NCBI GenBank assembly: GCA_964019165.1
Contig: OZ025271.1
Coordinates: forward strand, 11,580,259-11,644,258
DNA: 64,000 nt
Reading direction: 5' to 3'
Source of the DNA: Mastigias papua
Taxonomy: Eukaryota > Cnidaria > Scyphozoa > Rhizostomeae > Mastigiidae
In this document: positions 1 to 64,000 of the stretch, one piece after another
Numbering within the stretch: the stretch's first letter is position 1
Layout: the number at the start of each line of letters is the position of its first letter
The notes under the pieces: generated by a model
The model's database searches: none
Seen by the model: the letters and a program-made list of their open reading frames with translations, nothing else
What the model was told of the DNA's origin: nothing
Position numbers and translations under genes: made by a program

Positions 1-1687
<1,687 letters not shown>

Positions 1688-1743
1688 AAATTCCCAAATT
1701 ACTGGATGTGTTACATAATGAAGAAGTAATCTTTACCCTGCAT
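1688..1743 (+). CDS. Candidate internal exon of a host gene (gene A, exon i)
   Basis: A 56-nt exon bounded by an AG acceptor (ATACTTAG) and a strong donor (GTAAGTG). It enters in phase 1 and leaves in phase 0, reading 18 residues beginning IPKLLDVLHN. The phase fits the exon at 1817. The product is not recognised from this exon alone; upstream exons with phase 1 were not found in the window. An alternative is chance splice-like signals, but the phase chain with the later exons argues against it. Confidence 0.4.
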
Positions 1744-1816
1744 GTAAGTGTCTTGCTTTCATGATGATCTTGTAATTTACTTCACAAATGCTAGCAGTAT
1801 TTTAATTTATTTGCAG

Positions 1817-1856
1817 GGAGCAGATAGGCAGACCCCTAGAGACGAAAATATCGGTG
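1817..1856 (+). CDS. Candidate internal exon of gene A (exon ii)
   Basis: A 40-nt exon after TTTATTTGCAG, with donor GTATGT. It enters in phase 0, as the previous exon requires, and leaves in phase 1, reading GADRQTPRDENIG. The outgoing phase fits the exon at 13296, although about 11 kb of transposon-filled sequence separates them; the two halves could belong to different genes. Confidence 0.4.
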
Positions 1857-2225
1857 GTATGTTGGTAGTTTCATTTGTTTTCATGTACTTTCTTTCTTAA
1901 AGTAATATCCCCTGAAACAAGTTCTTAGGCCAATTTTGAGGCATGGTTGCCAGCAGCATACAGGAACATATTTCATTTTTCAACAGGTTTGTATGCAAGT
2001 ATTACTTTTTTCTTTGCTTTGCACGCTGTTGAATTACTCCCGGGGCTTTGTCTATTGATAGAATTTCTACAATCAATTGATATCATTTCAGAGTCTTTAT
2101 TGATAACTGCATTAGGGAACCATTGAAAAATATGTGCGCTCAATATTCATGGATTTTAGGCCCCTCTTCCCATGCACTCTTTTGTATGTTATGGAGATAC
2201 CCACCTCTCACCCGAACAAACGTAC
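1857..2225. other. Non-coding, nothing recognised
   Basis: No exon, repeat or RNA signal recognised; probably intron of gene A. Confidence 0.4.
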
Positions 2226-2471
2226 TTATAAGTTATCACGCCATCCGCCTAAATGTTTGAATCTACTATTTGTCATATTTTCAATGTTCATAAATTCAAT
2301 GCATACCCAAAAATCTAAAACCTAACCTTACAGTTTGTCCAGAATGAAATTGCTTATATAATTCATCATTTCTAATTACAACCATGTCATATGTACCTAA
2401 CAGGATAAGAACAAACGTTTTACTTGTTAAAGGTTAACACCACCTAACTGCGCCAACTGATAGCTAGTCAT
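2226..2471 (+). repeat. Left arm of a 246-bp inverted repeat
   Basis: This 246-bp segment recurs in reverse complement at 4884-5129 with only scattered substitutions and exactly the same length. It begins TTATAAGTTATCACGCC and ends TAGCTAGTCAT. The pair could be the long terminal inverted repeats of one 2.9-kb DNA transposon, or two independent copies of a 246-bp MITE in opposite orientation. No clear target duplication is visible. Confidence 0.8.
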
Positions 2472-3183
2472 TCTATCCATAGTTCTGCATTTCGTGTATT
2501 TTGCTGGCCACTTCCAGCCCTCACCATCTTCATTCCCACAGCTTTGATGCCTTGTCTTGTTCATTTGTGTCACATCGTGTTGTCTATATTAACATATGGA
2601 GCTTAGAGATGAGCAATATCACAGCTAATATGTAAAGGATTGAAATCTTTTGAAATTTCTTGCTACCGAATAATGCTGAAAATTTCATTGACTTGTAGAA
2701 TTAGAAATGAGGAAGTGTAGTGCAAAGTTAAGAGAACTTTTGATTTATATGAAAAGTTTCAGATACACGCCTTTTATAAGAACAAAGTCCATAAGAACAT
2801 CAACGCTCAACTTCTCTGAAATTTGAGAATAATTTAGAATAATGCAAGGCTCAAGTTTCATTAAGGCTTAGATATTTTGCTAATTTGAGCTTTTTTAGAA
2901 AACAATCAAGTCGAGCTTCACTTAGTCTTTCTGGAACTCTTCACTCTATGATGCGACTCAGCAACTCTTAAGGGAGTGTCAGTTGGGCACTTGTTTTATT
3001 ATAGGAATATTGTCATTAAGGGAATTAATACTGAAAGTTGCTAAACTTTGATAAAAATTTAAGAATATTCTTAGGGTCCAAGCAAACATATTTGAGAATA
3101 CTGAGACACAGTGAAAATTAGGCATTGTTATAGAAAGTCCATAAAGACATTGAAGTATTTTCGGATACTTTGTAACACATAGC
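2472..3183. other. Non-coding, nothing recognised
   Basis: AT-rich sequence between the inverted arms; no open frame or repeat recognised. Confidence 0.4.
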
Positions 3184-3375
3184 TTGTTTCAATGTGCATT
3201 GCTGGAAGGAAGAGTGAATGGCAGAAGCAGAAGAGGAAGACGTAGAGCAACATGGTTTAACAACGTAAGTCAGTGGACAGGTTTAAGATATGCAGAGGCA
3301 ATAAGAGCAACATATCACCGTGATGAGTGGATGAGCATTGCATCTAACCCTGTGTCCAAGGATGGAACAAGTTGA
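3184..3375 (+). pseudogene. LINE ORF2 C-terminal fragment
   Basis: A 63-codon open frame containing GRSRRGRRRATWFNNV followed by WTGLRYAEAIR and a trailing DGT. The RGRRR-TW-NN-WTG pattern is the extreme C-terminal tail of LINE reverse transcriptases (the CFDP2-like, often mis-annotated ORFs). Only the last 60 or so residues survive and no palm motifs are present, so this is a 5'-truncated relic lying between the 246-bp inverted arms. Confidence 0.6.
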
Positions 3376-4039
3376 TTACTTTAATTCAGGCTATTAATTC
3401 AGGTTCTGCAGTCTCAGTCACATCAGTCAAACCTAGTTTCTTTGATTCTCTTTCCTAGTATGAGTTATATTGCCATGAATCCTTCGTTTTATCATTCCTA
3501 ACTGTTCAATCTTCCTTCAAAGACATCCCATAGCAGGTCTTGGCGTCTCCAATCGTGATCTGTAGTGTCGAACTATCGGCTTATAATCCAGCCATTTTTC
3601 TAACTGCCCTTGCCTGATCACACACTCATTGTTCCAAAACATAAAAATTCCATGTTCTTGCCTTTCTAGTTCTTGTACATTATGTATGTTTTTCTATATC
3701 TGTAAACATTGCTCGCTGTGCAGCGTAAAATTCACTAATCCTTGTATGGATGCGTAATGAGTTCTCAAAAGCGTTAAAAGAACGGCGTGAATGGCACTAA
3801 AGCATTAATTAAGTGAAGGTGGCTCGCCCGGCAGGTGATCCACGATCCAGCGGCGGGGTTCTAGTCTTCAGCATGCAACTGCAAGGGAGAAGTGTTCGAA
3901 GGAAGTGAATATTGTGGTAATGATGTGTTATATTAGATCGAAACCTCTTGACGAGAATTGTGCTCTAATAAAAATGATACAGGCAAAGAATGTACAAGAA
4001 CTAGAATGGCTAGATACACGAAATGCAGAACAATGGATA
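3376..4039. other. Non-coding, nothing recognised
   Basis: No supported feature up to the TA target site at 4038-4039. Confidence 0.4.
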
Positions 4040-4879
4040 CCGTAAGTCCTCGAATAAGCTCCCGGGGGCTTATTTCACAAAAAAATATTTTAGGATGGGG
4101 GCTTATTCGAGGGGGGCTTATTCTGTCACAACCAAATATGGTCATAAATATTTGTTGTTTTCGGGGCGATATCTAAGCCGAAGTAATATATGTTGAAAAA
4201 AAAAAGAAAGTCTGTCAAAAATTAGAGTTAAATGTATGAAACTACTTTGTCAACCTGATCCTAGAGAAGAGGCCATTGAATATGATAAAAACGCTCTAGA
4301 CGTTTTCTGTTCCAACGAAAAAGAAACTCTCGTAGGACATGTTCCAATTGAACTTTCAAGCTTGATAACCTATTTCTTGAAAGCTGAACGCACAAATCAG
4401 TTGTCTGCAACTGTGATTGGGAAACGAAAACGTGAGGAGGGATTAGTAGTACCCGCAAAATATACAGCTGTAACGAATTGCAAGACAATAGCAACAACAC
4501 TCGCTGAAATATTAATTGAAAAAATGGACAGATACACAAATTTTGAGATGAAATTTGACAAGAACTTTAGAATAGCAAAAACAGTCATATTTTGTGCAAT
4601 TGAACAAGATTGAGTAATAACATTGAAAACATTGAGTATTAATATTAATATAGCTATACTTTTTAACTTTGAATGATATAAATTTGATAATTGAGAAGAA
4701 ATTTTATTTTTCTGCTAACATCGACTAACCCCCCTGGAGGCTTATTCGAGGGTAGAATCGAATAACCCCCCATGGGGGCCTATTTGAGAGTAGGGGCTTA
4801 TTTCACAAGACATAATTTAGGGTGGGTGTTATTCGAGGGGGACTTATTCGAGGGTGGGGGCTGAATCGAGGACTTACAG
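4040..4879 (+). mobile_element. 840-bp TA-flanked TIR element carrying a HIRAN-like ORF
   Basis: The left end CCGTAAGTCCTCGAATAAGC is mirrored by the right end (reverse complement CTGTAAGTCCTCGATTCAGC), and both sides are flanked by TA (4038-4039, 4880-4881). Subterminal regions carry several GGGGGCTTATTCGAGG blocks in both orientations. No transposase is present, so it is non-autonomous. Smaller relatives with the same ends lie at 22448-22697 and 33506-33770. TA duplication suggests a Tc1/mariner- or ISL2EU-like mobiliser; I cannot tell which. Confidence 0.7.
4236..4613 (+). CDS. HIRAN-like domain ORF inside a TIR element
   Basis: A 125-residue ORF. Residues about 13-75 match the HIRAN pattern: an acidic YDKNALDVF strand (the EPxNPxDxNAIAV block of the family), then LVGHVPIELSSLITYFL (the GYVPRxxA block) and a final LSATVIGKR strand followed by GLVVPAKY. 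HIRAN domains bind DNA 3' ends in HLTF, and stand-alone HIRAN-like ORFs are common in invertebrate mobile DNA. The usual N-terminal strand is short or missing. No intron or promoter is evident. It may be captured cargo, a remnant of a larger transposon protein, or a decayed copy; it has no internal stop. Confidence 0.55.
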   Translation: MKLLCQPDPREEAIEYDKNALDVFCSNEKETLVGHVPIELSSLITYFLKAERTNQLSATVIGKRKREEGLVVPAKYTAVTNCKTIATTLAEILIEKMDRYTNFEMKFDKNFRIAKTVIFCAIEQD

Positions 4880-4883
4880 TAGT

Positions 4884-5125
4884 ATGACTAGCTATCAGTT
4901 GGCGCAGTTAGGTGGTGTTAACCTTTAACAAGTAAAACGTTTGTTCTTATCCTGTTAGGTACATATGGCATGGTTGTAATTAGAAATGATGAATTATATA
5001 AGCAATTTCATTCTGAAAAAACTGTAACGTTAGGTTTTAGATTTTTGGGTATGCATTGAATTTACGACCTTTGAAAATATGACAAATAGTAGATTCAAAC
5101 ATTTAGGCGGATGGCTTGATGACTT

Positions 5126-5129
<4 letters not shown>
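4884..5129 (-). repeat. Right arm of the 246-bp inverted repeat
   Basis: Reverse complement of 2226-2471 at equal length. Its inner edge lies only 2 bp beyond the TA that flanks the HIRAN-carrying element. Its outer end (GATGACTTATAA) runs directly into a CA microsatellite. Confidence 0.8.

Positions 5130-5179
<50 letters not shown>
5130..5179. repeat. (AC)n microsatellite
   Basis: About 50 bp of AC dinucleotides directly abutting the right inverted arm. Confidence 0.95.
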
Positions 5180-5181
<2 letters not shown>

Positions 5182-8100
5182 AATTATATAGGCTGGGAAC
5201 AAACATTCAAGAGAAAAAATGCAAGAGCAAACTTACCAACCAGTAGTGCCCCCACCAATAGTACATCAGTGAGACGCCTATAACGATATTACAGCACAAT
5301 TAGTCTCTTTTCAACAAAAACTGGTTCTTATAGGTTATACAGATCGTAAACATCGGGGATGTGTTAGACCTCCGATTATCACGATATATCAGAACATACA
5401 GCAAGCAGTACTCCAATCTTTACCCGACTATTCCAGTTCCATGTCATAAGAATCACAACATTCGTGCAAATCGGAAGCCTTTGTATTTTTCTGATACATC
5501 ACCAACAACTACCGATAGACAGGGATTTTTAAATTTGTTGGATGAGCAATCGCAAAGCTCATACTTCACACAGGAATCGGAAATCGGAAAATTCCCCGAT
5601 CTTTTTGATTCTTAGAACATATGCCTCAGGACATTTTAGAAGGTGGTGTTAATATGATCAAACTCTAACGCAAATTAGAGATTGGAAAACCAGTTTCTCC
5701 TCCATCACTCATGAAATAAACGAAAAGCTTGTATAGATGATAAATGTTCCAATTGCAATGTAAGAGTAGAATGCTACTTAGTATTGTTCCAAATATCAAA
5801 TTAAAGATACAATGAAGCTGAACAATGTGTCGATCTTGCTTCACAGGGTTTAAAAACTATGTAGAAATGAAACTGAGCGATAAGAACTTATAACATCAGA
5901 AAAGCAGGCCCATTTTAGCTAATACGCAGTTACACATCAACTCATTATGCAGTCACATATCAGCTGGATCAACTGGGAATTCACATCCCCATGTGAAACT
6001 TTGAAGGTTAATTTCTGGGATTGAAACACCAAAAGCCTGGTGCAAAACAGATCAATTGAGTTGAAAATGAAACGGTGAGAGCTTCAATGCAAGCAAATGT
6101 ACTCTTGGATAAGAAGTACTGCTTGCTCTAGCTGCAGAGATTATCAATTGTAAGCCACGATTCTACGCAACAAAAAATATGCAATATCAAGAACACATGT
6201 TGAAATAATGAACTAATGAAACTTTTCAGCATTTAAGCATAGGATGAGGAAGGCGTCACCTCATGAAATTTGAGTCAAAACCGCTAAATATTATTATTTA
6301 CGATAAAACAGTTAGTAAAAAGAACACTACACTCAGCATTCTACTCAGATATGTGATTATACTAGATACCGAAGCCCCTTGATTGTCATTGGCACCAGGA
6401 TACTGTTGAGAACCTACAATTAAAGCATAAGATATATAATAACTAAAGCAACCTTTCACTGTTTAAGTAAGATTACCCTGTAACAGGACCATTCTATTGA
6501 AATATGCTTTCATTGCATAATAGGCGGCACCTATTGCTATCAAACAGCACCTTATAGTCTACTCTACCTATTATACCACAATACTATTCAGCATTGCAAG
6601 CTGTCATTCTCTCTATGCTATTCACTGACATTCCGATCAACATGCAAGAAATATCTTGGCATATTAAACATTTTATACAAGTACAAATGATATGCATTCT
6701 ATTTTTCTCTCCAACTATACGGCCAGCTCCAGAATGCACATGTATTGTTGGTGTATGTAAAATACTAGAATTCACTGCCCAAAAGATCAATATTATGTTT
6801 TAAGTAGGGCCCTCTGTGCTCGTGGAATAAAGAGTGGCATCCATCCTGACTGCTGGCCTAGTCTCCATCCCCATATATAACAGCTAGTCACATAGACATT
6901 CACCCTAGCTTATTAATTTTGAGCAAAGAGGAAATTTTCCTAACGAGACCCAGAATTGTACTACGAGACCTCCTCCAAACAACACTCCAAAAGTGTTAGA
7001 AGGCCATGTCTATGAACAATTGTCCTCTCCACAGTATTTTTCCCGAAATGTCCCCACCCAAAACCAAACAGTGGATCCACCTATACTTATGGTCACTGTT
7101 TTTTGTAATGACAAATGCTTGCGTGAACATAGTAAGAGGCACTGAAAAAGCAGCTCAAAGTATTGCCGATGATGATGAAATAATGAACTGGGGCGATTCG
7201 AACATTTTCAATACAATGAAAATTATGCAATGTAAGTTATAAGGTCTTTTTCAAAAGGATGAAGCTTGTTATCCAATGCACATGCTCGCCTTCCCTATCG
7301 CCATGTTCAACAGCCCACCGCATAAGCGTTCACCCTGGAAATTTTCCAATCCCGCTTATGACACCCCTCGCAGCTTATTTGCTTTCAGAATTTTTCCAAC
7401 TGCCCCCTATAATTGGCATCTCCTTCAATACCGGACTGGAGACTAACAATTGTGCGATCACTCGCACATTACATTATAGAAAGTCAAATTATTGTCCACT
7501 AGGAATAAGCTTCATGGTAGTTTCGCCTCCGAACTTGGCATTGCCTCCAGAATCCACATTAACTGTTTGGCTTCTGATACTAAAAAGAAGCAGTAAGGTT
7601 AATATCCACCTTACGGGAAGTATCAAACAAACCCACGTTATATCGTATGTTATATTGCATGTTTTCATCTTTCATATATCCATATATTAAGTTGGTTGGT
7701 AAAATAGTAACTAAATATTAATTAAAAGCAACTATTTACTATACAAAGAGAAAAAAATTCAAATAACTATATACAGAATATCATACACTATAGTGACAAG
7801 TAAGCGACAAATCCTGCAGGTGCATTCTTTTCCAGACCAGTTATTTTTTTTATTTTTGAATGCTAGAAGTGTTTGAATCCATGCTATATCGTACTAATGG
7901 CTCTCAGTGATGGTGGAGGACTGAGAAGCACTAATCCAAGCTGTAAAATTTGTGTGCTCTCAGCTTCTCCTCGGTATATAGCTAACAATGGCATCGCTTC
8001 ATATGTATTTATTTATTATACCTATCACTGATATGATCACTCGCAGTTTGCATTATAACAAGTCTGGCTTGCAACGCAATGGTCTCTGGTCACCTGTGAC

Positions 8101-8277
8101 AACTGAGAAACTGCCTTTGGTCACAACTATGAGTAGGGAAGATATTGCATATATATTAGTCCAGATTCTTATTGTCATCGATAGTAGTCTATAGAGAATA
8201 AGACGGTGTCTCGATAAAAACATTGGTGAATAGTCTGTTGGTACAACAGAACTTCACTATAGCTAACAATGTTTAAG
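5180..8277. other. Long non-coding stretch
   Basis: No supported gene. A + strand open frame at 5361-5615 (84 codons) and one at 7259-7690 (143 codons) have no recognisable domain and no convincing splice sites; both look like chance frames or eroded transposon sequence. Short C-rich tracts near 7370-7420 resemble subterminal repeats of the elements at 20.7-22.3 kb. Confidence 0.4.
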
Positions 8278-8318
8278 CATACTGACAGCTTTTTTCGTCC
8301 GACGCCGGTCAGAGTATG
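8278..8318 (-). ncRNA. Decayed type I hammerhead ribozyme motif
   Basis: On the - strand a 41-nt motif folds as stem I CATACT/AGTATG enclosing CTGA..., GGACGAAA and a terminal GTC just before the stem I 3' strand. That is the order of a minimal type I hammerhead (stem I, CUGANGA, stem II, GAAA, stem III, NUH cleavage site). The core reads CTGACCG instead of CTGANGA, so this copy is probably inactive. Hammerheads are known in Penelope-like terminal repeats. Confidence 0.5.
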
Positions 8319-8354
8319 AAAAATCGGATAGCGAACGAAAGGTGAACTGAAATA

Positions 8355-8709
8355 CAGTAAATCCCCGCATATAAGAACCTAAATTTTTGAGGTTGAGACT
8401 GAATTAGGTTCTTATTTAAATGTTGCTTAGATGACAATGAGGGTATAAAGGTTCTTATATGAAGGTTCATGTTAAACCTTTTCGAAGGCACCAACAAAAA
8501 AATTCAACCATTCCAATTGAACTTGGGAAACTTTCTCATCTCTAATTCCAGTCTTCCAGTCTAAATATCAAAAATGAACATTGTTATTTTGCAATAAGAA
8601 CCTGTTATTTTTTCAGGCTGGAAAAGGTTCCTATTGAAAAGGTGCATAAATCAGGAAAAACATGCTGTTGTTCTTATTTTTGAAGGTTCTTATGTGCGGG
8701 GATTTACTG
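8355..8709. mobile_element. 355-bp TA-flanked MITE inserted in the Penelope-like relic
   Basis: The ends are CAGTAAATCCCCGCATATAA and its inverse with one mismatch over 25 bp, flanked by TA on both sides. Removing it leaves a sequence matching the uninterrupted relative at about 59080-59110, which is the empty site. CAG termini with TA duplication fit the Tc1/mariner-pogo group. There is no coding capacity; internal repeats of AGGTTCTTAT recur in both orientations. Confidence 0.8.
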
Positions 8710-9051
8710 TATATAACCAGGTGCGGATACACGTGATATGATGAAAAAATGACTCTAGTCGACCCTATGATTGGCCAATTAGCACCAATTTACCATTGTT
8801 TACTTGAAGAGTATAATCAGACAAAATGAACTCTTTCGTTGAGACAAGACTGAGTATTGGGTCTTAATGTAGACTGGTTCCAAACCGCTTAAATGAAAGG
8901 ACAATCTTGCCTTCCCAATGATCCAAAAATTATCGTCTGAATATGTTTTGGCGCATACTGGATTTGTAAAAAGGTGTCGTCCTATGACTGAATGATAATT
9001 CAGTTTTTCTTATTGGTTTTGTACATATGGTGTGACTGTTTTCTCATTGAA

Positions 9052-9240
9052 CTATTGTTCTTCCTGATGGTCATGGGAACATTTTGCTTTATTCTGTCTC
9101 TCCATGGTGCTTTTTATGTACCGGGCATTACATCGGGACAAAAATTCATAAACTACACAACTTTTTTGAGTGGTAGGAACGCTATGCAGGTGTCTTTTAT
9201 CAAGACATATACCTGCATCTGGCGATATATTTCGGTTCAC
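9052..9240 (-). pseudogene. GIY-YIG endonuclease fragment of a Penelope-like element
   Basis: The frame contains TTQKSCVVYEF, followed by CNARYIKSTMERQ. It aligns with TTQKCYVVYDF and CEAWYVGRTMHIL in the second relic at 59363-59734. These are the VVY (GIY) and YVG (YIG) blocks of the C-terminal endonuclease. The glycine of YVG is lost here (YIK) and the frame ends early, so it is a dead fragment. Confidence 0.6.
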
Positions 9241-9263
9241 CTTTTGGTCGCTATCCGACGTTT

Positions 9264-9303
9264 CATACTCTGATGAGTGTTAGACAAGACAGTTTTCAGT
9301 ATG
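9264..9303 (+). ncRNA. Decayed hammerhead motif on the opposite strand
   Basis: On the + strand CATACT and AGTATG again form stem I, and here the CTGATGAG core is perfect, but the GAAA block reads AAGA. It complements the damage pattern of the 8278 copy and shows that the inverted terminal repeat carried the same ribozyme. Confidence 0.45.
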
Positions 9304-9689
9304 CCTAAAGAATGCTTTCCATTTTAATAACTGAAAGAATGACGAGCGCTGGCTGCATAGCCCTCCTGCTCACTACTTGAAAGCTAGAACAAAACTCTTA
9401 GAGAAAGATGTAAATTAAATAAAAGAGATGCAATAACGTGAATTGTAGATGACTACAAAATGCCCGAACCAATCGGAACACAGGAACAACATTTTATACA
9501 TCATTACGTAATCAGACAATGAACGATAAAACTAGTACTGTGACATCAAGTACCGTTGGCGGGCCTGATAGAATGCAAGTTTGGTGACCCATGCTATAGA
9601 GGCAATATCCTTGTCCGTGTGAAGCACTTTATCACCATTCTGGGATTGTTCTGTATGTTTTCATCATATTTCATATATTTTAGGATGGT
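9304..9689. other. Non-coding, nothing recognised
   Basis: Short stretch between the Penelope-like relic and the 3' end of the following LINE. Confidence 0.4.
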
Positions 9690-9846
9690 CACCCTTCAGC
9701 AATGAAGCTGATTTTCAAGGGGCCCTCCATTTAACTACTAATAATAAATTTAACAAGCAATTAAATGTAAAAGATACTACATAAAACCCTATTACAACTA
9801 ATTGTTAAGATAAAAAATAGTTAAAGAAAACCGTAAAAATCCTAAT

Positions 9847-10946
9847 TAGAGTTTTCATTAATAAGAAGCCGTTGCTTTAAAAACTGAAAGGGAGGGTGCC
9901 TGTTTGATCTCAAAAGCAAGGTTATTCCATAATTTGGCTCCGCGGTAGGAAAACCGTTTCTGACCATTCAAAGAAATGCTCATTGGAAGCCTCAGATCTG
10001 TAGCAGTATTTCTCAAGTCTCGTTAGCTGCATTCAGAGTTTCTTTTAAAGAGTTTGCAGATATATTGAGGAGCCTGATTATTTAATGACTTAAAGATTAA
10101 CTGCTTTGATTCGAAAGAGATCAAGTCAGCTATGGTCATCCAACCTAAGCTCCTAATAAGTGGGCTACTAGGGGCATCAAAGGCGCTGTTTGTCAGTATT
10201 CTAGCAGCTCTATTTTGCAGTTTTTGCAGTTGTAACAGTGTGCTCGAGCCACAGCATCCCAACACAGAGCAGCAATAACAAAGGTGGGGTTCAACTATGC
10301 TTAGGTATAGTGATCTTAAAGAAGACGCAGGGAGAAATTTCTTAGCGTGTTTCAAAAGTCCCAGTACCTTTGATACCTTCGAAGAGATTGATTTAATTTG
10401 ATCCTTCCAGTCTAGGCTATCATCAACTTGTACTCCTAAGTATTTAACTTTTTGCACCACATCTAGGTCATTTCCTCTAATATTTAAGCAGAGATTACCC
10501 CCTGCCATCTTAAGTTTTTGATGCTTAGGTTTTGTGCAGATAAGCATCGACTGAGTTTTCGACACATTTAAGGATAGCTTGTTTCCTTGCATCCATAAAT
10601 CAAGGCGTCTGAGATCATCATTGATGGCCTCATTATGCTGAGAAATGTCCTGAGATTGTAAGGTAAGGCTTGTGTCATCAGCGTACATGGAGACAGTGGA
10701 GGCTTTAACAACTTGTGGAAGATCATTTATGTAAATTAAAAATAACAATGGCCCTAAACAATATCCTTGTGGAACACCGACATCAATGTTGCCGATATTA
10801 GAGTCGAAGCCTCCGACTCTACAGTACTGTTTACGATTGAAAAGATAAGACTTGAACCACAACAGCTCATTCAGTTGGAGACCATAATGCTCTAATTTAT
10901 GACATAGTATGGCATGATCCACTGTGTCAAATGCTTTTTTAAGATC
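9847..10946 (-). pseudogene. LINE reverse transcriptase, C-terminal half
   Basis: The frame opens at the palm with KAFDTVDHAILCHKLEHYG, continues with DVGVPQGYCLGPLLFLIYIN (the QGS/LGP block) and the catalytic YADD in STVSMYADDTSLTL, then the thumb (LSLNVSKTQSMLI, VKYLGVQVDDSLDW). After a stop near 10023 the tail resumes in another frame with FSYRGAKLWNNLA, ending near 9847. The catalytic residues survive but the frame is broken at both ends. RT would copy the element's RNA at a nicked target. Confidence 0.8.
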
Positions 10947-11340
10947 TATTTTTTTTTATATAATTCAAAGACTAAATTACAACTACAAACTTATATTACA
11001 GTGGCGTAGATCGAGTAAACATTCTATTGAAAGTTCATAGTTCACGACCACACCACTGTACAATACGATTTACATGACGAAACCACAGGAGGTGTGATCT
11101 AGCACATGGACAATGAACACTATAAATTAACATGTAACTATCAACAGTGCCATTCCTATTCCAAAAGGGATCCTCCACTCAAGAAACTCATTATGCAATT
11201 GAAATTGACCCCCAGACACCTCCAGGTACTAAATTGAATATAAATATATATGCCGCGATGGGCATGTGTATGACCCCTATTGGAATAAGTTCGGCACAGG
11301 AAAAAAATAATGAATAAACAAACATCTATGATTTAAGATC
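10947..11340 (-). mobile_element. Retroposed fragment inside the LINE
   Basis: A 394-bp insertion interrupts the codons between the fingers and palm of the RT. TTAAGATC occurs at 10939-10946 and again at 11333-11340 as a target duplication. The + strand starts with a T-run at 10948, so the insert carries a short A-tail at its 3' end on the - strand. It lacks RNA polymerase III boxes that I can see; it looks like a retroposed mRNA 3' end or an unclassified SINE. Confidence 0.6.
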
Positions 11341-12095
11341 GATGAAAACTGTCCCAGAGATGCAGCCTTTATCCATTCCCATATACCACTTATCTTTGTT
11401 TTTATTAGACAGGTCACCGTTGAATGGAGCTTTCTATAGGCTGATTGACCCCAATATATTAGATTGTTTATGTTGAGGTAGTTGTAAAGCTGGTCAAAAA
11501 TTAGTTTCTCAAATAGCCTGGCAACCACTGGGAGAACTGAAATAGGCCGGTAGTTTTCTTTGCATGCCCTGTCACCCTCCTTAAAAATAGGTGTGATCCT
11601 GGCAATTTTCCATTTATCAGGAAACAGATTTGATTCAATAGAGGTGTTAAACAGGAGAACAAGCGAGGTTTTGATGTAAGTAAAGGCCAGTTTCAAGACG
11701 TAGCTGGAAATGTTATCATTCCCAAAACTTTTTGACAATTTAATTCTACTAAGCGCTTCTCCAACGTGCTGTACCAGTATTGAATTGAAAGTAAAAGTGC
11801 TTTTTAGTGGATTGATATCATAGTCACCTGAAAGTAGAGGGTTTGGAGATTTATCAATTTTTCCTGCAAGATCTCTACCAACAGAGCAGAACTATTTGTT
11901 CATAACATTAGAGATCTCTCTCTTGGTAAAAATTTCAGTGCCCTTCTCACTTATCAGATCAATATTGGTAGACTTAGATCTCTTATTTAATAATTAGTTG
12001 ATTGTCCTCCAAGATTCTTCCATGTTACCCTGAAACTGGATAATTTTTTCCGAAAAATACTGTCTCTTGAGATTAATATTGAGTTGATTTACCAT
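11341..12095 (-). pseudogene. LINE reverse transcriptase, N-terminal half
   Basis: Frames contain LSKSFGNDNISSYVLKLAF, then LFPDKWKIARITPIFKEGD and ENYRPISVLPVVARLFEKL, the standard fingers motifs of LINE RT. The ORF at 11277-11738 runs out of frame near SAYRKLHST. In the correct frame the sequence up to the insertion reads DKGCISGTVFIDL, which joins the palm of the other half. Upstream, the linker is readable with a few stops to about 12095. Confidence 0.75.
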
Positions 12096-12110
12096 CGCAA
12101 TGTGCATTGG

Positions 12111-13295
12111 ACCTGCTGTTGAGAGAGGACTGCTCACACCAGAGGGGCCATCGCAGCCCCATCGACTGGATAGAGTTGAGAAAAGTTTTGTAAATCATTT
12201 AATTAAATGAACTGCTATCCAATTGCTCCACCTAAAGAAAAGAAAGTAGTTAATAAACCGAAGGTTACAAGATATGAATCTGTCTGCAGAAATTTGATTT
12301 ACTATTTGCTATGCTAATTTGATGTAGTATACGCTTTTTTCTATAAGGAACCACTTTATAAGGAACCTACATGTAGAATGCCAAAATACTTAAAGAACTT
12401 ATACTAATAAAGGAAAATTCCGTAAGGAAGTTGGAAAATTTTTACAGCTGCAAAAACTCAGAGTCCACATATTTCTTGATTTTAGTAATACTGACGACTA
12501 ATCCGGTATTTCGACTATTCCATGATGAAGACTATTCCATAATATAACTATTCCAATTTAAATAACCAAACGGTGTGACTTAGAACGGTGTAACTTTTAC
12601 GGTGTGACTTAAACGCTTCAACTCTTGCTTGAGTCATCTTCAGTATGAGGATAATATGAGTGACGCAGATAAGTATCGTAAGATGAATCAATGAAAACGT
12701 AGTACCAACAAACGTGGAAGGAAGCACAATTTAGGAATTACCGTGAAGGGAGCCCTATAGGGGAGAAAAATACAAAAAGGTAAAAAAGGTAAGCAACAGG
12801 TAGCAATGGTAGCATGGCTATGTTATGAAAGTTGATTTATTTACTTTTAGTTTTATTCCTTACCTAATATTGTATAAGTTATTTGTCATTAATTTCTAAT
12901 CCATATGCCTCCAAATAAGGTGTTCTTTGTACTTAATCACGTCTACAGCATCCTTCAATGTTTGGTAGAATCGTTACAGTTGCTAAGGTGTGATAATGTG
13001 AATTTGACTGTCTGTAATACAAACAGCGAGTGATCATATCAGTGATAGGTACAATAAATATGTAAATAAATAAATATATTAGTAAATGGATAAATTGGTA
13101 TGAAGTGCTGCCACGGCTAGATATCTAACGAATTGAAGCTAAGAGCACACAGATATTGCAGCCTGGATTGGTCCTACTCAGTCTTCTAACAGCACGGAGA
13201 GCCCTAAGTACGATATAGAGTTGATGTTTTTCGTATTTACTTTGTAATATAACATAGCTTTACTATGGATATTGACTTTACTGCTTCCTTTGTAG
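12111..13295. other. Non-coding, nothing recognised
   Basis: Intronic-looking AT-rich sequence. A short tandem motif (ACGGTGTGACTTA, three imperfect copies) is present near 12570-12615. Confidence 0.4.
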
Positions 13296-13379
13296 CATCA
13301 GAAGCCAAAACAGTAAATGTGTATTCTGGAGCCAATGTGATGTTTGGAGACAAAACTAAGATGAAGATTATACCCAGTA
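13296..13379 (+). CDS. Gene A exon iii with a RHIM-like amyloid motif
   Basis: An 84-nt exon after TTCCTTTGTAG with donor GTAAGC; phase 1 in and 1 out, so it is symmetric. It reads SEAKTVNVYSGANVMFGDKT followed by KMKIIPS. The pattern V-N-V-x-x-x-x-N-V-x-F-G-D resembles RHIM-type motifs (I/V-Q-I/V-G-x-x-N-x-M) that form signalling amyloids in RIPK1, RIPK3 and ZBP1 and in invertebrate immune proteins, but the spacing is off by one residue. Role in innate or cell-death signalling is inference. Confidence 0.45.
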
Positions 13380-13760
13380 GTAAGCTACTATAGTCCCCTT
13401 TTGGTATTGTATTGTCTCTGTACTTGTAATGAAGCGTTTAATGTGGAAAGATTAAGATGCATTTGAAATTTGCTACATGTTCATAATAACGTCATTGGAT
13501 GTCATAATCTGAAAATACTATAGGGGAATACATTAGATCAATGATAAGGAGAGATTGACAGCTTTAATGCCAAATAATGTTTTAGTATCATAGGTAGCGT
13601 AGAATAAACAATGCAGTTTGATGACAATATATGTTTCCTTGATACAATGCATGGATTGTTACTTCAATTCCAAATGCAGTCTATTAATTAGCCCATTAAT
13701 ACCACTGCACCTGATAGGAGCTATTCTTACAGAAGTAATGTTAATTTGATTTGATTGTAG

Positions 13761-13798
13761 GTTCACGACCTTGTCTTGGTGGTGAGAGCAATCAAGAG
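13761..13798 (+). CDS. Candidate gene A exon iv
   Basis: A 38-nt exon after TTTGATTGTAG; phase 1 in, 0 out; reads SRPCLGGESNQE. The donor (GTTTTG) is weak. Phase fits both neighbours. Confidence 0.35.
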
Positions 13799-13918
13799 GT
13801 TTTGGTATCTATTATCATTCATATGTCTGAATACTTTATACTTTATTTGTGATGTTTATGATTGCACTCACAGTTTTGCTCACGTATGGCTAGTCCAATG
13901 CTGCTACACTGTTAGTTT

Positions 13919-14125
13919 CGTATCATGTGTAGCATAGTTGCCAAATGTTTGAGAACCCCGTCAGGTCTATTTTCTCCCAAACTAGTTAACAAATCATCAT
14001 GCAGGATTCTGACCATGCATACTAAGACGAGGCCCAATCTGCATGATGATTGGTCAATTAGGTTGAGAGAAAATAGACTTGACAACGTTCGAAAACATTT
14101 AGCGGCCATGCTATCATGTGTACTC
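13919..14125. repeat. Fold-back element (about 207 bp)
   Basis: The left arm (TATCATGTGTAGCATAG..., 13919 to about 14000) is repeated in reverse complement at about 14041-14125 with roughly 80% identity by eye, so the whole segment folds into one hairpin. The two mirrored short ORFs here are by-products of the palindrome. Confidence 0.75.
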
Positions 14126-14427
14126 TTGGGTGCCTAATAGAAGGTTGTAACAAATATTGGGGTTCGAATAGTCCCAAAAGCCTACCTAACGCGGGAGGTT
14201 GAAATAAACAGGAGGAGGGCTAGAAATACGTTGAAAGCATGAAACCACAGGATGAAACAATGCTAAGCAATTCAACAACTTAGTAGGCTAGGGAGCTGGA
14301 ATTATAGTGTTTTTGTGGGAAAAAGGTTGAAAAATTTATTTAGCGGGTGGAAGTCCATTAGGAACCCAAGAGTACTACTTTTTAATATAGTGGCATATGA
14401 GAAAAGTACTGGACTGCTCAGAAAGTA

Positions 14428-14912
14428 AGAAGTTCAGAACTGGATTTGTGAGGCCTGAGAAACTTGATAAGTCACTTGCTTTTTTAAATTCCAATATTCA
14501 CGCAGAACGATCATCACTTTTCCCTAAGAGGTATAGATGTCTTGTGGTAGCATATATAGTAGAGGTTTATAATGTTAGTTCAATGTTAAAATTCATTTCC
14601 GTGTGTATATTGTACACACTCTGCCTCTAGATATTCAGCAGAAAGTGCATGTAATAATTAAATCGTCCGGTATACATTCATTTTCCTTTCATATAATTCC
14701 TCATGATTTGCAGAATTATCTCATACATTCACCCCCATCGACACCCGATTCAACATCTCCTCTACATTATACAGCATTTAAGAATGTTCAGTACTGGGTT
14801 TCTGAGACCTAAGAGCGTCGATCTGTCATATGGCATTAAAATTCATATATTAACGCAGATCAATAATCACTTTAACTTAAGAGGTCTAGATATCTCTTGG
14901 TAACATATGTAG
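14428..14912 (+). repeat. Two diverged direct copies of an about 135-bp repeat
   Basis: Copy one (14428-14565) and copy two (14782-14912) share the order GTTCAG-ACTGG-TTTCTGAG, ATTC...ACGCAGA, ATCACTTT, AAGAGGT-TAGAT and GGTA-CATAT. A third partial trace ends near 15285. No coding potential. Confidence 0.55.
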
Positions 14913-14934
14913 CAATTACATTTTTAGTTACTTT

Positions 14935-15110
14935 ATCTTCCACTCCATTCATTCATTACGTGTTTTTCTACAGCTCATTGCCATCACTTCCTCTACGCTA
15001 ACACTAAACTAACATCACACTAACATTCTATTGCGTCATAACACCTTGCCCTTTTGTTAGGCCTATTTTTATACTAACTTTCCCTCAACACATTGCCTAG
15101 CCCTTCCTTT
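14935..15110. repeat. Dispersed repeat shared with about 56800-56985 (inverted)
   Basis: Contains CATTCATTACGTGTTTTTC, then ACTAACATTCTATTGCGTC and TTGTTAGGCCTATTTTTATAC, all of which recur in reverse complement at 56.80-56.99 kb. This indicates a dispersed interspersed element of unknown class. Confidence 0.55.
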
Positions 15111-15298
15111 CCCACAACGATTTTTGTTATTTCATCTTTATACGTAATTCCGGGGAGCAAATGTATATACCAATTCAAATTGTAAAATAGTCAGTTGAAA
15201 TTCACTAGCGAGGATAACACATAAAAGAACATCTATGGTAATATCTCATAAAAGAATATCTAATGGTAACATATATAGTAGAGCATTACGTTTGTGTA

Positions 15299-15369
15299 GT
15301 GTCTGTCTGCCTGTCTGTCTGTCTCTCTGTCTGTCCCTCTGTCTGTCCCTCTGTCTGTCTGCCTGTCTA
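15299..15369. repeat. CTGT-rich microsatellite
   Basis: Imperfect tetranucleotide repeats of CTGT with CCTCTGT variants. Confidence 0.9.
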
Positions 15370-15573
15370 ACAACGTAGTGTTGGGGAAATTCAGCTACTC
15401 TTGCTGAGAAAGTCTGAAATGATTAAAAAGCTAAGAAAACTTCAGTATTGGGCAAATGAAAAATGTGTATTTTACAAGTAAAGGTAGATTTATTCCCCAG
15501 GTTTGTGATTAGTTATCGTTGCATGGGTGATGATGCATTTTAGTATTCAGTGTTTTGCTATTTTCCTTTGTAG

Positions 15574-15633
15574 AGATGTCAGTTGCAATCAGAGTCGCAG
15601 TTACTCGAAGACAGTTCACCACCTCAAGTCCCA
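15574..15633 (+). CDS. Candidate gene A exon v
   Basis: A 60-nt exon after TTTTCCTTTGTAG, with donor GTACGT, phase 0 in and out. It reads a 20-residue linker rich in Q, S and P (RCQLQSESQ...PPQVP). Low-complexity linkers of this kind separate domains; no fold is implied. Confidence 0.4.
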
Positions 15634-16696
15634 GTACGTTAAGATGAGATAGAATATCAATTATAGTCCAGTTTTCATGCCTTTATAATTTTCTATGGCG
15701 CACTACAGACAGTGGTAGACAATTCATGACAGTGCTATATTGCTGCCCCACAATGTTGCATGTTATAGGACACCTACACGTCATATCGCAGTGAATATTT
15801 CAAAGGGCTCGCCACTTTGCTAGGCTTATGTTCTTGCTGCAACCTTTCCTGAGTGCTTTGAATGTGCTTTGGCAGGTGTGTGTGGTTATGTATTTATGCT
15901 TGCAGTAGCAACCAACGGCCCTCGTCTTAATATCAAATATCAATCTTCATGTACTTTTTGTAAGCCAGGCTCTGCCTTTACTTTTTAACTGTTCACCTTT
16001 ACTATTCACTATTCACCAACAGACTATTTGCCTTTACTTCTTCTGCAATTTCTCTTTATTAATCTTACACATCAGGGGGTCTTTACACAAACAATTTAAG
16101 GGAAAATTTCCCACCATCCCCTTAAATTTTCACATTTGTTGGTCCTTAATTCCCCCCTAATAAGTTCCAAGTTCCATATGAACAGACTATTCACCTCAGC
16201 TTGATTTATTTTGATATTTCCACATCCGTTGTTCTTGCAGTGTCATCAAACTTTACACACTCTAGAAGTTGGTGTCGTTTGTTATTGCACCCAGCACTTC
16301 ACACTTATACTGGCTTCGCCAAAGCAATTCGTCCACCCCAAGTGCTACAGTACCAAACTACAGCCCAATTCTATGCCTTTTCTACCTTCCCTTACATGGT
16401 ACCCTCAGTTGAATTTAGAGCAGAGATATTTGAGAGAACAAGTAGAAATTAATGAATTTGGCCTTTTCTGTAATATGAAATCTTTCGGAGTTATCCAAAC
16501 TTACGTAGTTATCTAGGTATACACAGGATGCCATACTTTTGGCCGATGACACTGCGGAGTAGTTTTCTTTGCAATGACACCATTATATATTCATCCTAGA
16601 CTCGTTATTTTGTAGTGTATGTGATTGTGGCAAAGTCTGAAAAATAGAAGGTCACTCAAATATTCCTGTGGTCGATATTTTTGCTTCTGTTTGTAG
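15634..16696. other. Intron-like stretch
   Basis: No supported gene. Overlapping short open frames at 16201-16516 have no recognisable domain. A C-run/G-run pair near 16070-16160 suggests an eroded small TIR element, but the ends are not clear. Confidence 0.4.
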
Positions 16697-16711
16697 GATG
16701 ATGAGCTTTAA
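16697..16711 (+). CDS. Candidate gene A terminal exon
   Basis: After CTGTTTGTAG, phase 0 reads DDEL followed by TAA, which would close the chain started at 1688. It is too short to be convincing on its own; its support is only the phase agreement and the acceptor. Confidence 0.3.
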   Translation, partial: DDEL

Positions 16712-19010
16712 GACACCACCCGTGGGGGAAGTAGCAGATTCAGTGGAAAATAATAACTGCAAATGTTCCTGAAGATTAGCTGCTCATATCCAATTACGAT
16801 ATAGATGAAGAAGATAATGGACTACCAATACGAAAAGCTGTTCCTGTGTGATATATTTGCCCGTGGGGGCTACCGACCAACCAGACTGTAGTTCATGTCT
16901 TTGGTATTGGATCTAGAAGGTTATGGACTGCCAAACTATCTATGATATGTTTTCTGATGTATCGAGAAGGTTTGGGACTACCAACCAGACAGTCCTGCTT
17001 CTTCATCCTTTACATAAGAAGTTATCTGAAGTTGATGTCTTTTAACGTGTACTTAATGGAACAATGTTTGGATATTTGGAGACTGTACATTAGATCATTT
17101 TTAAAACTTGGATATCTGTAAATAACTATATTGTTTTATAACGATTCTACGATTTCTCTAGGCCAGAGCTATTCAATTAGTTGTTCACATGGGCCGTAGT
17201 TGAAAGTCAAAACTTTAAGTGGGTATCCTCATAAAATGCAAATGAAAAACAGTAAAAAACGGGCCAGAAGTAAAACTCTCTTCTGGGCGATTGGGAGATG
17301 CTGTCTGGACCGATTCTGGCCCCGAGGGCCACTATTTAAATAGGCCTGGCCTAGGTAATCAGATTTTTACGTTTTCAATCCGTCGAACAGCCTATTCATA
17401 TAGAAGTAAGCTTGTTCACTTACAGGGATATTTTATAATCTCATTAGTTTCTGCAATAAAGTTTTCAACATTTTACTCGATTAATCAGCCGTGTTTCAAA
17501 GTTGCCATTCAAAAACTCATACTATGTAACTTCAGAAGGAAATTGTAGTTTGTAAATGTAGACATGTCAATGTTGAAAATGACAAGTTTATTACAAATAG
17601 GTAAATAGTAACTATTCAAAATATAAAGTGGGCATGCGTAGAATTCATGTTGAAAAGTATACTTGAAAGGAGGTGTTAGAAGAGGCTGATTAACTGACTC
17701 AAAGGGAGGTTACTACCAGGTAACAGAAATTTATTAAAATGTATATGTTTTTTGGTTGGTAAATATTTGTAATTAAGTACTATGCCAAAGACAGTTTCAT
17801 CATTTTAAAGTAAGTTGCAATATTGCGACCCATTTTGCGAAATCAGGCTGTTGGCAATAGTTTTTACCAGGAGAAAGTAGTAGCTGTTTTACATTCAAGG
17901 ACTAAACGCAAGTGTTGAAAAATTACACATCACGTGTGAGGTATGTTATCCACTATTTTCAGGCAATGTGCATTACGTACTGACAAGGGTTATGTTGTCT
18001 GGTTAGGTTCCCGTTAGGTTTAAAGTTGAAACGTTCGGTATAAACATTTCAAATCTTCATTGAAGCAGTATATTCAAATACCCAATACTTTCGAAAGCAA
18101 TTATAGGGCAATTGCGTTTGCAATGACATTATGAAAGGAAAGGTATTCAGAAAATGAAGGACGTACGTGTAAATTATTCACATAATTTAACGAAGTTAAT
18201 GCTTTGATTTGTTCATAATTTACTTACCTTATCCATGGTTAATTGTGTAGTCTTATAACTATTGGATTAACTATGTAAGAGATTCCCAATTAGGGATACA
18301 AGACATCATTCCTAAGGATCCAAGAAGCGCCCATTTTAATGGTAGGACGTGGTGTATTTACTACACTCCAACAGTGCAGGGGCTGGGAGGTCAGACCAAA
18401 AGTTTTTTTGGGTTTCAGTGTTTAAAAAGGTTAGATAGTACTGACTTGTATAGATTGAATCATTGGGCTGCATTTGTAGCACTTGCATTAATGTCTCCTT
18501 GTCAATGTGAGACAACATTAGCACCTATTTTATGCCTACCACATATATTATATCTGAGACAGGAATGAACTTTTTCAGTACTCTAGAGTTTTTGTCTTAA
18601 ATGCATATATCCAATAGCATGCTTTTGTTATAGGGGGGGGGGGGCACAGTTAATCTGGGCATAGTTAGCATCAATTAGCTGGGCAGCTGCCATTGGTGCT
18701 CAAACTTCATTTATTTTATTACATGATTTGGCTTTAAGTGTGACAAATGTTACAACATGATGTGGAAAAGAGTTTGAGTGCTCTATTTCTATTGTGGGGG
18801 GGGGGGACACTGAGCCACAGTTTTGAACTCTGGAGGGCCTTACCCTCAGGTCACCCCCTGGCTGTGCAACAGCTCTCTCCTCTTGGATTATGCTGTGTTT
18901 CTCTTGTATGACGAGCACTTTTCTGGAATCCTAATTTTTCAATATTTATTATCTTGTAACCTGTAAACCACAAATATTGAATGTTTGTTACTATCTCTAT
19001 GCCTCTCCAT
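16712..19010. other. Non-coding, nothing recognised
   Basis: Contains two G-runs (near 18633 and 18796) and no credible ORF. The region 17160-17340 has GGCC-rich blocks reminiscent of hAT-derived repeats but no matching ends were found. Confidence 0.4.
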
Positions 19011-19172
19011 ATTTGGAATGTGTTTAGATCCCCTTGGGTAATATCTGGAATGTGTAGGGAACTCCCTTAGGTATTATTTAGAATGTAAAAGGAATACCCC
19101 CTGGTGTTCTATTTGGAATTGTAAGGAGTGCCCCTTGGGTAGTATTAGGAATGTGTAAGAACTACCTCTTGG
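19011..19172 (+). repeat. Degenerate minisatellite, about 33-35 bp period
   Basis: Five diverged units each contain TTGGAATGTGTA-like and CCCCTTGGGTA-like blocks. Not coding. Confidence 0.7.
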
Positions 19173-20748
19173 ATGTCATAGAGCCCAGTAGATTTTCTTG
19201 AGACACCTTTAACAAGATGTTCATATCTGACCTGGTGGAGGTTTATGTATTGAAATCTCTATATCAGGACCCCTGGATGTTTGTATGTATCTCTCTAAAC
19301 CGATTAGTAAGCTGCTCAGGGAAGATTAAGAGAAACCTTGTTTAGTACAGCTTTAACTGCCAGTATACGTATCATTCTTTAAGGTTTTGTGGGGGAACAC
19401 AGCTTTCTTGAGAAGCTGTTAGTTATAGATTATAATATTTGTGGGATACTGTCAAAATATGAGGGACATTCAAGTGCCTACCGTACTTTGATAACAAAAT
19501 AGATGTGTTTTGACATTATTTAGATTCATTGAGATAAGATATTTGGCATGTTTTATTTGTTTAGGAAGAAGCAATCACTTGTTCTATTTCGTCTGTGCTC
19601 TTTGCAATTAATGTAGACCTCTTAGGTGGTGTTTTGGAACTGTGAACAAGTTGACCATTCAACAAGTATACCTTCAGTAAGTGTGCACCTATTATTATAG
19701 ATTGTGGTAATAAGCACCTTCTTACCATAATTTGACAAAATATGATGTGGATTCTTGATCAGACTGCTTTCAGGGTGCAAGGGTGGGGGCCCATGAGCTA
19801 AAAACTCTGCTCAGTAGTGGCAGATATATCTAATAGTATAATTAAAGATGAAGTTTCAGAGACATGAGAGAAAGTTGATTCACACTGTACACTCTGGATT
19901 CTGATATTTGCATAGAGCAAAACATGTTTCTTCATTGTCTTTTGCCTAGCAAACAAATGCCCTGCAGATATCATATATTATAAACAGGATGATTTTGATG
20001 CATGCCCATACACATCCCTTTGAATAGCTGCATAACTTATTTGCCTACTCTTTACTCTTATCTCCAATGCTTTATGTAAAACAGTTGAAATCGGTATGGT
20101 TTAGCCATACCATAAATAGGAAGCCTACTGAAAAGAGAGCAATTAGCTTAAAATTGCATGCTGAAAACACCAAAGCAGAATTGAAAGAGATGATAAGGTC
20201 CTGCCCATGTAGTCAAAAAGCAATTGAAGAATCGAATCTTAATTTGTATTCATAGCGGACAGGGAGACCTATGATCAGATTATGAAGATATTGCATACAT
20301 TGAGAGGATTAAACGTGAGGTATTTGATCCAGTTGTTTGGATACAATCAGCATTGTTAGAATTAGACTATCTTGCTAGTTTTTGTTGTCAGTGCTGTTGA
20401 GGAGGTATTGCGCGTCAGAGGATGTCCAGTATTATTTCTCAGAAGTCGTTTGTGATGTCTTGAATATCTACAGAAAACCAGGTTTCGAGACGGAGCATTC
20501 GAGTTCTGTTGATGTCGTTAGGAGAGCGTGGTTGTAACGTGCGCTTGTAATGGCATAGATACAGAAACATAGGTAGGAGGTGATTTTTGGGTGTGGTTAA
20601 CATTGATTCGCATTTGAAGTATTTGTATTATCTACCATATGCAATGGAGCTGTAAACGAACCCTGTAGTACAAATGAACTGATATATCTTAGCTGCCTGA
20701 TAGCGGAGGAATGTGGTATGTTATGATACATCCATACCATACTCTTAG
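19173..20748. other. Non-coding, nothing recognised
   Basis: No recognised gene or repeat; a 62-codon ORF at 20067-20255 is lysine-rich but without a known domain or splice support. Confidence 0.4.
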
Positions 20749-22252
20749 GTTTCTAATAAACGGGGGACGCTTATTAATTTTTCATGCTTTTTCCGAACTC
20801 CCCGGAGCTTATTTGGACCCCCCGTTGTTTACAGTTCACGGAACGAAAAATTGGAGATTTCTTGCTTAAGAAAAGACATTTCTACTTTCACTAAATGATA
20901 GTGTTTCTTTCGCCTATTGGTTGATCTCAACTGGAGGGCAAGAAGCGGGAGAAAAATATGGCCTAATGAAGTCTGTGCTATTGACTATGGATGGACCGAT
21001 GCAAAATCAAATGCAAAGGAACTCTATTGCATTGAAATCAAGCTGTTTCTATTCAGAAAAAGCAAGAACGTTAAGCAACTTTACGACGTGAGAGATATTA
21101 AATGTACTTCATTGAAGTAGTAGGAGCAGGCAGTGATGCTAGTAGAGACTCCAAATTACTAGGTGAATCAAGGTATCATTTGTTTAAAGCAGACCACAAA
21201 CAGTTTCAGCCCTTGCTCCGCAACCAGAGCAAATATGTTCAACATTGTTATCAAGGAATTTCACAAAAATACAGTTTATGTTCGTAGGCCATGAATTTCT
21301 TCCCCATTTCTTGCCTTCCAGTGAGATTTGCCAATCAGAGATACGATTACGTAATAGTCATGTGACAAGTGAAAGTTGCTTATTGAATGTGTAGTTTGAT
21401 ATTTGTCAGAAGCGCAATTGACAGTTACAGTGCCATTATATTTTAGAAATATTTCCTATACCCCCGTTTATTACGACCCCCGTTTATGATATATCTCATG
21501 ATTCGTTGACCCTTTTGTTTGAATTGTTTGAATTTGTATTCCATAAATCCTACCAGGTATAATTGTGTAGTTTGCCCTTTTACGCTCTTTTGCTTCCAGT
21601 TAGGTGTTGGCTGCTTGTTATCAATTTCATAACTCGTGAATTGCAAACTGATTTCGTATTTTGGGAATACTTTGAGAGGTTTGTACAGCTTTAGTCTCCA
21701 TTATATCTACTCAGCGTTTGTAGGTTGAATCAAGATAAGGTGTGTGTTTTCGATGAATTTGATTCGATTGATAATAGGAACGACCTTGTCGTTGCCATTT
21801 AGCAACTCAATGATATGGTGCAATCGTCGTCCTCATACTTTTGTAGGTCAACTAGTACACAAAATAAACCTTGCCAAAGGTATTTTTATGTTCTCCATGG
21901 TCTCTAATAAACATTGGGGGGACGTTTATGAGGTTTTGAAATTTTTGTAGCCCTCTGGAGCTTACAAGGACCCTATATTATTACGTTTTGGAACCAGAGC
22001 ATAAAAGACAACGAAGATGATGTAGACAGACGAAATTTCGTGGGTTTATTTGATGACAATTATGCTACGATTTCTGGGGCTAATACATGTGCATTTCATT
22101 GATACTGTTTCTATCAGACATAAAACTAATGGGACTTTATGTTCAGAAAATTCCAGCACCTTCCGTTTATTCCAAAGCCCATATCTTTATTTTTCAAAAA
22201 TTTTTCCCAACAGTCCCCCATTTATTCCAACTACCCCCAATTATTAGAGACC
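20749..22252. mobile_element. Possible TIR element(s) with GGTYTCTAATAA ends
   Basis: GGTTTCTAATAAACGGGGG (20749) and GGTCTCTAATAAACATTGG (21900) occur on the + strand, and the inverse of GGTCTCTAATAATTGGGGG ends near 22252. A further G-run block in the inverse sense lies near 21463-21490. The arrangement fits either one 1.5-kb element or two nested smaller ones. Open frames inside (20917-21120, 21102-21287) have no domain I recognise. Confidence 0.45.
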
Positions 22253-22447
22253 AAAGAGTAGTATATTAAATTTCTTTCAGTTGGCTGAATTTATCCAAAT
22301 GCCAAGAGAGGCAGTGTAGCTATAGTGTAGAAAGAAGCAAAATTATTTTAGCATCTTTTATTTGTTTGTAGCTATTAAATTACATTTATATGCTTCTCTA
22401 ATAATAGGAAGTGTTAAATTGACTATTTTCAGCATTAGTAGACATTA

Positions 22448-22697
22448 CCGTAAATCATCGAATAAGCCCCCGGGGGCTTATTTGCAAAACTGAATTTTTG
22501 GGTGGGGGCTTATTCGAAGGGAGGGCTTATTTGAGGGTTCTCTTTGCTGTTTTCCCCCATTCAAAGTAAGTAATACTGTACAGCTATTGTCATGTGAGGG
22601 CTTCTTGCAATATGATATTATTCTACAACTATGCTTCCCTCGAATAAGCCCCCATTAGGGCTTATTCGGAGGTTGGGGCTTATTCGAGGATTTACGG
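22448..22697. mobile_element. 250-bp MITE of the CCGTAAATC family
   Basis: The ends CCGTAAATCATCGAATAAGC and the inverse of CCGTAAATCCTCGAATAAGC are flanked by TA (22446-22447, 22698-22699). Only the TIR and short spacer remain; it is the minimal form of the element at 4040-4879. Confidence 0.85.
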
Positions 22698-23840
22698 TAT
22701 ATGTTATTGGTTAAATCCTGCGATTTTGTAGAAGTAGACAACACACAGTGAATATAAGAACGGTTATGAGTTTTGTCGTTCATGGAGAATAAACATGAGT
22801 AATTGATCTGTGTTTTGGATTTCGTGCAACACTGTTCTTATTACTCATGAAATAACGTGGTAAAGTCAAATATTGCATAAAGGCTTTGCATATGAACATT
22901 AGATCATTAGCATATCTATCTCGACTGAAATTTCTTTCCCATTGGATGAAAAGTCAGGCTTCCAAGAACAGGAGAATTTTCAAATAAGCAAGCTGGGTAT
23001 GACGAAGAGGAATATGAAGAGTCGTTGCGAAACGTTGTCTTTGTAAACTTTTGGTCCTAGATCGGCCCTAGATCCTACTGCAATGAACCATAATACGCTT
23101 GTTTCCATCAAATAAAACCTGCCGCTCTATCCCCATCAGTGAATCTGGAATCCCCTACTCTAGTGCATGAAGAGGCACTACTGTAATTTAGAGATTTCTG
23201 ATATTTGAAGTAAATGTCAAAATTAGGGAAAAAGTAAGTTTCATAATGTCTTTAGGATTAAGAAGACAATGGTCGATTTCGTTCCTTTCATTGGTTGTTT
23301 GAGGATGTCTATGATAGATAGATTGCCTATTTGGAGTTGTCAGAGATATTGCATAAGGCGTATATGTATCAGTCACAATGAGGATGCTTGTGCAAAATGC
23401 CTGTGCATAACAGTTGATATTGATTGTTGTCATTGTTTTGAAGTACTATCTTGTTAGTCTTGTATTCTGGTTTAATTCTTCATGGAATTGTAGGCTGCAT
23501 CTGCTTTACTAATAATTCATGTATGGCCCTTTGTGGAGAAGGTATTTGTAAGGAGGAACGCTGTCTTACTGTAAATCATGTTGTTCTACGTTTAAACTAA
23601 GACAAAACTCCTGTATAAAACAATAAATTTATTTGTCATATTTATCAGGAAACTCCCAGCTATGAAAGTTTTCATTTGCATGTTAAGGCTTATTTAATAA
23701 GGTATGAAGTTTGGCAATGACAAATGTTTAACATTGGTTCCATTTTTGTAGTCTTGATCAGTGGGCTGCCTAGTGACTTTTGAGAAGAGGGGTGTAGCAA
23801 ACGAAATTTTCTGACCGGTTTGAGTAAAGCCCTATAAGTA
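22698..23840. other. Non-coding, nothing recognised
   Basis: No credible exon or RNA; overlapping short frames at 23188-23457 on both strands have no domain. Confidence 0.4.
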
Positions 23841-24095
23841 CCTACAAGCCACCATTATTACCAACAATGAATGGCCATTAAGTCAGCTTTTACGGATGAG
23901 CCAGAAAATTACTGACTTCCTCTACGTAGCTGGGGAAGAATGACACCCCACATACCCTATTTCCGCATTCCTACAAGCTACCATAATTACCGACAAGCAA
24001 TGGCCGTTAAGTCAGCTTTTACTGATGAGCCAGAAAACTACTGACGGCTTCTACGTAGGTGGGGAAGTACACACCCAATTTCCGCATGCCCCGGC
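23841..24095 (+). repeat. Tandem duplication, about 129-bp unit
   Basis: Two copies (from 23841 and from 23970) share CCTACAAGC-ACCAT, AAGTCAGCTTTTAC, GATGAGCCAGAAAA and CTACGTAG-TGGGGAAG. Not coding. Confidence 0.75.
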
Positions 24096-24292
24096 TGTTC
24101 ATGCTAGTAAAGTCTTACATGTGTAGTATTTTTGTTGCATCATTTTACTAACTATGTTAATTATGGTTCATGTCTATATAAGGAATGCTTTAAGTATTGT
24201 AACTAGCGATATTGTTTCTGTCAGTTATTTGGGTGCACTTCAGTGCGTATGCTTTGCTTCCATATGAAGCTTCTCAGGATGATACTGTTGAA

Positions 24293-24724
24293 GGTCACAA
24301 AGCTCATAGGTGCATCTTAACTTACAATGGTCACAAAGCTCATAGGTGCATCTTAACTTACAATGGTCACAAAGCTCACAGGTACATCTTAACTTACAAT
24401 GGTCACAAAGCTCATAGGTGCATCTTAACTTACAATGGTCACAAAGCTCATAGGTGCATCTTAACTTACAATGGTCACAAAGCTCATAGGTGCATCTTAA
24501 CTTACAATGGTCACAAAGCTCATAGGTGCATCTTAACTTACAATGGTCACAAAGCTCACAGGTACATCTTAACTTACAATGGTCACAAAGCTCATAGGTG
24601 CATCTTAACTTACAATGGTCACAAAGCTCATAGGTGCATCTTAACTTACAATGGTCACAAAGCTCGTAGGTGCATCTTAACTTACAGTGGTCACAAAGAT
24701 CACAGTTGCATCATAACTTACAAT
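24293..24724 (+). repeat. 12 x 36-bp minisatellite, open in one frame
   Basis: Twelve head-to-tail units starting GGTCACAAAGCTCATAGG; the unit length is a multiple of three, so the frame stays open and reads GHKAHRCILTYN repeats. Units 3 and 8 share the same variant (ACAGGTACATC, Tyr for Cys), which indicates duplication of a five-unit block. The last two units are most diverged. The 176-codon frame starts at 24212 with a hydrophobic stretch; whether it is translated is unknown. There are no spacers, so it is not a CRISPR array. Confidence 0.95.
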
Positions 24725-25242
24725 GGTAATTTCCTTGCATGAGATAGTAACTATGGATCATGTTACATAGACAATGAAGGTTGCAGGTAAACACTATTTA
24801 CACTTTGCTACACGGCCATTTTCCTTCTACAGGCAAATGCAGAATTTACTGTAAAATCACTACTACCTATTAAGAGAGGTGGTTGATTGGCTAAGAAACT
24901 GTATGGATTGAGTGAATTATTTGAACTGATTTATCTATGCATTAATAGCACCATCATTAGGAACAACATTGTAGTAGTTGGGTGTTATAGAAAGTTCACG
25001 ATTACTTCATTTGTTTCATTGATTATACTTTTTCAGCACTGAGCCAATCGTTGGACGTTAGAATAAAGCAGTGTTTCCACTTTCAAGGAAATTTTCTTAA
25101 AACAGGAAATTGGAACATTCTGCAAGGAATTTTTCAGAGCTGGAAAACTTCAAGGAAAATCTAAAGAATTATGTACTGATTCTTACGTGGTTTCTCACTG
25201 ACTGTCCTAACAATCAATTTTCGTATTTTCATGATTATGAGA
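24725..25242. other. Non-coding flank of the transposon
   Basis: No gene recognised between the minisatellite and the target duplication at 25243. Confidence 0.4.
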
Positions 25243-25248
25243 CTGGAC
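25243..25248. repeat. Left target-site duplication (CTGGAC)
   Basis: CTGGAC directly precedes the transposon and is repeated directly after it at 29950-29955, marking the staggered cut of one insertion. Confidence 0.9.
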
Positions 25249-25648
25249 TATGGTGGCCTAGAACCGCCATAAGGAATTTTGAACATGATATCCAAATTTT
25301 TCAAAGTTAATTAAACTCATGGTTAACAAACATTTTAAACCGTTTGAACATGAACCAGAAGTCAAATAAAAATGAAATAAAATTTCAAACCATTTGACAA
25401 TGAAACAAAAATCAAATGAAAATGATATAACATGCTGTTTAAAACCATTTGAAATTGAAACAAAAATCAAATGAAAATGAAATAACATGAAATTTAAAAT
25501 CGTTTGAAAATTAAAATGGAAACTCTTCCAGCCTAGAACCGCCATAGCACACAATGCAGTGCTCACGCAGTGTGCTCGCATCATAAGCTCAAATGGCCAT
25601 GGAAACGAGGTAAGAATAGCCCCCGCCAAAAGGTACGCGCTGATCAAC
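25249..25648. repeat. Left 400-bp terminal inverted repeat
   Basis: It matches the reverse complement of 29550-29949 almost base for base; I see one substitution and a compensating pair of single-base indels near the inner end. It is rich in ATTTGATTTT/AAAATCAAAT blocks, and TAGAACCGCCATA appears both at the outer end and again internally at 25533, so the repeat itself has subterminal repeats that may be transposase binding sites. Confidence 0.93.
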
Positions 25649-25703
25649 GCTCTTGTCTAGCTAAGTTGTGGAAGTTTCTGCTTGTTATATCTTCTCATTT
25701 ACC

Positions 25704-27041
25704 ATGGCATGGGAAGAATTTCGAAAGAAAATCAAAATGAAGAGAACTGGCAACAAACCTGGTAATGTTGCAAGTGGAGGCGGAGTTGGATATAGCATTC
25801 TGCAATCTGGAGAAATAATTGTCCAACGGTTGTCTGCTGAAGTGTCTGGAAAGGCCCAAAAATATACAAGGATAGGTGCCCGAGAGTTTGTTGAATTCAA
25901 ATATCCAGAAGTCACACTGGAGAATATAAAAAGCAGTTGCGAGAACCACTTCAAATCACAGCTAGGAAGTGACTACTACTGCGACATATTGGCAGGAGAC
26001 CAAGGACCTTCATGCTCCTCGCTAAGTCATATTCCCAACTTAAAAGTTATTCATGTAAGATTTGTCAGGGTGTCAAAGAGAAAAGCAAGTAGTCATAATG
26101 ATGTGCAAACTTATGAGCCTTTGATACATCCTCCTATGAAACTGAAGAGAGGTCGAGCAAGCAGCAATGTGAGTACATGTTCTACACCACAGTCATTTCC
26201 CACAAGTAGAAAAGCATTAGTACTTGCTTCAGTGCCAGGTCCCTCATGCTATCCTAAAAGTTTATCTGTTGCAGACATGTTAAAGCTTGGGAAAAACTTC
26301 AGCAAAGCTGGTGGAACTGTTGTGCACCTATTTAGATTTGATTTACAGCAGATGTTGTGGTCTTCTGTACCAACAGACATTGAATTGTATATTGAAGATA
26401 GCCCTATAGGAGTTGGTGGGTTTCGAGAAGCTTTCAAAGCTACGTGTTCAAGTCCTGCATTCAGAAATACCTGGGTTCTGAAAAAATACCATGAGGGAAC
26501 ATTGAAGATCATTGCTGACCTGGGAATCACAATAGAGCAGCATACAAAGAGAATTGTTCAAATGCACACTTTGGCTAGGAACTTTTGCTACCAACTCAAG
26601 GCAAAGATTTGCAATGAAGGTGTATCTGAAGAATATGGAGAATTTCTTCACTATGGTGAGGTATATTTTGGCAAACTTGATGATGGAGAATGTGTAACCA
26701 TTGAGGAATTTATCCCTGGCAACTTTGTAAAATATATGAACAACACTGGGATTATGTGTACCACTCATTCTGATGACAAAGATATTGGTAAAAAAGCTGA
26801 AAATCTGGCCCACTTCTCTTATGAAAATTCACAGCAAAAGTTGATGGTCACAGACATCCAAGGAAGTGGCTATTCCTTATATGATCCAGAAGTTGCTTCT
26901 GCTAATTTGACTGATGCAGATCAAGAGGTTTTGTTCTGTGCTGGCAACCTATCCAACTATGCCATAGAGACTTTCAAAGCCAACCACGTTTGCAGAAAAT
27001 TTTGCAAACTAACAAGACTGGAGGAAATTTGCTCTGTTTAG
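25704..27041 (+). CDS. Alpha-kinase (MHCK/eEF2K-type) encoded as transposon cargo
   Basis: A single-exon ORF. The start at 25704 sits in ACCATGG, a better context than the in-frame ATG at 25668, and gives 445 residues. From the 25704 start, about residues 1-200 are unassigned and end in a basic, Ser/Pro-rich linker. About residues 215-445 form an alpha-kinase domain: GVGGFREAF loop, VLKKY with the nucleotide-binding lysine, EEFIPGNFVKYMNN, then AHFSYENS, LMVTDIQG with the catalytic Asp, and CAGNL. NHVCRKFC plus the His of AHFSYE supply the family zinc site. All key residues are present and there is no stop or frameshift. It should phosphorylate Ser/Thr, often in helices; substrate unknown. 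It converges on the transposase; both are bracketed by the same inverted repeats. Confidence 0.9.
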   Translation: MAWEEFRKKIKMKRTGNKPGNVASGGGVGYSILQSGEIIVQRLSAEVSGKAQKYTRIGAREFVEFKYPEVTLENIKSSCENHFKSQLGSDYYCDILAGDQGPSCSSLSHIPNLKVIHVRFVRVSKRKASSHNDVQTYEPLIHPPMKLKRGRASSNVSTCSTPQSFPTSRKALVLASVPGPSCYPKSLSVADMLKLGKNFSKAGGTVVHLFRFDLQQMLWSSVPTDIELYIEDSPIGVGGFREAFKATCSSPAFRNTWVLKKYHEGTLKIIADLGITIEQHTKRIVQMHTLARNFCYQLKAKICNEGVSEEYGEFLHYGEVYFGKLDDGECVTIEEFIPGNFVKYMNNTGIMCTTHSDDKDIGKKAENLAHFSYENSQQKLMVTDIQGSGYSLYDPEVASANLTDADQEVLFCAGNLSNYAIETFKANHVCRKFCKLTRLEEICSV

Positions 27042-27288
27042 GTCTGATATAATGCTAAGATATTGTCCTGTTAATGTTTTGTTAATCCCAAAAAAGACCC
27101 CCCACAGTTAAAACTACATATGATAGAGCACGTGTGCAGTGGTGTTAGAATTGATTTCTCTTCTATTTTCAAAGATATACCATGTTACTACATTAACATT
27201 TAGAGTGTTACTAGTAGTTATATTATTAGACAATCTACTAACTTAACTGCTATTTTGTGTAGATGGTGCCTTGGAATATATGGGTTTT

Positions 27289-29639
27289 TTATGTGCTTTT
27301 CCATCTGGTTTTTAAATACAAAAAGGTATCAACACAGTCCCCTGGTTTCACTTTCAGTGGATCCTGCAGGATTGCTTCACATTTCCTTCGAAATTCTGGG
27401 TGTAGAAAATCATCTGGACTGTGCAAAATATTTGAAAACCCTGCAACCTCCTTTAATTCATCTTCAGTGACTTTCCAGCCTAAATAAAATGAGAGATACT
27501 TCTTATCAAAGGGAGATGGGATTGACCAGGCTTGACTACTGCTGCCTGTATTCAAGTCATTAGCTACATACATGATTGTGTAATACTATTGAAAAGAAAC
27601 AAGTCTACTACTACCAACTGCAATTGTTGGAAAATCATCAGTTGTCACGGCCTATTAGGTGTTCAATGAAGTATAACAAAAACTTGTGCCCTGAATTCTA
27701 GCACATGTTTTCTCTTCTATTGCATTTTTAATGTTGTCTGTTTCATGAGGTGCAAACCTTATACACCTTAGATTCAGGCAAAGATACAGCCTTCTACATA
27801 GATACAGCTTCTAGTTAGATCCATGTTCGCTTACCATATTCATCAAGTCCATAAACTGCTGGAAAGTCATAGATGTGGTTTGGGATGCCATCTGCAAGGA
27901 ATGTATATTTCTGAGTTCTAATTCTGTGAGTGTTCCAAATAGTGTCTTTGAAGATATTAATTTCACTATCCACCAATGGTACCATGAAATAAGCCAATAG
28001 CATCCTGGAGAAAAACCTTTACAATATTATGGTGGAAAACTACACATATGTTCAAAATTAGTGCTTGCCTACACATCAATGCTGTGTTTCACCCAAAATG
28101 GTGCCACATACACCTTGAAACATAATATAAAGTATAATTGATAATAACAATATATTTCAAGGTATGGTGTCATGTGACATTAAAGAATATAGCAACTATT
28201 AGGAAATAGCACTAAGTTTCATTACAAAAATATTATTTTTAGAGGCATACAAAAACTGCAACCTGTCTGTTTCATCATGTGCATCATAATATCCATTTTC
28301 TAACAAATACTGTAAAGGCAACTTGTAGAATTTCTCAAGACGCTCATGAAGGTCCTTCCACCATCTTTCAATCTAAAATAAGATACTACATAGTTAACCT
28401 CAAGGAAGCACAACTAACACATAACAAGTAAGAAGTAGGATGACAAGAAAGAGAAATGTTGTAGAGAGAATACCCAAGGTAGTATCAATTATTTTGCATA
28501 TATACAAACTAGTACCTTGGGTATGTGAGTAAATATGGCCCAAACTGGAGTCCTACTGTTGCAGGATTTCAATTTGCCAGAAGAGTACCTCTTCTATCTA
28601 AATAACCATTATTATAATGTGAGTTGTCCACAGCCTGATGGGGTAAAGTATGGAGATTGTTTCATCTATCTACAAAGCAACTTTGCAGATATCTAACAAT
28701 TGCCACAAACTGGGATCCCATCTCTTCATTTGGAGGGTATGGTTTTACAGGTCTGTGGTCACTTCTATATTATTGAAATTGCTTACCTTATTAGATGTTG
28801 AAGGACCATATATCACTGTCTTATCACACACAGTATTGCACTCAACATCCTTCATGTCATCACAGTTTCTTCTTAAATATGCATGCATTGTTGCAATGAT
28901 GCCTGTTTCTGTACCTTTATCTAGTCTCAGTTTTGAAGCAATGATGCCATTTTGCATCAAATATTCTAGGTACCTGCGAGCAACCAATAATGGATCATGG
29001 TTAGAGGTCCAGACTTTTACCCACAATATCTTACGGCTGGCTGTATCTAGACAGCCATAGACTGCCAGGGGGAATGTATTATTCTGATATCCCATTAATT
29101 TGTCGTGCCCATCCAATGAATGCACTTGATTAACTCCACCAATAATAAAATGTCCTTTCGTTTTCTGATTTTTACCAACTGCTCTTTCCTGTAGACCTGC
29201 TGAATCCAAGTGAGACATCATATCATAAACAAGGTCTCGCGGAACATTAAGTTTATGGATTTGGCGGATTTTCTGGTGCATAGCTCTATAACCGAGGAGC
29301 TTTCCAGGGCCTTGCAGTTCCTCTTCCACAGCTTGTTGCACCGCATGGTGTGGCTGCATCAGTGTATTTAATGCCGAAGTAATTCAATCGCCTTTCCAGT
29401 GAACGCATGCTCCAAGCATACTGATTAAAATCCCTTCTCAAGTAATCCAAAATTTCTGTGCGTTGCATACATTGCCGAACTTTTTCGATCAAACACTCCT
29501 TCAAAATAACATCATCTTTCCAACTATCGTCACGAATACGAGCCATATTGTTGATCAGCGCGTCCTTTTGGCGGGAGGCTATTCTTACCTCGTTTCCATG
29601 GCCATTTGAGCTTATGATGCGAGCACACTGCGTGAGCAC
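27289..29639 (-). CDS. IS3EU-like DDE transposase, five coding blocks, one frameshift
   Basis: Coding blocks on the - strand: 29639-28787 (with a frameshift near 29350), 28372-28263, 28004-27835 and 27545-27289. Splice phases agree throughout and the donors at 28786 and 27834 are GTAAGC. The N-terminus lies in the right terminal repeat and contains a helical DNA-binding-like region (YLRRDFNQYAWSMRSLERR). The integrase-type core has VHSLDGHDKLMG (first Asp), LRLDKGTETG (second Asp) and IERWWKDLHERL (Glu) at the start of block two, so the triad is complete. The C-terminal block reads VTEDELKEVAG...DDFLHPEFRRKCE, typical of this family. The frameshift between KYTD and VEEELQGPG would disable it unless it is an assembly error. 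Confidence 0.85.
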
Positions 29640-29949
29640 TGCATTGTGTGCTATGGCGGTTCTAGGCTGGAAGAGTTTTCATTTTAATTTTCAAACGATT
29701 TTAAATTTCATGTTATTTCATTTTCATTTGATTTTTGTTTCAATTTCAAATGGTTTTAAACAGCATGTTATATCATTTTCATTTGATTTTTGTTTCATTG
29801 TCAAATGGTTTGAAATTTTATTTCATTTTTATTTGACTTCTGGTTCATGTTCAAACGGTTTAAAATGTTTGTTAACCATGAGTTTAATTAACTTTGAAAA
29901 ATTTGGATATCATGTTCAAAATTCCTTATGGCGGTTCTAGGCCACCATA
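29550..29949. repeat. Right 400-bp terminal inverted repeat
   Basis: Reverse complement of the left repeat. It includes the presumed start codon of the transposase (29639) and about 30 codons of it, so the left repeat holds a copy of the same N-terminal coding sequence facing the kinase. Confidence 0.93.
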
Positions 29950-29955
29950 CTGGAC
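29950..29955. repeat. Right target-site duplication (CTGGAC)
   Basis: Direct repeat of 25243-25248. Confidence 0.9.
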
Positions 29956-31860
29956 ATTAATCATACGCACTTGTAAATCTACCATAAACAGTCTATATCA
30001 AATCTGTTGTACCTTCTGAGCAATGTCATGTGAATTTGCAAATTAGATGGAATTAGCTTTCTCTTCCAATGGTCATGGAATACACATTTTACATTGCTTG
30101 GGAAATCTATAAGACCTGAGTGTGCAGAATATTGGCATGCTATGATCTTGGACATTTGTTGATTTATCAACAATTATGCACCTGATGTTTGAGACATGCG
30201 GAGTTTTTGAGTAGTCGAATGACACAAGAGTTGAAGCGCACCTTTATCATACCCTGCAGTTTAGCAGCAAATTCCAGTCAAAGTAAAATTGCCTGTTGTT
30301 ACAATCTACTTATTGAAGTCAGAGAAGGTAGGGGGTAGGGGGGGGTAGGGCAATATTGAGTGCAGGAGAGCTAGCCTTTGTAATAAAATTAAAGAGGAGC
30401 TATTCTGATTTTGCAAAGGCCTTTCTCATAATTTATATCTTATATTAGATAGGGTATATACGGCATATTTTATATCTTGAAGGCATTTGGTAGACACATG
30501 CTAGATGTCTGAAGGAGTGCCTCCTTAGATCTGCTTGGTAAAAGGCACTCTTTAAAATCCTGTAATAGGGTGCTGTTCTGGCCCCATTACAGGATTCCAA
30601 AGAGTGTTGCTAACCAGATGTAAGGAAGTCTAATGGTACCCTGGGTCTGGAAAAGGGAAATTCGCTATCTACTCTTTGGAAATATTGCAGGAAGCAAGTC
30701 TCGTCTTGTGATTGCAATGTCTTTGAAGTTCGGCGAACAGTAATGTTCAAGTGTCGCGAAAACACTTAAATGTCATAAGTTTGACTAAACAGCAACTCGT
30801 GCATATCTAGTGAAACTAAAGGCAATCTAAAATACGTGAATGGCCTGTTGGTACTACAGAACTTTACTATAACTCGAGAAAGCTATAGTCAATCTAAAAT
30901 AGGCCTGAACTACAACTGTAAGCACATCAGAAATTTAACACTATTTGGAAGCATAGGAACCCCAAGTCATAACAGAGCACATTTGATGTGGCCAAGGTTC
31001 TGTCTCTTCTAGTTGTTTAGAAAAAAGCATGTATTCATCATAAATTGTTTGGACTTGCAAAGATAAACAACATTTTTTAGTTGGGCTGGCAATACCTCCC
31101 TATGTTACCCTATGCTAGAAGACTTGTGTCATATAAAAGCGTATATGTAGCTGTTGACGGGAAGTTCATGGATGCAGCAGAAATCCCTCTCAAGAACTAG
31201 ATTGCTGTTTAGTGGGGAGGTTCTTATTTTGTGGGGAAAATACTGCAGTCCTCTATTGTTGTGTATAATATGAAAGGAAAAGCGTTTATGTAAACTCTTA
31301 ACTAAATAGACTGCTTTCTTCTGCAGTTGCCTTATTCCAGAATGCCTGCCAAAGTAGTTGAAACATCCATTTCTGACTCATGTCGCTTTTCTTAACACCC
31401 ATTACAATGTTAACTACTCCACCCATTGAAAAAAATGTTGAATCGATGCCATAAAACCCATAGCATTGTGCACAGGCATTCTGTCTTTGGGGCTACTCAT
31501 ATGTTGCCCCTTGTTATATTTGAAATACCCATAAAAATAAACTTACATATTACAATTTTGTGAGACATTTCATTATTTGCTACGTTGAAGCAAAATGCAA
31601 AGGTTTAAGGTCAACATTGCGCGTCTGAGATTGCATTGTTTACAGGAAGTGCATTTCCATATATTGTTGCGATTGTTACTGGACTTGTATTGCAATCTCT
31701 CAATATGGCCGTCAAATTCAAAATTGACATCACCATTCAAGTTTGATTTGGTGGTTTGGTATCCAACATGTTCTCTACATCATTGATCTTGGGTTCTTTC
31801 CTTGCCATGATGTATCATGCTGTTTTTGATCAGTTCTTTTGTGTTGGTTGTGTATCATGT
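29956..31860. other. Non-coding, nothing recognised
   Basis: A G-rich run lies near 30330-30350. About 30840-30885 (CTGTTGGTACTACAGAACTT) resembles sequence just outside the Penelope-like relic at 8235-8260. No credible ORF. Confidence 0.4.
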
Positions 31861-32440
31861 CTACTAATTACTATCCATCAATCAGTCAATTGTTAGTTTT
31901 ACAATTGACACAAACAATTGAGTAACCTGCCAATAGAAGACTTTGGTACTTATGACTGCATCCCATATAAGGATATTTATAAAATCATTTAATGAACGAG
32001 ATTTTTAATTTTTGAGTCGCGAGGCATCATATTGCTTGCAAAGAGTCGTGTCGGTTTGGTTGTATATCTCGGTTACTAAATATAATTCATTAATCAGTCA
32101 ATAGTTAATTTTGCAAATAACACAAACAAGTGAGTAACCTGCCAATAGAAGACTTTGGTACTTAAGAATGCAACCCATATAAGAATATTTATATAATTAT
32201 TTAGTGAACCTGTTTTTTAGTTTTTGAGTCATGTGGCATCATGTTGTTTGCAAAGAGTCGTTTCGTTTTGGTTGTATATCTCGGTTACTAAATACAATCC
32301 ATCAATCAGTCAACAGTTAATTTTGCAAATAACACAAACAATTGAGTATCCTGCCAATAGAGGACTTTGGTAATTATGACTGCATGCCATATGAAGATAT
32401 TTATATAATTGTGTAATGAACCTGTTTTGTAGGTGTTGAG
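31861..32440 (+). repeat. About 213-bp tandem repeat, nearly three copies
   Basis: Units starting near 31862, 32075 and 32288 share CAATCAGTCAA, CCTGCCAATAGA-GACTTTGG, CATATAAG-ATATTTATA and GGTTGTATATCTCGGTTACT. The third unit ends where the open sequence at 32430-32577 begins. Confidence 0.85.
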
Positions 32441-32495
32441 TCAAAAGGTTCTTCATACCAAGTACTGTACATTCGGTTACCTGCAGCGCCTGCTT

Positions 32496-32577
32496 GCTCT
32501 GCAGTAAGGAGGCTTTGCATTGTTGAAGTAGTTGAGAGTTTGAAGGTTGGTACAACTTTGAATGTAGGCAAAACTAC
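32496..32577 (-). CDS. Possible exon of an unrecognised - strand gene (exon b)
   Basis: After a GGATTTAG acceptor the - strand reads VVLPTFKVVPTFKLSTTSTM and onward in frame, with a donor at GCTGCAG|GTAACC (the frame also stays open to a second donor near 32430). Its phase 0 entry fits the exon at 33353-33474. The acceptor has a poor pyrimidine tract. Confidence 0.28.
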
Positions 32578-32792
32578 CTAAATCCTGTTTGCATAAAATA
32601 TTATTTGCTACTGTGTTTTTTGTATTATACATATATACATTGTTCATTTCTGTTTCATAGAATTTATCTGGAATCTATCTAATTTTGGTATACGAAATAC
32701 TGGAAGCAATCTTCTTTTATCAAATGTTAGATTAGTAAATATATTTATTTTATATTATATACTGTTATGAAAAGTGAAAGTGCCAGAAAAAA

Positions 32793-32870
32793 CTGCCAGA
32801 GCGGGATTCGAACTTGTGACCCCTGACGTTGTACCTCTAGTGCTCTACTAACTGAGCTATAGGACCACGC
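32793..32870 (-). repeat. tRNA-derived sequence (SINE-like)
   Basis: The - strand carries an A box (TAGCTCAGTTAGTAGAGC) and a B box (GTTCGAATCC) at tRNA spacing. The anticodon and acceptor stems do not pair well, so it is not a working tRNA. Inverted flanks (TGAAAG...CTTTCA) surround it, as in the similar sequence at 36379-36474. Confidence 0.6.
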
Positions 32871-33352
32871 TTTCAAATAATTGCTAAAAAGCTACGTCAT
32901 TTGCTCACACTGATCCTCTCTTAGTCAGTATGCACAGGACAGCTAGCACAGCTCCATCGCAATGTGCATTGGACCTGGTGTTGATTTTAGTTGAGTTTTC
33001 TTTCTTGTATCATCATTCGGATACCTTAACAGCCTTCATGTTTCTCGTCACTTTGATTTAGATATGGAATGTCCATGATAATTCAACTAAATTTACACAA
33101 GAATTGGTTAAAGTTGTTAACATAGTTCTATATTTTATACAGTGTTTTTATCCGACATTTCATTGTCTCTCTAGTGCCAGAGAAAGTTAGATTTTCAGTA
33201 AGATAACAACAGATTGTTTCCTTTTCTTCAAACTGTATTGAAGGTCTGTAGTTTCAACAGACTATTTATATAATTGCACCCATCAAGATCAATATCTGTA
33301 ATACTTTCTCCTCCATTACCTAATGTTTAGAAAAAACTAGCAAATTACTTAC

Positions 33353-33474
33353 TATCAACCTTTTTTGTAATCTCACTAAATCGACCATGGAGATGTCAAA
33401 TCCAGGGTAGGCCAAAGCGAATTTTGACCGAATATTGCATTGTTTGATGACTTCATCAACATCAAGTATATGTC
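33353..33474 (-). CDS. Candidate host exon, unrecognised protein (exon a)
   Basis: A 122-nt exon between AATTTTACAG and GTAAGTAA, both strong. Phase 1 in, 0 out. It reads 40 residues including DVDEVIKQCNIRSKFALAYP and DISMVDLVRLQKR. The composition is that of a globular, conserved protein, but I cannot name the family. A CCGTAAATC-type MITE sits 31 bp upstream on the transcribed strand. Confidence 0.45.
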
Positions 33475-33505
33475 CTGTAAAATTGAGCTCATATGATATT
33501 AGATA

Positions 33506-33770
33506 CCGTAAATCCTCGAATTAGCCCCCCCCCCCTCGAATAAGCCCCCAACCTAGGTGATGATGAAGACTCTAATAAAAACTAATGCTTAAAAATTGAC
33601 TGGTCTTGTAATAGTATGGAGAAAAGGAGCTTTGGGAATGAGCTTTTTATAAGAGATTTGTCAAATAATTTTATAAGCCCTCCTCGAATAAGTCCCCCCC
33701 TCGAATAAGCCCCCACCCAAAAAGCTTCAAAAATAAATAAGACCCTAGAGGCTATTTCGAGGATTTATGA
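33506..33770. mobile_element. 265-bp MITE of the CCGTAAATC family
   Basis: The left end CCGTAAATCCTCGAATTAGC and a decayed right end (GGATTTATGA) are flanked by TA. Internal CCCCCTCGAATAAGCCCCC blocks match those at 4040-4879 and 22448-22697. It lies just upstream of the - strand exon at 33353-33474. Confidence 0.75.
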
Positions 33771-33772
33771 TA

Positions 33773-35054
33773 TGTATGTTTGTCTAATGTGATAAAATGA
33801 GCAATTTTAAAATGAAGCAGAGCTTTTTGGCCCTTCATTGAATTTTGGGGCTTTTAGGCGGGGTTTTGGCAATGGGTAGGGTACATTTCAAAAATTGTAT
33901 GAAAGCATTTTGTTACTTCAGTAATGAATGAAAGCTCTTTAGAGGACAACCTTAGACATACTGCATATCCAACGTACCTTATGGCACGTTATAGATGCTG
34001 TGTAATTTCAAAGCTGTCTTTTTGTAAACAGACAGTGTTCCCTTGCCCCCCCCCCCTTAACTCTGTGCCTGCTGTTTTAAGTAAAGTGTCCTTCATGTGT
34101 TCAGTTAAGGAGCTTGACCTGATAGACAATTTGATACCTTGTCAATAAATGGTTTCTTATACCTCGGTACTACTGCATTACGTATACAATTAGGTCACCT
34201 TGGTCACAATCCGGTTTGTTATTTAAGGGCTATGTTTTTCTATAGTGTTTATTTATATGTTAAATGCTGCGAACTTTTCGTTTGGATTGATCCAATACAC
34301 CCACCTGTTCCTTATAACCAATTGCTGATAGCTTAAGTGGGTGGTTCAGAAGCATATACATGGTATAGAGGCTGACTCCTGCACAACATTTGGTACATGA
34401 CATCAGTCGTCAAATAACCATTAAGGTGTTTAACTCGTCTTCCAATCATGTGAAAGGTAGTTTTTTATATCTTGAAGATCTGCACAGTTGCTGACACGTG
34501 GTTGGGTCTTGTTTCGTTGCAAGAGGATACGAATCTGTTGAACAAGAATAAGAAGAAGGTCAACTTATATCTAAGAGAGATATTTACTAGAAGTAAGTCA
34601 TATGATGACGCTTTATTCTCCATTTGGTTTCTGATGAAGCTATATATCACATGAGTGGGATGTCATGGCTACTGGCAACTGCGTCCAGTTGGCCATATTG
34701 TCGGCGAAATGCTATTTATCCATCATTATCTGTATGAATAGTCAATATGAGTGTCTGAAATGCAGTGGTGTAACTAGGAAGACTTATATCAATTGTCTTT
34801 CTATGCCTGATTGTAAAAGCAATTAATTATATTTGTTGTGTTTAAACTTTGTGTGATAGTATGGGTGTATGTTTACATATAGATAGATTTTATGACGTGA
34901 TGAATGGACAGTAGGCTTGCATATCGTAACACATATCATTTATCAAGTACTTTAGAAGAATTCTTTAGCGCAAGTTTGTAGCTAAGATAATTTTAGTCTA
35001 TTTGTATTCATCAAGTGGATGTTATGAAGAGTAAGAGATCATTCACCTGTTACA
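33773..35054. other. Non-coding, nothing recognised
   Basis: A C-run occurs near 34049. Short overlapping ORFs at 34465-34654 on both strands have no domain. Confidence 0.4.
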
Positions 35055-35405
35055 TATTGTCTCTGCGGGGGAGCGTTGGTACCTTGATTTGTTAAGCTAC
35101 TATCTAGTGCAACTGTAGGGCTGTGCTATGAAGCGTTACAATGAGAAGGGAAGGAGGGTCTCAAAAGCGGTAAATTTGGCGTCAAGTAATGAATGAATGA
35201 CCACGCGAGTTGTCATTCACCCATTACTTAACGCCAAATTTACCGTTTTGAGCGCTCATTCACCCATTACTTGACCCCAAATTTACCGTTTTTTGATACC
35301 CTCCTTCCCATCCCATCGTAACATGTCATAGCACAGCCCTACAGTTAAATTAAATAGTAGCTTAACAAATCCAGGAACTAACACTCCCCCGCAGAGGCAA
35401 TATGT
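35055..35405. repeat. Fold-back element just upstream of the HEPN gene
   Basis: ACATATTGTCTCTGCGGGGG at the left edge is mirrored at the right edge, and the arms stay alignable for about 150 bp (GTTAAGCTACTAT, CTGTAGGGCTGTGCTATGA, GGAAGGAGGGT). The centre repeats GGTAAATTTGG-GT-AAGTAATG in both orientations. The right edge is 100 bp from the HEPN start codon, so it could influence that promoter. Confidence 0.8.
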
Positions 35406-35505
35406 TTCCTGTAGCTTCCTGAGTGCACTCAGGCTATTATGTATTTGATATTGTTTACGGCTATTCTTTACATTGAGTTTTCTGTTTTTAGAATTATAAT
35501 CAAAC

Positions 35506-36094
35506 ATGGATCTCACACGTGAGGAAGAAAACTTTAGCAAATCGACAAAGATGATCACTGAGATCATGCCCAAACATCTCAGGCAGCTTTTTGTAACCGA
35601 GTGGAATACTAAATTCCCAAGTCAACCCTGGGCTAATGATGCTGTCAGTGGCCAGTTACTGTTCAATGCTATACCTCCAAGTGCTAAAAACAGGAATGGT
35701 GATCTGAACCGTAAAGAGTTGCAGCCAAAGATACTTTCAGGAGATGCCAATTCATGGGATCCAACAGTACTGTTTTATTTGTTCTTCTATGCTGATCTCC
35801 AGCTTATTGATACTTTTCGTCCATACACCCAAAGAGCCGCCGCCATTAATCGCTTTCGTGAGCTGCGGAACTCGTATTTTGGTCATCCTGCCAATATGTC
35901 CATGTCTGTTGACGATTTTGAGGCTCTGTCGAAGGAAGTCAAAGACATTGCAAAAGATGTGTTCGGAGCTGTTGCTGAAAATGAGATAGATCAGATAATA
36001 CATTCGCAGATAAAGTCAGCAGAATACCATGCATTAAAGAAGAAGTATGATGAAGAAAAACGAGACTATGGTGTAGTGATGTCGAGGCGTCATG
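35506..36094 (+). CDS. DZIP3-like HEPN-domain protein, first coding exon
   Basis: A 589-nt exon opening with ATG in AAACATGG, with a donor at CATG|GTAAAA (phase 1). Residues about 8-165 look like the DZIP3/hRUL138-type HEPN domain seen in many invertebrate proteins: LRQLFVTEWN, PWANDAVSGQLLFN and DPTVLFYLFFYADL are helical blocks of that family. RNSYFGH at residues 121-127 fits the Rx4-6H signature of HEPN ribonucleases, so RNA cleavage or binding is possible. A charged, coiled-coil-like tail follows. Related proteins couple this domain to ankyrin, TPR, TIR, death or NACHT modules in immune-type receptors. The next exon is probably 37251-37274. Without splicing the frame stops at 36132. Confidence 0.75.
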
Positions 36095-36378
36095 GTAAAA
36101 ATATTACTCTTATTTCTGTCTTTCTCATATAGATGCAATGTGAGTGTATCAGATTGTATCCTCTTCTGTTTTAGTTATCTGATACACCCCCCGTCCATTA
36201 TCTAAGAAACTATAGTAAAGTTGCTAGTACAGTGACGAATTTAACATGCATTGGGGATTGTGGCCAGCTTTCAACCTGTAAGTTATTTTTTATTTTGTTT
36301 GTTTGTCTTGGTTGATCATAGTCAATTCTTTTATATGCAAAGACAACCGGATGTAGAAGAGATACAGATTGACGATGG

Positions 36379-36474
36379 GAGAAAGTAACTGACCTTTTAG
36401 CTCAGTGGTAGAGAACGTAATGTACGAAGTCAGGGGTTCTGAATTTGAATCCTGCTTGAGTCATTTACTTTCTC
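36379..36474 (+). repeat. tRNA-like core inside a long outer stem
   Basis: An A box (TAGCTCAGTGGTAGAG) and a B-box-like TTTGAATCC lie at tRNA spacing. Outside them GAGAAAGTAACTGAC pairs with GTCATTTACTTTCTC (one mismatch). The acceptor stem inside is imperfect (GAC/GTC only), so it is not a normal tRNA; it may be a SINE-like unit. It lies in the presumed first intron of the HEPN gene. Confidence 0.5.
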
Positions 36475-37250
36475 GCACTTTCAATCTTCACTTCTCATGT
36501 TGTGGTATTCCCAGTCACTTGCTGTTATTAGTAACAAGCATCATTGCTTCATTTTCTTCTGAAAAGTGTGGTTTTTCAATAATGAAATATTTGGTCGCCT
36601 TGTCTAAGTGCCCACCTCCAGGTTAAATTGTCAAAACACATTTCTGCAATAGGGCGAACAAAATATTGCACCACCACGTGACCTTCAAAATGAGGACACA
36701 TCACCATAGCAACATGTATTTAACCTGTGTTTTACTACAAAAATATTGCATGCTAAGCATGGGAATATTAGCTTTGACTTGTGTCCAAATGCCGTCCAAA
36801 TGATGGAAAACATGAAATTCAACATTTGGTAGCCATACGTAATGAACCTTTTATGCAAAAACAATACATCCGAAATTAATTTAACAAAAACTGGTAGTAA
36901 AGGGTTTATTTGTTTTGTTTGTTATCATCTTTGTCTGCTTTTCCATTTAGCATTGGAACATAAAATCGAGAACGTTGTTGCTAATATTGAGTAAAACGTA
37001 TTGATAAAACTCATGAACAAGTATCTGTTAGCATATTTGATTAATATTCAAGCATTGCTTGTTGTTGAATAATTATCTTTAAATTGCCTCCTGAATTTTA
37101 CAAAAAGTGTAGACAGAGGAAGGTATTATTTTGAAGCAAAGCGAGATATATGATATAATACTTTAGTTGTGTATATATATTTTATAATTTCTTCAATTGT
37201 TATATTTTATATGTCATACTGATGTTATTCAATAATTATTTCAGCTTTAG
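36475..37250. other. Presumed intron of the HEPN gene
   Basis: AT-rich with no repeat or ORF recognised. Confidence 0.4.
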
Positions 37251-37274
37251 AACCCATCACACTAGACCGCAGAG
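37251..37274 (+). CDS. 24-nt microexon, probable second exon of the HEPN gene
   Basis: Bounded by ATTTCAGCTTTAG and GTGAGT. Phase 1 in and 1 out, matching the donor of 35506-36094, so the joined frame reads EPITLDRR. A closely similar microexon with the same size, phase and splice sites lies at 62432-62455. Symmetric phase would allow it to be duplicated or skipped without a frameshift. Confidence 0.55.
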
Positions 37275-40200
37275 GTGAGTGGCATTTGTCATGTCTGTCT
37301 CATATCATTTATTATCTGTGACGTCATAATCATTCGTATTGTTTCCATGATCAATGTAGCCACTGTGGTCATCATGATCATCAACACGATCATGAAAATC
37401 GTCATTGTGATCATCAGTGCATTCCAAGCAAGTCATTTGATAAGTATGTATGTCTGCATGATCGTAATTGCACACCATTCATAATTAAGTAATATAGTTT
37501 CCTTATTTGGGATTGTACTCTCCAGTGGTTTACCCCTTGTGATTGCTTTGCATCATTAGAGGTATGTCAATGCTTGTATGATCTACGACAAACGAGAAGC
37601 CTTGTCTAGCAATCTCCGAGTGGTCTTAACTCTTTACGACATGGTGGTGGCAGAATGGCTTACCATTGAAACTAGCATCAATTGCTGTTTACGCTCTTAA
37701 ACAGGTAAATCATTAAAGAACAATAATGGCATATGACATCCTGCCTTTATGAAGGAAATCAATATTGATGGTATTTGATATGTGGAGGGTAAATCTAGTT
37801 TCGAAGTGTCGATCGACTATCAATTCGGTTACTGTCCTCTTTTAATTTAAGACTATACTATCACAGAAGGGTAAACAGCACAAACTCACAGTCTTAGCAA
37901 TATTACGTTTAGAAATGAATCGCTTATCTAGAAACTGGGAGGTGGCATTATCATAAGCATTTGTTGGAAGAGCAGTTTTAACAAGAAATTATTTAATTAT
38001 TCAGTTGTGTAAAATTCTCAATGAAGTATAATGAAGAGCAAGTGGAAAGGGCCATAGGTAGAGCAATAGCTAAAGAATAAATTAAAAGCCACAATTCTAA
38101 TCAAAGTATAGACTAGATATACCCTCTGATTTGTAGGTGTTATGATGGATAAACCACTTTATAAACCTGTAAGTGGTTTGGTATTGTATACAGAGTTGTA
38201 TTCAGACTAGGACCATTATGCAAATATGAAGCACCAGGACATATGGCATACGCTTATCTTATTCATTTGGAGTGATAAACTTAATGTTTTGATGTTGTTT
38301 GGTTATACAGTTCAGGAATTTTTATGCAAAGGCAGTGTGCATTATTGACACGCATATGGACAAACAGGGATTTAGGCCCATGTGGTTATGCACAATAGAA
38401 CTTACTATCCAAAGTGTGAAGGGGTCCGAAATGGGCCTATATGGCCACCGTATTAGTCTTGATGTGCTCATCTGCCATATTTGGCACAGTATACTAAAAT
38501 GATGTTCAACATAAAGCACTTCTATTTGATGACGTCATTCCTATTAAACAGTAATGATGCACATAGTTTAATGGTTCCATCTGGCTAACATCAATAGGCA
38601 GACTAGAGATAACATAGGTAACCAGACATCTTCTATTGGCTCAACCAATATATGTCCTTCATTATGTATTCATTGGTAGTAGATGGCTGCAAAATGGGAA
38701 TCAGGAGCTTAGGAAGTTTTTAATTGTAGGTCCTTGTAATTGACTGAAAAGGTCTGGCAATACCGTTGTCATTTTGAAACTCGGGTAAACCATAAAGGAT
38801 CCATGGATTAGCAGCAGATAATATGAGTTTAGCATAGATCTATTTGGATATACGTTGCTTTCAAGTACCGTATCTCTAAAACTTGGACTTTCTTTCCCTT
38901 CCCTTTTCAACTATCAGTCCACAACACAATCAATGCTCATTGTTACAATCGTGTAATCAATAGCTTGATCCTGTAATTTATTGGTCCGTGTTTCTTCTAG
39001 AGCTCGAAATTTTAAGCCTGTTTTTCTTTAATTCAAAGTGGTACAAGTTCCATCTGTTATCTGCTTCAACTCGCCATATGTGCTATCTGTCAAATTGACC
39101 TTAGGTTCTGGTAGCCGTGAAATTGTCTCATGATTGATCAAAATGCTCCTTGCGCTCAAGATCTGCTCTTTATTGGTGACAGATGCTCTCTCCTTGTTTA
39201 ACAGTAATCTTGTCTGTTTTTTATCTTCATGTTTATCTCTCACTTCTGCAGAGGAGAATTTAACTAGAATCTCGTAGTCAAGAGGAGGCCATGGTTTTCT
39301 CAGATCATTTTTTCTACCAGCAGATTCGGACCCCCAATTTCATTCATTCAATTGTCCAATTTCAGACATCTTTCCATTAAGCACTCTTCTGATCTGTTTT
39401 TCATTGCAACATTTCCTTCAATAATTGCCAATAGGATGTTGCTTTATCATCATTTCAGTCATTGGTATGTTGCCGATTTTCTTCTCCTTATCTCTTTTGC
39501 TGTCCCTTCAGATACCACTTTGCTTTTTTTGCAAGGCTGTTTTCATCAGATTTCTACAGCTAGCGTCCAGCAATTTCTTCATTAGTTCCACTCCTCAGAT
39601 CAATTTAATTTCTATTTACTGACGCTCTAGAGAGTGCCCATCATATAAATCTCTTTAACGCAATCTCCTTCACACTGCTGCTAATCTCTAATGATTTTTC
39701 AGGCTGTCGTTTTTTACAATAATAGAAAAAGTAAGCTAAGATACCTTGCAACCAAACAATCACCAGTGATGATTTAAATGACAGGTTTAAAAAGAGTGGA
39801 AACATGACACTCTTTTTCAATGGAAATTGAATGGATATTAGTAAGAAAAGTCTGGAGGAAGTCAGGAAATTTTACTGAAATTTGAAGATCATAAGAGGAA
39901 AGTGAGGAGTTTTTCTATGCAGATTAATTCTTTGGTGCCCAACAGACAACTTTACACATTGCGCAAATTTGATATCGTTTGTTCATAATTGAGAATGTAG
40001 CTCTCCAACACGTTGCTGATGTTTCATAGCTGTTTGTTATAAGAAGTGTTTTATATCTCTTGGAGTATCTTTAGCCAAGAGCGTATTGGACATCAGTTGT
40101 AGTGTCTAGCAGAGATGGTAACAAGTTTCCTCCAGGACTGAAGGATATAATATTTGCTGTTTGCAGTACTACTAAAGCTTCTATTTTTATATTTCTAACT

Positions 40201-40964
40201 TGAAGAACCCCATATTTTCTACATTATATTTTCGATTATCGCAGCTTATGAGTTCATAAGAATGAAAAGATTACAGTATGTTTTGAAAGCTGAGAACGAA
40301 TTTTACCAACACTCATGTGCCAAAGCAGGACTATAAATGAAGGAGCTCGAGGGATAACTATAATTTTAGTGTCTTTGTTGATAATACAACGATTGTGTAC
40401 AAAAAACTATAAAAAATTGTAAAAAGTGGTATGGCATAGCATGAAGTCCATGATTGCACAAATCAGCATGTAGCATAAAATATGCCATGAAAATGGCACC
40501 AGTTCTTTAAAAGGATCCGTGAGTGTTTGTGAGTTTTGGCATTTGTCATTTGTATCGCATTTATTTGGCATTTGTACGTAAAGCTTTGATCATCATTGTG
40601 AAAGATGTCATTGCCTGCATTACATTTTCATCCTTTGAAACTTAAACACTTAACCACTGTTAAAAATTGCAAAGGGAACTACCATTTATATTTAATCAGC
40701 TATGTCCTTATGATAGCTGTGAAATAGTCTTTTAGTTCATGAAAATAATCCAAATGCAGAAGATATCTTCATTATTGGTGACAGTTGCTTCGTTATTCTT
40801 TAATGATAGTGACCTTATCTAATGTTCATCTTCATATTATTCTTTTTTGTTTTCTTTTATTCTCATAAGATTTACGATAACAAACACTTACAATACAAAA
40901 GCGAAGGGAGCACGGAAATACATAACAACCCCAAGAGTTACACTTAACATAGAGACACAAGTAG
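37275..40964. other. Long intronic or intergenic stretch
   Basis: The first 180 bp after the microexon is rich in GATCATCATGATC-type blocks and resembles the intron after the 62432 microexon. No further exon was convincing; a possible acceptor at 38309 (TTATACAG) leads to an early stop. ORFs at 38299-38910 and 39028-39622 have no domain. Confidence 0.4.
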
Positions 40965-41918
40965 TTACAAGTTTGTTACAAAAATATTAAAGTTCAGACA
41001 GATCATTTGTACGTCTGTCAGGGATCTCTTTACCTTGTGGTTTTTGAGGATCGGACGTGATTTGTTAGGAATAATGGAAGGCAAAGTTGTGCATGGATTT
41101 CTCTTAAAAAGCTTGAAAGCTGGAGACTTACCATCATGAGAAGGTGTAGTGTTTAATGCAAGTAGTGCTAGGTAAACATCTTGACCAGATTCGTGAGCTT
41201 TTTTGAGAGTGCGTTTCACAGTTTGAACTTGTCTTTCAACAAGCCCATTACTCTGAGGAAAATGGGGACTTGATGTGTCATGTTCAAAATCCCATGTCTT
41301 TTCAAATTGCTTATATTCATTGGAAATTAACTGTGGACCGTTTTCAGAAAAGAGTGTTTTTGGTATACCATGACGGCTGAATACCTCCTTGGTGGCTCTT
41401 ACGACTGTTGAAGCATCAATAGGTTTCTCGAGGGGCACTATCTCAAAATATTTTGAATGGTAGTCAATAATTAGGAGGTATTCTTTGCCATAAATTGTTA
41501 ATAGATCACAGGCCACTTTTGTCTATGGTGTGCTAGGAATATCATAAAGTAACAGGGGTTCATGTTTCTGTCGGCTACGATGATTAAGACATTCAGGACA
41601 TTGTGATACAAGTTCAATGATTTCATGATTGATGCCTGGCCAGAATATAGAGTTTCTTGCACGAATACTGCATTTTTCTTGACTTTGATGACCTTGATGA
41701 ATGAAAGATTTGATCTCTGAGCGCATAATGGGTGGAATAATTATGCGTTGGTCTTTAAGAAGTAAATCATGGTTGTAAACGATATCATCGCGATGTTGGT
41801 AGAATGGTGTGAGTGATGGATCTACGTCTGGTTTTGGTGGCCAAAATTTGATGGTGTATTCTTTTAGTTTCTGCAAAGTTGTGTCACGTGCAGTTTCCGA
41901 TTGTAGACATTGCACCAT
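40965..41918 (-). pseudogene. Gypsy integrase
   Basis: The HHCC zinc module reads HQGHQSQEKC...SQCPECL in the first block (41523-41918). After a stop at 41520 the core follows: ACDLLTIYGKEYLLIIDYHS holds the first Asp, LFSENGPQLISNEY is where the second Asp normally stands (Glu here instead), and NGLVERQVQT keeps the Glu. The substitution in the triad and the stop mean it cannot be active. Confidence 0.85.
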
Positions 41919-42209
41919 TGCATCACTAATGGGTAAAGTTTGTATAACTTAATGAACTTAATGCATCATTTCGGCTTCATCGATTTCACATTTGCTTCCC
42001 CCTATTGGAGTGTAAGCACGACTTAGTGTGTCAGCACCTTTCATTGCCCTCCCGGTTGAGTATTCAAGAACATAGCTGTTCTTTTGCAAACGAAGAAAAA
42101 AGCTGTGTATACTAGGTGGACATAATGCTATACTTCTGGAAAATATGGCTTTGAGAGGCTTGTGATCATTCTAAACAACAAATTCCCGTCCATAGAGATA
42201 CTCACGGAA

Positions 42210-43113
42210 TCATTCACAGCGAAAAACTATTGATAACGCGTCACGTTCCATGGAAGCATAATTTTGTTCTGATTTATCCAAAGATCTTGATGCAAAAGCA
42301 ATTGGGTGCCACACTCTGTCAAGGGATTGCTCTATCGTCTCACAGAGACAAATAAGACTTGAATCAGTGCGAAGTCGTATTGGCAAGTTTGGATCGTAAT
42401 ACTGAAGAATAGGCACAGTGGTAATTATTGATTGCAGCCATTAAAATGCATCTTTCTGAGGTTTCAACATAACAAATTTCACATCTTTTTTTTAAGAGTT
42501 CTCGAAGTGGCGCAGTTTCATCAGAAAGCCTGGGAATGAACTTCCCTAGGTAATTGACCATCCCCATAAAGCGCTGAAACTCGATTTTGTTGGTGGGGAT
42601 AGGCATTTTTGTGATAGCCTCTACTTTTCGAGGATCGGGTCTCAAGCCTTCAGCTGATATGATGCGACATAGAAATGTTAGCTTTCTAGCCCCAAAAGTA
42701 CATTTATCGTTGTTCAGCATTAGACCACTATCTCTGATTGGTGTAAGTACTTGTTGAACTCGAGCATCGTGGGTATCCTTTGTGTCAGCCCAAATTATGA
42801 TGTCATCGTGTGAGTTCGCTACACCGCTTATACCCACGATAATTTTGGAAATTTCTAGCTGAAAGATTTCGCTCGCTGAGTGGATTCTGTATGGCATCCT
42901 TTTAAACTTGTAGCTTCCGAAAGTGGTGGGAAAAGTGAGCAAGTCAGAGCTTTCATTATCAACTGGGATTTGCCAGTACCCATTACTAGCATCAGGTTTC
43001 GTGAAGAATTGAGCACCGTTCATTGGAGATATAATTTCTTCCGCTGTTGGAAGGCGATAGTGATGCCTTTTGATTGCTTGATTAAGTGGTCGGGTATCAA
43101 GACATACTCGCAA
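42210..43113 (-). pseudogene. Gypsy reverse transcriptase and RNase H start
   Basis: Fingers RVCLDTRPLNQAIKRHHYRL, palm FTKPDASNGYWQIPVD with the first Asp, and SHDDIIIW where YVDD/VDDI is expected (His replaces the hydrophobic residue before DD). The connection domain (FMGMVNYLGKFIPRLSD) leads by a frameshift into RNase H (DSSLICLCETIEQ, HPIAFASRSL). The upstream protease region (43160-43380) is readable only in pieces. Confidence 0.85.
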
Positions 43114-43387
43114 ATTCCCATTAGGTTTACTGACAACAACCCATTAGGTATACTGGTATAATTATAAGCAGAGAGCTTGACAGAGGTGGTCTTCAACTGG
43201 GGACGGGGTTTTAAGCTTGTCAAAATACTTCTTTTGCAGTACATTTACTTGTGCACCTGTGTCAATTTTGTAGCATATATGTTTACCAGCAGTTTCCAAG
43301 TTAATTGACCATTGACAGGGAGTTGTATCATTAACTGAGTCGATCTTGAGTGGCTTTTCAAAATCAGGAGGAGTTAAAGAGTCTTGG

Positions 43388-44242
43388 TCAGTTGCGTTTA
43401 AAATGCGTATCTGACGAGGAATCAGAACATGGACCGAGATTTTCTTCCTCTACTATCTGAACACGTTTTGTCCAACATTTACCATAATGATTGTTATGGT
43501 GACATCTATTGCATTTGTGAGCATAGGCTGGACATCTTCCAGGAGCGTGGCTGCTTTCACAAAATTTACAACGTTTAATTATCTCTGCTCGCTTACTCTT
43601 GAACTGTGCTTTCTCCGGTTCTTTGGAGGGAGCCCCAGCACTATCCTGTTTTGGTTCTTTCCACCTATGATAATTAATTTTACTAATTGAGCGGTCAGTA
43701 AGAGTGGTGAGCTGTTTGGCATGTTCCTTTGTTTGTTCCACAGCCAGACCAAGTTTTATGGATGTCGTAAGAACCAATGTAGGCTCCCTCAGCATCCGTT
43801 CTCTGAGAGCACGGTCAGTAACGCCACAAATAATCACATCTTTTATGAGCGAGTAACGCAAATTCTCAAAGGCACATTCAGCTAACAAAGTTCTAAGTTT
43901 TGTCACAAAATTGTTGAAAGGTTGTCCTTCAGCTTGGTGATAAGTAAAGAATTGATGTCTATTGATAGTGATGTTAGAGCGGGGGTTACAATGTGCTTCA
44001 AACTGATCGAGAACAGGATTTAATTTGAGCGAATCACCAGCAGTTGTAAACTCAAAAGTTTCATAGATTTCCCTACCACGTTCTCCTATGCAGGTAAGTA
44101 GAATAGAGGTCTTAATCTTATCTTATTTCGTGTCAGATTCAGTGGCAACAAGGTAGAAATCGAAGGCCTTCCGCCATGTTTTCGAAGTCTGTCCCACGTT
44201 GCCTTCGAAAGACAGAGGTCCAGGCGGTTTGAGACGTTCCAT
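43388..44242 (-). pseudogene. Gypsy gag with two zinc knuckles
   Basis: Begins at 44242 with a MERLKPPG-type start, carries FDFYLVATESD, and meets one stop near 44125. It continues as the capsid-like FFTYHQAEGQPFNNFVTKL and ends with CKFCESSHAPGRC and CNRCHHNNHYGKC, the CCHC knuckles of invertebrate gypsy gag proteins that bind the element's RNA. Confidence 0.8.
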
Positions 44243-44308
44243 AATAGTGTAGCTGCGTAGACAGCGTTGAAACTGAATAATTATGAAGCAACTACGCACC
44301 TGACACCA

Positions 44309-44610
44309 TGTAATATATCGGATTGCAGCAGATAGAGTCTATGAGAAATGAGGATCAATTGAGAAAACGTGAATGTAATAAGATGACTAATGAATAAGAA
44401 TCTCGAATATAAAATAGACAATGATATAGAAGCGCCGAAGGCGCTAGATGTGCATCTTCAGATAATTGCCTATTGTCTAAGTGAGGCAAGTCACGGATGA
44501 GTAAAGAGGTCAACATACTCAAGTTTCATGCAGGCTCAGTATGGGAGATAGGATGAAGCGCTCTCGTTTCACACTATATATGCGAAAAGAAGAGCCCAAT
44601 CCCTGAAAAA
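44309..44610 (-). repeat. 5' LTR of the gypsy element (outer edge uncertain)
   Basis: The LTR ends in CA next to the primer-binding site at 44308/44309. About 180 bp of it matches, in the opposite orientation, the sequence at 45750-45950. Both copies share the palindrome AGCGCCTTCGGCGCT followed within a few bases by a TATA-like stretch. Confidence 0.6.
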
Positions 44611-44982
44611 TCATGCAAATGGAATAGCATACCAACCAGCAGACACATCTATTACAAAAAGGCGGAATTTTCCTGCTTGAATCAGGCTATTTCCATTAAT
44701 GTTTTGGGTTAGGCCATTCTCTTTGTCATATTATATATGCAATACCAAATGAATGCAGCTCCATTCATGGATTGCTAGGCAGAAAAAATACTTTAAATGA
44801 GCTATACAATTACCTATCAAAGTTTTCTATATACTATTAGCACTATGACGTTACAAATTGCAAGCAAAAACTAAGTGAGAAAGTATGAATATGATTGCGA
44901 TTTGCGGAAAGATTTCTTCTTTACCTTTCAAAGTTCAGGAGTTATTGAAGCAGGGATTATTCTGCGGTCATCTCACATGAAC

Positions 44983-45459
44983 CAGGCCCGGCGAGAGGGG
45001 GCAGGTGGGGCACATTACCTGAACATACCTAAGAGGGGCCCCAAGGCTGTGAAATAGTTCTGTAGTAACTTTGATATTTTATAGTGAAGCCATCACAGCC
45101 TCTCATTTTTTGTTATGTGTTCCCCTAAAGGTACAAATTTAAGGGGGCTACAAAATCTAAGCTCCTTCTGACGAAATTTTGAGGGAGGGTTGAGCTACTC
45201 TGGGAAATAAGTTAGAACGCTGTCAATTTTTAAAACAACTTTTATATTCTTGGCTTCACGCACGAAACTAATCTCAAGAGATTTTGTTTGATATGCATTC
45301 CTTATTTATTTTTATAGCAAATAACAATATCAAGTTGTATTTAGGCAGTAATTTCTGAGAGGGGCTCCCATGGAAAATGTAATTTTTCAGCTCCCCCTTG
45401 GAAGAAGCATGTATGCATCTGTGTGCCCCGGGGCCCAATACATGCTCTCGGCGGGCCTG
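44983..45459. mobile_element. Possible 477-bp hAT-like non-autonomous element
   Basis: CAGGCCCGGCGAGAG at the left is mirrored by the right end (inverse CAGGCCCGCCGAGAG). CAG-G ends fit hAT elements, but no 8-bp target duplication is visible, so the assignment is tentative. No coding region. Confidence 0.5.
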
Positions 45460-45699
45460 AATAATTTGTGAGATCGGAAATTCCTAGAAGTATAGAGAGG
45501 AAATTTTTATACAGATCACAACAATGTCATACTTCACAACAATGTAATAAAATAAAACCGAACTGAACTAAACTCGTTGAATTAAATTTTACTTGCAAGT
45601 TGTATCTCTAAATAGAAAAATTTGCTTGGTGCCTGTATCGGTCACTTTAGATATACCAAGGAGATGGCCCAGGCGACAAAATGTAATGCAAATATCTAG

Positions 45700-46118
45700 A
45701 TCTATACTTGAATATAGAGGTCTTTGTGCGCTAGATGTGTAAATCGGCTGTATATACATTCATTTGTATGATCCTTCAGATATTGATGCCTTACTTTCAT
45801 AGATATGATGTGAAGCAAGAACGTTTCATGTGATCTCCCATACTCAGCCACAGCAGGGCTTTCGCATTCTGACCTCTTCAGTGATTTTGCCTCAGTGCCG
45901 AACAATGAACATTCGGATCTAGCGCCTTCGGCGCTTATATATCATTGAAAATAGATAAGTAAGGCGAAAGTGAGGTTAATAGAAAATGGCAGATAGGGCA
46001 AGTATTAGGTTCTAGTAGGATTAATGTAGGAATAGAGAAGTGAGGATGTGATGGGAGCAATGAGATGACTAGAGAAATATAAGAATATATATGAATTGGT
46101 TTACACATATAACAGATT
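45700..46118 (+). repeat. Solo-LTR-like copy in opposite orientation
   Basis: Shares CTAGCGCCTTCGGCGCTT and flanking blocks (GAGTATGGGAGAT, GAAGAGGTCA in inverse) with the gypsy LTR at 44309. No internal gypsy sequence follows on the + strand, so it is best read as a solo LTR. Boundaries are approximate. Confidence 0.5.
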
Positions 46119-46309
46119 CTAGTGTCCTCCGCAAATTACCAATAGGTGGTTTGTTTTGTATTAAATATTAATGAGCTCTTGAAGTGATAAGTTTACATAA
46201 CGTGATGCAAGAACGTTTTTTGGGAATTTGGTATTGCAGATATGATTATGAATTGAAGTTGTTGAACTGACCAGGATGCAAAGCAACATGTTAATCTCCA
46301 TGGTTATCT

Positions 46310-48432
46310 TTGCTCCATTCATCGTTACTGACAGTAGTGTTCACCCTGATATCTCCCTGTCTTCAGCTGAAACTTTCCGATGCATTTATAGTTATTCAGG
46401 GTAGTCCCTATGCTTTTCTAGTAATGCTTTTTAGTAATTTGACAATCAAGCGGTCATCAATATATGCATACAAAAAAGTGAGGCCACGGAGAACTTCATC
46501 AGTGAACTGTTGAAAAGTTTGACCAAACGGCATGCACAGAAGTGTGAACAAATCGAAAGGAGTGCAAATGGCGAACGTAGGACCATCATCTGGGTGGAGA
46601 GGAACCTGATGATATGCACGGACAAGATCACTCTTGGGGAAGATGGATTTGCCATGAAGTGAAAAGGAAAAGTCATGAATATATGGAATAACGGTCCAGC
46701 AGACTGACTTTGTTCAAAGCACGGTAATTGTTGTAAGGATGCTAATCACCAGGAGTAGGTTTAGGTACCGTGCGAAGTAGAGAAGACCAAGAACTGTCAG
46801 AAGCGCGGATGATGCCAAGCTGGAGCATGTGATCAAATTCAGATTAATAATCTTGGGATGATCAGGAGCGAGGTGACATGCATAGCAGAAGACAGAAGGC
46901 CCCGCTGTGAGAATGTGATGTATCATAGAATGTGTAACTGATGATTCACTGTAGCATAGACGAGAAATGTTTGAAAGTTTGTGCAATAAATTGATGTAAG
47001 GAGTAGAAGCAGGGAAATGAAAAACAGGGCATGCATGGTGAAGCAGTAGTAGATTGAATACCATGGGGCCTGAGACCAGTAGTAGTGCCAATGAGCTTGC
47101 GATTGCAAACATCAGCTTTGAGGTTGAAATGGACAAGAACCAGAGTGACTGCGGGCACAGAGATGAGGCTGATCACGTGTATGAAGTTGAGTAGAGAGGG
47201 CTTGAAGTTGGACAGTTAACTGAGTAATCTGGCCTTGCAGATTAGCGATTTGGAGGCTATGTTCATGCATGGTTTGTGATGGGATACGGTTAGAAAGGGC
47301 AGCAACAGGCAGAGGAGGCAAGGGAACTTCACAAACTTTGTCAGCCAGCAGAGAATGGTCTTGAAGGGATACAGTATGTGGTGTCAAAGCAAGGACAAGC
47401 TGAATGTTCTCATGTAGATGCTGCAAAAATAATTAACGTAAAATAACTACAGGAGGACATTGTCACCAAGTAGCTGGCACATTTTACGAAGGAGGTGAGA
47501 GGGTTGGCGATGTCCAATTTCTGGATAGGATTGGTAGGCAGGAAAGATTACTCTAAAAGGATGTTAGAAAAGTTCTGCAGTAACATCCTTTGGACTGTGA
47601 TGCCTGTCCACTCCCTCCACCCGCATGCATATAACTTAAGCTGTGCCAGTTTGACTCTGTACAGCAATGTTGTAGATTATCAAGTTCTTTTTAGGTTCCT
47701 GGGAGTTTTCATATTCCTTCATTACATTAGTATAATTACAACTACTGTACATTGTCAATTGCTTTCAATGCAGCACTTTCTTGCATGCCAAAGGAAATGC
47801 CTCAAAGAGCATGATCTACTACATCATCTTGCCTTTCTTAATGTACACATGTTTTTTCTTTGACATACATCTGCACTTCACAAGATTGCAGATACAAAGG
47901 TTACATGCTAATACATGACTTGTTATAAAAAAAAACTTTGTACTGTCTGCCTGGATATTTCTTAATAGTTTGTCAATTCCGGCCTTATATGCTTCTTGAA
48001 TGTGCCTTAACTTTCTTGAAATTTCTTGTAGTAGCAAGGCAACTGTGAGAAGTGAAATAGAATTTCTAGTTAAAAACGCTTCCAGGGTGATGAACATATA
48101 ATGTAAGCGTTTTTGTTCAAAAGTAGAAGTAGAGCGGATGAGTGTTGCTTTCAAACATCTTAGGGATGTTCAGTAGGTAGAGAAAGCAAAATACCTCAAA
48201 TTTCTTGGGCAATCTCAAGTTGTGACGAGGTAATGACATACAAAATTTGTATGGACTGGGAGATGATGTTACGCGTGAGAAACTGGGTTTCGACTTGGGC
48301 AAACCAGAAAATAGGATCGATCGACCAAAAAGGAGGTAATTTCAAAGAAAGGGCATGGACAGCTTGAGGTTAGGGAATGAGAACAGGAGCAGCCGAGGAT
48401 GAACTAGCGTTGGCTGGTGGATCAAGCATTAT
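46310..48432 (-). pseudogene. Highly decayed second gypsy element (gag to RT)
   Basis: On the - strand, starting at about 48432: a gag N-terminus with LKLPPFW-x-DP-x-FWFAQVET, ATLIRSTSTFEQKRLHY and ENIQLVLALTPHTVSLQDHS, all typical of one gypsy gag type. An unrelated insertion of about 640 bp (47430-48075) splits it. RT blocks are readable only across several frames near 46440-46750 (YRALNKV, DRYSI, SLHGKSIF). A primer-binding-like TGGTGACCGACTC lies near 48555. Stops and shifts are too many for any product. Confidence 0.6.
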
Positions 48433-48834
48433 GATGTGGAAATGGCAAGCAAAAAACAGGTGTGCAATATGGCAAGCACGAACACAAACAGGTATAATCG
48501 ATACACACAATCAGCGATAAACAATGAAACACGCGTAGTTGGTCGTAGAGTCGGTCACCACGTTAGTAATTTTTGGTTTTCTTCCTTGTGGAATTGCTAA
48601 TAAAGATCTTTCTATGTATATTTAAAGGTTCAATCTCACCCAGTGCTTTCTTGGCTTTAATATCATTTGTAGAATTGAAACAAGGAACTTCCTTAGATAC
48701 ATTTTTATGCTGCGTTATCATCACCAATGTAAATGCCACTAACTATTTTACAATTTTATTCTGCTACATACATTTGTTCGCTCGAATTGTGCAAAAAGAT
48801 GAAATAAACAAAATCTGTATGGAAATGAAGGGTA

Positions 48835-49422
48835 AAGCCTAAGTTCCACGAGCGATTTTCTATGACAACTTTTTTCTATGACAAGCTTTATTTGCTTGTA
48901 CAGATGGAGCCATATGACAATTTTTCAAATGGCAAGTGTACTTGTTCAAAAACTGGCATGCCAGCTTTTGGACAAGCATACTTGTCATATAAAAATTTTC
49001 ATATGTAAAATTGCTCATGTAAACGGCTTGGCAAATTAATGTGACAAGTTTTACTAAGTCACTGACCTCAAGCCCTCGCATCTAGCATGGCCAGGCTCTT
49101 CACGCCAATTGATGTTTACCCTGATGGCTGCCAGTAGGATATTTGAGAGTAGCCAAGTCACATCAGTACTTTTAGAAGCTCTTCAAAGTCGTGAAAGTCA
49201 GTGGAACTCAAAGTCAGAGAGGCGCAAAGAGAAGGCTAGCCTTCAAATACCGCTGACCGTTAGGACAGTGGAAACTTGTCAAAGAAACTTGTGTCTAATT
49301 AACACGGATAAATCTACTTGTCATTGAGAAAATTATCAAATGAAACTGGTTGGCCATCTACACAGGCAAGTAAATTTGTCATAGAAAATTGTCATAAAAA
49401 GTTGGTTGTGGAACTTAAGCTT
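48835..49422. mobile_element. 588-bp TIR element with TA flanks
   Basis: The left end AAGCCTAAGTTCCACGAG and the inverse of the right end AAGCTTAAGTTCCACAAC stay alignable for about 70 bp (TATGACAA, TTTCTATGACAA, TACTTG). TA lies on each side. Inside, TGACAA/TTGTCA blocks recur in both orientations. No coding region. Confidence 0.65.
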
Positions 49423-49451
49423 TAGGGTTAGGTATGGCAAAGTGTTGAGGG

Positions 49452-49633
49452 TGATAAAATACTGTAGCGCAGGTTTAGACGAGAGACCAAAGGCGAGTAG
49501 CATAAACATAAACAGCATCAGTGAAATCAAGGAATGACAAACAACAAGATGAGTAAAACAGTATAACAGCATGAAAGAATAGCGGAAATGTCAATCACAG
49601 TTAAAATAAACATGAGTCATCATTCTCTCAACA
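49452..49633 (-). repeat. Copia 3' LTR
   Basis: 182 bp; on the - strand it starts TGTTGAGAG and ends TATTTTATCA, so TG...CA ends are present. Compared base by base it matches the other LTR without a difference that I can see. Confidence 0.92.
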
Positions 49634-49905
49634 CTCCCACTTGACGAATATTTATTTTCTTAAGCGTTCAGCAAAGTTAATTAATTTGAGCTTCTAACTC
49701 CGATCAAGTCTCTTAACTCTTGAAATCTTTCTTTATTCACAGCTTTCGTCAGTATGTCTGCTAACATTTCTTTTGTAGGACAATACTGAAACATTATCTT
49801 ATTTTTCTCTACAGCTTCTCTGATGAAGTGATATTTGATGCTTATGTGCTTTGTCTTTGGATGATTTCCTGGATTTCCTGCTAGCGCTATCGCTCCTTGA
49901 TTATC

Positions 49906-51140
49906 CTAACTAATCATTGTGGGATCTAGCTGCTGAAATCCAATGCTTTCTAGCAGATTTCTCATCCAGATAGTTTCTTGAGCTGCACAGCTTAAAGAAA
50001 CATATTCTGCTTCTGTCGAAGACAACGCTACTATTGATTGCCTTCTAGTTTTCCATGACACTGTTCCATTACCAATCTGAAACAGATATCCAGTTGTGGA
50101 TTTTCTTGTGCTTACATCTCCTGCCCAGTCCGCGTCTGCATATCCATGAAGATTTATTTTCATATTATCTTTTGCTTTGAACTCTAGACCAAAGTCAGTT
50201 GTTCCTCTTAAATATCGCAAGACTCTCTTCATTCCTATGAAATGCTCTTCTCCTGGATTTGACATGTATTGGCTCAACATGCCCACTGAAAAGGCTATAT
50301 CTGGGCGTGTAGCAATAGCTGCATACATAAGAGATCCGATTATACACTGATATTCTCTCAAATCAGTTGTCTGCTCTCCATCCTTCAACTTCTCGTACTT
50401 CTTACCAACTTCCATGGGTGTTGAGACTGGCTTGCAATTTGACATGTTAAATCTTTTCAGGATGTTTTCAAGGTAGGCCTTTTGACTTATGTGCATAGTT
50501 TTGGTACTTCTGTCTTTCTTTATGCACATACCCAAGCAATGATGCATTTCACCCTGATCTTCAATCTCGAATCTTTTCATCAGTTGATTCTTTTCCTTGT
50601 TCAACATTGTGGTATCATTAGTAGCTAACACAATATCGTCGACATACAATGCTATTAGCATCAAGCATTGCTTTCCATCTCTATTCTCTGATTTCTGATA
50701 CATGCATGGATCTGCGGTGCTTTGATTGTATCCAGAAGCCTTTAAGAAACTATCCATCTTGACATTCCAACAGCGTGCCGATTGCTTTAAACCATAGAGA
50801 CTTTTTCTCAACTTGCATAAAAAATCTGGATGGTCTTCATCTTCATATCCTTCAAGCTGCTCCATGTATAGCTCGTGCTCCAACTCTCCGTTTAAAAACG
50901 CTGTTCTGACGTCCATTTGATGAACTTCTAAGTTTAGTTGGACTGCTATTGCAAGCAAAGATCTTATTGAACTGAATCATGCCACAGGGGCATAGGTGTC
51001 ATCGTAGTCTTGTCCAGGTTCCTGTGAGTACCCCTGAGCTACTAATTGAGCTTTGTATCTATCGATACTTCCATCTGCCTTGCGTTTCACCTTAAACACC
51101 CATTTACATGTAACAATGTTCTTGTCTTTTGGCATTTTCA
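49906..51140 (-). pseudogene. Copia reverse transcriptase and RNase H
   Basis: The RT N-terminal part is readable above 50958 ([20 protein letters not shown]) with a stop near 50980. Then QMDVRTAFLNGELEHELYME, LYGLKQSARCW and ALYVDDIVLA (catalytic pair intact), the connection (MYAAIATRPDIAFSVGMLS), and RNase H with HGYADADWAGD, STTGYLF and LSSTEAEYVSLS. The frame ends with a stop at 49906. It is the best-preserved part of the element. Confidence 0.92.
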
Positions 51141-51147
51141 CTAAATC

Positions 51148-52253
51148 CTACGTTTTATTCACTTTCAAGGATTTATACTCATTGTCTGTAGCTTCCTTCC
51201 AGTGACCCCAGTTGCTGCTGTTCATGGCTTCTTTCATATCCTTTGGTTCATCTTCTTCTGTACTTGCTACAGAAGCAACATTCCTCCAATCTCCAGTAAT
51301 TGCACCAAGACGATCCGGTGCAACAACACGACGCCCAGACCTCCTTGGAATAACCTCGGGTTGGTAGTTTATATTTTCAGCCTCCCTTGGATGCTCTACC
51401 TGTGCATCTTGATCAACAACTTCAATTTCCTCATCATTGAAAAACAAATCATTCATCAACTGTGATCCTTCATCTAGCAACTTCTGATTTTGCACCTTTT
51501 TTAGCATCTTCAGACCATCCTTTATAAAGGTATCCTCCAAAAATAACGCATCACGGCTCAGTAACATCTTCTTTGTAGCAGGGCTATAGAATTTATAACC
51601 CTTAGAGTCATTTGGGTAGCCAATAAATATGCACCTTTCAGATTTCTTATCTAATTTCTTTCGTTTTTCTTCTGGCATGTGGGCGTAAGCATTACATCTA
51701 AATACACTGAGGAAACTAACAGCAGGTTTCCTTGAGTAATAACATTCGAAAGGTGTTGCATTGTGGACATGAATTGTTGGACTTCTGTTTCGTAACAAGG
51801 CTGCAGTTGCAACAGCTTCTGCCCAAAATGATAATGGGAAACCGGCTTTATGTAACATAGAACAGACGCTCTCCATAATCGTGCGATTCATCCTTTCAGC
51901 CACTCCGTTCTGTTGAGGTGTGTATGGTACAGTGATTTCTTTCTTATTCCACGACTCTTACAAAATTCAATAAATTCTTTCGAGCCATATTCACCCCCGT
52001 TATCAGATCTTAAGACTTTGACACGCTGACCAGTAACGTTTTCAGCCAAGTTGACAAATTCTTTAACCTTGTCCAAAACCTCTTCTTTGTTCTTCATGAT
52101 GAAAACCTTTGTGTATCGTGAAAAGTCATCAATGAAAGTGACAAAATATCTTGATCCACCGATTGATTGAACACTGAATGGTCCGAATACATCAGAATGA
52201 ATAATCCCTAGCAACTGCTCAGCTCCATGATCACTTTTCTTGGGAAAGGGCAA
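51148..52253 (-). pseudogene. Copia integrase
   Basis: IIHSDVFGPFSVQSIGGSRY carries the first Asp, VLRSDNGGEYGSKEF the second, and after a frameshift near 51900 the frame resumes just past the Glu-containing helix at MAERMNRTIMESVC. The C-terminal part (FRCNAYAHMPEEKRKKLDKK, CIFIGYPNDSKGYKFYSP) is typical of copia. The zinc-binding start is on the far side of the LINE, near 54983-55115 (CDGCAMG). Confidence 0.9.
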
Positions 52254-52254
52254 A

Positions 52255-53374
52255 CGATTAAAATGATTAAATTAAATTTTCTACTGGTGTTTGTGAAAGA
52301 ACATATTATTGCCAAACGCCTTTGTGGCATATCGTTACGTAGCGATGTACAAATAATACCTATAGAATTAAATCTTAGAAATAAAAAGTGGCTGTTAATA
52401 CCAATTTACAGGCCTCCAAGTCAGAATTTTGCAATTTTTAAGGAGGAGCTAGAAAGAGTGATTGATTTATACTCCAATTCATACGAAAATCATATGATAA
52501 TTGGAGACTTCAACATGGAAATAGAAGACCCAGTAATACGCTCATTGATGGGAGATCACAACTTGAATAGCCTTATTAAAACACCCACATGTTTCAAATC
52601 TGATAGAGGAAGATGTATAGATCTAATCCTCACAAATAAATAGCACAGTTGCTTTTCTAGCCAGACTTTTGAAACAGGTTTCAGTGATTCCATCACCTTG
52701 TGTATACTATACTCAAAACAACCAGTGTTAAATTGCCCCCAAAGAAAATCAAATATCGATGTTATAGAAATTTCTCAGAAAGCAAGTTCCATAATGATCT
52801 GACTGAAAGATTTAGAGCTCACCCCTCAAATGACTACAACGATTTTGAGCAAAGTTTTATCTCAACACTTGATAAACATGCACCTTTAAAAAGAATCGTT
52901 ATTCGAGGAAATAATAAACCCCACATGAACAAAAAGTTGAGAAGGGCAATAATGAACCGTTCAAGATTAAAAAGGGTCGCAAATAAAACAAAACATCCTA
53001 AGGATATTGCAGAATATAAAAAACAAAGGAATATAGTAGTTCGATTAAATAAAGAAGCAAAAAGGACATATTATGAGAATCTAGATCCCAATGAAGTTGG
53101 AAAAAACAAAGTGTTTTGGAAAACTTTTAAGCCTCTGCTGTCAAACAATTGTCATAATGGGTCAAATAAAATAACATTAATAGAAGATGGATCACTGTTG
53201 ACAGATGATAAGGATATTAGTGAATGTTTTAATACCTACTTCACAAATATAACAGACACATTAGATATTGAGAGGCCTATTATCGATGACAAATCAGTGC
53301 TAGCAGCTATTGAACGGTATAAGACACATCCGAGTATTGTCAAAGTAAAACAATTAATTAAACCTAATCATTAA
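52255..53374 (+). pseudogene. LINE endonuclease C-terminus and linker
   Basis: PIYRPPSQNFAIFKEELERV, HMIIGDFNMEIED and GRCIDLILTN are the last blocks of an apurinic-type (EEP) endonuclease. A stop follows at 52641. The linker to the RT is open from about 52700 (KIKYRCYRNFSESKF, LDKHAPLKRIVIRG, KTFKPLLSNN) and ends at 53372. The apparent ATG at 52227 belongs to the copia side of the junction and is not a real start. Confidence 0.85.
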
Positions 53375-54900
53375 TTTAGCTTTGGCAAATTTGATACAAA
53401 AGAGGTATGGGATGAAATCAATCGATTAGAATGTTCAAAGTCTGTTAGCGGCAACATTCCAACAACAATTTTGAAAAAATTATCTGCTTTATGCTTTGGT
53501 GAAGTAACCAAAATTGCAAACTCTATGATTGAAAGCTTCCAGAAAGCCTTAAAAAAGCTGATCTGTCGCCTGTCTTTAAGACAGGAGAAGCAACAGCAAA
53601 GAAGAATTTTCGACCAATAAGTATTTTATCTGCAATTTTTGAAAGGTTGATGTCGAAGCAGATCACGTCATTTATTAATCCAAAATTGTCCAAACTTCTA
53701 TGTGGATACAGAGAAGGCTACAGCTCTCAAGATGCTCTATTTAGAGTTATTGAGCAATGTCGCAAGGTACTGGACAGGTCAGGCAAGTTTGGAATGGTAC
53801 TTATGGATCTGTCAAAAGCCTATGACTGCATTCCCCATGATTTACTGCTAGATAAGCTTGAAGCATATGGCTTCGCTTTGGACAGTTTGAATTTAATGAA
53901 TAGCTACCTCACAAATAGATTACAAAGGGTTAAAGTAAATGGAACTTATAGTAGCTGGCAACAAGTAAAATCTGGTGTCCCACAGGGCTCAGTTCTAGGG
54001 CCTTTGCTATTCAATTTATTTATTAACGATTTCATTTACGTCATCGAAGACTCAAAAGTTTGCAACTTCGCTGATGATAATACTATCTACGCATTTGATG
54101 ATAATATAGAAACCATTTTAAGACTGCTCAATGGAGATATAAATAATGCCTTACAATGGTTTAAAAACAACCAAATAGCAGCAAACCCAGACAAATTTCA
54201 GGTGATCTTTATGGGCCTTGAAAAAGGTCAATAATTGAGTCTGGAAATAAATGGTATATCTATAAGGACAACTGAGGGGGTTAAACTTCTTGGAATAACG
54301 ATTGACTTAAAGTTGCAATTTCAGAATCATGTGGAAGCTATTTGTAAAACAGCAAACCAAAAGGTAAAGGCGTTCTCTCGAATAGCTGGGTATCTGCAAA
54401 AGCACAAAGCATATGTACTGGACAAGACTTCTATAAGGTCAAGTTTCAACTATTGTCCACTGATATGGATGTTTTGTGGTAAAACAGCAAATAATAGAAT
54501 ACATCAGTTGCACAAACGCGCCTTGAGAGTCCTCCAAAATGACTATACAGCTACATTTGAAGATCTACTAGAAAAATCGGAAGAAGTAACGGTCCATTGG
54601 AGTAACCTACAAAAGCTGATGATTGAAATATATGAATGTACCAATCATATTGGCCCTGCTGTCTTGACATAGTTCTTTACAACTAAAGAAATAATCTATG
54701 ATCTGAGAATAATAAATCTCCTCCAGATACCAAAAGTAAAAACATCCTCGTATGGACAAAGCTCCCTATCGTTTAGAGGTAGTATACTTTGGAACACTCT
54801 TTCAGACAGCATAAAATCGGCTCAAAATATTAAAGGATTTAAACCAATGATGAAAAACTGGAAGGGAGAAAATTGTACCTGTATTATTTGTAAATAAAAA
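53375..54900 (+). pseudogene. LINE reverse transcriptase
   Basis: Fingers are readable in pieces (53420-53640: FRPISILSAIFERL). The palm is LMDLSKAYDCIPHDLLLDKL, SGVPQGSVLGPLLFNLFIND and CNFADDNTIYAF (FADD catalytic pair), then a stop at 54232. The thumb continues in frame (GVKLLGITIDLKLQFQNHVE, SSFNYCPLIWMFCGK) to a stop at 54670; the C-terminal tail (QSSLSFRGSILWNTL) is in another frame to about 54890. This is CR1/Jockey-group type, different from the copy at 9690-12110. Confidence 0.88.
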
Positions 54901-55114
54901 TATTGTAATTAAATAGTTGGTGTATATTAATTTATTTCTGAACTACGTTTTTAGTTATTATTATTATTATTATTATTCCCATTGCACATCCATCACATGC
55001 GCGGTCTATCTCTTGTTTGGGATTGAGCTTTAAACCATCGACCATTGACTTGTTGTACACCAACTTGACATTGTCATACCCTAAGTGTCCAAGCCTGCCT
55101 GTAATGCCACAAAT

Positions 55115-55930
55115 TCAAATCATCAATTTGGTTGATTGATGCAAATTAGATTCATATATCGGTTCAGCATTTAATATATACATCTTTCCAGCTTTGTGCC
55201 CAATACAATACGTTTCCCCATTCAAGATAACTATGAATGATTTCTCAATGAAACGCACTTCTGCACCCTTCTCTGTTGATGTAGGCAAAGACAGCAACTT
55301 CTTCTTACTTTTCGGCACGTACAGCACATTGGGCAGGTTTAAGTTGATTTCCTTAGAGCCATCATAAACCGTCATTTTCAAATCTCCTTTCCCATATGAA
55401 TGCAAAATGCTATTGTCAGCCAACTGAACCTTTCCTGGTGTTCCAAATTCTACAGAGTTCTGCATTTTGTCTTTTTCTGGTGTCATATGCTGCGTTGCGC
55501 CAGAATGTATCCACCAATTATCGTCAACTCTATTTGACTCAGTAGATGTTGCCAACGCCAATTGTGACATTTCAGCGGCTGCTATTTCCGGATTAGATTC
55601 AACAACAGCTTCTATTTGGTTCGCTGATTCCCTTGGACTTTTGTTTAAACCCTTTCGCTGATCTGATTTCTTTTTAAAGCAGTTCTTTGCATAATGCCCT
55701 TCTTTTTGGCAGTAATAACAGACTCCTTTCTTAGTGTTACGATTTCCTTTGTAACTTATACCTTTAGTATACAAGGCCTCATTCGTCTTGCCTTCTGCAC
55801 TTCCACCATACATTTTCTGATGCTCATGCACCAGTCTATCGCACACATATTCCCATGTAAGTCGTTCTTCTGAGATGGTTTCTAGGGCAGTAATTAAATA
55901 ATTATAACTGTCAGATAAACTGCTAATCAA
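55115..55930 (-). pseudogene. Copia zinc knuckle and protease
   Basis: CYYCQKEGHYAKNC is the gag CCHC knuckle. The protease site reads WWIHSGATQHMTP: the catalytic Asp of the family D-S-G-A signature is replaced by His. The rest of the fold follows (VQLADNSILHSYGKGDL, NLPNVLYVPKSKKKLLS). The His would abolish polyprotein cleavage. Confidence 0.9.
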
Positions 55931-55939
55931 AATTATTAC

Positions 55940-56387
55940 CTAGTCCTTTTCAGCGATATGATCTCCCACTGCTTGTAGGTGCCCAGATAGTGTCTTGATG
56001 TAGTTTACGTGCTCCATCATGCTAGCCCCTTTATCCATTTCGGCGGCATACAATTTTCTTCGGTAATAAATCTTTTGGGAAAGCGATTTCCTTTCGAAAT
56101 GTTTCTCAAGATTTTCCCAAGCCTCCTTTGCCATAGCAGCAGATCTCACATAAATTTGCAGGTCTGTTATAACTGACAAACAAACGGTAGCAAGAGCGAT
56201 ATTTTCTCTCTTCCTAAATTTTACTTTCTCACCTGGAGAAGCATCGGCTGGCAAAGTTTCACCGCCTGTTACAATCTCCCATACATCTCTTGCCATAATC
56301 ATGCATCTTTATTTGGAATTTCCAATTATGATAGTTGTCGCCATTTAGCTTTTCCACCTTCAATGCAGCAATTTCATCAGATGCCAT
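55940..56387 (-). pseudogene. Copia gag (UBN2-like) with a frameshift
   Basis: The likely start is ATG at 56387 (MASDEIAALKVEKLNGDNYH), not the upstream in-frame ATG at 56477. After FQIKMHDYG the frame shifts near 56300 and resumes at ARDVWEIVTGG, then AMAKEAWENLEKHFERKSLS and MDKGASMMEHVNYI, the usual copia gag helices. A stop precedes the knuckle frame at 55930. Confidence 0.85.
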
Positions 56388-56523
56388 GTTAATAACCAAA
56401 ACTTTGAACGGCCTAATGATGGCAACTCCCACTGAAGCCTTACGGAAAACAGAACTTACATCGCAAAAGTCCCTCACATCGCGAAATCAAAACATCCAAA
56501 TCACTCGGCCTGGGCCCATAACC

Positions 56524-56705
56524 TGATAAAATACTGTAGCGCAGGTTTAGACGAGAGACCAAAGGCGAGTAGCATAAACATAAACAGCATCAGTGAAATC
56601 AAGGAATGACAAACAACAAGATGAGTAAAACAGTATAACAGCATGAAAGAATAGCGGAAATGTCAATCACAGTTAAAATAAACATGAGTCATCATTCTCT
56701 CAACA
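56524..56705 (-). repeat. Copia 5' LTR
   Basis: 182 bp, matching 49452-49633. The primer-binding site (TGGGCCC of GGTTATGGGCCC in - strand sense) follows it at 56512-56523. Confidence 0.92.
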
Positions 56706-56771
56706 CTCCCACTTGACGAATATTTATTTTCTTAAGCGTTCAGCAAAGTTAATTAATTTGAGCTTCTAACT
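56706..56771 (-). repeat. Extra 66 bp of copia internal 3' sequence outside the 5' LTR
   Basis: CTCCCACTTGACGAATATTT and the rest of these 66 bp match 49634-49699, the polypurine-tract side of the internal region, but here they lie outside the element. They are followed by (CTAA)n and then ATTCTCTCAACA, the LTR edge again. This suggests a remnant of a second, tandem copia copy. Confidence 0.85.
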
Positions 56772-57309
56772 ATCTACTAACTAACTAACTAACATTCTCT
56801 CAACAGAAGGAAAGCTGGTATGAAAATAGGCCTAAACAATGGACAAGGTGTTATGACGTAGTAGAATGTTAGCGTGATGTCAGTTTAGTGTTAGGGTAGA
56901 GAAAGTGGCGGCAGTGAGTTGTTGAAGAACACGCAATGAATGAATGAATGAATGACTGAAATGGAAGATATAGTAACTAAAAATGGACTTGCAACACATT
57001 GCAGACTTAACTGTGGACTTCGAAGCTAATTTGAACAGCAACGTTCATTGAAAAGAACCCAAATATCGTCCCTTCCTGACTGATCTTGCCACTGATTATA
57101 AAGAAATAAAAGTTTATAAATGTTGTGTTTTCCTTACATACACTAGGCTAGCTTGAGATGACCGAGAAGCTAGGTCCTCTTTCAGCGATGCGATCAACAG
57201 CAGAAATCAAAGAGAGAGATAGACAAAGTGTGAATCTATAATCAGCACAAGTACTTAACTCTAAAACTTTGCAACTAGGGAGCCAAGACGTCAGTTTGCT
57301 ACCTGTTTA
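56772..57309. other. (CTAA)n tract and dispersed repeat
   Basis: A short CTAA microsatellite (56778-56797) is followed by the inverted copy of the repeat at 14935-15110 (to about 56985). The rest is non-coding. Confidence 0.55.
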
Positions 57310-57990
57310 TATCACTAGCTAAAATGTGCATTGGGTCCCTAGACAGTTCGTTTGTTTTCTCTCTCCTTCTCAGCTAATGACTATATACAAATCTCAGATT
57401 CGGCCTTCCCTGGAGTACTGCTGCCATGTTTGGGGTTGTGCTCTCAGATCTTCTCTACATCTTCTTGACAAAGTCCAGTCCAAAGCCATTCGTCTCATAC
57501 ATAATCCAAGCCTCACCAATCTCTCCAATCTCTCTCTCATCGTCGTTTGGTTGCAGATCTGTCCATTTTCTATCGATAATTTCATGGACATTGCTCACTG
57601 GAAATCAAGAGTATTATTCCTGATCCCTTGAAGCATGTTCAACCCACAAGAAGCTCTACTCAGTCACGCCCTTTCCAAGTCATACTATCCAATCTACGAA
57701 CTCTTTCCCACAAATCTTCTTTCACTCCAATAACTTGTAAACTTTGGAACACCTTACCTTACCTTCCACTTCCTTTCCTGAATCCTACAACTTATCTTCC
57801 TTCAAATCTAATATCAACAAACTGGATCTCATCTCCCTACCTAATTAACTTTCCCTGCTCTTTCTTCCTTTGTCAGGGCTTTATTATAGGCTCTATTAGC
57901 CTTTCCCTGACAATACATACTGAAAAAAGAATTATAATTGTATTACTGTCTATATCAAATGTTTTATTTCTTTGTTAGCACAAGCCAGCA
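57310..57990 (+). pseudogene. LINE ORF2 3' fragment
   Basis: The frame starts in the RT thumb: LMTIYKSQIRPSLEYCCHVW then HLLDKVQSKAIRLIHN. It shifts near 57615 and continues as HVQPTRSSTQSRPFQV and CKLWNTLPYLPLP, the end of a Jockey-like ORF2. The palm is missing. The junction at AAATGTGCATTGG resembles a motif also seen next to LINE ends at 12100 and 32960. Confidence 0.75.
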
Positions 57991-58059
57991 AAGTATAAAT
58001 TACTTTGTAGTCAGAAAAGTATATCGATAATTGATGAATTGAAGAGTGATAAAATTCTG

Positions 58060-58250
58060 TGATCAATATGTTCATTCCAACCATCTGAGATTGATGATAT
58101 TCTGCATTTGATCATAGAAATCATCATGATCAACGTCAGATGGTTGTAGAAAGCATTACCTGGAACGCCAGTCTTTGCTATGCCTATGTCTTATTTGCAA
58201 AATATCCGATTAGTTGCTGCCACACCAATATTATCCGATCTTCTTGACAA
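58060..58250. repeat. Duplicated intron segment (copy of 62530-62720)
   Basis: ATCAACGTCAGATGGTTGTAG, TTTGCTATGC and CAAAATATCCGATTAGT-like blocks recur in the same order at 62590-62700. The microexon that precedes the 62-kb copy is not seen here; a LINE fragment lies directly upstream instead. Confidence 0.7.
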
Positions 58251-59000
58251 AAGCACTGTACACTATTAGACCATAAGCTGTTAACTTTCGTAAGCCAATC
58301 TTTTAGAGCTCTATGTTTACCTGAAGAGAAGTGACACTCCATCAAATGAGACACATCAAAACAGTGGATAAAGCTATTACATTGATTAGTAAAGGGAAAG
58401 TAACCATTTAACCTGTTAACTGGGGTATTCAATTATTTCATCACTTTTCAAGTCAAATAACGCAAAACATTCTGTCTCCTGAACAATAGTGAGAGCTACA
58501 TTTGGGGCTCCATGGGGTTATTCATTTAGTACGTAAGCACAAATGGGAAGGGGAGGGGAGAGGGGGTCAAGGAAATACGTGAGAATGCGTACAAGGATGA
58601 AGGGGGAGTTGACAGATTAAGTATTTTCTCAAAGCAAAAAATTATCAGCTTTTTGCATACACCCTGCAATATTTTCATTTGCAAAAAAACATTTCATGTG
58701 GTTTGTCACCAAAGTTGCGGTAGACATCAGTATAGCGGAATATTTCTATCCAGGTTTCTAAGCATGACCTCAGGAAATGATAGCATGAATTGATCAAGTG
58801 GAGGAATCCGTCAATGTGGCCCCTTAGGAATTTTGAATAGAATGTAACCTAGTGATATTTTTCCCATTTTAACAGCGGCATTTACTAGTGGTATTTACAA
58901 GGCTGAATACCCAGTTTTTGGCCATTGTCTAGCATGCCAGATAGGAAACATGTGATGAGTTATGTAACTTTGAAAGGATATTACTATAGCACAAAAAGCG
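58251..59000. other. Non-coding, nothing recognised
   Basis: A G-rich purine tract lies near 58540-58600. No gene recognised. Confidence 0.4.
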
Positions 59001-59015
59001 GGAACATTCTTTTAA

Positions 59016-59057
59016 CATACTGAAAGCTTTTTTCGTCCAACACCCGTCGGGAGTATG
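59016..59057 (-). ncRNA. Hammerhead-like motif in the Penelope-like pLTR
   Basis: 42 nt on the - strand: stem I CATACT/AGTATG, GGACGAAA box, and a 3-bp stem III (AAA/TTT) before the cleavage position TTTC|AG. The first core box reads CCGACGG in place of CTGANGA, so activity is unlikely. Confidence 0.5.
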
Positions 59058-59362
59058 AAACGTCGGATAGGGACCGAAATGTGAACCGAAATATATAGCC
59101 AGATGCGGGTACACGTGATATGATGAATAATGTGTCCAGTTAGCCGTATGATTGGCCACTTGGCACCTATTCACCATTGTTTACTTGAAGAGTACAAGTG
59201 AGAAAATGAACTCTTTTTGTTTACATAAGACTGGGTTTTGAGTCTTTATGTAAACTGATTCCAAAACACTTAAATGAAAGGACGATATTGCTTGTCTTAT
59301 GATCCAAAAATTATCGTCTGTGTATTTTTTGGTGCATTCTGGATTTGTAATAACATGTTGTC

Positions 59363-59734
59363 CTATGGCCGAAGCACTTTCATTTTAGAATTAGAGTTTT
59401 TACACATACGAGGTGGCTGTTCTCTTGTTGTAGTGTTCTTCGTCTTGATGCTCGTGGATACATAATGTTTGATTCTGTCTGCTAGTATGTGCATAGTGCG
59501 CCCTACGTACCAAGCTTCACATTGCCACGAAAAGTCGTAAACTACATAACATTTTTGAGTGGTAGGAATGCTATCTTTATTAGTGTATGGTAGCATGACC
59601 CTAGTATTATAAACCACACAGGGATTCACAGCATAGAAGCAAGATGTATTGGCTTTATTAATGTGGTTTTCAAATTTTGATGAAACATTTCCAATCCAGG
59701 GCAATTTTAGGTAAAACGGGCACTTCAGGACCAA
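59363..59734 (-). pseudogene. GIY-YIG endonuclease of the Penelope-like element
   Basis: ALPWIG-like linker (LKLPWIGNVSSKFE), then IPTTQKCYVVYDF (GIY block), EAWYVGRTMHILADRIKHYV (YIG block with the conserved Arg) and a basic tail. It is about the normal domain size. The endonuclease nicks the target for priming. Confidence 0.8.
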
Positions 59735-60290
59735 AATGGTTCTTCCGATGAAGTGTTGGCTAGTTTTTCCTTAATGCAAGAAACAAGGACGTCTTCTGGA
59801 TATCGATTGTCAATTAACATTTGTTTTATTGTGTCCAGCTCAGAATCTAACTTAATTTTAGAGCAAGTCATAAGTGCCCTATGAACTTAAGTTTTTATAA
59901 GGTTGATTTTCCTAGCTTTTGGGCTGAAGGAATTCCAACGGATGTATTGCCCAGTAAACGTTGGTTTCCTGTAAATGCTGGTGAGAAATCCAGTGCCCCT
60001 TTCTCCGCCGAAACATCTAGAAAATGCAAGGAGTTGTTTTGCTCCTTCTCTGCCATAAAGTTTAGGGCTGGATGTAGCTGGTTGAGGTTGACGTGAAAAC
60101 GATCATCTTCCAGCTCAGAACTGAAAATGAAAAAAGTATCGTCAACATAACGAAGGTAGACACGTGGTTGTACAGTGTTATTGAAAAGTCTACTTTCGTG
60201 AAATCCATGAAAATATTTGCCAAAGCTGGCCCCAAAGTGCTACCTATTGCCACTCCGACTAATTGCCTATGCATCTAGTTCTATAGGGCG
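59735..60290 (-). pseudogene. Penelope-like reverse transcriptase, palm and thumb
   Basis: VGVAIGSTLGPALANIFMDF is the QGVAMGSPLGP-type block. After a frameshift YLRYVDDTFFIFSSELEDD carries the catalytic YVDD (60138-60149). Then NNSLHFLDVSAEKG, GFLTSIYRKPTFTGQYIRWN, a stop near 59883, and RALMTCSKIKLDSELDTIKQ. The N-terminal part of the RT is not seen. Confidence 0.85.
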
Positions 60291-62431
60291 GAAAATATTT
60301 TCAGTATGCTTTATGCATCCCACTTTTTAGAGCTATAATTAAATACCAGTGTTCATGTATTTACGAGGGAATGGCCCACAATTTTATACCAGGGGAGTTG
60401 ATGTACGTATGTGATTGAGTTTGAAACGAGAGAGGGTTTACCATCTGGAATGGCTTGAAATGCTACCAGACTAGATTTTGAACGTATGGTATAGTGTGTA
60501 GATGCAGCAAAACCTACAATGACAGTAGAGAGGAAATTAGAAGTGTTCTTGGACAGGCAGTTTGGAGATACAGCCCTCCCAATCCCTTTCTGGCGTCATC
60601 TAGCCAGAAGAACATTTGTTCTTCTATAGTATCACAAATAGTGGTTAAATTGTCGCAGTACAGTGATCGAATCATTGTCACAAATTTGTCCATCTTTAAT
60701 CGCAGATTGCTTCAAATGATGCTGGAATGTGGCATTCGTGATAAAAGGACGAGAAGCAAGAGCAAACACATTTGTGCAAAATTGATATATCACCATCTTG
60801 GAGTTTGGAGTAGTAAATTCTTCTAGACATACACTTTGCAAGTCATGTCATTCTTGTTCGTCACTGAAATGCTCCAAAACGCCTTGTCACTTCGACTATT
60901 AGGGCTAACTGTTTTGTGTGAAAGTGATGGAAAACTAAGTACATTGCAGCCATTAACGAGGATCCTTTAACAATATATTGTTCAACGAAGTGTCTTGCGA
61001 TTCCCAGGAGTAATTGTACACAATGCTTGGTTTAATTGTTAATTCATGTTTCCAAATTTTCTTGCCGGTGTGTTGACCTGCCATTTGCGGTGGCACTTGC
61101 AAGAAAAGTATTTTACCTACATACGCTGCATGGATTATGTTATTTTACTGTATTCTTCTCGACTTGCTTTCTCGTACAGAAAGCCTGGTCATGTATATGA
61201 ATGGCAAGCACCACTAGCAGTGCCACGACACTGGTTGGAATCTTCATTGGATTCCGCTATTTCCCATTCAAAAGCGGCCATGTAACATTACTAGTCTAGA
61301 AATTTGGCTATGAAGTCGGAAATATGTGTTAATTTTAAGCAAACAGAAATTAAACGCCGTGACCTTTTGAAATGATCACATGAGAATATGATATTACGGC
61401 AACTTCTATAAGCATTATTTTGTATGTGCAATGAAAAGCATGTGCAATTCGATTCGCTTTTGTGATCACATGCAAGTGAAATCATACGCATTATACAAAA
61501 AGGACTGATACTGACTAAGTTGCTGTTCTTGGCATGAACAGCTATTGTTAAGACGAAGAAAGCACTCTTTGCAAAGGAGATCTACTTTGGAAAGATACAG
61601 CAGTAACTTGCTACACGTGATACAATGTGTATTGCGCTTGATACAGCATCCTAATTGAGGTAAAGGACATGTTATGGCGTTCCACTATCGTCAGAGTCGA
61701 GATCAGTGATATTGAGAGTTGATAAAATGCATCCAAATTTTCATCCAAAATTTCATTCAACATTCCCTTCATCTCAGATACTGCTTGACCAGTGATACAG
61801 TTAAGAAACTTTGAAGAATTTTGAGCACATGCTCAGGATTATAGTGTTAAATGAAGCATCAGAGCAGACTGTCAAACTTATCTAACATCTCAAAAATCAG
61901 AATGGTTTTTTAATCTCGACTAAATTTTATCCAACATCACTTTGCATAATTTGGATTATACAACATAGATGGTCAAACACATCCAGCGTTTCAGCCAGCA
62001 TTTGTTTTCAAAATTTTGAATAGAAAATGTTGGATGGGCTTGATCGGAGTTTGAACATATTTTGTATAATACAGAAATTTCTGAATGGGAATCATGTTGC
62101 TAATGATCACTTGCAGTTTGATGCAAACTCTGCCAAACTCATCATCTCTTTTAATTGAAGTTAGGTACACATACTTCTTTGGTAAGTTGATTTTGATTGT
62201 GGCCTATTTGGTGGTATTCTGACAGTCTACAGTCACAACAAACAGATTTTGCAGCCGATGATTGAAGTTCCTATCAGCCAATTTTTGTTTATTATTAAAT
62301 CTTTAAGATACTTAGTTGATTGTATTCAAGGCACGTTATGTCTATTACATTGGTTTTATATCCTACATTAGGATACAATCACATTGGGCAATAGGATAAC
62401 TATCACTTAAACTTTATATTTCTCATTTTAG
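60291..62431. other. Mostly non-coding; possible 5' remnants of the Penelope-like element
   Basis: A - strand frame at 60632-60841 (CTNVFALASRPFITNATFQH) is protein-like but I cannot place it in a family. The rest holds short chance ORFs. No RNA gene recognised. Confidence 0.35.
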
Positions 62432-62455
62432 AGCCAATCACACAAGAAGTCATAG
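62432..62455 (+). CDS. Second copy of the 24-nt microexon
   Basis: Bounded by TTCTCATTTTAG and GTGAGC, phase 1 in and 1 out if joined like 37251-37274, reading EPITQEVI. Six bases after the exon start, CAATCACAC aligns with CCATCACAC of the other copy. Whether it is part of the same long HEPN gene or of a second copy is not resolved. Confidence 0.5.
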   Translation, partial: SQSHKKS

Positions 62456-64000
62456 GTGAGCTCAATTGGCCATATATTCAAGTCATGTCTGATCATTAAT
62501 GTTATTATCATTCTTATCATTTCTGTGATAGATATGTTTATTACAGCCATCTGACATTGATGACATTATCATGGCTGTCATAGAAATCACCATGATCAAC
62601 GTCAGATGGTTGTAGCAAACATTATCTTGAGAGCCAGTGCCTTTGCTATGCGGGAATCTTTTGTGCAAAATATCCATTCAGTAGCCATTACACTGATATT
62701 ACCCAATGTTCTCTGATTTTACAAGAAAGTAAATCTACCATGTAAAGTTTGTAAATGAGGTCAAAAATTGGATACACTCTTCAATATTTGCACTCCCACA
62801 TTGTTAATAGTCACATCTTTAAAATAAACATTGCGCTATAAGCAGGCCATTACTTTTATGGACATTTTGTTTGCATGCGAGTTTTGATTTTAATCACAAA
62901 TGTCTATTGACAGGGAGAAAATTTTCGGGAGTAGTAAGGTGGTGCAACCCCAGTCTTGATAAAGTGCCTCTTTGCAAGAGAAGTTCTAGAACAGTATGAC
63001 AAGATCATGGCATAGAATGAATAGCAGGGGGATTGAAAACAGAAAAACCTTCTGAGCATATCTTACAAAATGATCGAAGTTAGTGAAACGCAATGTTTGT
63101 GTATACTAGTGTTAATATGAATAGTCAAGTAGGAAAGGCAATCCTGTAAGAGAAACCTGACTAAGATAAATATGGGCCAGTTATGTTCAGTATGTTGCAT
63201 GTGGTCAGAATTGTGGCAAGACAAGGAATTAGTTCAGGAGACTGCTGGAGATGTGAAATAGAACGTTTTCAATTTTGAGTTTGCTATCCATGCAGTGCCT
63301 TCTCCAAACAGTATTTGGAGTCAACACCACCTTTTTATACAGGTATGTCTTCTCAACAAGATAGAATTTAATACAGAAGTTACCCTGCAAGAAAGTTTCT
63401 GTGTCTGCTGATACAGCTCCACATACCCTTATTTTCAACAAAGTTATTGTTTTTGGACACTTTGTAAACCAATGAAAGGATAAAAGTGAAAGTATTATTG
63501 CAGAATCGAATACATCATGTTACGTACGTTTACTGTCTCTTCCCTTTGATCACCATGAGAATCATAGCAATAAAAGCAAAAAGTTTAGCAATCATGTTGC
63601 CAGATTTTAATAATTATATTGCCAAAAGGACAAAGCATTCACAGGCTATGAAGCTGATTGAAGCAACTGCACTGTGATCTTGACGCAAATTATAGAATTC
63701 ATAATGAAGTGGATACAAGAGTATGACCCCTGGAAGATGTGCTACAGTTGCCTCTGCAAAATCAAGCACCAACACTGTTCGATACCTTTGTGAACTGTCT
63801 TTCACCTGGATTCAGATGTATTCCTAGCAGAACTCTGTTTGTTTTTTCGAATGGCTTTAATTCGCATCAAAAACAGTTGTTGACAGCCTCCTCCATACAT
63901 GACCTGCAAAATTTTCATCCGAAAGCAGACCTTTGCTTCAAATGTCTGCAGAAAGCTACATCCTTCTGTAGATTGCACCATGTCAGCAGCTAGGGGCGAA
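62456..64000. other. Intron-like and non-coding end of the window
   Basis: 62530-62720 is the partner of the segment at 58060-58250. A possible mini-exon after CTATTGACAG (62917) with GTAAGG was considered but not called. ORFs at 63229-63993 have no recognised domain. Confidence 0.4.

Follow-up and report, generated by a model that had tools for sequence, protein, structure and literature searches.

The closest described systems are IS3EU transposons of fungi. Kojima 2025 (PMC12730594) presents, in one passage, fungal IS3EU families with an alpha-kinase gene opposite the transposase gene; all of the TET-bearing IS3EU families combine TET/JBP and alpha-kinase genes, TET is argued to counter silencing, and fungal TET genes pass among many transposon superfamilies. 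IS3EU and GingerRoot elements in general have TA..TA termini, usually a 6-bp target site duplication (TSD), and an integrase-like DDE transposase (PMC10045372); the main text of that paper contains the word 'kinase' 0 times, and its published tree does not separate IS3EU and GingerRoot from IS481EU. Styx of Zymoseptoria (PMC10853768) is a multi-gene element with an IS3EU-related transposase, and its authors infer an IS3EU ancestor with two proteins. In the passages on Styx no alpha-kinase is named as part of the element, the sole kinase there being a duplicated gene near a copy.

We analyzed a 64,000-nucleotide stretch of the Mastigias papua genome (the window), in which a 4,701-bp DNA transposon spans positions 25249-29949 and a single-exon alpha-kinase gene on the plus strand converges with a spliced DDE transposase gene on the minus strand. 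The features of the element and its target site are:

25243..25248, target site duplication, left copy, CTGGAC
25249..25648, plus strand, left terminal inverted repeat (TIR), 400 bp, starts TATGGTGGCC
25332-25515, 55-bp tandem unit inside the left TIR
25704..27041, plus strand, single-exon gene of 445 aa with a conserved N-terminal domain and an alpha-kinase domain
25794..26078, plus strand, conserved N-terminal domain, residues 31-125, without Pfam or significant PDB sequence match
26412..27005, plus strand, alpha-kinase domain, residues 237-434 (K260, E334, H370, DIQG 384-387, H428, C430, C434)
27289..27479, minus strand, transposase exon 4, reaches the stop codon
27835..28004, minus strand, transposase exon 3
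28263..28372, minus strand, transposase exon 2, with IERWW and the catalytic Glu
28787..29546, minus strand, transposase exon 1, with the first and second catalytic Asp and a frame break at about 29357 to 29339
29550..29949, minus strand, right TIR, 400 bp, finishes GGCCACCATA
29950..29955, target site duplication, right copy, CTGGAC

The two TIRs are complementary over 400 nt at 98% ungapped and 99.3% gapped, and the termini TATGGTGGCC..GGCCACCATA read TATGG..CCATA, each abutted by CTGGAC as a perfect 6-bp TSD. The idea that the repeats flank two unrelated insertions was ruled out because a second full-length copy (4,684 bp, 96.6% identical) lies at another site within its own perfect duplication, CATCAG. 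The transposase matches the Pfam family rva_4 (PF24764) with 26.4 bits (cut-off 26), has 496 protein relatives, and carries its D, D and E in the motifs SLDGHD, RLDKGTE and NK/IERWW, the last split by the first of three introns, all GT..AG. The initial annotation had described a DNA transposon with a complete alpha-kinase gene and a spliced, frameshifted DDE transposase, and this description was confirmed. By now the copy in the window is damaged: its transposase frame is broken and its kinase frame open.

Judged from its ends, its duplication and the type of its transposase, the element fits the IS3EU superfamily, having the 6-bp TSD, the TA..TA ends (TAYGG..CCRTA) and the integrase-like DDE transposase. 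IS3EU transposases are marked by the absence of an HHCC zinc motif before the core; for the window element, Pfam zinc-finger families gave no match in the five scanned frames. The window element shares its TSD length, TAYGG..CCRTA ends, TIRs longer than 30 bp and alpha-kinase gene opposite the transposase with the kinase-bearing fungal IS3EU elements (PMC12730594), and its kinase sets it apart from the general account of IS3EU and GingerRoot. The fungal elements described there have TET/JBP between the two genes, whereas in the window element Pfam found no TET/JBP in five frames and no open frame longer than 98 aa lies between the kinase gene and transposase exon 1; in addition, its host is an animal. 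The initial annotation regarded an alpha-kinase as no standard part of DNA transposons; the pairing is already known from fungi, and the window element is a new, better documented animal case.

Pfam Alpha_kinase (PF02816) matched residues 237-434 of the kinase ORF (E 1.4e-28, 100.7 bits, cut-off 21.3), and Pfam found nothing else in the 445-aa protein. The kinase domain aligns with those of TRPM7, Dictyostelium MHCK A and eEF2K, the best profile matches being 1ia9, which we take to be the TRPM7 kinase (E 2.4e-30), MHCK A (E 5.9e-26) and eEF2K (E 4.5e-25). In all 11 profile matches the best stretch begins at or after profile position 214, leaving the N-terminal domain uncovered. eEF2K has a calmodulin-binding site, and helical repeats follow its kinase domain; no such repeats were found in the window protein, whose kinase match stops at residue 434 of 445 and which matches no other Pfam family. 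The lysine, DIQG and zinc residues had been called intact, and they are: in an alignment of 59 sequences (the window protein and 58 of the 120 listed relatives, 206 in all), conservation is complete or at least 90% for each of K260, E334, H370, D384/Q386/G387 of DIQG, H428, C430 and C434. These residues, aligned to 1ia9, are the presumed catalytic and zinc residues of alpha-kinases. The kinase gene is, by its sequence, apparently complete and intact. The protein has 206 relatives at E 1e-3 or better, and at least 85% of it is covered in 110 of the 120 listed, the set on which the conservation of the N-terminal domain also rests. This domain gave no Pfam match at E 10 for any of three sequences, and its best match among PDB sequences was insignificant (E 1.1). 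Scans of viral and prokaryote contig collections found no kinase relative, and neither the kinase nor the transposase profile found a relative in the viral contigs.

Across the same genome, 49 of the 88 listed alpha-kinase matches have an rva_4 match within 6 kb, against 0.3 expected, and 48 of these 49 neighboring pairs are convergent; both lists are lower bounds, and the transposase search scored 150 of 169 candidates. Many of the 39 kinase matches without an rva_4 neighbor within 6 kb are fragments, and four belong to the window family, for which the listed rva_4 matches lack the spliced transposase. The pairing is confined to one transposase lineage: a convergent kinase lies within 6 kb of 28 of the 31 rva_4 matches at 50-83 bits (the other 3 of this lineage have none) and of 0 of the 27 above 83 bits, one of which has a same-strand kinase at that distance. 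This split took 64 of 101 rva_4 matches, with a threshold of 50 bits below which matches were left out, and then the 58 with at least 130 positions. Among ten families, kinase and transposase distances correlate strongly (Mantel r 0.81, reached by 0 of 20,000 permutations), and with kinase identity at 32-56% every family (10 of 10) retains all 12 of the active-site and zinc positions checked. The two trees agree partly: they disagree on the position of L012 and on the order inside L063/L066/L067. Since many related elements in the genome keep the pair, the kinase appears to have been a functional component of the transposon for a long time, and not a chance passenger. Beyond this genome, where the initial annotation suggested looking in other groups, the pairing is published for fungi in the passage noted above (PMC12730594) and is indirectly indicated in Exaiptasia and Dendronephthya; the longest contig for both the Exaiptasia kinase LOC110237033 and the transposase LOC110237035 has 374,143 bases, and one search behind this indication and behind the kinase gene-model names given below scored 8,000 candidates.

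Other copies of the element do carry the kinase, a point the initial annotation had raised. In every one of the 30 best kinase loci, TATGGTGGCC lies at or upstream of the first Met of the kinase frame (28 exact, 2 with one mismatch). TATGG..CCATA ends are present in the elements W, L060, L061, L063, L064 and L066; of these six, in which both flanks were compared, all have a perfect 6-bp TSD except L061, where 5 of 6 letters match. L067 showed no TATGGTGGCC end; at its right side a related end fits, and the left end was not found. Insertions prefer symmetric SWNNWS hexamers, based on 31 sites that omit L009, which also fits SWNNWS, and L013, whose hexamer equals that of L012 and was taken as the same site. 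Genome-wide there are 1,205 occurrences of the TATGGTGGCC decamer, compared with 81 of its reversed control; set against 88 kinase matches, this count implies that many elements are probably mobilized with no kinase gene in cis. One family has been mobile recently: its ten copies lie between ten different flanking hexamers, and hence at ten sites, the kinase ORF is identical in nine and has one amino acid change in the tenth, and two of its elements, 3,607 bp long, show 2 differences over 3,608 aligned bases. The comparison of kinase ORFs among copies omitted L063, L064, L065 and L066 as repeats of other loci.

The initial annotation also called for a dN/dS comparison of the kinase among copies; among close copies the kinase is not clearly constrained, with a pooled omega (seven pairs out of six families) of 0.79 that is indistinguishable from 1 (p 0.26). 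Constraint on the kinase is plain between families only, the pattern to be expected of a gene selected through transposition. The annotation further argued for a benefit from the open kinase beside the frameshifted transposase, an argument that the wider genome does not support: among the 48 convergent pairs, 9 of the kinase matches and 16 of the transposase matches contain stops (p 0.16, with some transposase introns read as stops), and in the ten-copy family the matched stretches of both genes are open in 10 of 10. Between the window and C21 copies of the element, the kinase has 16 nonsynonymous and 9 synonymous differences (omega 0.48) and the transposase 23 and 4 (omega 1.47); these values lean slightly towards the benefit argument, and the contrast is not significant (Fisher p 0.11).

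We lean towards a two-gene IS3EU account, in which the kinase travels with the transposase, is retained via transposition and acts for the element. The DDE transposase would cut at the TATGG..CCATA ends and insert at SWNNWS hexamers, as the anatomy and the 31 sites suggest, and the alpha-kinase with its own N-terminal domain would have stayed with the transposase lineage for so long that the two diverged in step. The co-divergence and the among-family constraint, beside near-neutral drift within families, suggest that a copy lacking a functional kinase has fewer descendants, which would explain the retention of the catalytic and zinc residues. The N-terminal domain may direct the kinase to the transposase-DNA complex or to chromatin, and there the kinase may phosphorylate the transposase, or some host protein close by, and thereby permit transposition. 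From the sequences, the kinase most likely acts for the element, probably in the nucleus and on the transposase or nearby host proteins. A bolder version makes the alpha-kinase obligate for this transposase lineage: the kinase would govern the mobility of the transposon and have a private N-terminal targeting domain, and the partnership would be old enough to include animals and fungi. We put this version forward only tentatively.

The kinase might instead serve counter-defence: it would phosphorylate host proteins involved in silencing, repair or checkpoints, freeing the element from repression while leaving the transpososome untouched, a role like the one suggested for TET/JBP genes in fungal transposons. 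The co-inheritance data all fit this equally well, and the presence of TET/JBP and alpha-kinase together in all TET-bearing IS3EU families, with TET argued to be anti-silencing (Kojima 2025, PMC12730594), speaks for it; yet the kinase is tied to one transposase lineage, whereas fungal TET is spread over many superfamilies, and this fidelity fits a transposase-specific partner somewhat better. We consider counter-defence unlikely. Retention by selection on the organism, for example for eEF2K-like translation control or germline effects, is improbable: nothing was found in favor of the host benefit or translation control that had been proposed, the omega values of the window family are suggestive only, and ten near-identical kinase copies at ten sites, the drift within families and Alpha_kinase as the sole domain matched all argue against it. 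Transposons sometimes capture genes, the one point in favor of a lone, recent and unconstrained capture of a host alpha-kinase exon by a single element; this was rejected as very improbable, being contradicted by the 206 relatives with their high coverage, the same element end at the 30 best kinase loci, and the kinase-transposase co-divergence.

The two-gene IS3EU account bears on how such kinases are read in other genomes. That a cut-and-paste transposon should have a kinase as its constant second gene has received little discussion; the full-text searches found the pairing named in one paper, Kojima 2025 (PMC12730594), for fungi and in that single passage, and the M. papua genome adds numbers to it in the form of copies, target sites, co-divergence and recent mobility. 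Cnidarian and hemichordate gene models called 'TRPM6-like', 'eukaryotic elongation factor 2 kinase', 'MHCK D-like' and 'vwkA-like' may be transposon genes and not host kinase expansions, and the alpha-kinase family expansion reported for rust fungi perhaps also consists of transposon genes. Families with both genes open and with recent copies make the role of the kinase directly testable.

The initial annotation described a DNA transposon that carries an alpha-kinase gene, and this was borne out in the window (C6:11580259-11644258 of the 346.8 Mb assembly) by a CTGGAC duplication, 400-bp inverted repeats, an alpha-kinase frame and a DDE transposase. The features of the element and its surroundings are as follows.

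25243-25248 and 29950-29955: target duplication CTGGAC
25332-25515 and 29683-29866: 55-bp tandem unit, inside both terminal repeats
Between about 29357 and 29339, minus strand: frame break in transposase exon 1
24293-24727: 36-bp tandem repeat of 12 units, open on both strands (frames 24203-24742, plus; 24240-24710, minus)
10023-11891, 40965-44122 and 49906-55939: open frames that by eye resemble retrotransposon genes (reverse transcriptase, integrase, gag) of non-LTR, Gypsy-like and Copia-like types
Contig C6 near 17.73 Mb (loci L059, L065) and near 18.11 Mb (L062): copies with flank in common with the window copy

The inverted repeats at both termini are 98% identical ungapped and 99.3% gapped, and the element ends are TATGGTGGCC..GGCCACCATA. 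The kinase gene is a single open frame of 445 aa on the plus strand, with a Pfam Alpha_kinase match at residues 237-434 (100.7 bits, cut-off 21.3), and it is faced on the minus strand by the DDE transposase gene, which has four exons separated by GT..AG introns. The match of this transposase to the Pfam profile rva_4 (PF24764) barely exceeds the cut-off, and its relatives comprise 496 proteins with E of 1e-3 or better.

Throughout the genome, we found at least 88 matches to PF02816 and at least 101 to PF24764 (matches, not genes). An rva_4 match lies within 6 kb of 49 of the 88 kinase matches, and 48 of the 49 neighbouring pairs are convergent, where chance would give 0.3; two of the 48 appear to be one kinase in pieces. 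The window family (the window element and its close copies) does not contribute to the 49, as its spliced transposase is missing from the list of rva_4 matches. With up to two mismatches permitted, TATGGTGGCC was located at or upstream of the first Met of the kinase frame at all of the best 30 kinase loci (28 exact, two with one mismatch), and genome-wide the decamer occurs 1,205 times versus 81 for the reversed control. At L067, a further kinase locus, the right side fits the TATGGCGGCC end; neither the decamer nor a left end was found there. When rva_4 matches of at least 50 bits and at least 130 covered positions were grouped by score, as a stand-in for a tree, 28 of the 31 matches of 50-83 bits had a convergent kinase within 6 kb, compared with none of the 27 above 83 bits; in one of those 27, a same-strand kinase lies nearby. 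The kinase is tied to a single transposase lineage. The 27 long matches above 83 bits (e.g. C18:1440512 and C6:12408392) represent one or more higher-scoring transposase lineages.

The assembly also contains a mitochondrial contig in which TGA encodes Trp and cox1 lies on the strand opposite cox2 and atp6 (gene names by eye). Several COX1 matches on another contig, C121 (L069-L071), were judged by eye to be dinoflagellate-like, and this contig is perhaps the mitochondrial contig of an algal symbiont. Together these features suggest that the host is a medusozoan, perhaps a scyphozoan with symbiotic algae.

A DNA search with the repeat and comparison of the fetched copies yielded five copies of the window family, including the window. 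One copy on contig C21 is full-length (4,684 bp, 96.6% identity, TSD CATCAG); the other C21 copy has deletions in the kinase and flanks CTGGTC and CAGGTC. The two C6 copies have the flank of the window copy where it was read (both sides in one, the left only in the other), and they are therefore segmental duplicates rather than separate insertions. This part of C6 is duplicated, and the family represents three independent insertions. Whether other copies carry the kinase, a question raised at the outset, is answered by its presence in all five, with the frame open in four; the transposase is damaged in all five. Both C6 duplicates contain a nested insertion in transposase exon 1, at the spot of the window copy's frame break; a 9-bp repeat flanks it in the duplicate with both junctions read, and the other agrees with it at the first junction and over 1,301 insert bases, all identical. 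The window copy's frame break may be what remains of that insertion event. In the tandem-unit region, the C6 duplicates align over 318 of 373 bases, i.e. 55 fewer, so the number of 55-bp units seems to vary among copies. P0001, the database protein nearest the window kinase, differs at two residues, and at the first (residue 30) it matches the C6 duplicates.

The hexamer beside the kinase-side end fits SWNNWS in 26 of 31 sites, versus 5.4% expected at 37% GC, and such symmetry would be expected from a dimeric DDE integrase. Among the six elements with both flanks read and compared, five have perfect duplications and one has a single mismatch. At ten loci (L014-L023), nine kinase ORFs are identical and the tenth has one residue changed, the flanking hexamer is different at every locus, and all ten rva_4 matches are without a stop; two elements of this set, each 3,607 bp long with repeats about 255 bp, show 2 differences in 3,608 aligned bases. 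Kinase-carrying elements have moved recently, whatever the role of the kinase.

Across ten representative families, the matrices of kinase and transposase distances are correlated with r 0.81, a value reached by none of 20,000 permutations; some of the transposase pieces compared are partial (no fewer than 172 positions aligned), and L012 has a truncated kinase frame. L001 and L002 pair in both trees, as do L007 and the window family, and L063, L066 and L067 lie close together; the trees disagree on the position of L012 and the order within L063/L066/L067. The kinase has diverged together with its transposase lineage, and at 32-56% kinase identity the 12 checked positions (catalytic, loop and zinc) are identical in all ten families. 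Between families, the median kinase difference is 44% at nonsynonymous versus 77% at synonymous (saturated) sites in 493 pairs that include copies and so are not independent, which argues for long-term constraint. Within families, seven pooled pairs gave 88 nonsynonymous and 30 synonymous differences (omega 0.79, which does not differ from 1, p 0.26). Constraint on the jumping lineages with drift after insertion is the usual pattern for transposon genes.

The kinase has 206 relatives with E of 1e-3 or better, and 110 of the 120 listed align over at least 85% of it. Named hosts include the cnidarians Dendronephthya, Exaiptasia, Actinia, Actinostola, Desmophyllum and Paramuricea, the hemichordate Saccoglossus and the sea spider Pycnogonum. 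Public names of some relatives (P0028, P0034, P0058, P0081, P0082, P0132) are TRPM6-like, eEF2 kinase, MHCK D-like and vwkA-like. In a profile search, the kinase half is nearest to 1ia9, which we take to be TRPM7, followed by MHCK A and eEF2K. Residues 31-125, which have no Pfam match and no significant match in PDB sequences, are conserved at least as well as the kinase domain, with the commonest residue making up a mean share of 0.61 vs 0.57, and are visible in all nine families of the genome displayed (the L009 sequence being cut at 150 residues). The protein's start and its linker contain basic stretches that by eye resemble putative nuclear signals.

Indirect evidence points to kinase and transposase sharing a contig in other genomes, as the longest contig is of equal length for the Exaiptasia kinase LOC110237033 (P0073) and transposase LOC110237035 (P0143) (374,143 bases), for the Dendronephthya kinase P0136 and transposases P0145 and P0150 (4,408,652 bases), and for kinase P0062 and transposase P0251 (268,778 bases). 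All families of fungal TET+ IS3EU have a TET/JBP gene between the transposase and an oppositely oriented alpha-kinase, with 6-bp TSDs and TAYGG..CCRTA ends, and the text available gives no function for the kinase (Kojima 2025, PMC12730594); the window element is alike in its opposed alpha-kinase and 6-bp TSD. IS3EU ends and TSD are also described in PMC10045372, and Styx is derived from a two-protein IS3EU ancestor (PMC10853768). Full-text literature searches, with subscription journals and Repbase Reports largely outside their scope, listed no animal report of the pairing. On the alpha-kinase expansion reported in rust fungi, a table row gives counts of 79 and 39 in two genomes, 5 in another and 0 in seven others (PMC4469406), and the family is enriched according to PMC5295586; because Kojima reports such elements in rust fungi, this expansion may consist of IS3EU transposon genes.

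The open kinase frame beside a frameshifted transposase had been taken initially as a sign of benefit to element or host. Between the window and C21 copies, omega is 0.48 for the kinase and 1.47 for the transposase (Fisher p 0.11), and among the 48 convergent pairs, stops occur in 9 kinase versus 16 transposase matches (p 0.16), some of the latter possibly introns. The contrast is therefore no evidence of host benefit, a reading that we consider very improbable. A counter-defence role, in which the kinase would act on host silencing, appears rather unlikely, at better odds than host benefit. The data show the element's structure and mobility, the co-inheritance of kinase and transposase, and intact active-site residues in the kinase. 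On our preferred reading the kinase is predicted to be active, would serve the element, and may act on the transposase complex instead of on host silencing; we lean modestly toward this combination as a whole.
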